The notes beneath the pieces are model-generated. The model did not search any database. It worked only from the letters and a program-made list of their open reading frames with translations, and was not told the DNA's origin. Of a stretch of 64,000 nucleotides of DNA, positions 1 through 64,000 are shown piece after piece. Source of the DNA: Legionella spiritensis. GTDB taxonomy: Bacteria > Pseudomonadota > Gammaproteobacteria > Legionellales > Legionellaceae. The translations under genes were made by a program, and so were the position numbers. The stretch spans positions 1,204,501-1,268,500 of the forward strand of contig NZ_LT906457.1 in assembly GCF_900186965.1 (NCBI RefSeq), in the 5' to 3' direction. Within the stretch, counting starts at the first letter, position 1. Each line of letters starts with the position of its first letter.

Positions 1-333
1 ATTGTTGTAGCAACCAGTCGATTTCATCACTCACAGTTAACGGATGATTTTATGAGCCTGAATGGCTTGACAAATACTTATGCAATTGGTGCTGCGATTA
101 AATTTGGCCGCATGGCGTTGGGATTGATAGACATTTATCCGAGATTTGAAGGGTCCAAGGAGTGGGATACCGCAGCCGGGCAGTTAATCATTAAGGAAGC
201 GTCTTGTCGTATAATAGATTTAAAGACACAAGAAGAACCGCGTTACAATAAGTGCGATGTCAGAAATAATTTTTTTGTAGCGTATAATTCCTTACTTGAT
301 ATCAAGCAATTTCAATTTCCGGATATGTCATGA
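1..333 (+). CDS. cysQ: 3'(2'),5'-bisphosphate nucleotidase CysQ, C-terminal part (5' end outside window)
   Basis: The reading frame is open from base 1 and ends at 333, so only about the last 110 residues are present. The segment GAAIKFGRMALGLIDIYPRF followed by the metal-binding motif WDTAAGQ is typical of the inositol monophosphatase superfamily, and the order GSKEWDTAAGQ fits CysQ best. CysQ removes the 3' phosphate from PAP/PAPS made in sulfate activation. The ATG at 52 is internal to the domain and is not the true start. The stop overlaps the next start (ATGA at 330-333), so the two genes are translationally coupled. SuhB-type inositol monophosphatase is a less likely alternative. Confidence 0.85.
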   Translation: MVVATSRFHHSQLTDDFMSLNGLTNTYAIGAAIKFGRMALGLIDIYPRFEGSKEWDTAAGQLIIKEASCRIIDLKTQEEPRYNKCDVRNNFFVAYNSLLDIKQFQFPDMS

Positions 334-1025
334 GAGCAATTATTTTAGCGGCAGGACGCGGCAGTCGCATGGGTAAGCTGACCGATGAACAACCTAAATG
401 CCTGACGGTAGTAAATGGAAGACCCCTGATAGAACATCAGATTAATGCGTTAACTGAGGCAGGTATTAAAGAAATTGCTATTGTGACTGGCTATCGTGAT
501 ATTTGTTTGCAGAAATATGGAAACCATTTTTTTCATAACGAGGAATGGGCGCAGACTAATATGGTCTGGTCTTTAATGTGTGCAAGACCATGGCTTGATG
601 AAGATAATTGTATTGTCAGTTATTCAGATATTTTTTATGGTTCTCAAATTGTACAAAATCTTATATCCTGTGATGACGATATTGCTATTGCCTATGATCC
701 AAACTGGTATGAGTTATGGAGCAAGCGGTTTGCAAATCCTTTGGATGACGCGGAAACGTTTCGTCTTGATGAACGGAAATATCTTGTTGAAATTGGTCGA
801 AAAACCGATTTTGTTGCGGATATTCAGGGTCAATATATGGGGTTGTTAAAGTTTAATAAAAATACTCTAAGTCATTATTTTATGGATAATACTGTCCCTT
901 TCACAACTATTGACATGACATCTTTCTTACAACATTTAATAGTTAAACAAGTAAACATTAAGGCTGTTGCCAATTTTGAGGCGTGGGGTGAAATTGATCA
1001 TCCTGAAGATATTGCAGTGTGTTGA
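330..1025 (+). CDS. Sugar-1-phosphate/choline-phosphate type nucleotidyltransferase
   Basis: The 231-residue protein opens with AIILAAGRGSRMGKLT and then PKCL, the nucleotide-binding signature of GT-A fold NTP transferases. A short protein with this start and no C-terminal left-handed beta-helix resembles LicC-like phosphocholine cytidylyltransferases and small NDP-sugar pyrophosphorylases. Acidic residues around 98 (YSDIFYG) are at the usual place for the metal-binding aspartate. It overlaps cysQ by four bases and precedes other surface-polysaccharide genes, so it probably makes an activated precursor for decoration of a glycan. The exact substrate cannot be read from the sequence. Confidence 0.75.
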   Translation: MRAIILAAGRGSRMGKLTDEQPKCLTVVNGRPLIEHQINALTEAGIKEIAIVTGYRDICLQKYGNHFFHNEEWAQTNMVWSLMCARPWLDEDNCIVSYSDIFYGSQIVQNLISCDDDIAIAYDPNWYELWSKRFANPLDDAETFRLDERKYLVEIGRKTDFVADIQGQYMGLLKFNKNTLSHYFMDNTVPFTTIDMTSFLQHLIVKQVNIKAVANFEAWGEIDHPEDIAVC

Positions 1026-1096
1026 TACTTTGTTTCGCACATATGAAATGTCAATAGAACCTGATGTTTGGGTAAAATTATCAACAAAATTTAGCG

Positions 1097-2197
1097 GTGT
1101 TTATGATATATCTCTTATTGTTAATCGCATTTGTCGCTTTATTCGTTTTCATAATATTGCTGGATCCTTATGGTTTATATCGAGGCAGAACGGAAGAAAA
1201 GCGATTACCATACTATACGTGGCATCATTATAATGCTTTAAAGCAACATAAAAATGTTGATCTGGGGTTGCTAGGTTCTTCAGCTATTAATTATTATGAT
1301 AAAAAAACCTTTTTAAACCATTATAAAAATATATTTTTTATGGGTGTCGAAAGCTCCAATATAAAAGAGCATTTAGCTTATGGCCGCCTGCTTTTCGACA
1401 AAAAACCCAGAAAAATCATATTTTTTTATACTTTTTATGCCTTGAATCCTGCCAGAGGCTTTCAGCTTGAATTTAAACCAAACATGGTAAAATACAACAA
1501 TTTTTTTATTGATGTTTTTTATCAATATCTTAATAAAAGGGCTTTGAAGGATTCATGGCATTATTTTATTCATTTAATGAAACAAGGTTCCAATAATACA
1601 AAATTATTTTTTAATGATGGCAGGCGTACACAACTGCATTATTTGAACCGGTCCAATTATGTTTTTGATGACGTGCTGGCCGATTATATTGCGGCTATGT
1701 CTATTGATCCTCACTACTATAACAGCGAACGATTTAAAAATCCTGATTCATTAAATCAGGGGTTTGAGTTGATTAAACAATTTAAGGAAGACGCCGAAAA
1801 TCTGGGAATCGAACTTCAATTTGTAGCGACCCCGGTATACCGAACCACTCTGGCTTTAAAATATTTTATGGGATTAGGAGAAACGTATGAACGATATCGT
1901 GAGGAAATGCTGAAAATCGGGGAATATATCGATTTGAATCTGGATATGGCATTTGTTTCAGATCCCCAAAACTGGTGGGATACGCACCATACACGGCGTG
2001 GTGAATATCTTAGTAGGATGATTGTAAACAATCTATATCTGGTCAACTCGAATAATCTTGAAGAGACAACCCGGTTGTTGCGTCCAACTGAGGAAGAAAT
2101 AGCGCGAGTAGAAAAAATATTGGATGAATATAAACGCTGGGATTACATGAAAGAAAAAATAAACAAGCGAATTGAGTTGGTTCCTCCTATCCAGTAA
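1097..2197 (+). CDS. Membrane-anchored SGNH-like protein (putative glycan esterase/acyltransferase)
   Basis: The protein has 366 residues from a GTG at 1097; ATG at 1103 is an equally possible start two codons later. Residues 4-22 form one hydrophobic segment, so it is probably tethered to the inner membrane with the rest in the periplasm. GLLGSSAIN at residues 57-65 resembles SGNH block I with the nucleophile serine. WWDTHH near residue 295 resembles block V (D-x-x-H). This arrangement is seen in AlgX/AlgJ/DltD-type proteins that acylate or deacylate exported glycans. No family could be named with certainty. It lies between a nucleotidyltransferase and a deacetylase-like gene in the polysaccharide region. 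Confidence 0.55.
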   Translation: MFMIYLLLLIAFVALFVFIILLDPYGLYRGRTEEKRLPYYTWHHYNALKQHKNVDLGLLGSSAINYYDKKTFLNHYKNIFFMGVESSNIKEHLAYGRLLFDKKPRKIIFFYTFYALNPARGFQLEFKPNMVKYNNFFIDVFYQYLNKRALKDSWHYFIHLMKQGSNNTKLFFNDGRRTQLHYLNRSNYVFDDVLADYIAAMSIDPHYYNSERFKNPDSLNQGFELIKQFKEDAENLGIELQFVATPVYRTTLALKYFMGLGETYERYREEMLKIGEYIDLNLDMAFVSDPQNWWDTHHTRRGEYLSRMIVNNLYLVNSNNLEETTRLLRPTEEEIARVEKILDEYKRWDYMKEKINKRIELVPPIQ

Positions 2198-2229
2198 AAC
2201 CAGATAAAATATAAGGTGTTTGTAAAATT

Positions 2230-2967
2230 ATGTATGAATACAATCCTTCGGAATTTACTTTTAAATCCTATAAGCGATTAATCGATATTGCGAAAAGAAG
2301 ATTTGAGTTTGCCGATTATTCAAGCATTTATGGTAAAGACAGATTTTTACTATTAAGGCATGATATTGATTTTTCTCTCGAACATGCCGTAAACATTGCC
2401 AGAATTGAAAAAGATATGTCGGTACGATCAACGTTTTTTATTCATCTTCATAATGAATTCTACAATGCTCTGGATAGTTACTCCTTGCAGATAATGAAGG
2501 AAATATTGTCTTTAAACCACTCTATCGGATTGCATTTTGATATACATTATTACGATATAAAAAAATTGGAGCAATTGACATATTGGCTTGATTTTGAAAA
2601 GTCTATTTTGGAAAGTATTTTAAATATAAAAATACAAGTTTTTTCCTTTCATAATACCAATGAATTTACCATGAGTTTTGAAGATGATTCCTATGCGGGT
2701 ATGACAAATACCTATTCGCATTACTTTAAAAATGAAGTGGATTACTGTTCGGATTCCAATGGTTACTGGCGGTACAGAAAACTGGAAGAGGTTCTGTTGG
2801 ATGAGAATATTAACAAGCTCCAGGTTTTATTACACCCCGGCTGGTGGACCGAGCATGAAATGTTACCCAGGGAAAAAGTGGTTGATTATGCCAGTAAGAG
2901 AATGAACAGCAGTATTTCTAATTATGACCAAGCATTGATACACTATGGTCGATTGAATCTGGGGTAA
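2230..2967 (+). CDS. Polysaccharide deacetylase-like (NodB fold) protein
   Basis: The 245-residue protein contains LRHDIDFSLEHA at residues 42-53, where the HDxD pattern matches the catalytic and metal-binding aspartates of carbohydrate esterase family 4. It then has STFFIHLH at 67-74 and GLHFDIHYYD at 100-109, equivalent to the metal-binding histidine region. HPGWW near residue 203 resembles the late conserved histidine segment. There is no signal peptide, so it may act in the cytoplasm on a sugar intermediate or precursor, unlike secreted chitin/peptidoglycan deacetylases. It sits 32 bases after the SGNH-like gene and 10 bases before a glycosyltransferase, in the same probable operon. Substrate unknown. 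Confidence 0.6.
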   Translation: MYEYNPSEFTFKSYKRLIDIAKRRFEFADYSSIYGKDRFLLLRHDIDFSLEHAVNIARIEKDMSVRSTFFIHLHNEFYNALDSYSLQIMKEILSLNHSIGLHFDIHYYDIKKLEQLTYWLDFEKSILESILNIKIQVFSFHNTNEFTMSFEDDSYAGMTNTYSHYFKNEVDYCSDSNGYWRYRKLEEVLLDENINKLQVLLHPGWWTEHEMLPREKVVDYASKRMNSSISNYDQALIHYGRLNLG

Positions 2968-2977
2968 TGTTTTAAAC

Positions 2978-4216
2978 ATGAGATTATTAAGCAAGCTATT
3001 TAAAAAGCGCCGAAGTGTCGTGTTCTATCGACATAGCTATTATCATTTTTATTATTTGGCCAAAGCATTGCGTGCACGAGGTTGGGATGCCATTGTTGTC
3101 AATCTGGAGCCTGAGAATGGGGCTAACGCAAATTTTTATCATGGTGAAGATATTAATTTGTATGACGAGGATCCGATCGTATTTAAAGACAATATTTGTA
3201 CTTTTTTTAAGAAAGCGAAAAAAAGATTTCAGTTAATGCATTTTGCCGGTGACGGGTATTTGTCTTTTTTTCCTGAAGATTGTTTTGATGAAAATCCAGG
3301 GGATATTCTGGAGTGGAAACGGTTAAATAAAAAAATTGCCTATACCATCAGTGGGTGTAATAGCGGTATTGCACAAAGCTCCATTTCCAAATGGTCGAAA
3401 TGTGATAATGGTATGAGTGTCTGTGATCGTTGTATATGGCAGGATAATCAGGATGTCTGCAATGACACGAAAAATTTAAATTGGGGAAGAAAGGTTCAAC
3501 GATATTGTGATCTGATATTTGCCGAGACGTTGCCGGCGCTTGATTACATGCAATCCGGGAATCATGTCTTTCGCGAACCGGTGACGCTATGTATGGATCC
3601 CGATGTCTGGGCTCCCGAGATGAAAATTCCCGATGAGCACATTATTGAGAAAAAAGACGGTGAAATTCTTGTTTATCACGCTGTGGGAAACCTTAACATC
3701 AGAAGCTCGGATACCAGAAATATCAAGGGTACTCCCTACGTGTTTGAAGCCATCGATCGCTTGAAAAACGAAGGTCATAACATTCGCCTTATTTTCTTTT
3801 CCAACAAACCGAATACTGTTATCAGGTACTATCAGGCTCAAGCGGATATTATTGTCGATCAGTTAAATTTTGGCCGTTATGGTGCAACAGCCAGAGAGGG
3901 CATGATGTTAGGTAAACCAGTCCTGTGTTATATGAACAAATTTGAGTATCAAAAAGAAGACAGGCTGCATTCAATAGAGGAGTGTCCCATTGTTTCAGCG
4001 ACGGAACAGTCCGTTTATGATGAGTTAAAAAAGCTGGTGATTGATTCGGAGTTAAGAAGGGCCATTGGCAAGGAAAGTCGACAATATGCTTTAAAATGGC
4101 ATAGTCAGGAAGCTTGTGCGGAACGATATGAAATGATATATGACGCATTATTCAGTAAAGGACGTACATTCTGGCAAGCACTCAAGCGTCAACAGAAACT
4201 TCTTGAACCACTATAA
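2978..4216 (+). CDS. Glycosyltransferase, GT-B type
   Basis: This 412-residue cytoplasmic protein starts with a basic segment (residues 1-13) and then SVVFYRHSYYHFYYLAKALRA, laid out like the N-terminal Rossmann half of GT-B glycosyltransferases. The C-terminal half contains IRLIFFSNKPN and FGRYGATAREGMMLGKPVLCY (about residues 290-312), equivalent to the acidic and glycine-rich donor-binding loop. The tail from about residue 390 is basic. It ends the first plus-strand run of the polysaccharide region. The assignment to a GT4-like enzyme is by layout only; donor and acceptor sugars are unknown. A cysteine cluster near residues 145-170 (CDNGMSVCDRCIW) is unusual for the family. Confidence 0.6.
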   Translation: MRLLSKLFKKRRSVVFYRHSYYHFYYLAKALRARGWDAIVVNLEPENGANANFYHGEDINLYDEDPIVFKDNICTFFKKAKKRFQLMHFAGDGYLSFFPEDCFDENPGDILEWKRLNKKIAYTISGCNSGIAQSSISKWSKCDNGMSVCDRCIWQDNQDVCNDTKNLNWGRKVQRYCDLIFAETLPALDYMQSGNHVFREPVTLCMDPDVWAPEMKIPDEHIIEKKDGEILVYHAVGNLNIRSSDTRNIKGTPYVFEAIDRLKNEGHNIRLIFFSNKPNTVIRYYQAQADIIVDQLNFGRYGATAREGMMLGKPVLCYMNKFEYQKEDRLHSIEECPIVSATEQSVYDELKKLVIDSELRRAIGKESRQYALKWHSQEACAERYEMIYDALFSKGRTFWQALKRQQKLLEPL

Positions 4217-4299
4217 ATTAATCAATTTCGCTGTCTTATCAGGGTGTGTCATCACGATAGACCCTATAGATGTAACAACTTCATGACCGGTATCAGTCA

Positions 4300-4854
4300 T
4301 CAAAATAAGTTGTTCTCATTAATCCTGGCCATCAAAACCACATCAACAAACTCGTTGTTGATGAGAGCGGCCTTTTTTTGTATGCCTTCAATCTGAAAAT
4401 TTGTTTTTTGATACGCTTTTATTGCCCGTACGTTATGACAAAAAACATGCAGGTATATTCTTTTTAAATGCAATTGATGAAATCCGAAATCAACCAGTTT
4501 GCTAACGGCCTCACTTCCATAACCTCGGCCATGATAATTGCGATCGCCAATTCTTATTTGCAGCTCCGCGTTTTTGTGTGCGGGATTGATATTTCGAAGA
4601 GAGCAGGTACCAATGAGTTTGTTGTCTTTATTGGCGATGATTGAAAACGTTTTGTTCTCGTCGTTTAACATAGTCCGCATGAACCATTGTTCATGATCCT
4701 TTTTTAAAACGGGTTTGTAATTACCATTGAGCAGTACTAATTCCCGGTCATTAATCCATTTAAAATAGTTTTCACTGTCTTCCTGCGCCGGCGAGCGAAG
4801 GGTTATCAGATTATCAGGCATAACCGTATTGTATAATAAATTCGTGATGCTCAT
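4300..4854 (-). CDS. GNAT N-acetyltransferase (RimJ/RimL-like)
   Basis: The 184-residue protein has the order ITLRSPAQEDSENYFKWIND (residues 17-36), IGTCSLRNINP, RIGDRNYHGRGYGSEAV and a C-terminal VRAIKAYQKTNFQIEG. This is the standard GNAT order, with the acetyl-CoA loop R/Q-x-x-G-x-G/A given by HGRGYG. Such enzymes in polysaccharide loci often N-acetylate amino sugars made by a preceding aminotransferase; no such aminotransferase is in view. It is the only minus-strand gene in the first 14 kb, so it is expressed apart from its neighbours. A later start at M12 (about 4821) is possible. Ribosomal-protein acetylation remains an alternative role. Confidence 0.8.
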   Translation of the reverse strand: MSITNLLYNTVMPDNLITLRSPAQEDSENYFKWINDRELVLLNGNYKPVLKKDHEQWFMRTMLNDENKTFSIIANKDNKLIGTCSLRNINPAHKNAELQIRIGDRNYHGRGYGSEAVSKLVDFGFHQLHLKRIYLHVFCHNVRAIKAYQKTNFQIEGIQKKAALINNEFVDVVLMARINENNLF

Positions 4855-4987
4855 CCTACCAGATATTTCAGCATTTGTTGATCATGTTCTCCGTGCATGA
4901 CAAACATGGATAAAATTCAGTTTCTTGCTATTATATGTTATCTTCATGCGCCGGAACGCGATAGTTACAGGACGATACAGGATATTT

Positions 4988-5713
4988 ATGACCATCTGTG
5001 CCATTCATCAGCCCAATTTTTTCCCCTGGCTGGGGTATTTTGACAAGATACGTCAGGCTGATGTGTTCATTTTTCTTGACGAGGTTGCTTATCCTAAAAG
5101 CGGCAGCGGTTCCGGTTCCTGGTGTAACCGAGTGAAATTAATGAATGCCGGGCAACCGGCCTGGTATGGGTTGCCGATTCAAAAGCAATCCGGTGTGCAA
5201 TTCATTAAACATGTTTATTTCTCCAACAAAACCTATCATCTGGGCAAGCTTAAATCCTCATTACAACATAACTACAGGAAGGCGCCTTATTACCAGGAGG
5301 TTATGGAATTTGTTGAGCCGCTTTTGAATAATGAGACCGATTCGCTGGCTGAGTATAATATGCATGTGATTACCACACTGGCTGAACACCTGAATGTCAG
5401 TACTCGATTTATCAGGCAATCCGAACTTGTACATCAAAGCCACTCAACGGAACTGCTAATCGAATTAATCAAGCAAGTGGGCGCAGATACCTACCTGTGC
5501 GGCAATGGAGCCGATGGTTATCAGAATGACAATCTGTTTACAGAGCACAACATAAGACTACGTTACCAAAATTATAATCCTTTACAGGACGAATCGTTTA
5601 AGATGACTCAGGACGATGTACCGGGATTATCCATACTCCATTATTTATTTCATAAAGGAATTGGCTTTAAAGAACAGCCTGGAATTGCAAAAAATTTATC
5701 AATGACTGAATAA
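4988..5713 (+). CDS. WbqC-like family protein
   Basis: From ATG 4988 the protein has 241 residues and begins MTICAIHQPNFFPWLGYFDK, the hallmark N-terminus of the WbqC-like family. It is followed by FIFLDEVAYPK and a conserved RVKL segment. Members sit in O-antigen and capsule clusters and have been suggested to join an amino acid or acyl group to a sugar; their enzymatic role is not settled. The open frame extends upstream to 4925, but ATG 4988 has AGGA seven bases upstream and starts precisely at the family motif. The gene is followed after 43 bases by an unclassified glycosyltransferase-like gene. Confidence 0.8.
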   Translation: MTICAIHQPNFFPWLGYFDKIRQADVFIFLDEVAYPKSGSGSGSWCNRVKLMNAGQPAWYGLPIQKQSGVQFIKHVYFSNKTYHLGKLKSSLQHNYRKAPYYQEVMEFVEPLLNNETDSLAEYNMHVITTLAEHLNVSTRFIRQSELVHQSHSTELLIELIKQVGADTYLCGNGADGYQNDNLFTEHNIRLRYQNYNPLQDESFKMTQDDVPGLSILHYLFHKGIGFKEQPGIAKNLSMTE

Positions 5714-5756
5714 ATAATGAAACCCGAGTTTTTTTAATTAACGTGATGAAGACAAT

Positions 5757-7064
5757 ATGACATTAAATATTCTTTTATTATGTAATAAGCCGAATGTAGG
5801 AAATGACGCCAACACTATCATTGATCATATTGAAGCGTTTGAACAATATTCCGGCCATAAAATCTGGCTGCTGTCCAATATGGGCGATATCAGCGTCAAG
5901 CTCGATTTAAACAAATTTGACGCCATCATCATTCACTATTCGCTTTGTATTCTAAATAATAATTACCTGTCGTTAAAGGCCAAGACTCGCCTGAGAGAAT
6001 ACAAGGGTTTAAAAATCATTTTTGTCCAGGACGAATACCGGCAAATCAATCACATGATCGAGCAGTTGCAATACCTGGATGTTGATGTTTTGTTTACCTG
6101 TTTTCCAAATGAGGAAATGGATCGGATTTATTCCCCAAAAGCTTTGCCGAAAGTGGCCAAATACAATAATTTGACCGGTTATATTCCTGAACGATTGCTG
6201 ACCTTTTCCGAGCAACCCGCTATCAAAGACAGACCGATTCATGTCGGCTACAGAGGGCGCTGCTTGTCCTTCTGGTACGGTGAGCTGGGTTATGAAAAAT
6301 GGAGTATTGCCGAGCACTGGAAACAGCATACGCAAGGACGAGGTATTCGTTCGGATGTTTCCTACCATGAACGAGACAGAATATACGGTAAAAAATGGAT
6401 TGAGTTTTTGAGCAGTTGCAAGGCGACTTTAGGAGTTGAAAGCGGTGCCAGCGTGATGGATTTTACAGGCGATCTGGAAAAAATGATTGATCATTATCAG
6501 TTGACGCATCCAAAGGCGACCTTTCACGAGGTGCAGGATTTGTATCTGAAGGATTACGAAGGTAAATACAAACTTAATCAAATCTCACCCCGTTGTTTTG
6601 AAGCCATTGCCTTAAAAACGGCACTGGTGTTATATGAAGGGGAATATTCCGGGGTACTCAAGGCGGATCGCCACTATATTTCGTTAAAAAAAGATTTCAG
6701 CAACATCGAGGATGTTCTGGCCAGATTGCAGGATGATGATTATCTGCAGGATATGGTAGACAGAGCGTATAAAGAAATAGCGGAAAGTCCTCAACACACG
6801 TACAAGACGTTTATAGAATACGTAGATGGCATGATTACCCGGGAATTTCAATTACGGGCAAAAATGCAGGTCAGAAACGCGTATACGGCCGAACGATTTG
6901 TAAAAGACTGCAATTATTTTTCCCTGAAAGGCAAATTGTTTAAAGCCGCATTAAACACCTACCAAAAATTGCCGCCATCCCTGCGTTTATTGACTAAAGC
7001 GGTGCTGAGACCGGACTTCACTGCCCGTGCCATTAAGCGAAGGATATACAAACTGATAAAATAG
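5757..7064 (+). CDS. CgeB-like putative glycosyltransferase, paralogue A
   Basis: This 435-residue protein shares its whole layout with the gene at 7109-8449 and with the C-terminal half of the gene at 11558-14068. Shared blocks are FDAIIIHYSL (about residue 55), FVQDEYRQ (90), NLTGYIPE (130), YRGRCLSFWYGELGYEK (155), ERDRIYG, LGVESGAS and a C-terminal ISPRCFEAIALKT...YEGEYSGVLK. The last block has the shape of the donor-binding end of group-1 GT-B transferases (CgeB-like), but the N-terminal half matches nothing I can name. No membrane segment. It most likely acts in O-antigen or capsule assembly. Confidence 0.5.
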   Translation: MTLNILLLCNKPNVGNDANTIIDHIEAFEQYSGHKIWLLSNMGDISVKLDLNKFDAIIIHYSLCILNNNYLSLKAKTRLREYKGLKIIFVQDEYRQINHMIEQLQYLDVDVLFTCFPNEEMDRIYSPKALPKVAKYNNLTGYIPERLLTFSEQPAIKDRPIHVGYRGRCLSFWYGELGYEKWSIAEHWKQHTQGRGIRSDVSYHERDRIYGKKWIEFLSSCKATLGVESGASVMDFTGDLEKMIDHYQLTHPKATFHEVQDLYLKDYEGKYKLNQISPRCFEAIALKTALVLYEGEYSGVLKADRHYISLKKDFSNIEDVLARLQDDDYLQDMVDRAYKEIAESPQHTYKTFIEYVDGMITREFQLRAKMQVRNAYTAERFVKDCNYFSLKGKLFKAALNTYQKLPPSLRLLTKAVLRPDFTARAIKRRIYKLIK

Positions 7065-7108
7065 AATTGTTGCGCTGTCCTCTTGCCAAGAAAAGGTACC
7101 TTTTATTT

Positions 7109-8449
7109 ATGAGTAACAAACCTAATGTTTTATTCCTTGCCGATACGACACACCACACGGCTGCTGTGCAGGATCATATCCAGGCCATAACTTCAGGTGA
7201 CAGGGTTCATTGGCATGTAATCAATCCTTTGGTTTGCAAGACTGTGGATAAACTCGATTTATCCCTGTTTGACGCCATTGGAATTCATTACTCTATAAAA
7301 CCGTATAACCACTACTATTTGTCGGCCGGTTTGAAGCGAAAAATTTCCGAGTACTCGGGCGTTAAATTTTTATTTTTGCAGGATGAATATCAGCGGGTTA
7401 ATCAGGTTCAGGATTATTTGTACGCCTTGAAATTTAATCTGTTGTTCACGTTGGTTAACCAGAGCATTATTGCGAAAGCCTATCCGGATCCCAGGTTGTG
7501 CGGTTTAAAAAAAGTAACGGTTTTAACCGGATATGTGCAAGAGAATATGAAGCAGTGGTCATCACCTGATATTGCCCAAAGACCTATTGACGTCTCCTAT
7601 CGCGGCAGGCGTTGCGATTACTGGCTGGGGAGCCTTGCGTATGAAAAACAGTTTATCGCCGAGCAATTCGTCAGGAAAGCCGCTGACAAACATTTAAAGC
7701 TGGATATTAGTCTTGAGGAATCGGATAGGGTTTATGGTGACGCCTGGCTGACCCTGCTAAAAAATTCCAAAGCGGTTTTGGGCACGGAAAGCGGAGCCAG
7801 CATCTGGGATTTTGACCGCTCCATTGAAAAGCAAACCAACGCGTATCTCAGGAGACATAAAAACGCCGATTTTCCTGAAGTGTATGAACAGGTATTAAAA
7901 CCCTACGACGGCAAGATATTATATAACGCAGTGTCACCCCGTGTTTTTGAAGCGGCCGCGACGAAAACGCCCATGATTCTGTTTCCGGGTGAATACAGTG
8001 GTGTTTGTAAACCGGATATTCATTACATCAAACTGGAAAAAGACTTTTCCAATATGGAAGAGGTTTGTGAAAAACTTAAGGATTATCAATTTTTACAACA
8101 ATTGGCGGATAGAACTTATGCTACTCTGATAGAATCCAACGAGTACAGCCAGCACCAGTTTGCAAATATTGTGATGAGTGAAGTTCTTGAGCTAATTAAG
8201 ACCGAGCGATATGAGAATAGCTCCGTTGTTGATACTTGCATAAAGGCAAATATTGCAAAAAATAATATTCTTAATTTGAGTAGACGTTCTATAACGGAAT
8301 TAAGATTTATTATAGTTAATGGATTTCAAATATTATTTGATGGAAAATATTCATTATCAACCAAACTTATGAACTTGTTCAAAGGCTTTAAGCGTTATGC
8401 CTCTTATTTATCTCCAAGGTTAAAAAGAAAACATTTCACGCAAAAATAG
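7109..8449 (+). CDS. CgeB-like putative glycosyltransferase, paralogue B
   Basis: ATG 7109 gives 446 residues; the frame also has an upstream TTG at 7067 that would start three bases after the previous stop, but 7109 has an AAGG sequence upstream and matches the start of paralogue A. Blocks shared with A are FDAIGIHYS, FLQDEYQRVNQ, TVLTGYVQE, YRGRRCDYWLGSLAYEK, ESDRVYGDAW, LGTESGASIWDF, VSPRVFEAAATKT and FPGEYSGVCKPD. The C-terminal 80 residues are basic and more AT-rich in coding than the rest, as if a separate tail had been added. It is co-directional with A at a gap of 44 bases, which suggests a tandem duplication followed by divergence. Confidence 0.5.
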   Translation: MSNKPNVLFLADTTHHTAAVQDHIQAITSGDRVHWHVINPLVCKTVDKLDLSLFDAIGIHYSIKPYNHYYLSAGLKRKISEYSGVKFLFLQDEYQRVNQVQDYLYALKFNLLFTLVNQSIIAKAYPDPRLCGLKKVTVLTGYVQENMKQWSSPDIAQRPIDVSYRGRRCDYWLGSLAYEKQFIAEQFVRKAADKHLKLDISLEESDRVYGDAWLTLLKNSKAVLGTESGASIWDFDRSIEKQTNAYLRRHKNADFPEVYEQVLKPYDGKILYNAVSPRVFEAAATKTPMILFPGEYSGVCKPDIHYIKLEKDFSNMEEVCEKLKDYQFLQQLADRTYATLIESNEYSQHQFANIVMSEVLELIKTERYENSSVVDTCIKANIAKNNILNLSRRSITELRFIIVNGFQILFDGKYSLSTKLMNLFKGFKRYASYLSPRLKRKHFTQK

Positions 8450-8697
8450 TTTTTTGATTATATGAGTGATTTTTTTTTGCAAGCATGTTTTAATATAGAG
8501 AACAATGTGCTGTCGCGCTAGTTTATCTTTGGTTTGTTTTGAGTCCGAACGAATCAGTTATTTCTTGGATGTCATAAATTTCTTATCTGGTTTTTACGGA
8601 AGAATGGATGCTTATCCTCAAAATCGCAAATTTCGGAAAATTTATATGTTCAAGCGTATGATTCCTTTTCTATATTATTCTTAGGTTAAAATTTAAT

Positions 8698-10485
8698 ATG
8701 TGCGGTATTGTAGCAATAATTAATACAACAAACACAAATTCAGCGTTGTTTAATCAAATTCAACAAATGAATGAAATGCTGCACCATAGGGGGCCTGATG
8801 GCACTGGACTATGGAATTCTGATTGTAAAAAAGTTTATCTTGGACACAAGCGCCTATCAATCATTGATTTAAGTAATGCTGCCAATCAACCAATGATGTC
8901 ATTCGATAAACAATACATAGTTGTTTTTAATGGAGAAATTTACAACTATAAGGAATTAAAAGATGATTGCATAAAAATGGGGAGTAAATTTTCAACTGTT
9001 TCTGATACAGAAGTACTTATAGAGGCATATCGGCATTGGGGTGACGATTGTTTCCTTAAGCTTAGAGGTATGTGGGCAATTATATTATTTGACATTAAAC
9101 AAAATAAAGTGATTATCTCCCGTGATCCATTCGCTATTAAACCTTTGTATTATGGTTTTTTTCATGGCCATTTTTATTTTGCTTCAGAGCCTAAAGCACT
9201 AACTATTTTGTCAGATCATTTTAAGGAAGAAGACAAAATATCTTCACAACTCTTTTTAGATTATGGTTATCTGGAAAGGGATGAATGGACATTTTATAAA
9301 AATATTAAAAGATTTCCCCACGCACATTTTGCTGTAATAAATCTTAATCAGAATCACACCCAGTTAAATTTAACAAGATATTGGAAACCTAAATCTACTA
9401 TTAACTATTCATTGTCATTTAAACAAGCAGCAAAAAAACTAAGAGAGCTTTTTATAGATTCCCTGCAATTGCATCTAAGGAGTGACGTACCTGTTGGAGC
9501 TTGCCTAAGTGGCGGTATAGATTCTTCGGCGATTGTTTGTATGGGTACTCGCTTATTAAATAGTGATAAATTTACAACCTTTACTTCCCAATATCCTCTC
9601 TACCAACATATTGATGAAACCAAATGGGCTCAGGAGGTGATCAATCATACCCAAGCGAAAGCCTATTTTACGGAGCCAACTAAAACTTTATTTAAGAACT
9701 CATTACAAGATCTGCTTTGGACTCAAGACGAACCGTTTGGTAGCATGAGTATATTTGCGCAATATTGTGTTTTTAAAAAAATTAAAGAAACAACGGTAAA
9801 GGTTGTATTAGATGGTCAGGGCGCCGATGAAATGTTGGCTGGATATATTGGCTATATACCTGTTTATTTTGATGAATTAGCAAAAAATGGAAAATTTATT
9901 TCCTTGACTAGGGAATTGCTGGCGTTTAAGGATATGAATATTCAGTTTGATGCTAAAAATAAAATAATTTCAGCGATAAAGAATAGTATTAAATGGAATA
10001 ACAAATATTGCCATAATAAAAAAATTGATAATTTCTATAAAGATGAAATGGCATCTCGACTGTATAAAATATCCGATAATTTCAATAGTTTTGAAGAACA
10101 ATTAGAAAATCTTCTTTGTGAATCGAATATTCCACAATTACTTCGTTATGAAGATAGAAACTCAATGAGGTTCTCTATTGAATCAAGAGTTCCATTTCTT
10201 AATATGGAATTAGTCGAGTTCGTTTTATCATTGCCTGCGAATTTTAGAGTCAGAAACGGATATACGAAAGCAGTACTAAGAGAAGCCCTGAAAGGAGTTA
10301 TTCCAGAACAAGTTCGAAGTCGTGTTGATAAATTGGGCTTTCCTGCTCCTGATGTCCAATGGATGAATGAATGTTTTGGTATAAATGTACAAACTTCAGG
10401 AGGTCGTGAATGGCGTGAATTTATTTACAAACGGTGGGGTGAAATGAAAAACAAAACGGCAGTTAGTTGTTTTGATTTTTCTTAA
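8698..10485 (+). CDS. Glutamine-dependent amidotransferase, AsnB-like (copy 1)
   Basis: The 595-residue protein begins MCGIVAIIN, giving the N-terminal nucleophile Cys2 of class II glutamine amidotransferases. HRGPDGTG, NGEIYNY and SDTEVL follow in normal order. The synthetase half carries the ATP-pyrophosphatase loop SGGIDSSAI (near residue 270), then DGQGADEMLAGY and RYEDRNSMRFSIESRVPFL. All asparagine synthetase signatures are intact. Its place between glycan transferases suggests a WbpS-like role, amidating a sugar carboxylate (for example a uronic acid), instead of or beside asparagine synthesis. It lies in strikingly AT-rich DNA, unlike the second AsnB gene at 17981, so the two probably have different histories. 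Confidence 0.8.
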   Translation: MCGIVAIINTTNTNSALFNQIQQMNEMLHHRGPDGTGLWNSDCKKVYLGHKRLSIIDLSNAANQPMMSFDKQYIVVFNGEIYNYKELKDDCIKMGSKFSTVSDTEVLIEAYRHWGDDCFLKLRGMWAIILFDIKQNKVIISRDPFAIKPLYYGFFHGHFYFASEPKALTILSDHFKEEDKISSQLFLDYGYLERDEWTFYKNIKRFPHAHFAVINLNQNHTQLNLTRYWKPKSTINYSLSFKQAAKKLRELFIDSLQLHLRSDVPVGACLSGGIDSSAIVCMGTRLLNSDKFTTFTSQYPLYQHIDETKWAQEVINHTQAKAYFTEPTKTLFKNSLQDLLWTQDEPFGSMSIFAQYCVFKKIKETTVKVVLDGQGADEMLAGYIGYIPVYFDELAKNGKFISLTRELLAFKDMNIQFDAKNKIISAIKNSIKWNNKYCHNKKIDNFYKDEMASRLYKISDNFNSFEEQLENLLCESNIPQLLRYEDRNSMRFSIESRVPFLNMELVEFVLSLPANFRVRNGYTKAVLREALKGVIPEQVRSRVDKLGFPAPDVQWMNECFGINVQTSGGREWREFIYKRWGEMKNKTAVSCFDFS

Positions 10486-10617
10486 TCATATGATTATTAA
10501 AGTTAATTATCTATAAACTCAGGTTAGTAAATGATTCATAATTTGAGCGTGCTATTGTTAAAAAAATCATAATGTTATTTTATAATAATTTAAATATAAA
10601 AAAACGGAGTTTTAGAA

Positions 10618-11475
10618 ATGCTTGTAAGCTATAAAGATGCTGAATATTGGGTGGGTCATAATGTTACGAATCATCATAAATTTTCAACAGTTGATGAATC
10701 TCTACAATATCTGAGCTGGAGAAATTCTCAATATTATAGATATGATACTTTGATGTCTACCGAAGGATATGACGATCAAGTTATAATTGATTATGGGTGT
10801 GGCCCAGGGCACGATTTGGTAGGACTCGGACATTATTCAAAACCAAAAAAATTATATGGACTGGATGTTTCTACTACCTCTTTGGAAGAAGCAAAATCAC
10901 GATTAAATTTGCATGGCATTAATGCGGACTTAATCCAGATAAGTGCAAATGACAAGCGATTACCATTTGAAGATAATTCTGTAGATTATATACATTCCTC
11001 CGGAGTCTTGCATCATATTCCAAACTACCTCGAAGTCTTAAAGGAGTTCAAAAGAATATTAAAGCCGGATGGAACTATAAAGATTATGGTTTATAATTAC
11101 AATAGCATATGGTTGCATTTATATGTGGCTTATATAAAACAAATAGTTGAAAATATCGGCCAAAATGAAGCGATCGAGCACGTTTTTAGTAAAACCACAG
11201 ATGGTCCAGATTGCCCTACATCTTATGTTTTTAAACCCGATGAATTTATATCTATTTGTAGTGAAATAGGATTGTCCTGCAATTTTTTAGGTGCAGCAAT
11301 CTCAATATTTGAATTATCATTGTTGCCCAAGCGATTCGATGCAATAATGGATTTGAGATTCCCTAAACAACATCGCGATTTTTTATTATCATTAAGTTTT
11401 GATCAACATGGGTGTCCATTATATGAAAATGATGTTGCAGGCATAGATGCCTGTTATTTGATACACAAGTCATAA
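10618..11475 (+). CDS. Class I SAM-dependent methyltransferase
   Basis: The 285-residue protein carries IDYGCGPGHDL near residue 58, the SAM-binding glycine motif I. It also has LYGLDVSTTSLEEAKSRL (acidic ribose-binding loop), LPFEDNSVDYIHSSGVLHHI (motif III/IV region near 115) and EFKRILKPDGTIKIMVYN. This is a typical UbiE/Coq5-like Methyltransf_11/25 fold. A GGAG ribosome-binding sequence is nine bases before the ATG. In the same AT-rich segment as AsnB-like copy 1 and the fused glycosyltransferase, it probably O- or N-methylates a sugar of the surface polymer or its terminal residue. Substrate cannot be read from sequence. Confidence 0.8.
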   Translation: MLVSYKDAEYWVGHNVTNHHKFSTVDESLQYLSWRNSQYYRYDTLMSTEGYDDQVIIDYGCGPGHDLVGLGHYSKPKKLYGLDVSTTSLEEAKSRLNLHGINADLIQISANDKRLPFEDNSVDYIHSSGVLHHIPNYLEVLKEFKRILKPDGTIKIMVYNYNSIWLHLYVAYIKQIVENIGQNEAIEHVFSKTTDGPDCPTSYVFKPDEFISICSEIGLSCNFLGAAISIFELSLLPKRFDAIMDLRFPKQHRDFLLSLSFDQHGCPLYENDVAGIDACYLIHKS

Positions 11476-11557
11476 TAATTTAAAAGAATATTTTTAAATA
11501 AGATGAAAAGGAAGATTGCTGCTGCAGGATTATTTTCCTTATTGAGAGAGTTATGAA

Positions 11558-14068
11558 ATGGTTAAAGATAATGGAATAAATGATCTAATTGATGCTGTGG
11601 TAATGTTAACAGGCTCCAATTGGAAAACGGAGCTTAGAAGCAATCGGTATCATTATGCTTCGAGATTTGCAAAGAATTTGCCGGTTATTTTCATACAGCC
11701 TGATCTGGATGAAGAAACATTCCATTATGAAGAAACCGAGTTAGATAATGTGGTTGTTTTGCATGTGTATAGTAATTATTATAGCCAATTGCAATCTGAA
11801 TTAATAATTAACGCCTTGAATTCTAAAAATATTATTGCTCCCTTGTTATGGATATATAATCCCTATTTGCTAAATATAGTCAGACAATTATATTCTCCTT
11901 ATAAAATTTTTCATGCTACTGAAGACTATTTTTCTCTTCAATATCAAGCCATTTTACCAATTTATTTTCAAAATTCATTGGTTTCTGTAATTAACATTGT
12001 TGATGAAGTAATCTGTGTATCATCTGGAGTAATGTCTAGTCTTTTAAATAAAAATATAAAATGGAAAGATAAAGTTCGACTAATTACTAATGGGTGCGAT
12101 TTTGAGTTTTATAATGAAAAAAAATCAGACGTTAAAAAAGAATATGGAAAAGGTAAAGTTGCTTTTTATCAAGGTAATATTTTTGATAAATTAGATTTTG
12201 AGTTATTAAACGGCGTTGTGAAAAAATTGCCTGAATGGACATTTCAATTTTGCGGGAAAGTTCTAAATGAAAGTGAGGAGTGGAATAGAGTCCTGGCTAA
12301 TGACAATGTTGAATATCTTGGATTGTTAACTCCAGAGGAATTAAGAGAAGTGGCTCATCAAGCAACTATAGGTCTTATTCCTTTTAAAAAAACAGATTAT
12401 TTATACAGATCATTTCCTTTAAAAGCATTTGAATACATAGCCTGTTCACTCCCTGTTGTTAGCACACCTATTGAAGAACTTTATAAGTATGAAGATGTTT
12501 TTCTGTTTGCTGATAATGTGGATGAATTTGTTAATCAGATATTGTTGGCTGAAATACGGAGTCATGACAGTTACTTTCTTAATAAATCAGCTGAACTGGC
12601 TTCTCAAAATTCATACGATAAAAAATTTCAGAAATTAATTGAAGGTATAAAGGACAATATAACAAATCGCATAACTAAAATATCTGGTAAATCTAATATA
12701 TTATTCTTATATGAATCTAAAAGCTTGCACATAAATACCATAAAAACACATCTTGAAAGTTATGGTAAATTTTCTAGTCATAATGTTTTCTATGCTAGTG
12801 CAACAGAAGACTTGGATATAGTACCTGATTTATTCTGTTTTGATGCAATAATTATTCATTATTCTTTAAGATTATCGCTTAAGGATGGTAATTGGACTAT
12901 TTCTCAGCGCGTAAGATCGTTATTAATGAATTACGGTGGTTTAAAAATCGCATTTATTCAGGATGAATATGATACTACGAATATTGCTATAAACTGGTTG
13001 AAAGATTTAGGTGTTCAGGTTGTTTTTACTTGTGTGCCTGAAAAATACATTAGGCAAGTATACCCGAGTAAAGAACTGCCAAATGTCCATTTTATCAATA
13101 ATCTAACAGGTTATGTACCTGATGAGCTTGTCGACTACCCAGTTATGCCCTTAAATAAAAGAGAAGTTGTCATAGCATATCGCGGACGAAGTTTGCCATT
13201 TTGGTATGGTGATCTTGGCCAGGAAAAAGAATTCATTGGGAAAAAAATGAAGGAAATATGCTTGGAAAACAATATCAAGGAGGATATCGAGTGGGATGAC
13301 TCCAAGCGAATTTATGGTGGTTCATGGTACGAGTTCATTGCATCGGCGAAAGCAACTCTTGGTACTGAAAGTGGATCGAATGTTATAGATTTTCATGGGG
13401 ATTTGCATGTGGATGTGGCTAATTATTTGGCTAATAATCCTGGTGCTGATTACCAAGAAATATACAATTTATTTTTAAAGGAAAATGATGGCCAAGTAAA
13501 AATGAATCAAATATCACCTAAAATTTTTGAAGCAATTTGTTTGCATACTGCATTAATTTTATTTGAAGGTGAATATTCTGGTGTCATAGAGCCATATAAG
13601 CATTTTATTCCCCTCAAAAAAGATTTCTCTAACATTAATGATGTCTTATCTAAAGTGAATGATGACAAATATTTACTTGATCTAACATGTCGCGCTTATG
13701 AGGATATTATCGCCAGCGGAAAATATAGTTATCGTACCTTTGTTAAGCTAGTTGACTCAACTATTGATTCTTTTATCCCAAAAGGGCGTAACCTTAATGT
13801 TGAGGGTGTCAGTAAGGTACCTTATAACGTTGAAGAACTGGAAAATAGGTTATTTAAAGAAAAAATATCAGAAGAGAAGAATTTGATAAATACGGAATTA
13901 GTCAGCACAGAACCAGCAACTAAGTCGCCAATTTCCGAGATAATTTTTTTGATTGCTATGAGATTAAACTCTAATATGGTATTAAGAAAAATAAAATTAA
14001 TTACTACCCGTAAAATCAAGATATTTAATCCATTGTTGCGTAAATTAAAAAACAAGATAATCAGTTGA
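11558..14068 (+). CDS. Two-domain glycosyltransferase (GT4-like + CgeB-like domain C)
   Basis: This 836-residue protein is a fusion. Residues 1-370 look like a GT-B enzyme: LITNGCDFEFYN near 173, VEYLGLLTPEELREVAHQAT near 250, and the donor-site pattern PLKAFEYIACSLPVVSTPIE near 290. From about residue 385 to 770 it is a third copy of the family seen at 5757 and 7109: FDAIIIHYSL, FIQDEYDT, NLTGYVPDEL, YRGRSLPFWYGDLGQEK, SKRIYGGSW, LGTESGSNV, ISPKIFEAI and FEGEYSGVIE. A basic tail follows. Two GT modules in one chain suggest two sequential transfers. It is strongly AT-rich and ends the gene run before transposase debris. Confidence 0.65.
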   Translation: MVKDNGINDLIDAVVMLTGSNWKTELRSNRYHYASRFAKNLPVIFIQPDLDEETFHYEETELDNVVVLHVYSNYYSQLQSELIINALNSKNIIAPLLWIYNPYLLNIVRQLYSPYKIFHATEDYFSLQYQAILPIYFQNSLVSVINIVDEVICVSSGVMSSLLNKNIKWKDKVRLITNGCDFEFYNEKKSDVKKEYGKGKVAFYQGNIFDKLDFELLNGVVKKLPEWTFQFCGKVLNESEEWNRVLANDNVEYLGLLTPEELREVAHQATIGLIPFKKTDYLYRSFPLKAFEYIACSLPVVSTPIEELYKYEDVFLFADNVDEFVNQILLAEIRSHDSYFLNKSAELASQNSYDKKFQKLIEGIKDNITNRITKISGKSNILFLYESKSLHINTIKTHLESYGKFSSHNVFYASATEDLDIVPDLFCFDAIIIHYSLRLSLKDGNWTISQRVRSLLMNYGGLKIAFIQDEYDTTNIAINWLKDLGVQVVFTCVPEKYIRQVYPSKELPNVHFINNLTGYVPDELVDYPVMPLNKREVVIAYRGRSLPFWYGDLGQEKEFIGKKMKEICLENNIKEDIEWDDSKRIYGGSWYEFIASAKATLGTESGSNVIDFHGDLHVDVANYLANNPGADYQEIYNLFLKENDGQVKMNQISPKIFEAICLHTALILFEGEYSGVIEPYKHFIPLKKDFSNINDVLSKVNDDKYLLDLTCRAYEDIIASGKYSYRTFVKLVDSTIDSFIPKGRNLNVEGVSKVPYNVEELENRLFKEKISEEKNLINTELVSTEPATKSPISEIIFLIAMRLNSNMVLRKIKLITTRKIKIFNPLLRKLKNKIIS

Positions 14069-14166
14069 AATTGTGTAAGTAAATTCCAGGGTCTGTAAAT
14101 AATTTGGGGGAAAGGTCAAGTATATAATCGCCTATTTTCAGACAGGCATTAAAGAAGAGACAAACT

Positions 14167-14343
14167 ATGACTCATGATATAGATGAATTGGCCCAGGAAA
14201 TAGCCAAGACGTGTAAAACGCAAGAAGACTTCACTGAGTTTTTTAAACAGCTAAAGCGTCGAGGCTTAGATGCTGAGCTATCCGGAGAACTTACGCATCG
14301 TTTAGGTCAATACAGCTTACTACTATCAGCCGGCAATAGATAA
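14167..14343 (+). pseudogene. IS256-family transposase, N-terminal remnant
   Basis: The 58-codon frame begins MTHDIDELAQEIAKTCKTQE and continues with FFKQLKRRGLDAELSGELTHRLG. This matches the first 45 or so residues of IS256-family (mutator-type) transposases, which run LAxELAKxxKTxEDxxxFxxxLxKxxxEAxLxxELTHHLGY. The frame then leaves the family and stops at 14343, so about seven eighths of the gene are gone. It lies in the 460-base gap between the AT-rich glycan genes and the ABC exporter and marks a past rearrangement boundary. Confidence 0.65.
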
Positions 14344-14491
14344 GGATGAAGCGGTGATAAGGGAATTGCTAACCATAACCGTGCGTTATCCGCGTGGCTC
14401 TGCTTTAAAATCACACAAGAACGTGCTCTGTTGTTGTGTCAGGGTTCAAAGCTGCGATGACTATGGTGAGAGCAAAATCCAGATTTATTAA
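14312..14491 (+). pseudogene. Possible IS3-type transposase (OrfB) remnant
   Basis: In another frame, directly after the IS256 piece, the translation runs YYYQPAIDKDEAVIRELL and then RYPR. It resembles the start of IS3-family integrase-type OrfB proteins (YY.P....D..I...L..L....P..G). The similarity is lost after RYPR, probably by frameshift. No terminal inverted repeats were recognised around either piece. The rest of the gap 14069-14528 shows no gene. Confidence 0.3.
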
Positions 14492-14528
14492 ATATAATTA
14501 ATTGGTCATATTTTCATGCCAGAACTTT

Positions 14529-15320
14529 TTATATAACAGAAGTAAAATATCCTTTTACCTTTCTAAATCGTTTCAAGCCTGAAAAATAGAATAACGAAGC
14601 CAGGATTAAAACATAGAGTAAACTCCAGAGTAAATTAGCAGGTATCGTATGGTATACCAGCGGTTGCCTGAAACCTTCTGTCAGAATATAAAACGGGTTG
14701 ATCATAGAGGCCATACGAATGGGTTTCGGCATAGATTCCAATGTGTAAAAAATCGGTGAAACAAACAGAATCATCATTAGTATGTTGGGTAATACAATAG
14801 CCAAATCTCTTAAAAAGACAGTTATTGCAGAAAGAAAAAATCCTAGCCCGAACATAAAAAAATACATAATTAAAATCACCGGGATCACCATGAGAGCTTC
14901 CAGTGTTGGGGTGTTTCCGTCAAAAAACATAATGATAGCCAGAAAAAACAGGCTGACAATCAGTGGCACGATTGAAATTAAAACGGATGAAACAGGTAGT
15001 ATTTCCGTTTTAAGCGCCATGTTTTTAACAATGCCTGTATTTGAAATAATGGAGTTTGAAGAATTGAGCAATCCCTCGCTGATGGCAAGCCAGGGACCGT
15101 AACCGCTGATAAGCCAGACCACGTATGATAAGGTCGTGCTTGCTCCGGGTAATTTGGCGCGATAGACAAATCCGAATATAAACGTGAAAATGCTTAGCAT
15201 AATAATGGGATTAAGTATGGCCCATATACCACCAAGGGTGGAGGCAAGATATCGATCTTTAAGATTGATTTTAAAGAAATTAAAAATCATTCTGTAATCA
15301 GTTCTATCGAATCCGAACAT
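14529..15320 (-). CDS. wzm: ABC-2 type polysaccharide export permease (Wzm)
   Basis: The 263-residue protein has six hydrophobic segments and begins with DLKDRYLASTLGGIWAILNPIIM (residues 20-40), the conserved cytoplasmic start of Wzm/KpsM/TagG permeases (family usual length about 260). With its ATPase it exports undecaprenyl-linked polysaccharide across the inner membrane. Its start lies inside the end of the preceding wzt gene (34-base overlap), so the two are translationally coupled. The late segment MINPFYILTEGFRQPLVYH fits the family's C-terminal periplasmic loop. Confidence in the family is high; whether the cargo is O-antigen or capsule is an inference from the surrounding cluster. Confidence 0.85.
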   Translation of the reverse strand: MFGFDRTDYRMIFNFFKINLKDRYLASTLGGIWAILNPIIMLSIFTFIFGFVYRAKLPGASTTLSYVVWLISGYGPWLAISEGLLNSSNSIISNTGIVKNMALKTEILPVSSVLISIVPLIVSLFFLAIIMFFDGNTPTLEALMVIPVILIMYFFMFGLGFFLSAITVFLRDLAIVLPNILMMILFVSPIFYTLESMPKPIRMASMINPFYILTEGFRQPLVYHTIPANLLWSLLYVLILASLFYFSGLKRFRKVKGYFTSVI

Positions 15321-16528
15321 ACCGGAAAATCCTCTTTGGCTAACGTTATTTGTGCCGGATAGTCGAGCAATGGAAATCCGCCACTGGGTATATGATTGTT
15401 TCTGATCTCAAAAAAACGGGAAAAACGACTTGTAATGGCATCATTTTCACACACTTGAAGCTTCAACTGATAATAACCTTTGTTGAAAACGAGTGATTCG
15501 AGTGCGAGTTGCAGGATGAACGTTTCACTCTCTTTCGTTGCAGACAGGGTTTGCAACTCGTAGTCCTGATGATGGAGGGTTAACCCATCAATACGCTCGA
15601 TGATAACTGTCAATCGGGCATTGCTGGGCAAGACCTGTTGAATAGTTATATCCATGACGAAACTGTCTTTGGTGTAAAAAAGATTTTGAGCATAATCACT
15701 GCCGGAGAGTTTTAATTCCGCATTGATAATTTTATACCCGGCTTGCTCCAGGGTATCACAAGTTGCCAGTTGGTATTGCTTGATTTCGGCCTGTTCGTCT
15801 TCCTCCCTGATTTTCTGCAAATAGGCTTTTGTGACTTTATCAGGGGCGTCATCCATGATGATTTCCCCTTTTTCCATCCACAGGCAGCGAGTACACATGG
15901 ACTCTATAGTTCCCATGGAATGGGAAACCAGTATGACAATTTTTCCTTTCTTGCAAATTTCCCTGATTTTTTTTGTTGCCTTGTTGGCAAAAAAGACGTC
16001 TCCGGCTGACAGCGCTTCATCAATAATTAAAATTTCCGGTTCAATTTCGACAAGCATCGAAAACGCAAGTCGGGATTTCATACCGGTGGAATAGGTTTTT
16101 ATGGGTTTGTCTATGAAGTCATCCAGTTCGGAAAATGCAATGATACGATCAATGACACTGTTCATTTCCTCACGTGATTTCCCCTGGATTTCACCATCCA
16201 GATAAATATTTTCTCGTCCGGTCAGATCTTCTCGCAAGCCGATACCAAGCGTCATGACAGCCGTTACCTTGCCGATGATATTGACTTTACCGTGGGTCTG
16301 GCTGGCAATTCCGGCAATTATGGACAGTAATGTCGACTTTCCTGCGCCATTGCGTCCGATAATGCCGACTGTTTCACCGGATTGCAGCGTCAGATTAATA
16401 TTGTTGAGAGCGACTTTATCCTGTCCATCGGAAGGCTCATTATTCGTATTTTTATTATGGAGTACGTCGTGCAGACGGCGATAAAATATTTTTGATAAGC
16501 GGATGATTTCAATTTCAGGCGTTTGCAT
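15287..16528 (-). CDS. wzt: ABC transporter ATPase with C-terminal glycan-binding domain (Wzt, copy 1)
   Basis: The 413-residue protein carries Walker A GRNGAGKST near residue 59, signature YSTGMKSRLAF, Walker B ILIIDEALSAGD and the switch histidine in LVSHSM. All ATPase residues are intact. Residues from about 260 on form a beta-rich extension of the Wzt type, which in known O-antigen exporters binds the capped end of the polymer. It overlaps the permease gene downstream by 34 bases and the second ATPase gene upstream by 14 bases. Presence of the C-terminal domain points to recognition of a modified non-reducing end, which fits the methyltransferase at 10618. Confidence 0.85.
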   Translation of the reverse strand: MQTPEIEIIRLSKIFYRRLHDVLHNKNTNNEPSDGQDKVALNNINLTLQSGETVGIIGRNGAGKSTLLSIIAGIASQTHGKVNIIGKVTAVMTLGIGLREDLTGRENIYLDGEIQGKSREEMNSVIDRIIAFSELDDFIDKPIKTYSTGMKSRLAFSMLVEIEPEILIIDEALSAGDVFFANKATKKIREICKKGKIVILVSHSMGTIESMCTRCLWMEKGEIIMDDAPDKVTKAYLQKIREEDEQAEIKQYQLATCDTLEQAGYKIINAELKLSGSDYAQNLFYTKDSFVMDITIQQVLPSNARLTVIIERIDGLTLHHQDYELQTLSATKESETFILQLALESLVFNKGYYQLKLQVCENDAITSRFSRFFEIRNNHIPSGGFPLLDYPAQITLAKEDFPVCSDSIELITE

Positions 16529-17687
16529 GAGAGGGCCTCTTCACATCTTCTCGCCAGGGTAACTTGATCATAGCTCGGGAAGGTTCCCCCTTTACCTGAA
16601 TTTTTATGCCATTTCCGTAAGTCCAGCTGCGGCCATCCAATTGTAAACTGTCTACGTTGCTATCCAGGGATTTTAAAAACAGGTTTAAATAATAGTCTCC
16701 GGTGACCAGCGGCAGTTTTTTAATGGTTATTATGACGTGGTTAAGGCCGGGGTGACAATCCAGTGTGACATAGTTTTCATTAAGCAAAATCAACTCCCAT
16801 CCATAACCGCTTCGGAATAACTCTATGGAATAATTGACTGCCAGAGGTACCGGTTTCTTCAGGTCTATAGCAAATTTAATTTCGCAGTCCTCGCCACTTT
16901 CCATAGTGTAGCCGTTCGGGTTGCTGATGATTTCAGCGTATTCTTTTGTGGGAACCGGCAGGTTTAAGTATTGCTGTACGATATTTTCAGATGGACCGCT
17001 GGAAATAACATGGCCTTTATCAAGAATATAAGAGGTTTCACAGAGCTTAAGCACAGCCGTCCAATCGTGAGTGACCAGAATGCCCGATGCCCCGTTGGTG
17101 AATCGCTCACGCAGGCGTTTCCAGCATTTGGCCTGAAAATGCTCATCACCAACCGACAGCAGTTCATCAACCAGATAAATTTCATGTTGGAGTTCTGTTG
17201 ACGTGGCGAAGAAAAGTCTGGCGCACATGCCGGATGAGTAGGAATACATGGGGTTATGAAAGTCATCTCCCAGTTCGGAAAATTCCTTGATGTTTTCAAT
17301 AAGGGTCTGGCGACGTGTTTTATCAATGCCATAGATTTCCAGAAAGCGGCTGGCATAGGAATAACCGGTTAACTGGTTGTTGCCTAACCCACCCATTTCA
17401 AACAGGCTGCTCACATCACCGGATACTTTGACCACGCCTGTTGTCGGGGCGTAGACGCCGCCGAGCACTCTTAAAAGAGTGCTTTTTCCGGCTCCGTTTC
17501 GTCCAAGGATACCGACAAATTTTCCCTTGGGAATATCCAGACTAATATTATGGAGGGCTTTGAAAGAATTGAATTGTTTCATCTTATCCCGGAAGATTAT
17601 CCGCCAGTTTAATTGATCATCAATAATGTAAAACTCTTTCGACAAGTCCTCACAACTTAAAGCGATATCCCGACCTATCCTATTCAT
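16515..17687 (-). CDS. ABC transporter ATPase with C-terminal domain (Wzt-like, copy 2)
   Basis: The 390-residue protein has Walker A GRNGAGKST near residue 61, signature YSSGMCARLFF, Walker B IYLVDELLSVGD and the switch histidine in LVTHDW, so it is probably active. Residues beyond about 245 form a second, different beta-rich C-terminal domain. It is the first gene of a three-gene minus-strand operon (this gene, Wzt copy 1, Wzm) with overlaps throughout. One permease with two distinct ATPases suggests a heterodimeric ATPase pair or two alternative cargo-recognition subunits. That is unusual, because the classic Wzm-Wzt exporter uses one ATPase homodimer. Confidence 0.8.
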   Translation of the reverse strand: MNRIGRDIALSCEDLSKEFYIIDDQLNWRIIFRDKMKQFNSFKALHNISLDIPKGKFVGILGRNGAGKSTLLRVLGGVYAPTTGVVKVSGDVSSLFEMGGLGNNQLTGYSYASRFLEIYGIDKTRRQTLIENIKEFSELGDDFHNPMYSYSSGMCARLFFATSTELQHEIYLVDELLSVGDEHFQAKCWKRLRERFTNGASGILVTHDWTAVLKLCETSYILDKGHVISSGPSENIVQQYLNLPVPTKEYAEIISNPNGYTMESGEDCEIKFAIDLKKPVPLAVNYSIELFRSGYGWELILLNENYVTLDCHPGLNHVIITIKKLPLVTGDYYLNLFLKSLDSNVDSLQLDGRSWTYGNGIKIQVKGEPSRAMIKLPWREDVKRPSHANA

Positions 17688-17866
17688 TAATGATGCTCTA
17701 TAACCTTTAAGATGAACGATTCATATCAGGGCACGCGCTCTGTCCTCGCCGATAGATGATAATTGTTAAGCAAGACGTTGTCTATTAATTTTAAGGACAA
17801 GAATTTTCAGGAGACAGGTAATTGGCTGTAACGTCATTTTGAAATGATGTGTTATGGAGGCGATAT

Positions 17867-17895
17867 TTGACCAACAAAGCACTGATTGCTATTAT
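17867..17895 (+). promoter_or_regulatory. Sigma-70 type promoter ahead of AsnB-like copy 2
   Basis: TTGACC at 17867-17872 and TATTAT at 17890-17895 are separated by 17 bases, close to the sigma-70 consensus. It lies about 85 bases upstream of the ATG at 17981, whose ribosome-binding site is AAGGAA. It would drive the plus-strand genes 17981-20872. The gap 17688-17980 separates this transcript from the divergent ABC exporter operon. Confidence 0.55.
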
Positions 17896-17980
17896 CTCAC
17901 CACTTTGATAGGCGCGTGTATGATTTATCAAAAGCATGTCTTACCCGTTTTAAGTATAAGAATTAAAGGAATATCTATCT

Positions 17981-19918
17981 ATGTGTGGTATCGCGGGAAT
18001 TTTTAATCGCAAGGCCGCTGCCGTTGAACAGCTTGAGAAAAAGCTGCAGGTTATGAACAAGCTGATTGCCCATCGGGGTCCTGATGATGAGGGTATATGG
18101 ACCAGCAAGTCCAGAACGTTAGGTCTGGCACACCGTCGTTTAAGCATCATTGACTTGTCGCAGCACGCCCATCAGCCGATGCTGGCGCCGACGGGGGATG
18201 TGATTGTTTATAACGGTGAGATTTATAACCATGTTGAATTGCGGCATGCGCTTAAAGATCACTGGACGTTTACTACCCGCTCCGATACGGAAGTTATTCT
18301 GGCTGCTTACAAAGTCTACGGCGTTGATTGCGTCAAGCATTTCAAGGGCATGTTTGCTTTCGCTATCTGGGATGGTGAAAAATTATTCTGTGCCCGGGAT
18401 CATTTCGGTATCAAACCTTTTTATTATACGGAACAGGACGGCACTTTTTATTTCGCGTCCGAAAGCAAGGCGTTACTGCCGTTTTTACCGTCGATAAAAA
18501 CGGAACGGCAATCGTTTGCCGAATACATCACTTTTCAATATCCCATGGGTGATCGCACGCTGTTTCGCGGCGTTCATCAACTCGAACCCGCCCACGCCAT
18601 GTTAATTACGCCGGAAGGCCAACGGGTCTGGCGGTTCTGGGATGTTCATTACCATATTGATTATGATCACACACCGGCTTATTTTTCCCAAAAGCTGGAA
18701 GAAATACTGCATGAGTCGGTGAAATTGCATACCAGGGCGGATGTGGATATCGGAGCGTACGTGAGCGGTGGGGTGGATTCCAGCCTGATTGGTATTCTTG
18801 CCACTCAGCAAGTCGGTAAAGCGATACCGTTTTTTCACGGCCGCTTTCTGGAAGACAAGGCTTACGATGAAAGCGAGTATGCCGGGTATGCGGCGCAATT
18901 GTGCGGCACGCCATTGCAGGTACGCGACATCACCGCCCAGAATTTTGCCGATACGTTCCGTAAAATTATTTATCACCTCGATTTCCCCGTGGCAGGCCCG
19001 GGTGTCTTCCCCCAATACATGGTTTCGGAAATGGCGTCGAAACAAGTCAAAGTGGTTTTGGGAGGTCAGGGCGGCGATGAAATTTTTGGTGGTTATGCCC
19101 GCTATGTGATCGCCTATTTCGAGCAGTGTATCAAGGCGGCCATTGAGGGGAATTATAAAAAAGGCAATTTTGTGGTCACGGCGGAATCGATTATCCCCAA
19201 TCTGGAAGTATTACATGCCTATAAACCGTTGCTGAAACGTTTCTGGAGCCATGGATTGTTTGAGCCGCTGGAAAAACGTTACTTTACTCTGGTGGATCGC
19301 GGTATGGATCTGGATGGTGAAGTCACGCTGAGCGCCGCCGAGAAAGAGCACGTTTATAATGAATTCATCGAAGTGTTTAACATGGCCAAATTTGAACGGG
19401 CGGAATCGTATTTTGACAGTATGACGCATTTTGATTTCAAGTGCCTCTTGCCCAGCCTGCTTCATGTGGAAGATCGGGTGAGTATGGCCCATGGTTTGGA
19501 GGCGCGGGTTCCATTCCTGTATTACCCCCTAATCGAATTTGCAGCCACGGTTCCGGCCAATGTGAAATTCGCGGATGGCCGCATGAAACATATGCTGAAA
19601 CAAACGTTTGCCAATCTTTTGCCCACCCAAATTGTTAACCGCAAGGACAAGATGGGCTTTCCCGTTCCATTAAACGAATGGATCCGAGGGGATTTAAAAG
19701 AGTTTGTTTATGATATATTGCACACCGGACTGGCCAGGAAAGACAGTTTTATTGATTACCGGCGTATCATCGACACCATTGAGGATACGGGTAAATTCAG
19801 CCGTAAGGTCTGGGGCTTTTTGTGCTATGAAATGTGGCAGCAGGTCTTTCATGATCAGGCACAGCATTATAGAAACTTACTAAATCATAATCATGAATAC
19901 GCAACCATAGGAGAATAG
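17981..19918 (+). CDS. Glutamine-dependent amidotransferase, AsnB-like (copy 2)
   Basis: The 645-residue protein starts MCGIAGIFNRK with the catalytic Cys2, then HRGPDDEGIW, NGEIYNH and SDTEVI of the class II glutaminase domain. The synthetase domain has SGGVDSSLIG (near residue 260), GGQGGDEIFGGYARY and HVEDRVSMAHGLEARVPFL. It is longer than housekeeping AsnB (about 555 residues), which is common among polysaccharide-locus homologues such as WbpS. Three bases separate it from the epimerase gene at 19922, so they form one operon. Amidation of a sugar acid in the surface polymer is the likely role; plain asparagine synthase activity is an alternative. GC content is normal for the window, unlike copy 1. 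Confidence 0.8.
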   Translation: MCGIAGIFNRKAAAVEQLEKKLQVMNKLIAHRGPDDEGIWTSKSRTLGLAHRRLSIIDLSQHAHQPMLAPTGDVIVYNGEIYNHVELRHALKDHWTFTTRSDTEVILAAYKVYGVDCVKHFKGMFAFAIWDGEKLFCARDHFGIKPFYYTEQDGTFYFASESKALLPFLPSIKTERQSFAEYITFQYPMGDRTLFRGVHQLEPAHAMLITPEGQRVWRFWDVHYHIDYDHTPAYFSQKLEEILHESVKLHTRADVDIGAYVSGGVDSSLIGILATQQVGKAIPFFHGRFLEDKAYDESEYAGYAAQLCGTPLQVRDITAQNFADTFRKIIYHLDFPVAGPGVFPQYMVSEMASKQVKVVLGGQGGDEIFGGYARYVIAYFEQCIKAAIEGNYKKGNFVVTAESIIPNLEVLHAYKPLLKRFWSHGLFEPLEKRYFTLVDRGMDLDGEVTLSAAEKEHVYNEFIEVFNMAKFERAESYFDSMTHFDFKCLLPSLLHVEDRVSMAHGLEARVPFLYYPLIEFAATVPANVKFADGRMKHMLKQTFANLLPTQIVNRKDKMGFPVPLNEWIRGDLKEFVYDILHTGLARKDSFIDYRRIIDTIEDTGKFSRKVWGFLCYEMWQQVFHDQAQHYRNLLNHNHEYATIGE

Positions 19919-19921
19919 TGA

Positions 19922-20872
19922 ATGAGAGTTTTAATTACGGGTGGTTCCGGGTTTGTCGGATCACATTTAACTGATCGATTGCTGGCCAGAGGTGATGCGG
20001 TACTGGCGATTGATAATTTTTCTACAGGTCGTCGGGACAATTTAAAATCTCACCAGAATCTGCAGATTATTGAAGAAACCATCGCCAATACTGCGGCTAT
20101 GGAAGAGATTTTCACTAAATTCAAACCGGATGTGGTTGTGCACGCCGCGGCTTCCTACAAAGACCCCGATAACTGGGTTGAAGATTGCAAAACCAATGTT
20201 CTGGGTACTGTGAATGTGGTTAACGCTTCGAAAAAAGCGGGCTGCAAGCGCATTGTCTATTTCCAGACCGCCCTGTGCTATGGCTTGAATCCCAAAGAGC
20301 AACCCGTCACTCTGGATCATCATTTTGACGCACGCGGCAGCAGCTACGCCATCAGTAAAACTGCCGCTGAACATTATGTGGAATTGTCCGGGCTGGATTT
20401 TGTTTCTTTCCGTCTGGCTAACGCTTACGGGCCTCGCAATATCAGTGGTCCTCTGCCTACGTTCTACCATCGTCTGACCTCAGGCAAAGCGTGCTTTGTG
20501 ATGGATACGCGCCGTGATTTTATCTTTATCGATGATTTGGTAAATTGCGTCGAGCGTGCCGTGGATGGTCAGGGGCAGGGTTACTACCACATTTCTTCCG
20601 GCAGCGACTTTTCCATTAAAGAACTGTTTGACGCGACACTGGCTGCTCTGGACATCAAACTGGATAAAGACGTGGAAGTTCGTCCCCGTCATCCTGATGA
20701 TGCGTTCACTATCCTGCTCGATCCTTCCCGTACCAACAAGGATTTCTCATGGAATGTTGAGACGTCTTTGACCGCTGGTGTGAAAGCCGCGATTGAGTAT
20801 TATAAAGAGTACGGTATTGAACAGACATTTACTCATCTGCGCTCCGAAGAGACAGAGACTGAAACGGCTTAA
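19922..20872 (+). CDS. NAD-dependent sugar-nucleotide epimerase/dehydratase
   Basis: The 316-residue protein begins MRVLITGGSGFVGSHLTDRL with the GxxGxxG dinucleotide motif, followed by DNFSTGRRDNL as in GalE-like extended SDR enzymes. The catalytic YxxxK is YAISK near residue 141, and the upstream position is TALCYG in place of the usual S/T-containing block. Length and layout fit UDP-glucose/UDP-glucuronate 4-epimerases or dTDP-glucose dehydratases. It is translated directly after AsnB-like copy 2 (GGAG before ATG), so its product sugar may be the one amidated. A rho-independent terminator follows at 20899. Confidence 0.8.
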   Translation: MRVLITGGSGFVGSHLTDRLLARGDAVLAIDNFSTGRRDNLKSHQNLQIIEETIANTAAMEEIFTKFKPDVVVHAAASYKDPDNWVEDCKTNVLGTVNVVNASKKAGCKRIVYFQTALCYGLNPKEQPVTLDHHFDARGSSYAISKTAAEHYVELSGLDFVSFRLANAYGPRNISGPLPTFYHRLTSGKACFVMDTRRDFIFIDDLVNCVERAVDGQGQGYYHISSGSDFSIKELFDATLAALDIKLDKDVEVRPRHPDDAFTILLDPSRTNKDFSWNVETSLTAGVKAAIEYYKEYGIEQTFTHLRSEETETETA

Positions 20873-20898
20873 AAAGCGGCAAGTCTGTTTTACGATAA

Positions 20899-20927
20899 GG
20901 GGCAGAGTATTATCTGCTCCTTTTTTA
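20899..20927 (+). terminator. Rho-independent terminator after the epimerase gene
   Basis: GGGGCAGA at 20899-20906 pairs with TCTGCTCC at 20913-20920 (seven of eight pairs) and is followed by TTTTTTATTT. It ends the operon 17981-20872. Confidence 0.75.
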
Positions 20928-20944
20928 TTTAATGAAAATTTTTT

Positions 20945-20963
20945 GTTGGGCCATGGGCCCAAC
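20945..20963. repeat. Short perfect palindrome between the two epimerase genes
   Basis: GTTGGGCC and GGCCCAAC flank the three bases ATG, giving an eight-pair hairpin with no T-run. The following bases CCTACG also occur just before the hairpin at 58714, so this may be one member of a dispersed small palindrome family. No protein-coding role. Confidence 0.5.
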
Positions 20964-20996
20964 CTACGTGGATAACTTTCATTTGAGGATGATGTG

Positions 20997-22058
20997 ATGA
21001 CTGATTTTTCAGGAAAAAAGATACTTGTAGTTGGCGGCGCCGGATTTGTTGGCAGTAATTTGACCAATAAACTTCTGGCCAGTGACGCGGCTAAAGTAAT
21101 CGTTGTTGATAATTTATTGTCCGCTGATATTTCCCGGGTTGCCGTCGACGCCAATCTGGAGTTCATGCACGCGTCGATTACCGAAGACGCGCTTTTGTAC
21201 AATTTGCCGGAAGATTTGGATTACGTGTTTCATCTGGCTACCTATCATGGCAACCAAAGCTCGATTGAAGATCCGTTAAAAGATCATGAAAACAACACGC
21301 TGACCAGCTTGAAATTGTTTGACAGGATCAGCAAATTCAAATCCGTTCAGAAAGTAGTTTATGCTGGTGCCGGTTGTACCGTGGCTAAAAAAACGTTTGA
21401 TGATGCGGAAGCCACCGTTGAGCAGGAAGACGTTTCCCTGTATCTCGACAGCCCTTATCAAATGTCCAAAATATTTGGTGAGTTTTATGGTAATTATTAT
21501 TTCATGCGTTATAACATGCCGTTTGTGAAAGCCCGTTTTCAAAACGTGTATGGTCCCGGTGAAATTCTGGGAGCCGGGCAATGGCGTGGTAATGCCAACA
21601 CCATCTGGCGTAATGTGACTCCGACGTTTGTTTTCAAAGCGCTTCATAATCTGGCCTTGCCACTGGAAAATAACGGCATTGCGACCCGGGATTTTATTTA
21701 CGTCGATGATATTGTGGATGGACTGATTGCCTGTGCGTTAAAAGGGAAAGCGGGTGGTGTATACAATATTGCCTCCGGAGTGGAAACGTCCATTCGTGAT
21801 CTGGCCACGATGATCAACGAGATCACCGGTAACAGCGCGGCTATTGACAACATGCCGGCCAGACCTTGGGATCGTTCCGGAAAACGGCACGGTGATACCA
21901 CGAAATCCGAACAGGAACTTGGTTTTAAAGCCGGGGTTTCACTGCCGGACGGTTTGATGAAGACCATCAACTGGACGAAGGAAAACATGACGACCATCAA
22001 GCAATGTATGGCCAAGCACGTGCGTTATGTACCGGAAATTCAACAATATCTGGATTAG
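20997..22058 (+). CDS. NAD-dependent epimerase/dehydratase (extended SDR)
   Basis: From ATG 20997 (353 residues; a GTG at 20994 is also open) the protein has KILVVGGAGFVGSNLTNKLL with GxxGxxG, VVDNLLSAD, and the catalytic pair as AGAGCTV and YQMSK (near residues 125 and 155). RDFIYVDDIVDGL and a late RPWDRSGKRHGD segment place it among GalE/RmlB-like sugar-nucleotide enzymes. GAGG lies before the start. It has its own leader after a terminator. With the previous epimerase it should supply one of the NDP-sugars of the surface polymer. The exact reaction (4-epimerase, dehydratase or decarboxylase) is not determinable here. Confidence 0.75.
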   Translation: MTDFSGKKILVVGGAGFVGSNLTNKLLASDAAKVIVVDNLLSADISRVAVDANLEFMHASITEDALLYNLPEDLDYVFHLATYHGNQSSIEDPLKDHENNTLTSLKLFDRISKFKSVQKVVYAGAGCTVAKKTFDDAEATVEQEDVSLYLDSPYQMSKIFGEFYGNYYFMRYNMPFVKARFQNVYGPGEILGAGQWRGNANTIWRNVTPTFVFKALHNLALPLENNGIATRDFIYVDDIVDGLIACALKGKAGGVYNIASGVETSIRDLATMINEITGNSAAIDNMPARPWDRSGKRHGDTTKSEQELGFKAGVSLPDGLMKTINWTKENMTTIKQCMAKHVRYVPEIQQYLD

Positions 22059-22096
22059 ATCATTAGGGCGTGTCCTCATTCTATTTCATTTTGACA

Positions 22097-22123
22097 GTCA
22101 TGCCCGCGCAGGCGGGCAACCAT
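22097..22123 (+). repeat. Left palindromic arm of the GIY-YIG cassette
   Basis: The arm reads GTCA, then the 18-base palindrome at 22101-22118 with a four-base GCAG loop, then ACCAT. The right arm at 22437-22463 is its perfect reverse complement. Confidence 0.85.
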
Positions 22124-22139
22124 TTATGGATTGGCACTA

Positions 22140-22433
22140 ATGGAGGAAAAGCAATATTATGTTTATATATTAGCCAGTAAAAAATATGGAACTCTTTATA
22201 CCGGCGTAACAAGTAACCTTGTGCAACGAACTTGGCAACATAAGGAAGGTTTGGCTGAGGGATTTACCAAAAAATATAATATCCACCACCTGGTTTATTA
22301 TGAAATTCACTCTGAGGTCTATGAAGCAATAACAAGAGAGAAACGCATAAAAAAGTGGAAGAGACAGTGGAAAATAAACCTGATCGAGCTAAACAATCCT
22401 CAATGGCTTGACTTGAGCATTGGATTATTTTGA
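22140..22433 (+). CDS. Single-domain GIY-YIG endonuclease (UPF0213-like)
   Basis: The 97-residue protein from ATG 22140 is one GIY-YIG domain. YVY at residues 7-9 and YTG at 20-22 form the name-giving motif, R30 is in the catalytic arginine position (NLVQRTWQH), and E67 (TREKRIKKWKR) is the conserved metal-binding glutamate. The open frame reaches back to a TTG at 22131, but ATG 22140 starts at the usual family N-terminus. The family is related to UvrC and homing nucleases and cleaves DNA in known cases. The role of such stand-alone members is largely unknown. The placement between palindromic arms suggests that they are its substrate. Confidence 0.85.
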   Translation: MEEKQYYVYILASKKYGTLYTGVTSNLVQRTWQHKEGLAEGFTKKYNIHHLVYYEIHSEVYEAITREKRIKKWKRQWKINLIELNNPQWLDLSIGLF

Positions 22434-22436
22434 TGG

Positions 22437-22463
22437 ATGGTTGCCCGCCTGCGCGGGCATGAC
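22437..22463 (-). repeat. Right palindromic arm of the GIY-YIG cassette
   Basis: ATGGT, then the 18-base palindrome at 22442-22459 in inverted loop orientation (CTGC), then TGAC. It begins three bases after the nuclease stop codon. Confidence 0.85.
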
Positions 22464-22686
22464 AGATTTTTTTGTCATGTACAGGGCGAGAAATTAAATT
22501 GGTACTGTTTTTTTATTTTTTATCTGTTATTATGTTCGACCGTTCTTTTATTTCTGATATCCCAAATTTACTGTGGATATTTTTTTATTCAATCCACTCT
22601 CAAATTCTGAATATTCTTTCTTTCGTTCTTAAAAACCTTATCATATAGGGCTTTTTCAATCGGGTTTGATTTTTCCTTATTTTTTA

Positions 22687-22709
22687 TTATCCACAATTTC
22701 TGTGGATAA
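22687..22709. promoter_or_regulatory. Inverted pair of perfect DnaA-box sequences
   Basis: TTATCCACA at 22687-22695 and TGTGGATAA at 22701-22709 are both exact matches to the DnaA R-box consensus, in opposite orientation and five bases apart. The dyad could equally be a hairpin or another regulator's operator. No dnaA, dnaN or gidA neighbours support a replication origin here. Confidence 0.45.
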
Positions 22710-22832
22710 GTCTGTGTATACCCTGTCAAACGATGTGAACACAACAGCGGTTTGTCGCATGCTCAAAATCTTGTAAGAGGTCAATAAAACAGGCTTGATA
22801 CAAGGCGTGGTCTGGAATGAATGCTTATTTAT

Positions 22833-22862
22833 TTGACAATTAATGCTTAAATTGGTTATTAT
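22833..22862 (+). promoter_or_regulatory. Sigma-70 type promoter upstream of the Sel1-repeat gene
   Basis: Consensus TTGACA at 22833-22838 and TATTAT at 22857-22862 with an 18-base spacer, about 145 bases before the ATG at 23009. The long untranslated leader holds no recognised riboswitch. Confidence 0.5.
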
Positions 22863-23008
22863 TTGCCCACTTGGTGCGATGTTTTTCTAGTTACGCAGAG
22901 CCAGGGCGTGTTTTGAAAGTTATCGCCGGGAACTCATCGCCAATTACCGCTGCATCAGCGAGTGTCTATTAATCTGAACATGTCCGATGCTTAATTCAGG
23001 GGGCAGCC

Positions 23009-24925
23009 ATGCCGCGTACAAAGCGCAAGCAACATAAATCGAATTTGGAAATTAATAAAATCAATGAGGATTTGTTATTTTTTATATTAACCAGGCAAAT
23101 GTTGGACGGTGATTATACCTATAGCCACCTGTGGCTGCCGCTTCTCAAAATGTTTCATTACTGCCGTCCGGATGCCCTGGAACAAGGGATAATGATTGCC
23201 ATCGAAGGGGCTAATCAACGTATTATAGAAACAAAATGTCCTAATGCCATGATATTCCTGGCCCAGTTGTATAGCAAAGGTTTGTTCGTGGATCAGGATA
23301 TTGAGAAGGCCATTGCGCTTTATGAACAAGCCATTGAATCAGGCTATCCGGTCGCCATGAATAATCGTGCCATGATGTATTATGAAGGCGGGCTGGATGG
23401 TGACGATCCCTACCTTTTCAAAGCTATTGCGCTTTACGAACGCGCCATTGCCTTAAATGAACCAGACGCCATGGTTAATCTTGCCATGATATATGAACAG
23501 GGTCTGGATGGCAGGATTGATACTGACAAAGCGATAGCGCTTTATAAGTGTGCCATCAAGCTGAAACATCCCGGCGCTATGGTAAGACTGGCCAGGATGT
23601 ATAAAAACGGAATCGGCGTTGAAAAGGATATTGACAAAGCCATCGAACTGTATCAACGCGCCAAAGCACAGCACGATCCGGTGGCTATGGTGAAACTTGC
23701 CAGGATGTATGAAGCCGGGACAGGTGTTGAACCCGATAAGACCAAAGCCATTAAGCTTTATCTACAGGCAAGTAGATTTGGTAATGCACAGGCCATGTCT
23801 GATCTTGCCCATATTTATTATTTTAGTGACGAGGATAGTGAAATAGATGTCCCTCTGGCACTTGAGCTTTGGGATTCTGCCATTAAACTGGGTTGTTCTA
23901 AAGCCATGGTGAATCGTGCTTATGTTTATCAGCAGGAAATGGATATAACCAGAGCCATTGAGCTTTATCAGCAAGCCGCTAACTTAAACAATCCGCTTGC
24001 CATGACCAATCTTGGTGGTATTTATCAACAAGGACTGGGTGGCGTTGAAGTCGATATGGCCAAAGCCATTGGGCTTTATAGGCAAGCCGCTGACTTAAAC
24101 GATCCGCTTGCCATGACCAATCTTGGTGATATTTATCAGGAAGGACTGGGTGGCGTTGAAGTTGATATGGCCAAAGCCCTTGAATTTTATAAGCAAGCAG
24201 CTAAACTTAACGACCCGTTTGCCATGACGGCGCTTGCACTTATCTATCAAGCTGGAAAGAATTATCCAAAAGCCATTAGACTTTTTGAGCAGGCAATAAG
24301 GTTAGGAGAACCGGAAAATGAGCATTTCACCGGATCAACTGCCGATTATATAAAAAAATTAATTGCCGCTTTACCCGATGCTAAAAAAATCGTGGTCGCA
24401 AAAGACCTTCTGGACTTGATCTGGGAGGATTTGCTCGTCGGTACGTCGTTCACTGATGGAACGTGGCAGTTTCTCGCAACCTTTTGCAAGCCGGATATTA
24501 TGGCCAGATTAACGGATGATCAATCCCCATGGGGAACGAGTCTGGCCATCTTGAGAATGGTTTGCGCCGATGGTCATCTGATACGAAAAATACTGGATTA
24601 CCGCCCTGAATCGTCTTCAAGTGAAAGTGACGTCGCTTCAACGTCTGTGTATAGCTGCGTGGGTCACCTGTTGGCACGCCGAAACTCTTTAAAGAAACAA
24701 CGTCTAAATTTTTTCCGGACGGCTGATCAATTGAATTCCAAATCGGAGATACCTGTTCCTCTGTCCAAGGAATTATGGGGATATACTCTCTCGTTTCTTC
24801 ATCCGGGTCTGGAAATTGATCGTCAAGCCTGGCTTTGTAAAAATGGCCGGGAAACGGGCGTAAAAGAAGAGGACGCAACGTCATTGCCTGAGCCGGACAC
24901 CCACGATTTTCGATGTGGCGGTTAA
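23009..24925 (+). CDS. Sel1-repeat (TPR-like) protein
   Basis: The 638-residue protein has no signal peptide or membrane segment. Residues about 70-440 are made of roughly ten Sel1-like repeats with the pattern AMxxLAxxYxxG...D..KAIxLYxxAIxLxxP. Two adjacent repeats (LNNPLAMTNLGGIYQQGLGG and LNDPLAMTNLGDIYQEGLGG) are almost identical, also at DNA level, so they duplicated recently. Sel1 proteins in Legionella include invasion factors and translocated effectors. The C-terminal third is unlike the repeats and contains PLSKELWGYTLSFLHPG near residue 600, which is loosely F-box-like. It stands alone with its own promoter. Effector status is a guess. Confidence 0.8.
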   Translation: MPRTKRKQHKSNLEINKINEDLLFFILTRQMLDGDYTYSHLWLPLLKMFHYCRPDALEQGIMIAIEGANQRIIETKCPNAMIFLAQLYSKGLFVDQDIEKAIALYEQAIESGYPVAMNNRAMMYYEGGLDGDDPYLFKAIALYERAIALNEPDAMVNLAMIYEQGLDGRIDTDKAIALYKCAIKLKHPGAMVRLARMYKNGIGVEKDIDKAIELYQRAKAQHDPVAMVKLARMYEAGTGVEPDKTKAIKLYLQASRFGNAQAMSDLAHIYYFSDEDSEIDVPLALELWDSAIKLGCSKAMVNRAYVYQQEMDITRAIELYQQAANLNNPLAMTNLGGIYQQGLGGVEVDMAKAIGLYRQAADLNDPLAMTNLGDIYQEGLGGVEVDMAKALEFYKQAAKLNDPFAMTALALIYQAGKNYPKAIRLFEQAIRLGEPENEHFTGSTADYIKKLIAALPDAKKIVVAKDLLDLIWEDLLVGTSFTDGTWQFLATFCKPDIMARLTDDQSPWGTSLAILRMVCADGHLIRKILDYRPESSSSESDVASTSVYSCVGHLLARRNSLKKQRLNFFRTADQLNSKSEIPVPLSKELWGYTLSFLHPGLEIDRQAWLCKNGRETGVKEEDATSLPEPDTHDFRCGG

Positions 24926-24973
24926 GCACCGCAAATACGCGTAGACAATTGGTCGGCGCCCCTTGCCCGATAT

Positions 24974-25438
24974 TCACATCGGTTTAAACACCATAAGATA
25001 AAATATAATCAATACAGCAAGGAAAGCCGGCCAGCCGAGAAGAAACCAGATTTTGGCGTAGGTGTCGTATAATGCCGGAATGGGCGTGTTGTCGCGTACG
25101 GCCTCTTTTAATAAACGGTGCATGCGAATTTGCAGCCACACCACAGGAATCCAGCAGGCACCGGTGAGCAGATATAAGCCCAGCGACCACAGAATCCAGG
25201 GTGCGGTTAGCGGATAATGGAGGATGGCGAGCAAGGCAAATCCGGTCAGTGGCTGGATGATGACCGCCGGGGTGGTGAATAGCCAGTCGGCGATGACCAC
25301 GTTTTTAGAGGCAAAAAGCATGGCTTGTATATTATGGCTCTGGTTAGCCCGCCACATATAAAAGGCACTGCCGAGTCCGGTGCCGAATAAAATGGTGGAA
25401 CTGATGATGTGTACGTATTTTAATAACAGGTAGTACAT
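24974..25438 (-). CDS. DUF2269 family integral membrane protein
   Basis: The 154-residue protein begins MYYLLLKYVHIISSTILFGTG and has four hydrophobic segments, with FYMWRANQSHN and a late KIWFLLGWPAFLAVLIIFYLM. This is the typical length and layout of the DUF2269 family of predicted inner-membrane proteins, whose function is unknown. It follows the SDR-DoxX gene by 15 bases on the same strand, so the pair forms an operon. Histidines near residues 10 and 35 might bind a cofactor, but this is speculative. Confidence 0.7.
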   Translation of the reverse strand: MYYLLLKYVHIISSTILFGTGLGSAFYMWRANQSHNIQAMLFASKNVVIADWLFTTPAVIIQPLTGFALLAILHYPLTAPWILWSLGLYLLTGACWIPVVWLQIRMHRLLKEAVRDNTPIPALYDTYAKIWFLLGWPAFLAVLIIFYLMVFKPM

Positions 25439-25453
25439 GGTGTTTTCTCACAA

Positions 25454-26737
25454 TTAACGCATGTCTTCAATGGCCAGCCAGATCAAGACTGCCGTTAAAA
25501 TGGGGATGTTTTTTAATAAGGGCGCTAACGGATCCAGCCATAACCAAGCCAGTCCAATGCCTCCCACAACGGTATAGACGGCGATGGTGGCAAACTGTAA
25601 CAGGCCAATCCATTTGTTTTTGAATGAAAACAACAACGCCATCCCCAGAAACATATCCCACAGGCAACTGCCCGTTTGAACCACCGCAACCAGGGATTGC
25701 GGAATACCCGCGGTCAGTAGTAAATGTTCGGCTTGCTGATTAACGCCCAGCAAGGGAATGAGACCGGATAAAAGCCATAGCAGCACCAGACTGATTTTCA
25801 ATAATGGTCTTAAAAAATAAAGCCTGGCGTGCCAGCGATCCTGAGTCTGGCTGGGGTAATAATTAAGCCCCTCGGGAAACGGCGCCAGGTCAAAATCAAT
25901 AACCGCGCGCAAGGGCTGATAATCCGCCATATTCTCGTGCAGGGTCATTTGATAGGACACGGAGTTAAGCGGGCCTAGAGCGAGGCGATCGCCCAGTTTC
26001 GTCAGTGGTTTGATAAGGCGGGATGACATCGAAACGGTGCGCGCATACCCAAAACCCAACCATTGTCTTAAATGGATTAAAATATCCCTTACCGCAACAG
26101 GTCGGGGACCAACGACGTTAATAATGCCCTGTTGCCTGCCATGTAAAACCTGTTCAAACACCTTGACCAAATCAAACATGGCCACCGGTTGAAAACGCGC
26201 GTCTCCGGAATCAATCAAGGGGATTATCCAGGGCAGGGAAGCCAGCGCACGCAACAGCGCGGTACCGCCGTAAGCGCCATTGGCATAGACCAGCGACGGT
26301 CTCAGGATACAGCTTGACAGATTCATGGTCTGCAACGTCTCATCAAGCCGGCGTTTGGTGGTGACGTAATCAATATCGGGGCCGTCTTCCACGCCCAGGG
26401 CCGAGAGTTGAATGACCCGTGGAATGGCTGACTGCTCACAGGCTTGAAACAGAGCCAGTGGTGCCTGATAGTGAATGTTGTTTATGTTTTGCCGGCGGCT
26501 TCCTTTTAAAATACCGGCACAATTAATCACGGCATCCATATCCTGCACCCGCGGCAGCCATGCGTCTATGGTCAAATCGCGGTTGAAATCACAGGCAATG
26601 GTTCGGGCCAGGGGAAATCGCCGCTCAGTCGATGCGACATCGCGCGCACAGCAGGTAATCTCATGACCCTGCTTGAGAAGATAGGCAACGAGATAACCGC
26701 CAATAAATCCATTGGCACCGGTAATTAGAATCCGCAT
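25454..26737 (-). CDS. NAD(P)-binding SDR protein fused to a DoxX-like membrane domain
   Basis: The first 290 residues are an atypical SDR of the NmrA/NDUFA9-like type: MRILITGANGFIGGYLVAYL with GxxGxxG, INCAGIL, VIQLSALGVEDG, and no clear YxxxK. Residues about 305-427 carry four hydrophobic segments with LRPLLKISLVLLWLLSGLIP and GSCLWDMFLGMALLFSF, matching a DoxX-like domain. The fused form about 430 residues long is a known architecture, usually next to a DUF2269 gene as here. A membrane-bound redox or quinone-linked function is often suggested but not shown. The palindrome array lies just upstream of its start. Confidence 0.75.
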   Translation of the reverse strand: MRILITGANGFIGGYLVAYLLKQGHEITCCARDVASTERRFPLARTIACDFNRDLTIDAWLPRVQDMDAVINCAGILKGSRRQNINNIHYQAPLALFQACEQSAIPRVIQLSALGVEDGPDIDYVTTKRRLDETLQTMNLSSCILRPSLVYANGAYGGTALLRALASLPWIIPLIDSGDARFQPVAMFDLVKVFEQVLHGRQQGIINVVGPRPVAVRDILIHLRQWLGFGYARTVSMSSRLIKPLTKLGDRLALGPLNSVSYQMTLHENMADYQPLRAVIDFDLAPFPEGLNYYPSQTQDRWHARLYFLRPLLKISLVLLWLLSGLIPLLGVNQQAEHLLLTAGIPQSLVAVVQTGSCLWDMFLGMALLFSFKNKWIGLLQFATIAVYTVVGGIGLAWLWLDPLAPLLKNIPILTAVLIWLAIEDMR

Positions 26738-26853
26738 GATGATGTTGTTGGATTAAAATAAAGATGGTACCTGATAACGAGTCTGTTTAAAACGATCATG
26801 AGGTTAAGGGCAGACCAACCGCCTGTTTTGTTTCACTTGAATCCAAGTTGTGT

Positions 26854-27175
26854 CTTCCCCGCGCAGGCGGGGATCTATTCCAATTATGTCATGCTGGAGT
26901 TAGACCAGCTCAGTCTTCCCCGCGCAGGCGGGATCCATTCCAATTATGTCATGCTGGAGTTAGACCAGCCCAGTCTTCCCCGCGCAGGCGGGGATCCATT
27001 CCAATTATGTCATGCTGGAGTTAGACCAGCCCAGTCTTCCCCGCGCAGGCGGGGATCCATTCCAATTATGTCATGCTGGAGTTAGGCCAGCCCAGTCTTC
27101 CCCGCGCAGGCGGGGATCCATTTTCAATACAATACCTCACTTCGTTTGATGGATGGGTCCCCGCCTGCGCGGGGA
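26854..27175. repeat. Tandem array of five palindrome units plus one inverted unit
   Basis: Units of 60-61 bases start at 26854, 26915, 26975, 27036 and 27097. Each has the palindrome TCCCCGC-GCAG-GCGGGGA (one G short in unit 2) and a nearly identical 42-base spacer. The array closes with an inverted palindrome at 27158-27175 in the context ATGGATGGGTCCCC. Because the spacers are copies of each other, it is a tandem duplication, not a CRISPR array. The rest of the gap 26738-27393 has no gene; it should hold promoters for the divergent neighbours, but none is clear. Confidence 0.9.
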
Positions 27176-27393
27176 AGACACAATTTCTGTACTGAAAATA
27201 TTATTCATTTAGTACAAAATCGTATGATCTTGTCCTTAGGTTAAGGGGGACGTACACGATATTTTTACAGACGTGTACAGGTGAAACAGCGGGTGTTCAA
27301 TCCGCCTGATAAACTTCTGTAAATTACCGGCAACTCTGCTAAGATTGTTGCATTCGTTCCATGCAATAACGCGTCACTCATTGAGGGTTTGTT

Positions 27394-29142
27394 ATGGGTT
27401 TGTTTTTCCGAGTTTTGTTGTTCTGCATTCCGATGTATTTTCCCGGGTATAGCGCGTGGGCAAAAGTGCTTTCTCCCGATGCGCGTGCGGCCTTGCTTGC
27501 TGTGGATAATCAAACGTTTCGTGATGAAATTATTCATTATGTGCGCGACGTGGCTGTCGGCCGTACCAATCCGGATGCTGCGAGTTTTCTGCAAAATCTG
27601 GACGCTCTCTGGTTTAATCATTATCAGAGTTCGGCCTGGGAGGTTTACATGACCGTTTTTTACAAAGGACAAGTGACGGGTGAGGGTAACGGGCATGGCA
27701 ACAATCTGGTTGCGGCCTTGAAACAGGCCACGGAATCGTCTTTGAGCGCTCTTCCGGCAGGACAATTAACGGAAAAGGAACTGGAACAATATCGCTTCAA
27801 GGTAACCTTTGACTATTATCCGGCAAAGCTTTATTCCTTTATCGAATACGGTAGTAAGGGGTTGGAGTTGACTGGCAGCCGGGTTGCGGTTCGGCATATG
27901 GATAAAGTATCGCTGCAAAAACAAATTGCTGACAGCCAGCGTTATCTCCTGCAATCCATGAATCCGAAATATCACGGATTTTTCAAATTTTATTACGCCG
28001 GCAAGGATCAGTCCGAGGAATTGTTGCGCACTATTTATTCCTCATCCAGTTTGTATACATTGCTGGAACTCTATCAGTATCACCATGATCCGCAATTGCC
28101 GCAGTATTTCAAACCAATTGCGGATTTTATCCTGTCCAATCAGGTGGTTAACGGTCCGCATCAAGGCGGGTTTTACTACGGATTTGATCCCAAGACCCGG
28201 AAAAGAACCGGACTGGTTGTGGTGGGAACGACATCCAAAACGATCTTTACCTTACTGGAACTTCACCGTTTTTACCCCAGCGACCCCCAATATCTTGCCG
28301 CCGCTAAAAAAGGGGGAGACTGGTTGTTGACCCGGGTACGTAAAGATGGTGGTGTCATCGCCGTGGCGCGTATGCAGGATGGACAATGGCGGGATAACGA
28401 GAAACAATCCCTGCTGTATTCCGGACAGGTTTTATCGGCTCTGTCCCGACTTTACGCGGTTACCAGAGACCCGCGTTATTATGACGGCGCAAAACGTATT
28501 GCCGGACATTTTCTTGCCCGGGTAAAAAACGAAGGGACCTTGCTGGGTGACGATTATCGTTCGCCCAATTCCATTTCGACCAGCTGGGTCATGATGTCCT
28601 TGATCGATTTTGCCAAGGTGGATCAGGAGCCTGTTTACCGGGAAACAATAGTGCGACTCGCCGCAACCTTGTTATCGCGGCAAATTACCGATAAGGATGA
28701 TATCTTCAATAACGGCCGTTATTTTGACGCCATGACCACCAGCGGCAATGGCTGGATTAACGAAGTTATGGGGGTATTGTATGATTTTTGCCGGAAAAAC
28801 GGGTTAGCCCATTGCCAGCGATATCAGACAACCATGCTGTTGACCGGCCGCTGGTTATTACAAAATGCCTATAATGAGGAAAATACCTACAATATTAAAA
28901 ACCCTGAGCGGGCTATTGGCGGTTTTATTACCAACTTTACCTCGTCCAAAGTGCGTACGGACGCGGTGTGTCATGGTTTGAACAGTCTGGTTATGTTGAT
29001 GGAGAGCGCCGCTTCCGGTGAGCCGCTGCAATTGAAACTGCCGGAAAGGCCACTGGTGAAAATTCTGCCTTTGTTGCGGGCGGGCAAGGGGTTTATCAGT
29101 AATCCGGAACTTTGTGCCAAGAAAAATCAGGGTTTGTTGTAA
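27394..29142 (+). CDS. Exported protein with predicted alpha/alpha-toroid fold
   Basis: The 582-residue protein has a signal peptide (residues 1-23, hydrophobic core RVLLFCIPMYFPGY, likely cleavage after AWA). An N-terminal region (25-150) is followed by helical repeats with aromatic and glycine turns: GGFYYGFDP (near 250), KKGGDWLLTRVRKDGG and SPNSISTSWVMMSLIDF. These resemble six-hairpin glycosidase or D-glucuronyl epimerase-like toroids. No catalytic acid pair could be assigned with confidence and I do not recognise the family. It precedes a methyltransferase gene by 19 bases. Position upstream of the glucose-catabolism operon hints at a carbohydrate substrate, but this is inference. Confidence 0.5.
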   Translation: MGLFFRVLLFCIPMYFPGYSAWAKVLSPDARAALLAVDNQTFRDEIIHYVRDVAVGRTNPDAASFLQNLDALWFNHYQSSAWEVYMTVFYKGQVTGEGNGHGNNLVAALKQATESSLSALPAGQLTEKELEQYRFKVTFDYYPAKLYSFIEYGSKGLELTGSRVAVRHMDKVSLQKQIADSQRYLLQSMNPKYHGFFKFYYAGKDQSEELLRTIYSSSSLYTLLELYQYHHDPQLPQYFKPIADFILSNQVVNGPHQGGFYYGFDPKTRKRTGLVVVGTTSKTIFTLLELHRFYPSDPQYLAAAKKGGDWLLTRVRKDGGVIAVARMQDGQWRDNEKQSLLYSGQVLSALSRLYAVTRDPRYYDGAKRIAGHFLARVKNEGTLLGDDYRSPNSISTSWVMMSLIDFAKVDQEPVYRETIVRLAATLLSRQITDKDDIFNNGRYFDAMTTSGNGWINEVMGVLYDFCRKNGLAHCQRYQTTMLLTGRWLLQNAYNEENTYNIKNPERAIGGFITNFTSSKVRTDAVCHGLNSLVMLMESAASGEPLQLKLPERPLVKILPLLRAGKGFISNPELCAKKNQGLL

Positions 29143-29161
29143 ATATACAGGATAAGTATTT

Positions 29162-29782
29162 ATGGGGAAACGGAACTCCAAAAACGAGGTTTATCAACGT
29201 TACGACGCTATTGTTCGCTGGTTTGACGAGCATCGTTCGCGTGAACTTTTTGAAAGAAAATACCTCGATCAGGTCATTGCCGAAATAATCCACGGCGGAA
29301 AAATTCTTGATCTGGGTTGCGGTATGGGAGAACCCATTGGCCAGTACTTTATCCAGAAAGGGTTCAGGCTGACCGGTGTCGACGGATCAGGAAAAATGAT
29401 AGCGCTTGCCCGCCAGCGTTTTCCCAACGAACGCTTTATCATTGAAGATATGCGGTATTTTGTTCTTGATGAACGCTTTGACGCGATAATTGCCTGGCAC
29501 AGTTTTTTTCATCTGCCTGCCGAGGATCAAAGGCAAATGTTTGAAACATTTGCCCGTCATTTGAAACCGGGCGGCGTATTGTTATTTACATCCGGCCCGT
29601 CGGAAGGAGAGAGCTTGAGCGACAATGGTGGCCAGCAAATCTACCACGCGTCGCTAAGCGAGCAGGAATATCAATATCTGCTAGTCTTGCATCACTTTGA
29701 AATCATCACGCATACGGTGGCCGATCCGGAGTGCGGAGGTGCTACCGTCTGGCTCGCCAAATACTGTAAAAAGCGTACCTGA
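29162..29782 (+). CDS. Class I SAM-dependent methyltransferase
   Basis: The 206-residue protein has ILDLGCGMGEPIGQYF (near residue 45, SAM motif I), LTGVDGSGKMIALARQRFP (motif II acidic loop), MRYFVLDERFDAIIAWHSFFHL and FARHLKPGGVLLFTSGP (motif III/IV). All hallmarks of a Methyltransf_25-like enzyme are present at normal length. It is probably co-transcribed with the exported protein gene 19 bases upstream. A promoter for zwf follows. The substrate is unknown; small molecule methylation is typical for proteins of this size. Confidence 0.8.
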   Translation: MGKRNSKNEVYQRYDAIVRWFDEHRSRELFERKYLDQVIAEIIHGGKILDLGCGMGEPIGQYFIQKGFRLTGVDGSGKMIALARQRFPNERFIIEDMRYFVLDERFDAIIAWHSFFHLPAEDQRQMFETFARHLKPGGVLLFTSGPSEGESLSDNGGQQIYHASLSEQEYQYLLVLHHFEIITHTVADPECGGATVWLAKYCKKRT

Positions 29783-29793
29783 TGTGAAATCGG

Positions 29794-29821
29794 TTGACGG
29801 GTGGCAAGGGTGTTGTAAAAT
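29794..29821 (+). promoter_or_regulatory. Sigma-70 type promoter of the Entner-Doudoroff operon
   Basis: TTGACG at 29794-29799 and TAAAAT at 29816-29821 with a 16-base spacer, 50 bases before the zwf ATG. No clear operator dyad was seen around it. Confidence 0.5.
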
Positions 29822-29870
29822 CGTGTATCCCTGAAACTTGGTTTATCAGGAGTAAAATCAAGAATTCATT

Positions 29871-31343
29871 ATGGCGAAAGTTACTCATCACAATAAAGCC
29901 TGCGATTTGATTTTGTTTGGGACTTTAGGCGATCTCGCAACCCGCAAGCTGCTGCCGGCACTTTATCAGCTGGAAAAATCCGGGCTATTACATCCGGATA
30001 CCCGAATTCTTGGTTGTGGTCGTGAATCATTAAGTCATGCCGGGTACGCGGATGTGATTGGCAAGACGTTACATACGTTTGTCAGCGAATGCCCTGATGA
30101 ATCCGTGACGCGGAGGCTAATACAACGATGCCACTATGTGTCTGTCGATTTAAGCAGGGATGAGGAGTATAAAAAATTTATCCCGCTTACCGAGCCTGCG
30201 ATCCGGACACCGGTCAGCTATCTGGCCATTCCACCTTCCCTCTATGGCCACGTCAGCCGGGGACTGGCGGCGGCAGGTCTTGCCAGGCAGCCTGCCCGAA
30301 TCGTTATGGAAAAACCGATAGGCCATGATTTGGCTTCCTCCATCGCCATCAATGAACAGGTATCCCGTTATTTTCACGAAAATCAGATTTATCGTATTGA
30401 TCATTATCTGGGCAAGGAAACCGTACTGAATTTGCTGGTGCTGCGCTTTGCCAACGCCATTTTTTCCTCAAACTGGGATTATACGGTGATTGATCACGTC
30501 CAGATCACCGTGGCCGAGGCGGTCGGGGTGGAAGGGCGCTGGAGTTATTATGACGACGCCGGTCAGATGCGGGATATGGTGCAAAATCATCTTCTGCAGA
30601 TTCTTTCTCTAATCGCCATGGAACCCCCACTAAGTCTGGAAGCGGACAGCATCCGGGATGAAAAACTGAAAGTACTGAAAGCCCTTCGCCCCATGACTGG
30701 CGAGCAAGTTCGTTTAAATACGGTGCGGGGACAATATGTTCGCGGCCAGGTGAAGGGGAGCAGGGTGCCCGGGTATCTGGAAGAGGAGGAAGGGCATGCC
30801 AGCAGCGAGACGGAAACGTTCGTCGCGTTGAAAGTCGCTATTGACAACTGGCGTTGGGCGGATGTGCCCTTTTACCTGCGTACCGGCAAACGCATGCCGA
30901 AAAAACATTCGGAAGTCGCGATTTATTTCAAATCACAGCCGCATAATATTTTTCATAAAACCCAGCCGTATTTAAATGCCAATAAATTAATCATTCGTCT
31001 CCAGCCCGATGAAGGGGTGGATATTCATATGATGAACAAAATACCCGGGTTGGGAGAGACCATGCGGTTGCAGGAAACGAAACTGGATTTAAGTTTCGAT
31101 GAAACCTTCAAGTCGCAAAGGATTGCGGACGCTTATGAGCGGTTATTACTGGAAGTCATGCTGGGTAATCAATATCTATTTGTTCGGCGTGATGAAGTGG
31201 AACAGGCGTGGAAATGGGTGGACGGTATTTTAGACGCCTGGCAGGCCAACGACGTTCCCTTGCACGGGTATGACGCAGGATCCTGGGGACCTGGGGCAGC
31301 CAATGATTTATTGAACAGGGATCAGCGAAGCTGGGATGAATAA
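29871..31343 (+). CDS. zwf: Glucose-6-phosphate 1-dehydrogenase
   Basis: The 490-residue protein has FGTLGDLATRKLLPALYQL near residue 16 (NADP-binding G-x-x-G-D-L-A), EKPIGHDL and the active-site signature RIDHYLGKE near residue 175, where the histidine is catalytic. GKRMPKK and a late FVRRDEVEQAW complete the family pattern at usual length. It oxidises glucose 6-phosphate to 6-phosphogluconolactone in the cytoplasm and makes NADPH. It leads the operon zwf-pgl-edd-glk-eda-porter and overlaps pgl by eight bases. The same gene order is known in Legionella pneumophila, where the pathway feeds on glucose in the intracellular and sessile phases. Confidence 0.97.
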   Translation: MAKVTHHNKACDLILFGTLGDLATRKLLPALYQLEKSGLLHPDTRILGCGRESLSHAGYADVIGKTLHTFVSECPDESVTRRLIQRCHYVSVDLSRDEEYKKFIPLTEPAIRTPVSYLAIPPSLYGHVSRGLAAAGLARQPARIVMEKPIGHDLASSIAINEQVSRYFHENQIYRIDHYLGKETVLNLLVLRFANAIFSSNWDYTVIDHVQITVAEAVGVEGRWSYYDDAGQMRDMVQNHLLQILSLIAMEPPLSLEADSIRDEKLKVLKALRPMTGEQVRLNTVRGQYVRGQVKGSRVPGYLEEEEGHASSETETFVALKVAIDNWRWADVPFYLRTGKRMPKKHSEVAIYFKSQPHNIFHKTQPYLNANKLIIRLQPDEGVDIHMMNKIPGLGETMRLQETKLDLSFDETFKSQRIADAYERLLLEVMLGNQYLFVRRDEVEQAWKWVDGILDAWQANDVPLHGYDAGSWGPGAANDLLNRDQRSWDE

Positions 31344-32034
31344 CATGCACTTCCATTCCTTTAATGATACGGATGAGTTAAATCGGGCACTGGCCGGACG
31401 GATAATTGATATTTTGCGAGAGGCTATTACATTACGCGGCCATGCTTATCTGGTGGTATCAGGAGGGAAAACGCCGCAGGGTTTATTTCAGTTACTCGCC
31501 TGTACGGAGTTGGACTGGCGGTGTGTCACCGTAACACTATGCGATGAGCGTCTTGTGAAACCCGATACACTGGATAGTAATGAGCGGCTGGTCAAGGATT
31601 ATTTACTGCGGCACAAGGCTTCCGGTGCCCATTTTATCAGCTTATACAGTGATAGGGAGGACGCTATGGAGCGTAAGAAAGATATTACCCGGCGCCTTGG
31701 TAAGTTGCCTGCTTTTGATGTGGTCGTTTTAGGTATGGGGGAGGATGGCCATACGGCTTCGTTATTTCCCTGTAGCCCGGAAATCAGGGACGCGCTGGCC
31801 GATACCGATGACGTGGTTGTGGAAGTGACCCCGACATCGGCCCCTTACGCACGGATTTCGTTAAGTAAAACACGTCTGCTTCGTAGCCGCGCTATATTCC
31901 TGCATCTGGTCGGTGAAAGAAAAAGGGCTGTTTTAGAGAAGGCTCTGGCGGAAAAAGAGCCTCTTGTTATGCCGATTCGTGCTTTTTTACACCATCCGGT
32001 CGCTGATGTGCAGATCATGTTCGCGCCGCTTTGA
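31336..32034 (+). CDS. pgl: 6-phosphogluconolactonase
   Basis: The 232-residue protein has [13 protein letters not shown] (near residue 38), VTLCDERLV and the signature [13 protein letters not shown] (near residue 134), all standard for SOL/DevB-type lactonases. It hydrolyses 6-phosphogluconolactone to 6-phosphogluconate. The start codon lies inside the end of zwf and the edd start follows its stop by seven bases, so expression is coupled. Confidence 0.95.
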
Positions 32035-32041
32035 GGTCGTT

Positions 32042-33862
32042 ATGGATAAGGTGATACAGCAGGTTACCGATAGAATAGTTGAGCGCAGCACAAAAACCCG
32101 AAACGACTATCTGGGTCGTCTGGAGACGGCGCGTTTGCGAGGTCCGCATCGCGGTATTTTGCATTGCGGTAATCTGGCTCATGGTTTTGCCGCCTGTAAC
32201 CCGGGCGATAAAAAAGATTTGCGCGGCATGACCAAGGCCAATATCGCCATCGTGTCCGCTTATAACGATATGTTGTCGGCGCATCAACCTTACGGTTCCT
32301 ATCCTTTTTTGCTGAAACAGGCTATTTCGGAAGCCGGCGGGGTCGCCCAGTTTGCCGCCGGAGTTCCGGCTATGTGTGACGGCGTTACCCAGGGGCAGCC
32401 GGGCATGGAGTTAAGCCTGATGAGCCGTGACGTGATTGCCATGTCTGCCGCCATCGGTTTGTCGCACAATATGTTTGACGGTGGTTTGATGCTTGGCATT
32501 TGCGACAAAATTGTGCCCGGGTTGCTTATCGCGGCACTTGGTTTCGGGCATCTGCCCTTTGTGTTTGTGCCGGCAGGCCCGATGCCTTCCGGTTTGCCCA
32601 ACAAGGAAAAAGCCCGCATCCGGCAACTTTACGCGGAAGGCAAGGCCGATAAAAATGATTTGCTGGAAGCGGAAGCCGCTTCCTATCATACCGCGGGTAC
32701 CTGTACCTTTTATGGCACGGCAAACTCCAATCAATTGGTGATTGAGACCATGGGATTGCAATTGCCGGGTTCTTCTTTTGTGCATCCGAATACGCCTTTG
32801 CGACAGGAGTTAACCAGGGCGGCAGCCTGCCAGGTCTTGAAATGGACGGATTTGGGAGACGATTATTTGCCAATCGGCCAATTGGTGGATGCCAAAACCA
32901 TCGTCAACGGTCTGGTCGGTTTACTGGCGTCAGGCGGCTCGACTAACCACACCATTCATTTCATTGCCGTTGCCCGTGCCGCAGGATTCGTTATCAACTG
33001 GAGTGACTTTGCCGACCTTTCCAGGGTTACTCCCCTGATCGCGCGTATTTATCCCAATGGGCACGCGGATATAAACCATTTCCAGCAGGCCGGTGGTATG
33101 GCTTATTTTATCCGTACCTTGCTGGAGGCCGGGTTATTGCATGACGAGGTCCATACCGTTGCCGGGTTTGGTTTGTACGCTTATACCCGACAACCTGTTT
33201 TGCAAAAGGGAGAACTGATCTGGCAGGATGGGCCGACGGTGTCTGCTGACCCGGATGTATTAACCTCCGCTCAACAGCCTTTTAAGGAGCAGGGTGGTTT
33301 GCAGGTATTAACCGGAAACATCGGCAGAGCGGTTATAAAAACATCGTCCCTGCCTGATGGTGCGGAAATGATTGAGGCGCCGGCGGTGGTTTTTTCAAAC
33401 CAGCAGGAACTGGAGGCGGCTTTCCAGGCCGGAGAGTTGAATAAGGATTGTGTGGTGGTTGTCCGTTTTCAAGGCCCAAAAGCCTGCGGTATGCCGGAAT
33501 TACACAAATTGACGCCTTGTCTTGGCGTTCTTCAGGATCGTGGCTATCAAGTGGCTTTGGTGACCGACGGCCGTATGTCCGGGGCCTCCGGTAAAGTTCC
33601 CGCCGCCATTCATGTGACTCCTGAAGCATGCGAAGGAGGGGTTATTGCCAAAATTGCAGATAGTGACGTCCTGCGAATTGATGCCCGTGAAGGCTTACTA
33701 CAACTTCTGGTTCCCGATGATGTCCTGGCAACTCGCAGGCCGGTCATCATGGATTGTGCCGCCCCGGCTTTCGGAATGGGACGAGAATTATTTACCGGGA
33801 TGCGTGCCTTGCTTTCAGGAGCGGAACACGGTGCTTGCAGTTTGTTTGCTCCGGAGGGTTAA
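32042..33862 (+). CDS. edd: 6-phosphogluconate dehydratase
   Basis: From ATG 32042 the protein has 606 residues, the usual Edd length; the frame also extends upstream into pgl, but residues before [12 protein letters not shown] are not family-like. It shows [36 protein letters not shown] (iron-sulfur cysteine), [28 protein letters not shown] and [19 protein letters not shown] of the IlvD/Edd family. It converts 6-phosphogluconate to KDPG, the committed step of the Entner-Doudoroff pathway. Four bases separate it from glk. Confidence 0.96.
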
Positions 33863-33866
33863 AGAC

Positions 33867-34856
33867 ATGGCTGATGACGGTTTTTACGCCATTGTGGCGG
33901 ATATCGGTGGTACCAACGCACGTTTTAGCCGGGTAGAACTGGGGAGCCTGGCCGTAGACAAAATTGCGGTATTTCCCTGTGCCGGATTTGCAAATCTTGA
34001 TATGGCATTATCCGCTTATCAAAAACGCTATGGGTTGACGAATATCAAGCATGCGGCCATAGCCATTGCCTGTCCGGTCACCGATGACCGGGTGCGTATG
34101 ACCAATCTTCACTGGCAATTTTCCATCAGCGATTTGCAAAAACAGCTGGGGTTCAAGCAATTGCAGGTTGTTAATGATTTTATGGCGATGGCTATGAGTT
34201 TGCCGGCGTTAACTGATTCCGAAACAATCCGGATTGGCGGAGGAGTAGCCGAGGTCGGGAAAATCAAAGTGGTATTGGGGGCGGGTACGGGATTAGGGGT
34301 GGCTCATCTTGTGCCCACCGCCGACGGTTACCTTCCTCTTCCCGGGGAAGCCGGACACTGTGACTGGGCCGCGCAGACTGAGCAGGAGTGGTTTATTCAA
34401 AGATACCTGGCGCGTCGTTATGGTCGTGTTTCGGTGGAGCGTATTTTGTCGGGACCCGGGCTGGAGAATCTCTATATGGCTATAGCCGAGTTCCGGAAAC
34501 AAAAGGTTGAGCCGGTCAGCGCCGCTGATATTGCCCGGTTGGCAAGTTCGAAACTTTGCCCTCTGGCTCAGGATGCCATCGCACAATTTTTTGCCAGCTT
34601 AGGCAGTTTTGCCGGCGATCTGGCTTTGTCCTTAAGTGCGTTTGGCGGCGTGTATATTGCAGGCGGCATTGTGCCTAAATTATTGCCTTTTATGGAGCAG
34701 AGTGCGTTTCGTGCCCGATTTGAGGAAAAAGGGCGTTTCTGTACTTTTAACAGCCAGATTGCAACCTGCGTGGTGGCTGCGGAACAACCCGGTTTAATTG
34801 GCGCCGCAGCCTATTTAAAACAAATGATGACAAGAGAACATTATGGCATTTGTTAA
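33867..34856 (+). CDS. glk: Glucokinase
   Basis: ATG 33867 gives a 329-residue protein beginning MADDGFYAIVADIGGTNARF, the phosphate-1 ATP-binding motif of bacterial Glk. It continues with INVxGP-equivalent KHAAIAIACPVTDD, VNDFMAMAM with the catalytic aspartate, and VLGAGTGLGV. It phosphorylates glucose with ATP and supplies zwf. Upstream codons in the same frame (back to 33645) overlap edd and are not part of the protein. Its last 14 bases overlap the start of eda. Confidence 0.95.
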   Translation: MADDGFYAIVADIGGTNARFSRVELGSLAVDKIAVFPCAGFANLDMALSAYQKRYGLTNIKHAAIAIACPVTDDRVRMTNLHWQFSISDLQKQLGFKQLQVVNDFMAMAMSLPALTDSETIRIGGGVAEVGKIKVVLGAGTGLGVAHLVPTADGYLPLPGEAGHCDWAAQTEQEWFIQRYLARRYGRVSVERILSGPGLENLYMAIAEFRKQKVEPVSAADIARLASSKLCPLAQDAIAQFFASLGSFAGDLALSLSAFGGVYIAGGIVPKLLPFMEQSAFRARFEEKGRFCTFNSQIATCVVAAEQPGLIGAAAYLKQMMTREHYGIC

Positions 34857-35517
34857 TTGGTTATCGAGTCCGGCGACTTTACTGACAACCAGTCCGGTTA
34901 TTCCTGTCGTGGTTATTCATGATATGGAAAAGGCCGTGCCGTTGGCTGAGGCTTTGCTGGCCGGGGGTATCAATATTATAGAGATTACGCTAAGAACACC
35001 GGTCGCCCTGGATGTCATTCGTCGTTTGCATCAGGAAAAACCTGAAATAATCGTAGGGGCCGGCACTATCACCCATTCCATTCAGTTGCAGCAATGTATC
35101 GAAGCGGGTGCGCAATTTGCAATCAGCCCTGGCGCTACATCGCAATTATTACAAGCTGGTCGGCAAAATAATATCCCTTTAATTCCCGGAGTGACCAGCA
35201 TTTCTGAACTTATGGAAGGCATGAGCGCCGGGTATAGCCGGTTTAAATTATTTCCGGCCGAGATAGCAGGTGGTGTTCACTTGCTCAAAACGATACATGG
35301 ACTTTTTCCTGAAATCCGCTTCTGTCCTACGGGAGGTGTTAACGAACAAAACTATCTGGACTATCTGGCATTACCTAATGTAGAGTGTGTCGGCGGCTCC
35401 TGGGTAGTTCCCGAGGAAGCAATCCGGCAAGATAACTGGTCAAAAATAACCCATCTATGTCAAAACGCGGTGGTTAAAGCGTATAAGGCGGATGCGTTGG
35501 CCAGGGGGGACAAATAA
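34843..35517 (+). CDS. eda: KDPG aldolase (2-dehydro-3-deoxy-6-phosphogluconate aldolase)
   Basis: The 224-residue protein has IIEITLRTP (catalytic glutamate near residue 47), IIVGAGTITHS, and SRFKLFPAE near residue 134, where the lysine forms the Schiff base. CPTGGVNEQNYLDYL is the phosphate-binding glycine stretch. It splits KDPG to pyruvate and glyceraldehyde 3-phosphate. The gene starts within glk and is followed after 25 bases by the sugar porter gene. Confidence 0.96.
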   Translation: MAFVNWLSSPATLLTTSPVIPVVVIHDMEKAVPLAEALLAGGINIIEITLRTPVALDVIRRLHQEKPEIIVGAGTITHSIQLQQCIEAGAQFAISPGATSQLLQAGRQNNIPLIPGVTSISELMEGMSAGYSRFKLFPAEIAGGVHLLKTIHGLFPEIRFCPTGGVNEQNYLDYLALPNVECVGGSWVVPEEAIRQDNWSKITHLCQNAVVKAYKADALARGDK

Positions 35518-35542
35518 ATAATACTATTTTTAAGGATGAACA

Positions 35543-36973
35543 ATGGCATGGTTGGTCGCGATTATAGGTTCTCTGGCTGGATTTTTGTTTGGTTATGACG
35601 AAGGCATTATCGCCGGATCCCTGGATCTGGTCACCCGACATTTTGCGTTGACTCATACCAATATTGGCGTTATGGCGTCCGCATTACCTTTTGGCGCCTT
35701 ATTCGGTTCCATGATTATTGGCGCATTACTGGGAACACGATTCGCAAAACGTTTTGGACGTCGCTCCCTTCTTTCATTTGCCGGAGCTCTTTTTCTGTTC
35801 GGCGCCATGGGAGCGGCCTTTTCCGACACCACAGCCGTATTGATTCTGTCGCGATTTATACTGGGTTTGGCCATAGGTATCGCGTCAGTGACTACGCCGT
35901 TGTATCTGGCTGAAACAGCACCGGTGCAATTACGCGGCGCTATGGTCGCTATTTACCAGTTAGCGATAACGATTGGTATTGTCTGTGCCTATACAGTCAA
36001 TTATGTACTCATAGAACAACAGGCATGGCGGGCCATGTTTGCTTCAAGTGCCGTACCCGCCCTGATGCTGGTACTGGGTATTCTTTTCCTGCCGGAATCA
36101 CCACGCTGGCTTTGCAGTGTGGGAAAGCGTGATGCGGCGGCTCGCGCCTTAACGGCACTGAGAAAAGGACAAACGATTGATGAGGAATTACAGCATATAG
36201 AAACGACTCTGGCTAATGAGCCAAAGCATACCAACTGGCGTTCCCTGTTTAAAAAGCCTTTATTGCCGGTTCTGATGCTGGGAATGATTTTGTTCTGTCT
36301 GCAACAGTTAAGTGGTATTAATGTCATTATTTATTTTGCGCCGGATATTTTTAAAAACCTGGGTTTCGCAAATACGACCGGCCAGATTCTGGCGACCATG
36401 GGGATTGGCCTGGTGAATGTGTTGGTGACGATTTTGGCCATTTATTGTATGGACAAGGTAGGCCGTCGCAAACTGTTGTTAATAGGTTTCTCTGGCGCGT
36501 TTATAAGTCTTGCGGCGCTTAGCCTTTTTTCATCTTTTCATATGTCACTACTGGCTTATTTGTCGGTCGCCTGTCTGACGGTTTATATCTTTTCCTTTGC
36601 AATAAGCATAGGCCCGGTGCCGCATATTGCCATGTCCGAGATTTTTCCCTTGCATGTCAGAGGGGCGGGTATGGGGATGTCGGCGATGAGCAACTGGAGT
36701 TTTAATACCCTGATGATTTTCAGCTTTCCTCTGCTGCATAAGATGGCCGGGATAGAATACACGTTTGCCCTTTATGCGCTGATTTGTCTCATCGGACTGG
36801 CCTATACCTATTATTTTATGCCGGAAACTAAAAATTTAAGCCTGGAATCCATCGAAGACTATCTGATGAGCGGTAAGCCATTGCGCAGTCTTGGTCGAAC
36901 AGGGACAACGGATCAATCTTACCAATCACCGGTGCAGGCAAGCCATGATGTGGATGTTATTTATAATACCTAG
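35543..36973 (+). CDS. MFS sugar porter (YwtG/XylE-like)
   Basis: The 476-residue protein has twelve hydrophobic segments and the sugar-porter marks: GYDEGIIAGSLDL in helix 1, RFGRRSLL after helix 2, PESPRWL before the central loop, QQLSGINVIIYFAP in helix 7, VGRRKLLL and PETKNLSLE at the end. It is expected to import glucose or a related hexose with protons into the pathway encoded upstream. Its stop codon TAG (36971-36973) coincides with the CTAG that borders a miniature element. The C-terminal tail beyond PETK is about 50 residues. Confidence 0.9.
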   Translation: MAWLVAIIGSLAGFLFGYDEGIIAGSLDLVTRHFALTHTNIGVMASALPFGALFGSMIIGALLGTRFAKRFGRRSLLSFAGALFLFGAMGAAFSDTTAVLILSRFILGLAIGIASVTTPLYLAETAPVQLRGAMVAIYQLAITIGIVCAYTVNYVLIEQQAWRAMFASSAVPALMLVLGILFLPESPRWLCSVGKRDAAARALTALRKGQTIDEELQHIETTLANEPKHTNWRSLFKKPLLPVLMLGMILFCLQQLSGINVIIYFAPDIFKNLGFANTTGQILATMGIGLVNVLVTILAIYCMDKVGRRKLLLIGFSGAFISLAALSLFSSFHMSLLAYLSVACLTVYIFSFAISIGPVPHIAMSEIFPLHVRGAGMGMSAMSNWSFNTLMIFSFPLLHKMAGIEYTFALYALICLIGLAYTYYFMPETKNLSLESIEDYLMSGKPLRSLGRTGTTDQSYQSPVQASHDVDVIYNT

Positions 36974-37068
36974 TGCCTCGTCAAGATTGAATTTACGGGT
37001 GTGATCACCTGCCTTGCATTCATCTTTGTACGTTTTTTTGATGTAAAAATGCTCAAATTAGCCCTGCT

Positions 37069-37239
37069 AGTACTGTTTCCATTTAGTTTTGACAGGTAGC
37101 ATTGCACAAAGTGTGCATTTCTTGTCATTCCCGCGCAGGCGGGAATCTATGCCTGATATAGCACAGAGCCAATTTAGCCATAGATTCCCGCCTGCGCGGG
37201 AATGACAGGCGCCTGTCAAAACTAAATGGAAGTGGTACT
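37069..37239. mobile_element. Inner miniature element, copy 1 (with palindrome doublet)
   Basis: Terminal repeats AGTACTGTTTCCATTTAG... at 37069 and the inverted AGTACCACTTCCATTTAG... ending at 37239 agree in 24 of 27 bases. The centre holds two inverted palindromes. A second, shorter copy is at 41199-41313. No gene inside; it would need a transposase elsewhere. Confidence 0.8.
37123..37207. repeat. Palindrome doublet inside the inner element (REPIN-like)
   Basis: Two perfect 29-base inverted arms (37123-37151 and 37179-37207), each containing TTCCCGC-GCAG-GCGGGAA, flank a 27-base loop. The arms have the same plan as those of the GIY-YIG cassette: GTCAT, palindrome, then ATCTAT-like bases. 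Confidence 0.85.
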
Positions 37240-37384
37240 GGTCCTGCGCCTTTTACATCAAAAAAACGTACAAATCGGAACGAAATTCAGGCGCCAACCC
37301 GTAAATTCAATCTTGACGAGGCACTAGGCTCTGTGTACTTATCTTTTGTCCGCTGCAAAAAGGCGTATGATTTGTCCCTTTTTT

Positions 37385-37506
37385 GTAGCCCGTCATGAAG
37401 GCGAAGCCGAAATGCGGGACAACGTTCACTTGAGCACTCACCTGCTCTCCCGGGGAATATTGGCACATGATCCCGCAATACGGCCGCAGGCCTCCTTGCG
37501 GGCTAC
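37385..37506 (-). repeat. Long hairpin repeat GTAGCCCG, copy 1
   Basis: This 122-base element starts GTAGCCCGTCATGAAGGCG and ends CCTCCTTGCGGGCTAC. It is repeated in opposite orientation at 40980-41103 with strong identity at both ends and a more variable centre. A fragment of the same family lies at about 37527-37561. Short open frames here are not genes. The stretch 37324-37629 otherwise holds only the terminator below. Confidence 0.75.
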
Positions 37507-37579
37507 GGTTCTTTTGCAAAAAACATGTAGCCGTCATGAAAGAAAAGCCGAAATACGGGAAAACATTGTGTTTTTTTAC

Positions 37580-37610
37580 AAAAAAAATCCCGGCAAAAAC
37601 GAGCCGGGAT
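37580..37610 (-). terminator. Rho-independent terminator of the BI-1 family gene
   Basis: On the minus strand the stem ATCCCGGC/GCCGGGAT (37587-37594 with 37603-37610) with an eight-base loop is followed by a run of seven or more T. It lies about 20 bases after the stop at 37630. Confidence 0.9.
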
Positions 37611-37629
37611 TCAGGTTGAGGAGATGATG

Positions 37630-38304
37630 TTAATCGCGTCCTGAGAATGCACCCAGTATGTTCAACAGACTAATAAACAGGTTGTAAATGGATACAAACA
37701 GACCTACCGTGGCCGAGATATAGTTGGTTTCTCCACCATGGATGATTTCGCTGGTCTGAAACAGAATCAAGCCGGAAGCAAGAAGTATGAATACCGCTGA
37801 AATGGTTAACTGCAGGGCCGGCATGTTAAAGAAGATCCCTGCTATCATGCCTAAAACAGCGACCATGACTCCTATAAAGAGAAAACCGCCCAGAAAACTG
37901 AAGTCTTTGCGTGTGGTCAGGGCATAACCTGACAAGCCAAAAAATATCAGCCCGGTACCGCCTATTGCAGTAGCGATGAGTTGGGGGCCATTTGAAAAGC
38001 TGGCAATGTAGAAACTCAGAACAGGACCTAATGTGTATCCCAAAAAGCCTGTAAACGCAAAAACGCTGACAAGCCCAAGAGGACTGTTACGCAGAGCCTG
38101 GGTTAAAAACATCAAACCATAGACGCCGGCTATCATTAACAGCGGATTAAGCGGTTTGGCATGGAACGCAAAGGAAAGATAAGCAGTCAAGGCACTGAAT
38201 AAAAAAGTCATGCCAAGCAAAAGATAGGTATTACGAAGCACCTTGTTGGTAGCAAGTACCGATTCGTTTCGCCTGCTTAAAACGGTGACGTCATTTCTGT
38301 TCAT
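37630..38304 (-). CDS. Bax inhibitor-1 family membrane protein (YccA-like)
   Basis: The 224-residue protein has seven hydrophobic segments after a 25-residue polar start, with LRNTYLLLGMTFLFSALTAYL near residue 23 and a C-terminal VGLFVSIYNLFISLLNILGAFSGRD. The SIYNLF....L..LG ending is characteristic of bacterial BI-1/YccA/YbhL proteins. E. coli YccA modulates FtsH proteolysis, and structural work on the family indicates a pH-sensitive calcium leak. GGAG precedes the start. It is monocistronic with a strong terminator. Confidence 0.88.
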   Translation of the reverse strand: MNRNDVTVLSRRNESVLATNKVLRNTYLLLGMTFLFSALTAYLSFAFHAKPLNPLLMIAGVYGLMFLTQALRNSPLGLVSVFAFTGFLGYTLGPVLSFYIASFSNGPQLIATAIGGTGLIFFGLSGYALTTRKDFSFLGGFLFIGVMVAVLGMIAGIFFNMPALQLTISAVFILLASGLILFQTSEIIHGGETNYISATVGLFVSIYNLFISLLNILGAFSGRD

Positions 38305-38640
38305 GAATTACTCCACTATATTTAAGTTCTATTTTAGCACACATATGGGCGATTTGCATGGTTTCAAGTCTATAGACATACAATATAACACGCAAGAATT
38401 ATTCGTTGTTTTTACAAGGCAAAATCATAATGTGTTCCTTGTTTAAGGCAGGGCAGCCCGAACGAAGCACAGCGAGGCATCCCCTCGATGAAACAGCGGG
38501 ATTTTTTGCCTGCAATTTTAAACCACACCGTCAGGATAGTGGCTTACTGCTGAATAGGAGGGTGGTTTATACTTTATTTGGCGTCATGCTACGAAATAAC
38601 GACAGACCTGTATACAATGATGATTTATCAGGAAGAACCT
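38305..38640. other. Intergenic region between BI-1 gene and nit
   Basis: These 336 bases separate divergent genes and must hold both promoters, but no strong -35/-10 pair stands out on either strand. A stretch at 38447-38500 (CAGCCCGAACGAAGCACAG and following) looks like a repeat fragment. No gene is supported. Confidence 0.4.
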
Positions 38641-39477
38641 ATGTCTAAAGTAGCTGTTGTACAAATGGTGTCATCGGCTTCAATAAAGGAAAATCTTGCC
38701 CGTGTTGAGCGTGTTCTCTCCAAAGCGCGCATGGAGCAGGTCGATTTGGTTTGTTTGCCGGAAAATTTTGCGTTCATGGGCTTGCGGGAAACGGACAAAC
38801 TGACGGTTGCGGAATCTTATGGCTCCGGTGAAATTCAGGACGCAATCAGCAGGATGGCTAAAAAATTCCGTATCTGGATTGTGGCCGGAACAATACCCCT
38901 TAAAAGCTCCGGAAACCGTCTCCGGGCGGCAAGTCTGGTTTTTGACGACCATGGTCTGTGTGCCGCGCGTTATGATAAAATACACTTGTTTGATGTGCGG
39001 GTTTCCGATGAGGAAGCCCATCAGGAATCCCGTACTGTGGAACGAGGCGATGAAATCGTGGTGGTCGACACGCCGGTTGGGCGATTGGGGTTGACGGTCT
39101 GTTATGACTTGCGTTTTCCCGAATTGTATCAACAATTAGTAATGAGGGGGGCGGAATTGTTTTCCATACCCTCGGCGTTTACTGCGGTAACAGGTGCCGC
39201 ACACTGGGACGTGTTGCTACGGGCCCGCGCTATTGAAAATTTATGCTATGTTCTGGCTCCTAACCAGGGCGGCCAACATGAAAATGGTCGTCATACTTTT
39301 GGTCACAGCATGATCGTTGAGCCTTGGGGCAAGATACTGACGCAACAAAAAAAGGGAGTCGGGATGAAAACGGCGACTATTGATCTTGCTCGTCTGCGGC
39401 AATTGCGACGGCAGTTTCCATGCCACGATCACCATGTGCTTCAGGTTTTTAATCATTTACAACAGGTGATATCATGA
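38641..39477 (+). CDS. nit: Nitrilase-superfamily amidase (Nit-type, deaminated glutathione amidase)
   Basis: From ATG 38641 (AGGA upstream) the protein has 278 residues. The catalytic triad is visible: Glu in [10 protein letters not shown], Lys in [10 protein letters not shown], and Cys in [13 protein letters not shown]. The spacing and length match the Nit1/NitFhit branch, known to hydrolyse deaminated glutathione as a repair reaction. The frame is open back to 38578, but that part lacks family similarity. It ends in an ATGA overlap with tldD, a gene pairing seen in many gamma-proteobacteria. Confidence 0.88.
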
Positions 39478-40916
39478 CTCAGGCATTGGCCATAGCAAAA
39501 GACCTCCTTCTCAAACCGGCATCTCTGGATGAATCGGCCATTGATAAATTGATTCGTTCCATGGCCGGGCGGCATGTCGATGACGCGGATCTGTATTTTC
39601 AAAGCAGCAGTTACGAATCGTGGTATCTGGAAGACTCCGAGGTGAAAAGCGGTAGTTATTCGATTGATCGCGGTGTTGGGATCCGTGCGGTCAGCGGTGA
39701 TAAGACGGGTTACGCATACTGTGATGATATTTTGCTGCCGGCGATGGAAAGAGCGGCTGACGCGGCCCGCTCCATCGCTTTTGCGGCCGTGAAACCGACT
39801 CGTCCGGTTGTTATAGAAGGTATGCCCATTGCCCGCTATGCCGGAATAAACCCTGTTGAAGGCATGAGTAAACAGGAAAAAATTGCCTTGCTTGAAGCGA
39901 TTGACAAGGAAGCGAGAAAGATTGATCCGCGGGTTATCCAGGTCAACGCGTCTTTGAGCGGTTGCTATGAGGTGGTTATGATAGCGGGGATGAAAGGCGA
40001 CATGCAAGCGGATATCAGGCCGTTGGCCAGCATTAATGTCAGTGTTATCGTCGAAGACAAGAATGGTCGCCGTGAATCGGGGCGTTCGGGTGGGGGCGGC
40101 CGTGTTGCCTATTCCTATTTTCTGCAAAAGGAACAGGCTCTGGAATATGCCCGTGAAGCGGTGCGTGAGGCGTTGATTAATCTGGAGGCGGAAGACGCGC
40201 CTGCGGGAACCATGCCGGTTGTTTTAGGCCCGGGTTGGCCCGGTGTGTTGTTGCATGAGGCTGTCGGTCATGGTCTGGAAGGTGATTTTAATCGCAAGGG
40301 ACTATCCGCGTTTTCAGATCGAATGGGTCAACAGGTAGCCGCGAAAGGTGTTACCATAGTGGATGACGGAACGTTGCCGGATCGGCGAGGCTCCCTGACT
40401 ATCGATGATGAGGGCACACCGACGCAATGCACTACCTTGATAGAGGATGGCGTATTGGTTAATTATATGCAGGATAAGCTAAACGCCAAATTGATGGGCA
40501 TGAAACCAACCGGTAATTGCCGCCGGGAATCCTATGCCCATGTACCCATGCCCAGAATGACCAATACCTATATGTTGGCCGGCCACTATAATCCGCAGGA
40601 AATTATCGCCTCGGTTCAACGCGGCTTATACGCGGTGAATTTTGGCGGCGGCCAGGTTGATATCACGTCCGGGCAGTTTGTATTTTCAGCCAGCGAAGCT
40701 TATCTGATTGAAAACGGCAAGATCACCAGGCCGGTCAAGGGCGCGACTTTAATAGGCAATGGGCCGGATGTCATGAAAAAAATCAGTATGATTGGTAATG
40801 ATCTCGGTCTGGATCGTGGTATCGGAGTGTGCGGCAAGGATGGGCAATCCGTGCCGGTAGGTGTCGGACAGCCGACCTTGAAAATTGATGCGCTTACGGT
40901 TGGCGGCACCAAATGA
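39474..40916 (+). CDS. tldD: Metalloprotease TldD
   Basis: The 480-residue protein has the zinc site [11 protein letters not shown] near residue 260, preceded by [10 protein letters not shown], and the family blocks [14 protein letters not shown] and [18 protein letters not shown]. Length matches E. coli TldD (481). With TldE/PmbA it forms a heterodimeric protease that degrades unfolded peptides and matures microcin B17 and CcdA-type substrates. TldE is not in the window. Translation is coupled to nit by a four-base overlap. Confidence 0.95.
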
Positions 40917-40979
40917 TCATGGGATGCGCCCGGGTTTCGTACCCAAAATTTTCCGGGTATTATTTTTTACAAAAGAGCC

Positions 40980-41103
40980 GTAGCCCGCAAGGAGGCCCGT
41001 GGCCGTATGGCGGGTTTCATGGTTCAATATTGTTCCGGTGGAACAGGTGATCACCCAGGTGAACGTTGTCCCGCATTTCGGCTTCGCCTCCATGACGGGC
41101 TAC
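40980..41103 (+). repeat. Long hairpin repeat GTAGCCCG, copy 2
   Basis: This 124-base copy is in opposite orientation to that at 37385-37506. Its ends GTAGCCCGCAAGGAGGCC and CATGACGGGCTAC pair to form the outer stem. It follows tldD by 63 bases. Confidence 0.75.
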
Positions 41104-41123
41104 ATGTTTTTTGTATAAAAACC

Positions 41124-41198
41124 GTAGCCCGTAAGGAGGCCTTCGGCCGTATTGCGGGTTTCATTTCAATATTGTGCCAAGAGAGCAGGTGAGTGCCT
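41124..41198 (+). repeat. Long hairpin repeat GTAGCCCG, copy 3, truncated
   Basis: It begins as copy 2 (GTAGCCCGTAAGGAGGCC) and follows copy 1 in its centre (GAGAGCAGGTGAGTGC), then stops exactly where the miniature element at 41199 begins. The rest of the repeat was removed, so the element arrived in or after it. Confidence 0.7.
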
Positions 41199-41313
41199 AG
41201 TACCACTTCCATTTAGTTTTGACAGGTAGCATTGCACAAAATGTGCCATTTCTTGTCATTCCCGCGCAGGCGGGAATGACAGGCGCCTGTCAAAACTAAA
41301 TGGAAACAGCACT
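41199..41313. mobile_element. Miniature element, copy 2 (with single palindrome)
   Basis: It has the same terminal repeats as 37069-37239 (AGTACCACTTCCATTTAG at the left; inverted AGTGCTGTTTCCATTTAG at the right) and the same GTAGCATTGCACAAA segment. It carries one palindrome (41259-41276) instead of the inverted doublet, so it is 56 bases shorter. Flanks CTAG and CTAA fit a YTAR target. Its right end overlaps the mfd stop codon. Nothing else was found in the gap 40917-41311. Confidence 0.8.
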
Positions 41314-44300
41314 AATGTTCCGTTATTTGCAAATCACCATCGGCGAGCTTCATTAAAAGGGTTTTGATTTCGTGGATTTTTTCTTCGGTATTGATACTGT
41401 CGAGTGTAAATCGCAGTTTTGAGGGGCCATCCAGTTTGTAGCGTGCCGCTTGCAGCTGGATGAGCTTAATCAGCGAACCGGCATTAATTTTTGGTTGTTC
41501 CCCGAATTCAATTTTACCTTGCTGTTGTGCGGCGTTAATCCTGTTGATGCCCAACCTGGCAGCCAGCAATTTTAACTCGGTTACCAGCAGCAAGTGCTTG
41601 ACCGGTTGCGGAAGCAGGCCGAACCGATCAATCATTTCTATCTGGAGTTCACGCAATTGTTCCCTGCTTTGGGCATTGGCGATACGTTTGTACAGGATCA
41701 ATCGGGTATGAATATCCGATACATAGTCATCCGGGATAATGGCGCTGATCCGCAAGTCTATCTCGGGACCTTGCTGCGAGGGCATGGCCAGCTCGGGCGT
41801 TTTCCCCGCTTTCAGATCCCTGACGGCTTTATCCAGCAGATCCATATACAGATTAAAACCTATGGCCTGCATGTTTCCGCTTTGTTCCTCCCCGAGCAGT
41901 TCACCGGCTCCGCGAATTTCCAGATCATGAGTAGCCAGGGTGAATCCGGCGCCGAGGTCTTCCAGCGAAACAATGGCTTCCAGACGTTTTTTGGCGTCAG
42001 GCGTCAGGGATTTTTCATTGGGCGTCAGCAGATAGGCGTAGGCTTGATGATGGGAGCGACCAACCCGGCCTCTGAGCTGGTGCAGCTGTGCCAGACCGAA
42101 TTTGTCGGCGCGGTCAATAATGATGGTATTGGCTGTCGGAATATCAATACCCGTTTCAATGATGGTCGTGCAGACCAGCACATTAAAACGATGGTGATAA
42201 AAATCCGACATGATTTTTTCAAGTTCCCGCTCGCGCATCTGACCGTGCGCACTGCTGATTTTGGCTTCGGGAACCAGGGTCTGTAAATCGAGGCAAACCC
42301 TTTCAATGGTCTGAACATTATTATGCAGATAAAAGACCTGGCCGCCGCGCAAAATTTCCCGGAGTATGGCCTCTCTGAGCATGGTATCGTTTTTCTCCTG
42401 CCAGAATGTTTTAATGGCCAGACGTTTGGCGGGAGGCGTTGCAATTAACGAAATGTCACGGATCCCCGCCATGGCCATGTTCAAGGTACGCGGAATAGGG
42501 GTGGCGGTCATGGATAGAATATCAATATGAGTTCTTAATGCTTTAATATGCTCTTTTTGTTTGACGCCAAAACGGTGTTCTTCGTCAATAATCAGTAAAC
42601 CCAGATTTTTAAACTGGATCTGTCTGGAAAACAGTTTATGCGTGCCAATAACGATATCGGTCTGCCCATTTTGCAGGGACTGCAACACCTTGTCTGATTC
42701 TTTCGCGCTGCGAAAGCGTGATAACAACTCAATATTAACGGGAAATTCCGCGAAACGATCACGAAATGTTTCAAAATGCTGGCCTGCCAGCAATGTTGTG
42801 GGAACCAGAACACATATCTGTTTACCGTTTTGTACGGCAATAAAGGCGGCTCGCATGGCAACCTCGGTTTTGCCAAAGCCCACATCACCGCAGATCAGTC
42901 GATCCATGGGACGGGAAGACTGCATGTCACTAATGATTTGTTCGATGGCCCCTTGCTGGTCGACTGTTTCCGTGAAGGGAAACCCGCTGGCAAAGCGTTG
43001 ATAATCCTGGTCGTGAAACTGGTATTCATAGCCTGGTTTTGCTTCACGCCTGGCATAAATTTCCAGCAATTCAACGGCCACGTCATGGATTTTCTCGACG
43101 GCCTTGCTTTTTTCTCTCTGCCACTGATCCGTCCCGAGCTTGTGCAAAGGGGCGTGTTCACTATCCATTCCGGTGTATCGGGTAATATAATGCAAGGAAG
43201 TCACAGGGACATAAATTTTATCGTCACCGGCGTATTTCAATACCAGAAACTCGTTAACGGTTCCATTGCTTTCCAGGGTTTTCAGGCCTTGATAGCGTCC
43301 TACCCCAAACTGCAGATGAACAACCGGGGCATCGATGCGAAGTTCCGCAAGATCCCGGATAATCAGGTTCGGGTCGATGGTTTTCTGGCTGCTGCGGCGT
43401 TGGGGGACAGCCTGTTCGCCAAATAATTGCGCCTCAACGATGATAGCCAATTGTTGTTCAATCAATTCGCAACCATAGATTAACGGCCCGGTCGTGATGT
43501 TGAACACACTGTCGATGTCGTTAAGAAACGCTTGCCAGGACGGTTGGATTTTCGGATGTATTCCACTTTGTTTCAGCAAATCGAGCAAGACTTCCCGCCG
43601 TCCCGGGCTTTCCACAACCAGCAGATATCTTCTTTCCGGTTGATTAAGATAGCCTACCAGGTTATGCAGCGGCTGTTGATGCTGCCGCTCAATCGGCAAT
43701 GACGGCGCTTTATCAATTTTAAAATTCAGCAGGGCGCCTTTTTTATCCACAGGTTTGTGGAAACAGCGGATTTTCTGAAATTGATTGGTGTGGGTCAGTA
43801 ATTCAGTCGGGGTGATAAAACAGGTCTGAGGCGTTAAAATCGGACGGGTGACGTCGTAGTGACGTTGTTCGTAACGATGGATCAGTTCCTGCCAGAATTG
43901 TTCTCCCCGTTCAGGAATATCCTCAATGAGTAAAACATGCGCCTGGGCCGGGAGATAATCAAAAATAGTGGCTGTTTCCTGGAAAAACAGGGGTAAGTAG
44001 TATTCAATTCCTGACGGGGCCTGACCATTCGTGACCGCTTCGTAAACAGGACACAACCCCGGGTTTCCTGAAAACATTTCCCTGAACGTGCGGCGAAACC
44101 GGGTAATACTTTCCTCATTCAGGGGGAATTCGTGAGCGGGTAATATTTCAATGTCCGTAATTTTTTTAATGGTGCGTTGCGTTTCCGTATCAAAAAGACG
44201 CAGGCTATCGACGATGTCGTCAAACAATTCGATACGAAACGGTTGTGTGCTGCCCATAGGATAGACATCAATGATGGAGCCGCGGACGGCAAATTCGCCA

Positions 44301-44782
44301 TGTTCCAGAACTTTATTGACACAATGATAGCCGGCTTGCTGCAGTTGCTGGCGGAAGTGTTGCAAATCCAGCGATTGACCTTCCTGTAAAACCAGGGCGT
44401 GCTGTTGTAAAAATTGCGGCGGACACAGGCGATGCATGACGGTATTCACCGAGCTGATAACGACGGCATGGCTTGTTTGCTGTACTCGGCTCAGGGTACG
44501 CAGGCGCTCCGAAATAATGTCCTGATGGGGCGAGAACTGATCATAGGGAAGCGTTTCCCAATCCGGAAAAAGCAGTAATTGTGGCTGTGAGGATTTTTCG
44601 CCGTAAAAGAATTGCATCTCTGCGAGAAGCTGACCGGCTGTCAGGTTGTCCGGGGTGACAATGAGGTGAATGCCCGGGTTATTTTGACAGAATTCGGCCA
44701 CAGCCAAAGGCAACCCGGAGCCATATAGCTGTCCCCACGTTTGTTTGGATGGCGAGGAAGGTAGATTCAGAATGAGCGACAT
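41312..44782 (-). CDS. mfd: Transcription-repair coupling factor Mfd
   Basis: The 1156-residue protein has the full Mfd layout. An N-terminal UvrB-like module includes DWETLPYDQFSPHQDIISERL. The CarD-like RNA polymerase interaction domain lies near residue 480-545 (DAPVVHLQFGVGRYQGL). Then come the RecG-like motor with Walker A GDVGFGKTE (near 635), DEEH box LLIIDEEHRFGVKQ, SMTATPIPRTL and RGRVGRSHHQAYAY, and the C-terminal TRCF domain. It releases stalled RNA polymerase and recruits UvrA. The stop TAG at 41314-41312 lies in the terminus of a miniature element. Several long open frames on the opposite strand are shadows. Confidence 0.97.
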   Translation of the reverse strand: MSLILNLPSSPSKQTWGQLYGSGLPLAVAEFCQNNPGIHLIVTPDNLTAGQLLAEMQFFYGEKSSQPQLLLFPDWETLPYDQFSPHQDIISERLRTLSRVQQTSHAVVISSVNTVMHRLCPPQFLQQHALVLQEGQSLDLQHFRQQLQQAGYHCVNKVLEHGEFAVRGSIIDVYPMGSTQPFRIELFDDIVDSLRLFDTETQRTIKKITDIEILPAHEFPLNEESITRFRRTFREMFSGNPGLCPVYEAVTNGQAPSGIEYYLPLFFQETATIFDYLPAQAHVLLIEDIPERGEQFWQELIHRYEQRHYDVTRPILTPQTCFITPTELLTHTNQFQKIRCFHKPVDKKGALLNFKIDKAPSLPIERQHQQPLHNLVGYLNQPERRYLLVVESPGRREVLLDLLKQSGIHPKIQPSWQAFLNDIDSVFNITTGPLIYGCELIEQQLAIIVEAQLFGEQAVPQRRSSQKTIDPNLIIRDLAELRIDAPVVHLQFGVGRYQGLKTLESNGTVNEFLVLKYAGDDKIYVPVTSLHYITRYTGMDSEHAPLHKLGTDQWQREKSKAVEKIHDVAVELLEIYARREAKPGYEYQFHDQDYQRFASGFPFTETVDQQGAIEQIISDMQSSRPMDRLICGDVGFGKTEVAMRAAFIAVQNGKQICVLVPTTLLAGQHFETFRDRFAEFPVNIELLSRFRSAKESDKVLQSLQNGQTDIVIGTHKLFSRQIQFKNLGLLIIDEEHRFGVKQKEHIKALRTHIDILSMTATPIPRTLNMAMAGIRDISLIATPPAKRLAIKTFWQEKNDTMLREAILREILRGGQVFYLHNNVQTIERVCLDLQTLVPEAKISSAHGQMRERELEKIMSDFYHHRFNVLVCTTIIETGIDIPTANTIIIDRADKFGLAQLHQLRGRVGRSHHQAYAYLLTPNEKSLTPDAKKRLEAIVSLEDLGAGFTLATHDLEIRGAGELLGEEQSGNMQAIGFNLYMDLLDKAVRDLKAGKTPELAMPSQQGPEIDLRISAIIPDDYVSDIHTRLILYKRIANAQSREQLRELQIEMIDRFGLLPQPVKHLLLVTELKLLAARLGINRINAAQQQGKIEFGEQPKINAGSLIKLIQLQAARYKLDGPSKLRFTLDSINTEEKIHEIKTLLMKLADGDLQITEH

Positions 44783-44933
44783 GATTTGCTAAAGCACTTA
44801 TGAACACCAGACAGGCGAGTATACTATAAATCGGGTATCAGGTGAATTTGCTTCCGGCATCTGCTATAAAATTGCCTGGTGCGGAATAAAAACAGCTCAC
44901 GATTATCGGCTGGCGTATTGGTAAGGAATTTTT

Positions 44934-45902
44934 ATGACATTTGTAATATTGACACAACAGGAAATCCGGCAATGTATTGGTATGGCTCAGGCTATTGAGG
45001 TCATGGAAACCACATTCCGGCAACTTTATACTGGTCGGGCTGTCATGCCTGTTCGAAGTTCGGTCTCCGTTGCCAGTGAAAATGCCATGATGTTGACCAT
45101 GCCTGCCTATCTTGAAGATCAGCATGCTCTGGGCCTGAAAGTGGTCTCCATATTTCCCGGGAACAGCGGACGTGAAAAACCGGTTATTAATGGGGCGATC
45201 GTTCTTCTCAATAGTGAGACCGGAGAAGCCCAGGCTATGATGGAAGCCGGTTTTATCACGGCCTTGCGTACCGGTGCGGTATCGGGACTGGCTACGAAAT
45301 ATCTGGCCAGGGAAGACGCTGGATGCGTCGCGATTATCGGTTCGGGAGTCCAGGCCATGACACAACTTGAAGCGGTAGCGGCGGTACGCCCTGTAAAAGA
45401 GGTGCTTATTTGGTCGCGTAATCACCAAAACGCCGTCGCGTTTGCTAAAAAAATAGATCACCGCTACAACGTGACGTGTCCCGAAACCATCCGAACCGCA
45501 GTCCGGCATGCCGATATTATTTGTACGGCAACAGCCAGCAGCGAACCGTTCCTGAACTATGAGGACATCAAACCGGATGTTCATATTAATGCCATTGGCT
45601 CACATACGCACACCATGCGTGAAATTTCTAACGATGTTATGGCCAAAGCCACGGTTGTTGTGGATCAGGTGGCATCAGCCATGGCCGAATCAGGAGAGCT
45701 GTTCGCGGCAGTTAACGCCCAATGCCTGAATCCCGGGGATATCATCGAATTGGGTCAGGTAGTCAGTGAGTCTAATAACAGTTTTCAGGCAAATATGACG
45801 TTGTTTAAATCAGTCGGGTTAGCTATTCAGGATGTGAGTATCGCGCAGTATATTTATGAACAGGCATTACAAGCCGGGCTTGGTGTGACTATGACCCTGT
45901 AA
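44934..45902 (+). CDS. Ornithine cyclodeaminase/mu-crystallin family protein
   Basis: The 322-residue protein has the family blocks GRAVMPVRSS, LGLKVVSIFPGN (near residue 63), MEAGFITALRTGAVSGLATKYLA and the NAD-binding IIGSGVQAMTQLEAVAAVRP. HINAIGSHTHTMREI and VVDQVASAMAESGEL follow. Known members are ornithine cyclodeaminase, alanine dehydrogenase (archaeal) and ketimine reductases. The aspartate in the catalytic position of true ornithine cyclodeaminases could not be verified, so a ketimine reductase or alanine dehydrogenase is possible. It is divergent from mfd and convergent with the rhomboid gene. Confidence 0.82.
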   Translation: MTFVILTQQEIRQCIGMAQAIEVMETTFRQLYTGRAVMPVRSSVSVASENAMMLTMPAYLEDQHALGLKVVSIFPGNSGREKPVINGAIVLLNSETGEAQAMMEAGFITALRTGAVSGLATKYLAREDAGCVAIIGSGVQAMTQLEAVAAVRPVKEVLIWSRNHQNAVAFAKKIDHRYNVTCPETIRTAVRHADIICTATASSEPFLNYEDIKPDVHINAIGSHTHTMREISNDVMAKATVVVDQVASAMAESGELFAAVNAQCLNPGDIIELGQVVSESNNSFQANMTLFKSVGLAIQDVSIAQYIYEQALQAGLGVTMTL

Positions 45903-45942
45903 ATCAGGGCGGGCGTGGCGACAACTTTTTGGTATACAGGAT

Positions 45943-46536
45943 TCAGACGATTAATTGCAACAGGTAGGGAAGGCCATAGCTGGTTGCAAGGCCAGCCAGT
46001 AATCCAAACAAATGGCCTTCCCAGGAAACGCCTTTTTTCCCGGGGAATATACCCAAAAATATCCCGGCAAAATAATAAAGGCATACGACGCCAAGAATGA
46101 TGGCGGTCAAGGTGCCTTGCTGCAGGATATCGCTGACCAGTAAACCCCAATAACCGGTAATCAGGGAACTGGCTCCTACATGAATGCCCGGTTTTGCGAA
46201 ACACCAGATCAATGTGCCGCTGAGAACGGTGATAAGCAGGGTGACAATGACAAAATAGAGAAGGCCGTTAATCAGAATAAAATTGCTTAGGACAAGCAGG
46301 GGCACGGAGTTGAAAAACAGGTGATTGAAGTTGGCGTGCAACAGCGGCGCGAGAAAAATACCCGGCAAGCCATACAGACGTCTGGGGATGATGCCCAGAT
46401 AAAGCAAGCGGTTTTGCAAAAGTATGTTGCCTGCAAAAACAAGCCAGGGTATCGCTAGGATAACGGCCAGCGTATCAAGATTCGCTTTGGTCTGGCTGAC
46501 GATAAGATTCAGGCTGCTATTGAGTTCCTCTAGCAT
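45943..46536 (-). CDS. Rhomboid-family intramembrane serine protease
   Basis: The 197-residue protein has six hydrophobic segments. HANFNHLFFNSVPLLVL near residue 74 matches the first conserved rhomboid histidine/asparagine block, HVGASSLITGYWG near residue 120 contains the GxS nucleophile serine, and SWEGHLFGLLAGLAT near residue 172 gives the catalytic histidine. Both catalytic residues are present, so it is likely active. Its start codon overlaps the end of xseA by 20 bases. Substrates are unknown. Confidence 0.8.
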   Translation of the reverse strand: MLEELNSSLNLIVSQTKANLDTLAVILAIPWLVFAGNILLQNRLLYLGIIPRRLYGLPGIFLAPLLHANFNHLFFNSVPLLVLSNFILINGLLYFVIVTLLITVLSGTLIWCFAKPGIHVGASSLITGYWGLLVSDILQQGTLTAIILGVVCLYYFAGIFLGIFPGKKGVSWEGHLFGLLAGLATSYGLPYLLQLIV

Positions 46537-47884
46537 GATTCAATTTTCCAGGTCGTGTTGTCCGATCCGGGGCTTTGCTATCCAGCACCTCGCAGGTTAA
46601 CTCGCCACGTGACAATTTTAATTCTATACGATCACCGGCCTCGACTTGCCGGCTGTTAAACACTATTTTGCTGTGATGGGTTGCTATGGCATACCCTCTG
46701 TCCAGGGTGGCGAGAGGACTGACGGCATGCAAGGTGGCCAGTTGATTCGTCAAACGTTGCCGTAGTTTTTCCAGCCTTTCATTTACGGCGTGCACCAGTC
46801 TTTGTTCGTACTGTTGAGCAAGCGACAGGGAACGGTGCAGCAGCGTTACAGGATGTCTGGCTTGCAGATGGGTACAGGCCAGGTGAAGCCGGTGTTGCTG
46901 TCTGTGGATCCGTTGTTGTAACGTTTGCGTGAGTTGTCGTTGCAAGTGGTCCAGCGTTTGCCAATATTTGTAGATGAGCTGTTCGGGCGACGCGATTTTA
47001 ATTATTTGATGGGATAATTTCATCTGTCGTTGCTGCATCATATGTCCGGCGGCACGGATCAGCCTTGTAATAAAAGTTTGAATAAGTTTGAGGAGTTCAT
47101 ATTGATCCGGTGTCACCGCTTCCGCCGCCGCGGTAGGTGTGGCGGCTCTGTAATCCGCGACAAAATCGGCAATGGTAAAGTCGGTTTCATGCCCAATTCC
47201 GGTGACGACGGGTAAGCGGCTTTCGCTGATAGCCCGCGCCAGTTGCTCGTCGTTAAAAGCCCACAAATCCTCGATACTTCCGCCGCCCCTGGCCAACAGG
47301 ATCACGTCGCAATGATGATCGGCGTTGGCTTGCTTCAGAGCCTGGATTAATTGTGGCGCGGCTCCTTTCCCCTGTACTTCCGAAGCGTAGATATAAATGG
47401 CAGCCAGCGGGTAACGACGGGAAAGGGTCGTTAAAATATCATGAAGAGCCGCGCCGCTTGAGGAAGTTATAACCGCTATGTTGCCGGGAAACTCGGGCAG
47501 GACTTTTTTCCGATGCGCTGCGAACAAACCTTGTTGCTCCAGTCTGTTTTTTAATAACTCAAATTGTCTGTAAAGTTCACCTAAACCGTAGGCGGTCAAT
47601 TCCTGTACAATAAGTTGGTAATCACCTCTTGCTTCATAGAGGCTTGGTTTTCCACGAACGATGGCCTGTTGTCCGTCTTTGAATAATTTGCTGTCCGGTT
47701 GATGGTAATTGCGGAAGAACACACAACGGATCTGGGCGGTTTGATCTTTCAGGGTAAAATAATAATGGCCCGATGCGGGCTTGCTGATACCGGACAATTC
47801 ACCAACGACCGAAACCTCGCCTATATCCTTCTCGAGCCAGGTACGGATCTGACGATTCAACTGACTGACTGTCAAAGTAGACAA
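46517..47884 (-). CDS. xseA: Exodeoxyribonuclease VII large subunit
   Basis: It has an N-terminal OB-fold (VVGELSGISKPASGHYYFTLKD), then KKVLPEFPGNIAVITSSSGAA, ARGGGSIEDLWAFNDEQLARA, VTGIGHETDFTIADFVADYRAATPTAAAE, a long coiled coil (about 260-390) and a late LDRGYAI. The frame is open to a TTG at 47941, but that has no ribosome-binding site. The TTG at 47884 has AAAGAGAA nine bases upstream and starts directly at STLTVSQLNRQI, so I prefer it (455 residues). With XseB it degrades single-stranded DNA in repair; xseB is not in view. Confidence 0.92.
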   Translation of the reverse strand: MSTLTVSQLNRQIRTWLEKDIGEVSVVGELSGISKPASGHYYFTLKDQTAQIRCVFFRNYHQPDSKLFKDGQQAIVRGKPSLYEARGDYQLIVQELTAYGLGELYRQFELLKNRLEQQGLFAAHRKKVLPEFPGNIAVITSSSGAALHDILTTLSRRYPLAAIYIYASEVQGKGAAPQLIQALKQANADHHCDVILLARGGGSIEDLWAFNDEQLARAISESRLPVVTGIGHETDFTIADFVADYRAATPTAAAEAVTPDQYELLKLIQTFITRLIRAAGHMMQQRQMKLSHQIIKIASPEQLIYKYWQTLDHLQRQLTQTLQQRIHRQQHRLHLACTHLQARHPVTLLHRSLSLAQQYEQRLVHAVNERLEKLRQRLTNQLATLHAVSPLATLDRGYAIATHHSKIVFNSRQVEAGDRIELKLSRGELTCEVLDSKAPDRTTRPGKLNHARGTQ

Positions 47885-48031
47885 GACACAATTCTCTTTT
47901 ATGGCGGATAGATTAAAAACATGGTAACAAACTATCGGCAATTATAAAAACAGTTGAAGTTATCCACTCTATGCTTTAACTTATTTAAAATTCAAACATT
48001 AATGATGTCACGAGACTCCAGGGAACAGGAT

Positions 48032-49762
48032 ATGAAAAATGCGTTAACGGCTTTTATCCTCGTAGTATCGTTCCCGCTTCAGGCGCAAACGCTATATGAC
48101 GCGGTGGAACATAGTATGATTTCAAATCCCGATGTTCTGTTTAACACCGCAAAAAGTCTGTCGGATAAACAAGGCATCGATAAAGCCAGGGGTGCGTTGT
48201 ATCCCAGCGTGGATATCACGGCGGGTTATGGTCGCCAGCGTAGCGAAAACCCGACCACGACAGCTATTGACGGACCCGGGATCAGAAACCTGACGCGTCA
48301 GGAATCGAATGCCGCGTTGACACAGACCCTTTTTGCCGGGGGTGGCATTGTTAACGAACTCAAGCGTAATGAGTATCGTTACGAGGCCCAGACCCTGAAA
48401 ACCCAGGGTATAGCCGAGGATTTGGCTCTGGAGGTTGTGAATCGCTACCTTCTGGTTTTGCTGCATGAAAAGCTTTATGGCTATGCCAAGGCCAATATGG
48501 CTGCACACCGCAAGGTTTTCGGGATGATTAGGGAGAGAAGTCTGGCCGGGCTGGCCAGGACGGCTGAGGTCGATCAGGCCGACGCGCGTCTCGCTCTTGC
48601 GGAGTCCAACCTTATCAGCGCGGAAGCGAATCTGCGTGAGGTTAGAATTAATTTTGCCAGAGTGGTTGGCAGCTGGCCCAGCAACCTGACCTGGCCCCGC
48701 ATCCCCAAAAACAGTGAGTTACCCGCAACATTGGGCAAGGCTATTGAGGAAGGGCTGGATTATCATCCGACTGTGAAATCCACGTATGCCGATGTCAAGG
48801 AAGCCAAGTCACAATATCAGGTGGCTCGTGCCGCCTATTTTCCTCGTGTGGATCTTATTTTAAGCGCCTCGCAAAACCGGAATCTGGATGGATTGATAGG
48901 CCCTAATAATGATCGGTTGGCTATTGTTCGCATGAATTATAATATCTTTCGCGGCGGTTCCGATGAGGCGAATGTCCGGTTAACTGCTTATGAGGTGCAG
49001 CAAGCCTATGAAGTGAAAAACAAGGCCCTGATTGATTTAAAGGAAGCCATTCGCTTGTCCTGGAATGCCTGGACGTCTGCGGGACTTCGCCTTAAGCCGT
49101 TGCGAACGCACGTGAGCGCGTCGAGAAAAACCAGAAGCGCCTATCAGGAGCAGTTTAAACTTGGTAAACGTACCTTGCTCGACTTGCTGGATTCTCAAAA
49201 TGAGTTCTATCAGTCGCAAATCGAATACGCGCGCGGATTAAACGATGAAATGTATTCACGGTTTCGGGTTTTGAATGGTATGGGCAAGTTACTGCCTTAT
49301 CTGAAAATGAGATTGCCGGTCAATGTCGTCAATAATGATATCTTTACTTCGGCTCAAACCCATATTCTGCTTGATAATACTATGGATGGCGTACCTTATC
49401 CGGATACGAGTGACAGGTCACTGTTTCTTGCCCAGCCGGTTAAAAATATGGAAACGGTACCGTTAACAAAAGCCATTATTGATAAAAATACGGCGATACC
49501 CGCTCCCCCGTCGCCATTGAACTGGTACGTTGCTGCCGGAGTGTTCAAAAGCAAGGCGAATGCGGTAGCGCTGGTAAACCGCCTTAACGGCATGGGCTTT
49601 ACCGCTTTTTCCAAGGAAACCAATAAAAAAGGAGTTGGTGTTTATATCGGACCCTATGAATATAGAGGACACGCTGCAAACGGCATGGAAAGGCTCAAGG
49701 AAATTGCCCATGTACAGGGAGTGTTGGTCACATTTGAGAAAAAACCTCCCAAACGCGGTTAA
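48032..49762 (+). CDS. lapE: TolC-family outer-membrane channel with C-terminal SPOR domain (LapE-like)
   Basis: ATG 48032 (AGGA upstream) gives a 576-residue protein with a signal peptide (MKNALTAFILVVSFPLQAQ). Two OEP repeats follow, with LAGLARTAEVDQADARLALAESNL and LGKRTLLDLLDSQNEFYQSQ as typical TolC helices. After about residue 440 a linker leads to a SPOR-like domain (NWYVAAGVFKSKANAVALVN to the end), which in other proteins binds denuded peptidoglycan. The fusion could seat the channel at septa or in the wall. Next to lapG, lapD and the adhesin gene it should be the outer-membrane exit for the adhesin. The frame extends upstream to 47954, without family support. Confidence 0.85.
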   Translation: MKNALTAFILVVSFPLQAQTLYDAVEHSMISNPDVLFNTAKSLSDKQGIDKARGALYPSVDITAGYGRQRSENPTTTAIDGPGIRNLTRQESNAALTQTLFAGGGIVNELKRNEYRYEAQTLKTQGIAEDLALEVVNRYLLVLLHEKLYGYAKANMAAHRKVFGMIRERSLAGLARTAEVDQADARLALAESNLISAEANLREVRINFARVVGSWPSNLTWPRIPKNSELPATLGKAIEEGLDYHPTVKSTYADVKEAKSQYQVARAAYFPRVDLILSASQNRNLDGLIGPNNDRLAIVRMNYNIFRGGSDEANVRLTAYEVQQAYEVKNKALIDLKEAIRLSWNAWTSAGLRLKPLRTHVSASRKTRSAYQEQFKLGKRTLLDLLDSQNEFYQSQIEYARGLNDEMYSRFRVLNGMGKLLPYLKMRLPVNVVNNDIFTSAQTHILLDNTMDGVPYPDTSDRSLFLAQPVKNMETVPLTKAIIDKNTAIPAPPSPLNWYVAAGVFKSKANAVALVNRLNGMGFTAFSKETNKKGVGVYIGPYEYRGHAANGMERLKEIAHVQGVLVTFEKKPPKRG

Positions 49763-50420
49763 ATATTTGCTTGCGGCAGGTCTGTTTTTCAGTCTCCAGT
49801 CCGGGTTGGGGAAAAGTATTCGAGATAGCTCTCTGTTTCTTGCCTTTAATGAAGAGCAGAGACCCGGCCAGCAGCATACCAAAGACAATGCCGGACGCCG
49901 CCTCCGTGCCTGGAATAAATTAATTCACTCACAGCAAAATTCATCAATAAAAGACAAACTGAAAGTAACCAATGATTTCTTTAATCAATTTTATTTCGAG
50001 AAAGACAGTGATTATGAGGGAACAACGGATTACTGGAAAACACCGGAAGAATTTATTGCCGATGGCGGCGGTGATTGTGAAGATTTTTCCATTGCCAAGT
50101 ATTTTACCTTGCTGGCTCTTAAAGTACCGATCAAATCCCTGCGTATTACTTACGTGACATCGAGAACCTATAATCGTGCCCATATGGTATTGACGTATTA
50201 TGCCACTCCGCAGGCGGAACCGTTGATTCTGGATAATCTGGTCGGTGCCATATTACCGGCCTCCAGGCGACCGGATCTTATCCCGGTATACAGTTTCAAT
50301 GGTGAAGGATTATGGCTGGCCAAGCAGCGCGGCCGGGAAAAACCACTGGGACGTTCCACCAGGCTGGATAAATGGCGGGATTTAATACTACGTATGCGAA
50401 ATAAAGGTGATACTCCATGA
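49710..50420 (+). CDS. lapG: Periplasmic cysteine protease LapG
   Basis: From ATG 49710 (AAGGA eight bases upstream) the protein has 236 residues, with a hydrophobic export segment (VKYLLAAGLFFSLQSGLG). The bacterial transglutaminase-like fold carries the catalytic triad C123 (GGGDCEDF), H158 (RAHMVLTYY) and D175 (LILDNLVG). LapG cleaves LapA-type adhesins at a TA/AG site when not held by LapD. The gene overlaps the channel gene by 53 bases in another frame and lapD by four, so the three are tightly coupled. Acidic residues before the cysteine could form the known calcium site. Confidence 0.92.
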   Translation: MYRECWSHLRKNLPNAVKYLLAAGLFFSLQSGLGKSIRDSSLFLAFNEEQRPGQQHTKDNAGRRLRAWNKLIHSQQNSSIKDKLKVTNDFFNQFYFEKDSDYEGTTDYWKTPEEFIADGGGDCEDFSIAKYFTLLALKVPIKSLRITYVTSRTYNRAHMVLTYYATPQAEPLILDNLVGAILPASRRPDLIPVYSFNGEGLWLAKQRGREKPLGRSTRLDKWRDLILRMRNKGDTP

Positions 50421-52330
50421 CATTAACCAAAAAAATGGCAGTGGGCGTTTTGAGTGTACTTATGATCATTTTTATAGGTACGTTCTTAATTACGTTTCAT
50501 AATGAGCGAAACTTTTTTATCAAGCAAATGACCAGTAATGCCCAGGATACGGCGACTTCTCTTGGATTATCGCTCTCTCACGCCCTTCACAACAAAGACA
50601 AACCCATGATGCTTTCCATGGTGGAGGCCGTTTTTGACCGTGGTTATTTTGCCATGATTGAAGTACGGGATATGAACGATGAGATATTGATTGCCCGTTA
50701 TGCTCCCAAAAGAATCGGGCAAGCACCCGACTGGTTTACCAATTTAATTGATTGGCCTGCCTCCGTGCAGTCCGCTCTTGTCATGAGGGGGTGGCAGCAG
50801 GTTGGTGAGGTTTTGGTTAGCAGCGACAGCAGTTACGCTTGCGACGCGCTCTGGAACAGTATGACTAAATTGGCCTGCTGGTATTTACTGTTTGCATTTG
50901 TGTCTCTGGTGATTGTATTTTTATTTATCCGTTGGCTTTTGAAGCCGTTGAGTCGTCTGCGAAATCAGGCTGAAGCCATTTGCGACCGGGAATTTCCCAT
51001 AGAATCCGTCATACCCTCGACGCCCGAGTTAAAAAAAGTGACGCTGGCCATGAACCAGATGGTGCTGAGAATCAAGCGATTGTTTCAGGAACAATTGCAG
51101 CAAATTGATGTATTACGTCAGCAATCCTATCAGGATCCATTGACCGGATTGGGTAACCGGCGTTATTTTTTACAGCAATTATCAGCGTTGTTAAATCACG
51201 ATGAAGAATTTTTACCTGGTTTTATGATTCTGGTTGCTATTGACGGCCTGGATAGACTCAATCAGGAATCAGGCTATCAGCAAGGTGATAAAACGGTTAG
51301 GAAAGTAGCGAAAACCTGTGTCAGCTTTTGGAAAAAAACGCCTTCTACGATGGTGGCGCGTATCAGCGGCAGCCATTTCGCCTTACTGGTTAAAGAAAGC
51401 GAGACCTCTCACTTCATCAACCAATGTAATGAATTTAATCAGATTATTCAGGCCTTGTTGCCCAAAGATTCGAATTGCACCATCAGCATTGCGGCAACCG
51501 CTTATCAGTTGCATCAAACTCCGGAAACCTTGCTGGCAGACGCCGATCAGGTATTACATGATGCGCGTACACAGGCCGGTCGTATGGCCTATAGTCCTGA
51601 TATCCCCGTGTATAATGCGGTTACTGTCGATGCGCAGTTTCTGCTTGCAGCCATATCGGAGAGAAAACTGGTTTTGTATGCCCAACCCATTACGGACGGT
51701 CAGAGCGTTCTACACCAGGAAATTTTTGTCCGCTTGCCTGTGGACGGGGAAAATTTCAGCGCCGGTTATTTCATGCCTTTGGCAATACGGCATGGGTTGG
51801 CTCATAAAATAGATCAATTGGTATTGGATACTGTTTTAGCAAAGGATATTCTCGCAAAGCAGGACGTTGCCTTGAATTTGACACAAGCCACATTATTGGA
51901 TGAAGCGAATTGCAAGCAATATCTTGGACAACTGAAAAAAATTCCCCAAGGCTTGCGTGAACGTTTAAGTATCGAGTTAAATGAATTGATTGTAATGAGT
52001 CATTTTAACGAAGTAGAGTCCTTTGTGAGGCAATTACAAAAATTAAAAATCAGGATTGGTGTGGATCAGGTGGGGATTCATTTCTCTCCGATGCACTATC
52101 TTAACCAGTTACCGGTTAATTATTTAAAACTTCACGGCAGTCTGATTTATGATATTCAGGATAATCAGAATAAACAGTTTTTTATTCATTACTTTAATGA
52201 AATGGCTAAGACGCTTGATATAGAGGTGATTGCCACTCAAATAGAGTCCGAAAAACAATGGTCGTCTTTAAAAAATTTGCATTTGCAATGGGGGCAGGGG
52301 CGATATTTGGGAAAGGTACAACCTGTTTAG
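50417..52330 (+). CDS. lapD: c-di-GMP receptor LapD (degenerate GGDEF-EAL)
   Basis: The 637-residue protein has two membrane segments (about 8-28 and 155-175) around a periplasmic LapD/MoxY-N type domain, a HAMP linker (RWLLKPLSRLRNQAEAIC), a GGDEF fold whose motif reads SGSHF (near residue 316) and an EAL fold whose motif reads EIF (QEIFVRL, near 435). Both enzymatic motifs are lost, as in Pseudomonas LapD, which binds c-di-GMP with the EAL domain and sequesters LapG. The gene starts in lapG (ATGA). It should control adhesin retention by intracellular c-di-GMP. Confidence 0.92.
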   Translation: MTLTKKMAVGVLSVLMIIFIGTFLITFHNERNFFIKQMTSNAQDTATSLGLSLSHALHNKDKPMMLSMVEAVFDRGYFAMIEVRDMNDEILIARYAPKRIGQAPDWFTNLIDWPASVQSALVMRGWQQVGEVLVSSDSSYACDALWNSMTKLACWYLLFAFVSLVIVFLFIRWLLKPLSRLRNQAEAICDREFPIESVIPSTPELKKVTLAMNQMVLRIKRLFQEQLQQIDVLRQQSYQDPLTGLGNRRYFLQQLSALLNHDEEFLPGFMILVAIDGLDRLNQESGYQQGDKTVRKVAKTCVSFWKKTPSTMVARISGSHFALLVKESETSHFINQCNEFNQIIQALLPKDSNCTISIAATAYQLHQTPETLLADADQVLHDARTQAGRMAYSPDIPVYNAVTVDAQFLLAAISERKLVLYAQPITDGQSVLHQEIFVRLPVDGENFSAGYFMPLAIRHGLAHKIDQLVLDTVLAKDILAKQDVALNLTQATLLDEANCKQYLGQLKKIPQGLRERLSIELNELIVMSHFNEVESFVRQLQKLKIRIGVDQVGIHFSPMHYLNQLPVNYLKLHGSLIYDIQDNQNKQFFIHYFNEMAKTLDIEVIATQIESEKQWSSLKNLHLQWGQGRYLGKVQPV

Positions 52331-52416
52331 AGTGAATAATGTGTAAATTATCCCAAAAAACCATCAGTATGTATTTTTATTGTACTATATTTGTATAAAT
52401 AAACCTGATATATACA

Positions 52417-55400
52417 ATGGTTGGGGTATTTATGGTAGTACCGAGCTTATCTGGGGTGGTTCAGGGACTGGAAGGCATTCTGATTAAAAATACAAGGGAT
52501 GGAGGAAATGAGGTAGCAAAACTGGGTACGCCAGTTCATCAAGGTGATATCCTGACTTTATTAAGCGGTAATGCTTATATCCATATGCTGGAAGGTTTCC
52601 CGGAAGCCCTGGCGCTCAACCGGCCTGTTCAGATTGACGGTATTTCACCTCTTCTTAAAGCCGCACCACAAGAGTCATTAGTCGAACAGATTGTTGACGA
52701 AGCGTTGGCAAAAGGGATTGATCCCACCATCATTTTGAATGTTCTGGAAGAAACGGCGGCCGGTGAAGAAACGATTGGGGAGGGTGGCCGTTTTTTCGTT
52801 CTTGATCCTCTGTATGGTGTTGGGGCTGTGACGGCCGGATACCCAACCGTTGGTGTTAGTGTAGACACCAACAGCGGGGAACAACACGTATTTTTCTACG
52901 AACCGGATAGTTCGGAACAAGCCTCTGATTTTGTTTCAAATCCAGACGTTACTGAAACGACTCCTTTTGCTATCGGTGTATCTTCCGTGTCCGTTGATGA
53001 ATCAGATGGGCTTGCCACGGTGGTGAACCGCGTGCAATCCAGTACCGCGGCTTCGGAAATCACATCCGTGGAGCTGAGTACTCCAGACAGCAACGCGGCG
53101 GTTTGGCATAGTGGAACTCAAACTCTGACGGCTACGGACGGAAGCTGGCAAATTATGGTAGTACGTTCGGGTAATAATGAAATAAATTATGAATTCAAAC
53201 AGTTAACTCCCCTGCAGCATCCTGATGCCAGCGATCCAAATGATGCCATAACGGTGCCGATAACCGTCACCGCTACCCGAAACGACGGGGCTTCGGCAAC
53301 GGATCGGTTTTCGGTCACCATTTATGACGATGGGCCTAAAATAGAAGAGGCTCTGGTAGAAAGCCCACTACCCTTGAATGTGGATGAAACCAATATCTCT
53401 TCCGGCAATGCGGTTGCAACGGTGAATTACTTCAATACGTTTGCCGGCGCCGTCCATTTTGGCATGGACGATACCCTTGATCATCCGGGAGAACTGGTTT
53501 TTAGCCTGGGCGTCACTGCGGATCAGGTAGCGTCCGGCTTGTATGCGAACGATCCTTCGGCTGTCGATGGGAAAGGCGTTGAAATTCAGTTGATTGAAGA
53601 AGGGGGGGCTATTCGAGGGATTGCTGGCGGTATAGAGTATTTTACGATCAGTATCGACAGCAATAGCGGGGAAATGACTTTTGCCCAGTCAGAGGCGATC
53701 TGGCATGGAAATCCGGCCAATCCGGATGATCTGGCCTCATTAAATACCCCGGACATAAATGATTTATTTATCAGGGTAACGGCCATAGACGGAGACGGTG
53801 ATAAAGCCAGCTACCAGCTTGGGTTGGGTCAAGGCATTTTCTCCATCAACGACGACGGGCCAGGCATTGATCCGGGTTTGATCGTAGCCGCCGATCCGCT
53901 CAATGTGGATGAAACGAATCTGGCAACGGGCAATGCGGTGGCTACGGCGAATTACGCCGATAACTTTCAACCGGCCATTGATTACGGGGAGGACGGCGCG
54001 GGTCAAACCGTTTATGAACTGAGCTTAAACGGCCAGCCGGGTTCCGGTTTGTATGCCATCGATCCCAATCAGGCTAACGGCCAGGGCGATGAAATCCAAC
54101 TGGTGCAGGTAGACAGCCATACTGTGCAAGGGCAGGTGAATGGCGAGACGTATTTTACCGTCACGGTGGATGGTGGCACGGGTGAGGTGACGTTCGCGCA
54201 AAACCGGGCCGTGTGGCATAGCGACAGCGCGAACGCCAACGATTTGTCCACGCTTACGACAGCTAACGCCGATGATTTCACTATCAGGGCCATTGTCACC
54301 GACGCCGACGGTGATTCGGTAGAGCAGGCATTGAATCTTGGTCAGGGTACTTTTTCCATCAACGACGACGGGCCTTTGGTGAATGGAAATACCGATACGG
54401 CTCAGCTGGTTTATGAAGATGCGTTACCAGCGGGCAATGCGGATCCGGGCCAAACTTTAAATATCAGTGGCTCCCTGTCTTCTCTGGTGGATTTTGGCGC
54501 CGATGGGCCGGGTGGATTTGAGTTAACGACAGATTACCTTACAACCCTGGCTGCGTTTGGTTTGACATCGGATGGACAAGCCTTGAGTTACAGCGCTTCG
54601 GAAAATAACGGCATACAGAGTGTGGTTGCCAAGGATTATCTGGGGCAGGACGTATTTACCTTCACGTTCGATAAAACCACCGGGAACTATGATTTTACGT
54701 TGCAGAGCCATCTTGATCACCTCCCGCCGCCGATAGCGCAGGATGATGATACGCAATCGTTGCCAATTCAGCTTGGCGCTATTATCAACGCTATTGACGC
54801 GGACGGAGACAAGGTCAATCTGGGTCAGTCCTTCGGTGTTCATGTCCAGGATGATTTGCCCGTTGCCCAAAATGATTCGGTCTCCGTGAATGAACCGAAC
54901 GCCCAGTTAAACATTTATTATGTCGTTGACGTGTCAGGCAGTATGGGTGTGGTTGATCCTTTAATTGGCCAAAGCCGCCTGGAGTTAGCGAGGGAAGCGT
55001 TAGTCAATTTAACTCAGGAATACGCCAATTATAATGGTGAAGTGTTTGTAACCGTGGTGCCTTTTGCATCCGGATCAGGCAATTCCGGCGCGTTTGCCAC
55101 CGCAAAGTTTGATATTTTGCACGGCGAACTGGTGGATGCACTAAATTTTATTGGCAATCTGCAGGTGAGTCAAAATCCCATTCCCGGATCAGGCACGGAA
55201 TACAACGATGCGCTTGATGTGACGCAAGATAATCTGGAATTGGATCTGAACCCTCTTTCGCAAGTGGCCGGTTATCAAAATGTTGTTTATTTTCTATCCG
55301 ATGGTGTGCCGGTTCCTGCAAGTGCCGGAGCGCCTGCCGGATGGCAGTCTTTTGTCGATACGAATAACATTGATGTCATACCCATTGGTATCGGTGATTT

Positions 55401-57597
55401 TAACCCCGGCCCTCTGGAAGAGGTGGGCAATACCGGAGATACGGTTATTCAGGTTCTTGATCCGACGGATTTGTCATCAACCTTGATTGAGCAGCTTGAT
55501 AACGTAGTGCAAGGCAATGTCCTGGACAATGATGCCTTTGGCGGTGATGGACCTGACGTGCCGAGTATTGTTTCCGTGAGTTATCAGGGTGTGGATCACG
55601 ATTACGACGGCGTTAATAATTCGGTAACCATTATCGATGATTTTGGTGGCCGATTGACCTTTGATTTTACAAGCGGAGATTACTCCTATATTGCTCCCGG
55701 CGTCGATCAGGATGAACAGGTGCAATTCCAGTATACTATCCGGGATAACGATGGCGATTTGAGTACGGCTAATTTGAATATTGTGGTGAATCACCTTGAT
55801 CCGCCGTCCGTGACTTTGTTAACCAAAACGCTGGAGTTCACCCGTACCGAGCAAGGACAACAACCTTACGGTAATGCCGACGTTGCGGAATATCTGCTGC
55901 TTCAGGCTCTGGGTAATGAAAGCCAGCAAGTCACTTCCGTTCCCATTAATGGTGTTAATTTAAGCAATACCTTCATTTCCGTGGCTACGGAACCAACGGT
56001 CAATTTTGTATCGGAAGGCGCCGGTTATAGAAATATGGTAGGTTATTACACATATGATTCCGACGGAAATATTAATGATGCCGGATTTATCTGGGTAAAT
56101 TCCTCAGCGAGTTCAAGCGCCCAGAATCCCAATGGCGGCACCAATTTGATCACTAATACCAGTGGTGCGTTCGGGTTTAATCAATCGGCTTCCTTTACGC
56201 TGCCTGATGTTTCTGCAGGAGAAGGTCTCGGATTTTTCCTGCTCGCTGATGGGGCTAACGACAGTGCCAATGTCAATATTATTAGAAACGGAAACTACGA
56301 TTCCATTCAGTCGCTGAATAACAACGTTTCCATTGTCAATAATCAGGTGCTGGTGGGAGGACAGGCTTTAAATGGCAGTATTTATTTTACTCATGACAAA
56401 ACGTTAAACAGTGATTATGCAACTTTTCCGGAAGGTCATGCTTTAAGCGGCGTTACCTTTAGTCAGGATCCTTCTCTCACGGCCTATTCCGGGCTTCTTA
56501 TTATTGGTTTTGAAGATGTACACGATGGTGGCGATCAGGATTACAACGACGTCATTTTCAGTGTGGATCTGGGGGCTAATATCCAGAACTATGCGACGGA
56601 CAGTTCACCCATCATCGAATCCGTGACCGATCCGGACAGTGCCTATTTAACAAAAGCGGTTGTTACGACCGATGGTTTCATTGAAGGCGATACGCTGAAT
56701 TTTCTATCTAACGCCAACGTGCAATTTGATACGGTGAATAATCAGGTTACAGTAACTTACAACGGCGCTGATCATGTTCTGAATTACACATTGACGCCAG
56801 ATGGTAATGATCCTGATTTTATATACACCTTTGCTGCCGCCGATGTTAACAATCCGGTGCCGGTAGGCGCTTATGAGATGGCTTTGAAATCCATTAGTTT
56901 CACTCCGGTCGCCAGCGAAGCCAGTGAGGGGGTTGCGCGGGATGTCTATGTGACGGTAACGGACGATACCGGATTATCCGCTACGCAGGCGACCTCATTT
57001 AATGTTGTCATCAATGATATTTTACCGATGGATTTGCTTGCATTTGATCAGCAGAATGAATTTGATTTCGGTCAGGGTAATGATACGGTGTTGATTCCTG
57101 ATCAGATGGATGGTTTGGGGCAGGTCAGTGGCGGTCAGGGTATTGATACGGTGAAATTCACCGAGGAAGGTATGAATTTGACTGCCGAGGAAATCCAGGA
57201 TCATTTCAATGGTCATTGGGAACAGATTGACATGACCGAGCAAGGCAGCAACATTTTGAATCTCGATCTGGAAGCCGTCTTGAAATTATCGTCCGGCAGC
57301 GAACTGAATCTTCAGTTAAATAACGGCGAAAATGTTTCCGTTTTGCAGATTAAAGCGGATGGTACCGATAGTCCCGACGGCAGTGTGGATACAGTAAATA
57401 TCGACAGTGCGCATGTCACGGATGTGAGCGATCAGTTACCTGCCGCCGGACAAACTGCAGCCGAGCAGTTGTTTAAACTTACCAATGCGGACGCAAGTCA
57501 GACAGCCTACGTGCATGTGGTGAGTTTAACGCAGCAACTGCCTGAAGTTCATGCCACCTCTACGGATGGAGGAGGCGGTGGTGGTGGAGGCGGGTAA
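52417..57597 (+). CDS. Large LapA-like T1SS adhesin with VWA and DUF4114-type domains
   Basis: The 1726-residue protein (ATG 52432, preceded by GGGG, is an alternative start) has an N-terminal retention region with the dialanine site TAAG at residues 113-116, the recognised LapG cut site. Three T1SS-143-like repeats (about 306-820) each contain NVDETN or YEDALP and end in FSINDDGP. A von Willebrand A domain begins near 830 with MIDAS DVSGS. A DUF4114-like segment GFEDVHDGGDQDYNDVIFS is near 1365. The secretion end has only degenerate RTX-like pieces (FGQGNDTV, GGQGIDTV) and closes with nine or more glycines. It is probably a surface adhesin released by LapG. LapB/LapC are not in view. Confidence 0.88.
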   Translation: MVGVFMVVPSLSGVVQGLEGILIKNTRDGGNEVAKLGTPVHQGDILTLLSGNAYIHMLEGFPEALALNRPVQIDGISPLLKAAPQESLVEQIVDEALAKGIDPTIILNVLEETAAGEETIGEGGRFFVLDPLYGVGAVTAGYPTVGVSVDTNSGEQHVFFYEPDSSEQASDFVSNPDVTETTPFAIGVSSVSVDESDGLATVVNRVQSSTAASEITSVELSTPDSNAAVWHSGTQTLTATDGSWQIMVVRSGNNEINYEFKQLTPLQHPDASDPNDAITVPITVTATRNDGASATDRFSVTIYDDGPKIEEALVESPLPLNVDETNISSGNAVATVNYFNTFAGAVHFGMDDTLDHPGELVFSLGVTADQVASGLYANDPSAVDGKGVEIQLIEEGGAIRGIAGGIEYFTISIDSNSGEMTFAQSEAIWHGNPANPDDLASLNTPDINDLFIRVTAIDGDGDKASYQLGLGQGIFSINDDGPGIDPGLIVAADPLNVDETNLATGNAVATANYADNFQPAIDYGEDGAGQTVYELSLNGQPGSGLYAIDPNQANGQGDEIQLVQVDSHTVQGQVNGETYFTVTVDGGTGEVTFAQNRAVWHSDSANANDLSTLTTANADDFTIRAIVTDADGDSVEQALNLGQGTFSINDDGPLVNGNTDTAQLVYEDALPAGNADPGQTLNISGSLSSLVDFGADGPGGFELTTDYLTTLAAFGLTSDGQALSYSASENNGIQSVVAKDYLGQDVFTFTFDKTTGNYDFTLQSHLDHLPPPIAQDDDTQSLPIQLGAIINAIDADGDKVNLGQSFGVHVQDDLPVAQNDSVSVNEPNAQLNIYYVVDVSGSMGVVDPLIGQSRLELAREALVNLTQEYANYNGEVFVTVVPFASGSGNSGAFATAKFDILHGELVDALNFIGNLQVSQNPIPGSGTEYNDALDVTQDNLELDLNPLSQVAGYQNVVYFLSDGVPVPASAGAPAGWQSFVDTNNIDVIPIGIGDFNPGPLEEVGNTGDTVIQVLDPTDLSSTLIEQLDNVVQGNVLDNDAFGGDGPDVPSIVSVSYQGVDHDYDGVNNSVTIIDDFGGRLTFDFTSGDYSYIAPGVDQDEQVQFQYTIRDNDGDLSTANLNIVVNHLDPPSVTLLTKTLEFTRTEQGQQPYGNADVAEYLLLQALGNESQQVTSVPINGVNLSNTFISVATEPTVNFVSEGAGYRNMVGYYTYDSDGNINDAGFIWVNSSASSSAQNPNGGTNLITNTSGAFGFNQSASFTLPDVSAGEGLGFFLLADGANDSANVNIIRNGNYDSIQSLNNNVSIVNNQVLVGGQALNGSIYFTHDKTLNSDYATFPEGHALSGVTFSQDPSLTAYSGLLIIGFEDVHDGGDQDYNDVIFSVDLGANIQNYATDSSPIIESVTDPDSAYLTKAVVTTDGFIEGDTLNFLSNANVQFDTVNNQVTVTYNGADHVLNYTLTPDGNDPDFIYTFAAADVNNPVPVGAYEMALKSISFTPVASEASEGVARDVYVTVTDDTGLSATQATSFNVVINDILPMDLLAFDQQNEFDFGQGNDTVLIPDQMDGLGQVSGGQGIDTVKFTEEGMNLTAEEIQDHFNGHWEQIDMTEQGSNILNLDLEAVLKLSSGSELNLQLNNGENVSVLQIKADGTDSPDGSVDTVNIDSAHVTDVSDQLPAAGQTAAEQLFKLTNADASQTAYVHVVSLTQQLPEVHATSTDGGGGGGGGG

Positions 57598-57617
57598 GTT
57601 GCTTTCGCACCGGGTTG

Positions 57618-58577
57618 TCAGGGTATGGCAAAATGCCAGTTCATGGCGGTTGCCAAATGTTCGAGCATGATTTCGCCACGAATACTATTGCCCTTGGCAT
57701 TAACACGGGGACTTAAAACAACCACTCCGGCTTTGCCGGGAACAACGGCCAGGGTATAACCGGAAACGCCGCTTTTAGCAGGCATACCTGTTTTAACCAT
57801 GTGAGTGCCACTCTCATCATACAATCCGCAAGTTGCCATGATCGCCAGAGTAATTTTACAGGTTTCACTGGAGATCACCTGTTTGCCGCTTTCCGGATCT
57901 TTGCCGGCATTGGCGAGAAGGGTGGGTAAATACAATATTTGTTCCGGTAAGGCTTCGTAGGAACAAAGAGTGAAATACAAATCCAGCGTTTCATGAACAT
58001 CCATGGCCAGATTATTCCTGCTTTTTAGCAAATAGGCGAGCGAGCGGTTGCGATCCCCGGTCCTTTTTTCAGAAGCGAAAACCAGGGGATTCAGGCTTAA
58101 GCGTTGATTAAACAGTTTTTGTACCCAGCTTTCTATCCAGCCAAACTGCTGTTCTCCTGTACCCGGTATATGGGAGCACAGGGTAATGGCTCCGGCATTG
58201 AGCATGGGGTTGGAAGGTTTTGGCCCGAATTGTTCCAGACGAGTGATTGAGGCAAAATCATCACCGGACGGTTCGACTTTTACCCATTCAAACAATCGGT
58301 TTGCGCCGAACTCTTCCAGAAGTCCAATCAGCGGGATCAGTTTGGATGTGCTTTGCAGCGTCACCGGTTGAAGCGGCAAATTGGTGTAGGAAATCGCGGA
58401 TTCTCCCGGTTTTTGCACGGCGATAGCGGTTAAATCCTGATTGACATTAGCCAGTTCCGGAATGTAGTCGGCTGTTTTTCCCTGATGGTTTAACTCCGCG
58501 ACTTGTACGGCTTCCTTTAACAGTTTGATGGATAACGATTTTGCAGTCATAAAATTCTTGCTTAAAAAACCATACAT
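57618..58577 (-). CDS. glsA: Glutaminase (serine beta-lactamase-like fold)
   Basis: The 319-residue protein has YIPELANVNQDLTAIAV, the nucleophile motif QSTSKLIPLIG (S-x-x-K, near residue 77), EPSGDDFASI, PSNPMLNAGAI and a late GVSGYTLAVVPGKAGVVVLSP. This is the standard glutaminase set at normal length (about 310). It converts glutamine to glutamate and ammonia. M10 at 58550 is an equally likely start; neither has a strong ribosome-binding site. It converges on the adhesin gene with 20 bases between stops. SalS-type salt or acid-stress links are known for the family, but nothing here shows that. Confidence 0.92.
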   Translation of the reverse strand: MYGFLSKNFMTAKSLSIKLLKEAVQVAELNHQGKTADYIPELANVNQDLTAIAVQKPGESAISYTNLPLQPVTLQSTSKLIPLIGLLEEFGANRLFEWVKVEPSGDDFASITRLEQFGPKPSNPMLNAGAITLCSHIPGTGEQQFGWIESWVQKLFNQRLSLNPLVFASEKRTGDRNRSLAYLLKSRNNLAMDVHETLDLYFTLCSYEALPEQILYLPTLLANAGKDPESGKQVISSETCKITLAIMATCGLYDESGTHMVKTGMPAKSGVSGYTLAVVPGKAGVVVLSPRVNAKGNSIRGEIMLEHLATAMNWHFAIP

Positions 58578-58713
58578 TATGCTAAATTTAGCACATCAAA
58601 ACAAATAAATATTCACTTTGGCTGAGGGTTTGCTTTGTCCCGGACAATTTTTCGTAAAAAAGCGCAGGCCGGGCGCCTCGTCTAATGGTACTTGCTTAAG
58701 GTCGTTACCTACG

Positions 58714-58734
58714 TCCCGTGGTTTATCCACGGGA
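58714..58734. repeat. Short palindrome between glutaminase and trpC
   Basis: TCCCGTGG and CCACGGGA flank TTTAT, giving an eight-pair hairpin without a T-run. The preceding ACCTACG is shared with bases beside the palindrome at 20945, so it may be a dispersed repeat. It could also slow 3' decay of the trp transcript. Confidence 0.5.
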
Positions 58735-58774
58735 TCCAGTTTCTGCTTGAGATTCCCGGAACCTGGAGACTGAT

Positions 58775-59545
58775 CTACAAGATGAGTTCGTCGAGCTTGG
58801 CGCCTATGTCTTCACAACGCATGAGACTTTCACCGATTAGAAACGCGTTAATGCCGCGAGCTTGCATGGATTTGATATCTTCGCGAGTATTGATACCGCT
58901 TTCCGTAATCATGAATTTATCATCAGGAATCAGATCATACAATTCGAGGGACGTGTTTATATCGGTTTTAAATGTATGCAAACTGCGGTTGTTAACGCCC
59001 ATGAGAGGCGTAGGAAGCAACACGGCGCGTTGCAATTCCTCTCGTGTATGACTTTCAACCAGCACTGCCATACCCAGTTCCCGAGCTATTTGACAATAAT
59101 CCAGTAACTGGCTGTCGTCTAAAAGCGCGACAATCAGTAAAATGCAATCGGCGCCCAGGAAGCGGCTTTCATGGATCTGATAACTGTCAACAATAAAATC
59201 CTTGCGCAGGGCAGGCAGGGTGGAATTGGCGCGGGCAATACCCAGATTACGGTGCTCGCCCTGAAAATAATGGTGATCGGTTAAAACGGACAGACAGCTT
59301 GCTCCGTGTTTTTCGTAAATTGTCGCAATAGCCGCCACATCAAAGTCCGCACGGATAATGCCTTTGCTGGGAGAGGCTTTTTTTATTTCGGCAATGATGG
59401 CCGGATTATTTTTTTTAAGCCCCGCCGTAAAATCACGAAGCGGGGGAAAAGGTTGCTCATAAAAAGCCGATTGCGGTTTCTTTTTTTTGGCCGCAGCCAC
59501 TTCCAGATGTTTATGCCTTGCAATGTCATTGAGAATACTGATCAT
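58775..59545 (-). CDS. trpC: Indole-3-glycerol phosphate synthase
   Basis: The 256-residue protein has [19 protein letters not shown] near residue 52 (catalytic lysine and phosphate site), [50 protein letters not shown] and [10 protein letters not shown]. It is a single-function TrpC without the TrpF fusion of E. coli. It closes the ring of the indole precursor in tryptophan synthesis. It overlaps trpD by four bases and is last in the minus-strand operon. Confidence 0.97.
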
Positions 59546-60564
59546 GATTTTTTTACGGTTTGGGTTAATTCTTTTAATTGATAAAAAAGTGATTTGGCTT
59601 TGCCCGTATCGAGGGCTTCGGCAGCCAGCCGAATCCCTCGCGCCAAATCATCGGCTGTCCCGGCACAAAAGAGTGCCGCGGCCGTATTGAGCAGAACGAT
59701 GTCACGGGCAGGTCCGGGTTGTCCATTTAGCACGTCTTCAATCAGCCTGAGGCTTTGTTCCGGGGAGTTGATAATGATCCCATCCAGACTGGCATGATGA
59801 CAATGGTAATCCCGGGGATCAACAGACCATTGTTTGAATTGTCCCTGATGCAATTCCACTACATCGGTGATGTCGCTGATGCTGATTTCATCCAGGCCGT
59901 CACGAGAGTGAATCACCAGTGCCCGCTGGCTTCCGAGGCGTTTCAGGACTTGTGCGACAGGTTGAAGCAAGTGACTGGAGAAAACACCTACTACCTGTTT
60001 GCGGACACGGGCAGGATTAATCAATGGCCCTAATAAATTAAAAAAACTGCGTATACCCAATTGCTGGCGGGCAACGCGAACATGTTGCATGGCCGTATGA
60101 AAATGAGGCGCGAACAGAAAACAAATATGTAGTTTTTCCATGCAGTGTTTCAATTGTCCGTCACCCAGTTGCAACTCGATCCCGGCCTGGGTTAATACAT
60201 CGGCGCTGCCGCTTCGGCCGGACACCGAGCGGTTCCCGTGTTTGGCGACAAAAGCCCCGGCCGCGGCGGCCACAATGCTGCACACCGTGGAAACATTGAA
60301 GGTATTTTTACCGTCGCCTCCCGTACCTACGATGTCGATTAAATCATTACCCAAGTCGATACAATGCGCGTATTCCATCATCACATGGGCCGCTGTGGTG
60401 AGTTCGTCTACGGTTTCGCCTTTCATGCGCATCAATGCTAAAAAAGCCGTAATTTGACCGTCTGATAATTCACCGCTCATACAGGATTTCATTATCTCCT
60501 GCATTTGTGTGTCATTCAGGTGGTCGCCTGCAATCAGTTGTTCGAATAATTTATTGGTGTTCAT
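59542..60564 (-). CDS. trpD: Anthranilate phosphoribosyltransferase
   Basis: The 340-residue protein has [17 protein letters not shown] near residue 78 (PRPP-binding), [45 protein letters not shown] and [12 protein letters not shown]. All anthranilate and PRPP contacts typical of TrpD are present. It makes phosphoribosyl-anthranilate. It overlaps trpG by 14 bases and trpC by four. Confidence 0.97.
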
Positions 60565-61123
60565 ATTGTAGAAAGTGGCTCAATAAAGTTAGGCCATGTT
60601 CACTTAAAATGGCTTCCGGATGAAATTGTAGACCAAATAACGGGTAATGACGATGGGAAATCGCCATAATCGTGCCATCATCAGCCCAGGCGTCTATGGC
60701 AAAACACGTTGGCAGGCTTGAACATTCAATAGCGAGGGAGTGATAACGGGTCGCCTGAAAAGGATTGGGTAACCGGTGAAAAAGGTTATGCTTATGGTGA
60801 AAGACTGCCGATGTTTTACCATGGATGATTTGTCGGGCGCGAGTGATGGATGCGCCGAAGGCATAGGCCAGGCATTGATGCCCCAGACAAACTCCCAGAA
60901 TGGGGATGGTTTGATGGAAACGTTTGATGGCAGCTACTGAAATCCCGGCTTCCTCGGGACTGTTTGGCCCCGGGGAAATAACGAGGTGGGAAGGTGCAAG
61001 CCGCTCAATGTCTTTAAGCGTGATTTTGTCGTTGGCAAAAACCTGTACATCCTGTTTCAGGCACTGAAAATAGTGCACCAGATTGAAGGTAAATGAATCA
61101 TAATTATCAATAACAAGCAGCAT
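60551..61123 (-). CDS. trpG: Anthranilate/aminodeoxychorismate synthase glutaminase subunit
   Basis: The 190-residue class I glutamine amidotransferase has the nucleophile in GVCLGHQCLAYAFG (Cys near residue 80), ISPGPNSPEEAG, the catalytic HPE in GLQFHPEAILSEHG, and NYDSFTFNLVHYF at the start. It supplies ammonia to TrpE and may also serve PabB, as amphibolic TrpG/PabA proteins do in several bacteria. trpE is not in view. It starts two bases after lptB. Confidence 0.93.
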   Translation of the reverse strand: MLLVIDNYDSFTFNLVHYFQCLKQDVQVFANDKITLKDIERLAPSHLVISPGPNSPEEAGISVAAIKRFHQTIPILGVCLGHQCLAYAFGASITRARQIIHGKTSAVFHHKHNLFHRLPNPFQATRYHSLAIECSSLPTCFAIDAWADDGTIMAISHRHYPLFGLQFHPEAILSEHGLTLLSHFLQYEHQ

Positions 61124-61125
61124 GA

Positions 61126-61851
61126 TTATAACGAAAATTCCTCGCCCAGATAAACGGTACGTACCTGCTGGTTCTCCAGGATGTCCGCGGGAGACCCTTC
61201 ACAAAGAATTTTACCCTGACTGACGATATAGGCGCGCTCGCAGATATCCAGTGTTTCACGAACATTGTGATCGGTGATGAGTACGCCGATGTTTTTATCA
61301 CAGAGGTGGGAAATGATTTTTTTGATATCCAGTACGGAAATGGGATCCACGCCGGCAAACGGCTCATCCAGTAAGATAAAAGTCGGTTCAATAGCCAGGG
61401 CCCTCGCTATTTCAACCCGTCTGCGCTCGCCTCCCGATAAACTCATGCCGAGATTTTTGTGGAGATGGCTGATATGAAATTCCTGCATCAATTCCTGCAG
61501 TTTTTCCTTCCGTTGCGGTTCATTCAAATCCTGGCGTAGCTGCAGAATGGAATAGATGTTATCGGCAACGGTCATTTTACGAAAAACGGAGGCTTCCTGG
61601 GGTAAATAGCCTATGCCCATACGGGCGCGATGGTGCATGGGTTCCCTGGTAATATCCTTGCCGCCCAGAATAATCTGGCCTTCGTCGCAGGACTGTAATC
61701 CCACAATCATGTAAAAGCAGGTTGTTTTTCCGGCGCCATTGGGGCCAAGCAGACCAACGCATTCCCCGCGATTGATGGACAGGTTAACGCCATTGACTAC
61801 GGTACGGGTTTTAAATGATTTTTTTAAATGTCTGGCAACCAGCGATGTCAT
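61126..61851 (-). CDS. lptB: LPS export ABC ATPase LptB
   Basis: The 241-residue protein has Walker [18 protein letters not shown] near residue 37, [15 protein letters not shown], Walker [16 protein letters not shown], the switch histidine in [11 protein letters not shown] and a late YLGEEFSL. The MIVGL and FAGVDP details are diagnostic of LptB. It powers LptFG to pull LPS from the inner membrane. It overlaps lptA by four bases. rpoN, the usual next gene in enterobacteria, is replaced here by trpG. Confidence 0.97.
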
Positions 61852-62363
61852 GCTTTTTTCCCGGTTTGCTTGTCAGGGTGAATAACGATCATGGTGCGTG
61901 TTTTGCCATCGCTTTTGGAGAGGACATGCTGCTTCAGGGTATCATAGCTTATTTTTGCCGCAGAAAAGGAGTTGTCACCCTGTTCAACCCGGGCGTTTCC
62001 GATCAATTCGATCAAATGGCGATCCGGGTAGTAGCGGATGGTATCCGCAAAAGCGTGCAACAGGGGTTTGTCCGTCGCTGTTTGAGTCCAGTAATGCGCC
62101 TGATTAATCTTGTCTCCCCAGGCAATGGCGACGACCAGTTTGTTTTTCTGGTTCCCCTCCGTGACGGCTTTGGAGGCACGTAAATGGGTTGTGCCCTGAT
62201 CCAGTTCCACATCGCCGACGTATTCACCACGATGCGTTTGTTCATTTAAGTCCGCCGTATCGGCGGATAACTCCATGACCTTTTCCTTGTCTTGTGGCAA
62301 GGCAAAGGCGCATTGAAAGGTCAGGGGCAGAATTAAAAGAAAAAAAAGAAATAATTTATCCAT
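61848..62363 (-). CDS. lptA: Periplasmic LPS bridge protein LptA
   Basis: The 171-residue protein has a signal peptide ([18 protein letters not shown]), then [21 protein letters not shown] near residue 30 and [21 protein letters not shown], the start of the LptA jelly-roll. It forms the periplasmic bridge for LPS between LptC and LptD. It overlaps lptC by eight bases and lptB by four. The length is close to the E. coli protein (185). Confidence 0.92.
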
Positions 62364-62928
62364 GATTAGGCTCGTAAGTTGCGCGTGCTCTGCTTAACAA
62401 TTTGACATGCTTGTCTGCAAGCCAGGCTTTCATACCATCGGAGTATATGATGCTTCCCGGCCTTTCATAAGTAACGGTTAATGCGGAGGTCGCCAGTTTT
62501 TGTTGAGGGTAATAGGTCAGTTCGTTCGTGCGCAAGGTACTTTCCTGAGTCTTCTCTCCCGATTGCTGATGCACGGTCACATCGTTGATAAAGGTGATTT
62601 CCTTTCCGCCATGAACGGCTTTTGCCCGCCTGGAACGGATTTCCCAGTCCGGCTGATCAGGTTGGGCGATAACTATTTCCGGTGATTGCAATAAATGGGT
62701 ATCGTTTTCGGGAACATGCTGCAATTCCGGGGTTTTGAGATAATTGATCAATTTTCCCTGCTCGTCAAACTGGCGAACATTTAAGTGAGTGATGATGGTA
62801 TCAGCGGTTTGGGACAAGGTTTTGTCATCCAGTTTTTCAACCGGACTGGAGCTGGCGAAATAATACCCTGAACAAGCCAGGGCAATCAGGGTAAAAAAGA
62901 GCCAGACGGCTTGTTTGGCGGCGTTCAT
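62356..62928 (-). CDS. lptC: LPS transport protein LptC
   Basis: The 190-residue protein has one N-terminal membrane anchor (VWLFFTLIALACSGYYFA) and a periplasmic domain with LNVRQFDEQGKLINYLKTPEL, EIRSRRAKAVHGGKEITFIND and LRTNELTYYPQQKLATSA. This is the LptC (YrbK) pattern. It links the LptBFG complex to LptA. It overlaps kdsC by four bases and lptA by eight. Confidence 0.92.
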   Translation of the reverse strand: MNAAKQAVWLFFTLIALACSGYYFASSSPVEKLDDKTLSQTADTIITHLNVRQFDEQGKLINYLKTPELQHVPENDTHLLQSPEIVIAQPDQPDWEIRSRRAKAVHGGKEITFINDVTVHQQSGEKTQESTLRTNELTYYPQQKLATSALTVTYERPGSIIYSDGMKAWLADKHVKLLSRARATYEPNHG

Positions 62929-63452
62929 GAGGCGAGATACCTGATTAGGGCCGTATCCTGTTTTTGCTGTGCGCTTAAAATCAAGTCACATACTTCGCGT
63001 ACGGCGCCGCGACCGCCTTGCAGCGACGTTTCCCAGCTTGCGAATTCCTTGACCTGGCGAACGCCTCCGGGTACGGTGATGCCCAGGCCAACCTGCCGGA
63101 TAATGGGTAAATCAGGAAGATCGTCGCCGATGTAGGCAAATTCCTCATTGTCAAATCCCAGCCGTTGCTTTAATTCAGCAAAGGCATCACGTTTGTCCAC
63201 CTGGCCCTTGAAATAATGAGTAATGCCCAGTTGCTGCATGCGATGATCAATGACCGCATTGCGGGATGTGGTGATGACGGCGACTTCGATACCCGCGGCC
63301 ATTAACAATTTAAGTCCCATACCGTCCTGAACGTGAAACGTTTTCAGCTCATTCCCGTGGTTATCAAGGTAAAGCAGACCGTCGGTCAGTACCCCGTCGA
63401 CGTCGCAAATCAGACATTTGATTTTTTTTGCTTTCTCTAACAGTTTGTTCAT
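62925..63452 (-). CDS. kdsC: 3-deoxy-D-manno-octulosonate-8-phosphatase KdsC
   Basis: The 175-residue HAD phosphatase has CDVDGVLTDG near residue 19 with the nucleophile and acid aspartates, a TTSR segment in the second HAD motif, and IGDDLPDLPI. No cap domain, as usual for the tetrameric KdsC. It makes Kdo from Kdo-8-phosphate for the LPS inner core. It lies 15 bases after kdsD. Confidence 0.95.
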   Translation of the reverse strand: MNKLLEKAKKIKCLICDVDGVLTDGLLYLDNHGNELKTFHVQDGMGLKLLMAAGIEVAVITTSRNAVIDHRMQQLGITHYFKGQVDKRDAFAELKQRLGFDNEEFAYIGDDLPDLPIIRQVGLGITVPGGVRQVKEFASWETSLQGGRGAVREVCDLILSAQQKQDTALIRYLAS

Positions 63453-63467
63453 TGTGTCTCGCTCACT

Positions 63468-64000
63468 CTAGATAATACCTGCCTGTAACAAATCGTGTAT
63501 ATGAACCACGGCGACGGGTTGATTCCGATCATTGACCATAACCACCGAAGTGATGCTGAATTTTTGCATGATGGCCAGCGCCTCGGCCGCCAGCATACCC
63601 GGATTGATGGTTTTGCAGTTCTTGCTCATGACCCTGTGCAGCGGGGTCGTGTGTATGTCGTAATTCTCCGTTAATGTCCGCCTGATGTCGCCGTCCGTAT
63701 AGACGCCGACCAGCTGGCCGGCGGCGTCAATTACACAGGTCATGCCCAGTTTTTTTGCTGTGACTTCGATCAGGGCTTCGCGGATGGTGGCTTGTTCCGA
63801 AACCAGCGGGAGGTTGTCGCCCTGGTGGCATAATTCGTCGACTTTAAGCAGCAAACGACGTCCGAGGGCGCCGCCGGGATGGGACAGGGCGAAATCTTCC
63901 GCGCTGAAACCCCGGGCCTGCAGCAAAGCGATGGCCAGGGCGTCGCCCATCACCAGGGTCACGGTCGTGCTGGTGGTCGGCGCAAGGCCGAGAGGGCAGG
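63468..64000 (-). CDS. kdsD: Arabinose-5-phosphate isomerase KdsD, C-terminal part (5' end outside window)
   Basis: The frame is open to the end of the window. Residues LGLAPTTSTTVTLVMGDALA, then LSHPGGALGRRLLLKV, form the end of the SIS domain. Two CBS domains follow (from about 63830 down), with VYTDGDIRRTL and SKNCKTINPG. The combination SIS plus two CBS is the KdsD/GutQ layout. It converts ribulose 5-phosphate to arabinose 5-phosphate, first step to Kdo. The GTG at 63962 is internal, not the start. Confidence 0.95.
   Translation of the reverse strand, partial: CPLGLAPTTSTTVTLVMGDALAIALLQARGFSAEDFALSHPGGALGRRLLLKVDELCHQGDNLPLVSEQATIREALIEVTAKKLGMTCVIDAAGQLVGVYTDGDIRRTLTENYDIHTTPLHRVMSKNCKTINPGMLAAEALAIMQKFSITSVVMVNDRNQPVAVVHIHDLLQAGII

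What the first reader, a model, noticed from the sequence alone, without database searches (positions are those of the whole stretch)
22097..22463. GIY-YIG nuclease gene packaged between exact inverted palindromic arms, with gene-less copies of the palindrome around the window
Seen: a 97-residue GIY-YIG nuclease occupies nearly all DNA between two perfect 27-base inverted arms, each with its own 18-base palindrome. The palindrome core CCCGCGCAGGCGGG recurs nine more times up to 41276 in gene-less form. Known: REP sequences are spread by RAYT (Y1) transposases that sit between REPs. Inference: this may be an equivalent system in which a GIY-YIG enzyme acts on hairpin arms and spreads REPIN-like repeats.
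Basis: partly seen in the sequence, partly recalled or inferred. Interest (0 to 1): 0.82.

Follow-up and report, generated by a model that had tools for sequence, protein, structure and literature searches.

The report
Nuclease gene carried between palindromic repeats
A tiny DNA-cutting enzyme gene sits between two mirror-image copies of a hairpin repeat, and relatives of the gene in many kinds of bacteria do the same, usually with a hairpin of their own, so it may be the missing enzyme behind a common repeat family that was thought to have none.

Summary
In detail: exact 27-nt inverted hairpin arms flank a 97-aa GIY-YIG gene, with nine further cores in the window. The hairpins belong to the CGTC/TGTC-tagged REP superfamily, described in 2013 as apparently lacking a dedicated transposase (PMC3733652). 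In 72 related loci, 35 have a REP on both sides with tags outward, against 0 of 1,122 control windows. In 81 elements of 31 genomes, an element's two arms match each other better than any other element's arm of that genome in 63 (0 of 10,000 permutations as high). Of 54 REP-rich Pseudomonadota genomes 39 carry the gene, of 342 others 73; Y1/RAYT transposases show no such link. Nine other small GIY-YIG genes have no arms. Gene and REPs are present or absent at orthologous sites in Sphingobium and Shinella, and the gene sits elsewhere in sister species. Best reading: the nuclease is the cognate processing enzyme of CGTC REPs and spreads them; homing into REPs is the main rival. No cleavage is shown, 15 REP-rich genomes lack the gene, and in this genome REP pairs also lie in a larger MITE.

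The parts
22097..22123 (+). left arm: CGTC-superfamily REP (tag GTC, 7-bp stem TGCCCGC, loop GCAG, tail CCAT)
   Evidence: family description in PMC3733652 section 6
22140..22433 (+). GIY-YIG nuclease gene, 97 aa; Y, YIG, R, H, E and C-terminal N columns conserved in 55 aligned members; dN/dS 0.057 and 0.040 to the two closest relatives
22437..22463 (-). right arm: same REP, inverted, so that both tags point outward
22064..22096 (+). left outer flank resembling the end of the MITE that holds other REP pairs of this genome
   Evidence: 0 of 200 shuffles as high
22464..22484 (+). right outer stretch AGATTTTTTTGTCATGTACAG, also beyond the right arm of related copies L177-L179 and on both sides of L139
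26852..27179 (.). gene-less REP array: five direct copies about 60 nt apart, then one inverted copy
37124..37206 (.). gene-less REP pair, tags outward, cores 57 nt apart (REPIN-like), inside the MITE
41255..41281 (.). collapsed REP: one palindrome with a tag at each end (GTCATTCCCGC-GCAG-GCGGGAATGAC), inside the MITE

Best explanation
The window holds one copy of a compact unit, REP> GIY-YIG gene <REP. The nuclease is the cognate processing enzyme of the CGTC-tagged REP family. Shown here by comparison: a fixed architecture across many phyla, a hairpin type that goes with the individual nuclease copy, purifying selection on the protein, and presence or absence at orthologous sites. Inferred: the nuclease recognises its own hairpin when single-stranded or extruded, nicks beside the GTC tag at one or both arms, and host replication or repair completes copying of the whole unit (in cis) or of gene-less REP pairs (in trans). 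Which strand is cut, whether the unit leaves as DNA or is copied by repair of a cut target, and whether any cell still moves it, are unknown.
For:: 35 of 72 loci (of 80; 8 dropped for short flanks) with REPs on both sides, tags outward, versus 0 of 1,122 shifted windows; upstream orientation 45:5, downstream 46:8; the 35 units are 345-448 nt long, median 368 (window 367), in 14 named phyla; second sample, inverted arms in 84 of 110 unique loci versus 65 of 1,091 swapped pairs; no exact DNA shared with the first sample; own arms beat all cross matches of the same genome in 63 of 81 (3 ties, 15 worse), 0 of 10,000 permutations. REP>=10 genomes carry the gene 39 of 54, others 73 of 342 (OR 9.6, p 4e-13); Y1_Tnp OR 1.24, p 0.47; by family 23 of 31 versus 19 of 62; 0 of 9 other small GIY-YIG armed; the only Y1_Tnp match of the own genome is flanked by a different, GTAG-type repeat; sites with and without gene and REPs; dN/dS 0.04-0.07 in the five closest pairs that are not saturated.
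Against: No cleavage or movement observed. 15 of 54 REP-rich genomes lack the family at the threshold used. In this genome REP pairs lie in a larger MITE, so another transposase may have multiplied them; the same test gave no match of the right inner end (36 of 200 shuffles as high), which speaks against all gene-less pairs being simple deletions of this unit. In G074 and G070 most fetched copies (18 of 19, 11 of 12) ride in a larger repeated unit, presumably an IS. Of the 14 closest copies (L066-L078, L139) only 4 have both arms, and five of the 14 carry stops. In the four sister species the gene has a tagged REP only on its right; on its left is an untagged, terminator-like hairpin or none. 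10 of 72 loci show no REP on either side. GIY-YIG enzymes as known hydrolyse DNA and do not join ends (recalled).
Confidence: 0.57

Rival explanations
1. Homing: the REP (above all the collapsed tag-to-tag palindrome) is the target site. The nuclease cuts gene-less palindromes and repair copies the gene into them. REPs themselves are spread by something else.
For: In Sphingobium TYG64, and imperfectly in TYG74, the site without the gene holds one collapsed palindrome where others have the unit. In four sister species the window's site holds a solo REP without the gene. 42 of 55 members (not the window protein itself) weakly match the group I intron endonuclease model, and the C-terminal Asn column that PMC1564403 gives to the UvrC/homing lineage is invariant.
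Against: No GTC-tagged CGTC REP was found by script in the 1,150 nt before mreB of seven species without the gene there, nor at the gene-less sites of Shinella H4-D48 and S. sumterensis, Sphingobium TYG72, TYG65 and S. herbicidovorans (G103 has two untagged hairpins with a CCAG tail; TYG65 another untagged hairpin). Intact hairpins stay on both sides, whereas a homing gene normally destroys its site (recalled). The collapsed form can equally be a deletion over the shared 8-nt ACCCCGGG.
Confidence: 0.22
2. In this genome the REPs were multiplied by the outer MITE and an IS transposase; the GIY-YIG gene is a passenger that entered one copy.
For: 28 REP contexts of the own genome (from the 30 places held as loci, of 115) share outer sequence with the window's left flank (0 of 200 shuffles as high; right outer 3 of 200). 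G074 and G070 show the gene riding in a larger unit.
Against: Does not explain units bounded by the REPs alone in other phyla, nor arms that go with the gene copy.
Confidence: 0.12
3. The arms are only terminators, mRNA-stability elements or passive neighbours of a host gene; REPs collect beside short genes.
For: REPs often lie downstream of genes (PMC3733652 abstract).
Against: Upstream arms are as frequent and as oriented as downstream ones, and 0 of 1,122 control windows have the pair; other small GIY-YIG genes have none (0 of 9); no terminator-like site at the window locus.
Confidence: 0.05

Closest known systems
RAYT/TnpA-REP with GTAG REPs and REPINs (REPtrons)
   Same: a small enzyme gene flanked by tagged hairpins; gene-less hairpin pairs dispersed in the genome
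   Different: unrelated enzyme (GIY-YIG, not HUH/Y1), different tag (GTC not GTAG), several gene copies and arm types in many genomes; the own genome's Y1_Tnp gene has its own separate repeat
CGTC-tagged REPs (Di Nocera 2013; includes Neisseria dRS3 and Rickettsia RPE-4/-6)
   Same: tag, 8-bp stem beginning AT, 4-nt loop, CCA tail, pairs in opposite orientation
   Different: described there as not associated with transposase genes; GIY does not occur in that main text
GIY-YIG homing endonucleases (I-TevI type)
   Same: catalytic domain with C-terminal Asn; weak match of 42 of 55 members to TIGR01453
   Different: no further domain found (97 aa in the window, Pfam sees only the catalytic domain); flanked by inverted hairpins
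UPF0213 / bacterial Slx1-like GIY-YIG (PDB 1zg2, 1ywl)
   Same: single minimal GIY-YIG domain; best sequence match among solved structures, E 1.8e-5
   Different: sequence-distant; nine other small GIY-YIG genes have no arms

Membership tests
CGTC REP superfamily | unpaired CGTC/TGTC tag at one end | tested here: met
   window copies TGTC or AGTC; across loci mostly C/TGTC; the detectors required GTC, so this is a criterion more than a finding there
CGTC REP superfamily | 8-9 bp stem starting AT, 4-5 nt loop, CCA tail | tested here: met
   window arm ATGCCCGC-GCAG-GCGGGCAA-CCA, with the outermost pair mismatched; other loci fit fully
CGTC REP superfamily | no dedicated transposase (2013 description) | tested here: not met
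   GIY-YIG gene associated; a negative finding of that paper, so it is revised rather than used to exclude
RAYT/REPtron | HUH/Y1 tyrosine transposase gene | tested here: not met
   the gene matches PF01541 only
RAYT/REPtron | GTAG tag | tested here: not met
   arms carry GTC
RAYT/REPtron | enzyme cleaves single-stranded REP | not testable with these tools
   needs biochemistry
GIY-YIG nuclease superfamily | GIY-YIG model above cut-off and conserved catalytic columns | tested here: met
   54.5 bits against 22.6; Y20, G22, R30, H34, E67, N86 invariant and Y9 nearly so in 55 members; their roles are recalled from I-TevI
GIY-YIG homing endonuclease | separate DNA-binding (NUMOD) domain | tested here: not met
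   97 aa, Pfam finds only the catalytic domain
GIY-YIG homing endonuclease | copies its gene into a cut allele | tested here: inconclusive
   sites with a palindrome but no gene and sites with neither
Insertion sequence | terminal inverted repeats around a transposase gene, mobile | tested here: inconclusive
   inverted ends and presence/absence seen; no known transposase; target duplications not tested

The most novel reading that the evidence does not exclude
A stand-alone GIY-YIG domain is the long-missing mobilising enzyme of the whole CGTC-tagged REP superfamily: a second REP/REPIN system, unrelated by descent to RAYT, present in at least 14 phyla, in which each nuclease copy carries and reads its own hairpin, and which left dRS3-, RPE- and MITE-like repeats in very many bacterial genomes.
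Probability: 0.5. Interest if true: 0.92.

Novelty: new variant of a known kind. Interest (0 to 1): 0.84.

Why it matters
CGTC REPs were reported in 5 phyla in 2013 and were said apparently to lack a dedicated transposase. A named candidate gene, with the hairpin that goes with it in each genome, makes their origin directly testable. It would also be a mobile system driven by a GIY-YIG nuclease of about 100 residues whose specificity seems to change with a hairpin, which could be useful for studying and using structure-specific DNA cutting.

Tried and rejected
RAYT as the spreader of these REPs: rejected for this genome, because its only Y1_Tnp match is flanked by another repeat; over 396 genomes no clear association (at the loosest cut, one REP or more, OR 1.99, p 0.002; PF01797 also matches IS200-type enzymes, so this is a coarse control).

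High copy number of the gene as proof of self-mobility: rejected for G074 and G070, where most fetched copies ride in a larger repeated unit.

Covariation of the arms (43 double-sided cells, 0 of 500 shuffles): set aside as circular, because the 25 arms that I added were picked by a hairpin filter.

Arms as a clade marker: arms are scattered over the family tree (armed: 47 changes, shuffled mean 56.4, 1 of 500 shuffles as low), so they look ancestral and often lost; the tree has few columns and many open forks.

Gene-less pairs as deletions of the unit: left inner end similar (2 of 200 shuffles as high), right inner end not (36 of 200); undecided.

Phages: no match to the window protein at E <= 1e-8. 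Defence, phage and Rfam libraries: no match. Structure prediction could not be run.

REP detection by a regular expression misses the window's own type of arm (outer pair mismatched) and long-loop arms; this lowers the counts and is why searches use inverted-repeat scores.

Full report
What is there. Two exact 27-nt inverted arms (22097-22123, 22437-22463) enclose a 97-aa GIY-YIG gene. Each arm is a tagged hairpin, GTC + stem + GCAG loop + stem + CCAT. Nine more copies of the core lie in the window (0 in 100 shuffles), and 41 in the 3.35-Mb genome. The genome has 115 related palindromes; of the 100 places listed, 38 neighbouring pairs are exactly 57 nt apart. The nearest named relatives of the gene are from Legionella species; the window's record itself is unnamed.

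Which repeat it is. Di Nocera and co-workers (PMC3733652; I read the abstract, section 6 and passages) describe a CGTC superfamily: tag CGTC, often TGTC or CCTC, 8-9 bp stem almost always beginning AT, 4-5 nt loop, tail mostly CCA; it includes Neisseria dRS3 and Rickettsia RPE-4 and RPE-6. They state that these repeats apparently lack a dedicated transposase. The window's repeats fit, apart from a mismatched outermost pair in the two arms.

The gene and the repeat belong together. With an inverted-repeat score, 40 of 76 loci with enough flank had inverted arms, against 5 of 479 shifted windows. With a REP motif, 35 of 72 had REPs on both sides with tags outward, against 0 of 1,122 shifted windows; 62 of 72 had at least one REP, against 32 of 1,122; orientation was 45:5 upstream and 46:8 downstream. 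The 35 units measure 345-448 nt, median 368, and come from 14 named phyla (seven of the 72 loci have no phylum assigned). A second sample, mostly from Pseudomonadota genomes plus ten records of the plasmid collection, gave 84 of 110 unique loci with inverted arms, against 65 of 1,091 swapped left-right pairs (nine duplicates removed; no exact DNA shared with the first sample). Nine small GIY-YIG genes outside the family, one from the own genome and eight from REP-rich genomes, had none.

Hairpin and nuclease go together. In 31 genomes with two or more fetched family genes (81 elements) an element's left arm matches its own right arm (mean score 23.7) far better than arms of other elements of the same genome (10.3). 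The own match is the best in 63, tied in 3, worse in 15; 0 of 10,000 within-genome permutations reach the observed sum. The five fetched genes of G301 have five different hairpins, two of which share their first 14 nt. The window's genome has a second family gene at 2,581,342 with a different arm, CGTCATCCCGAGCGTAGCGAGGGATCTC.

Genome-level link. In 396 Pseudomonadota genomes (at least 95% complete) a CGTC pattern was counted and the family sought. Of 54 genomes with 10 or more REPs, 39 have the gene at E <= 1e-20; of 342 others, 73 (OR 9.6, p 4e-13). At family level it is 23 of 31 against 19 of 62 (p 1e-4). Y1_Tnp (RAYT and IS200 kin) shows no link at this cut (OR 1.24, p 0.47). Against a strict link: 15 REP-rich genomes lack the family at the threshold (one, G250, has a match at 2.8e-18). 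The other 14 were searched with Pfam GIY-YIG: in 6 only ORFs of 615-714 aa (UvrC size) matched. REPs can thus outlive the gene or spread without it. The one pattern counts only one type of CGTC stem, so genomes with other arms count as REP-poor.

Mobility. The epimerase-like gene next to the window's unit has orthologues in four sister genomes (G106, G110, G111, G112; 78-79% identity); there the gene is absent and a solo REP follows. Their copy of the gene lies between genes that I read as comEA and mreB (named by me from the translation, no database call), with a tagged REP on its right (imperfect in G106), further REPs in tandem in G110 and G111, and no tagged REP on its left. In seven other genomes of the genus, the window's included, no tagged CGTC REP was found in the 1,150 nt before mreB and no match to the gene there; G103 has two untagged hairpins with a CCAG tail. 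In G105 and G107 the gene is at yet another place, alike in the two. Sphingobium plasmids match over the whole unit between fnrL and fixJ in seven records (MM7A, TYG42, TYG43, TYG71, MM15, TYG73, TYG46; the frame is broken in TYG73) and lack it in TYG64, TYG74, TYG72, TYG65 and S. herbicidovorans. TYG64 keeps one collapsed palindrome at the spot and TYG74 an imperfect one; S. herbicidovorans has nothing. Shinella WSC3-e, WSD5-1 and HZN7 have gene and REPs; of the further Shinella records I fetched H4-D48 and S. sumterensis, which lack both. These show presence and absence, not direction: loss is possible in each case. Target duplications were not tested.

The protein. It is under purifying selection (dN 0.041 and 0.064 against dS 0.72 and 1.62 to the two closest relatives; dS saturated beyond). 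The catalytic columns are conserved in 55 members. A C-terminal Asn is invariant; PMC1564403 (abstract and passages) gives this residue to the UvrC/homing lineage and not to Slx1. 42 of 55 members, not the window protein, weakly match the group I intron endonuclease model; the best solved structure by sequence is UPF0213 protein 1zg2, E 1.8e-5.

Mechanism. Shown: association, arms that go with the gene copy, selection, presence/absence. Inferred: the enzyme nicks its own hairpin, and copying of the unit or of REP pairs follows. Homing into palindromes remains a real rival, because sites without the gene sometimes keep a palindrome. In this genome an outer MITE shares the window's left flank (0 of 200 shuffles as high), so an IS transposase may have carried REP pairs here. 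Of the 14 closest copies only 4 have both arms.

Novelty. Ten full-text searches of the open library returned no paper that I recognised as joining GIY-YIG genes to REPs; I saw titles, abstract beginnings and the passages named above. GIY does not occur in the main text of PMC3733652, PMC12306157, PMC6006769 or PMC8266576. Preprints and most subscription journals are not held, so an earlier report cannot be excluded. It works like a REPtron but is not one: enzyme and tag fail the membership test.

Noticed in passing
G000:C1:891173-891496 (locus L013): The genome's only Y1_Tnp (RAYT-like) match is flanked by a different repeat, GTAGCCCGCCAAGGAGCGCAGCGGATTGCGGG: two REP systems side by side.
   Followed up: partly
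window 26852-27179: Tandem array of five direct REPs about 60 nt apart plus one inverted; a gene-adjacent array (about 125 nt spacing) follows the gene in sister genomes G110 and G111.
   Followed up: partly
window 41255-41281; L007 1495-1520; L409 (and imperfect in L408): Collapsed palindromes with a tag at both ends, as if the outer halves of two inverted REPs had fused; scar, deletion product or empty target.
   Followed up: partly
L285 (G108) and L286 (G109), around locus position 1500: Gene-less junctions in which the unit's right end is followed after a short spacer by its left end (reverse order), as tandem copies or a circle would give.
   Followed up: no
L146-L176 (G074, G070): Family genes carried in a larger repeated unit, presumably an IS (right end ..TTGTCAACACGCCCTA in G074); 18 of 19 and 11 of 12 fetched copies share the upstream part; its transposase was not sought.
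   Followed up: partly
L239 (Neisseria gonorrhoeae, chromosome-sized record filed as plasmid NZ_CP119140): An open, unannotated family gene lies among dRS3-like repeats, with the neighbouring repeats in the non-standard orientation.
   Followed up: partly
window about 37067-37245 and 41197-41315: MITE copies with ends like CTAGTACTGTTTCCATTTAGTTTTGACAGG enclose the REPs; other copies in the genome end GGGCGTGTCCTCATTCTG; the transposase was not sought.
   Followed up: partly
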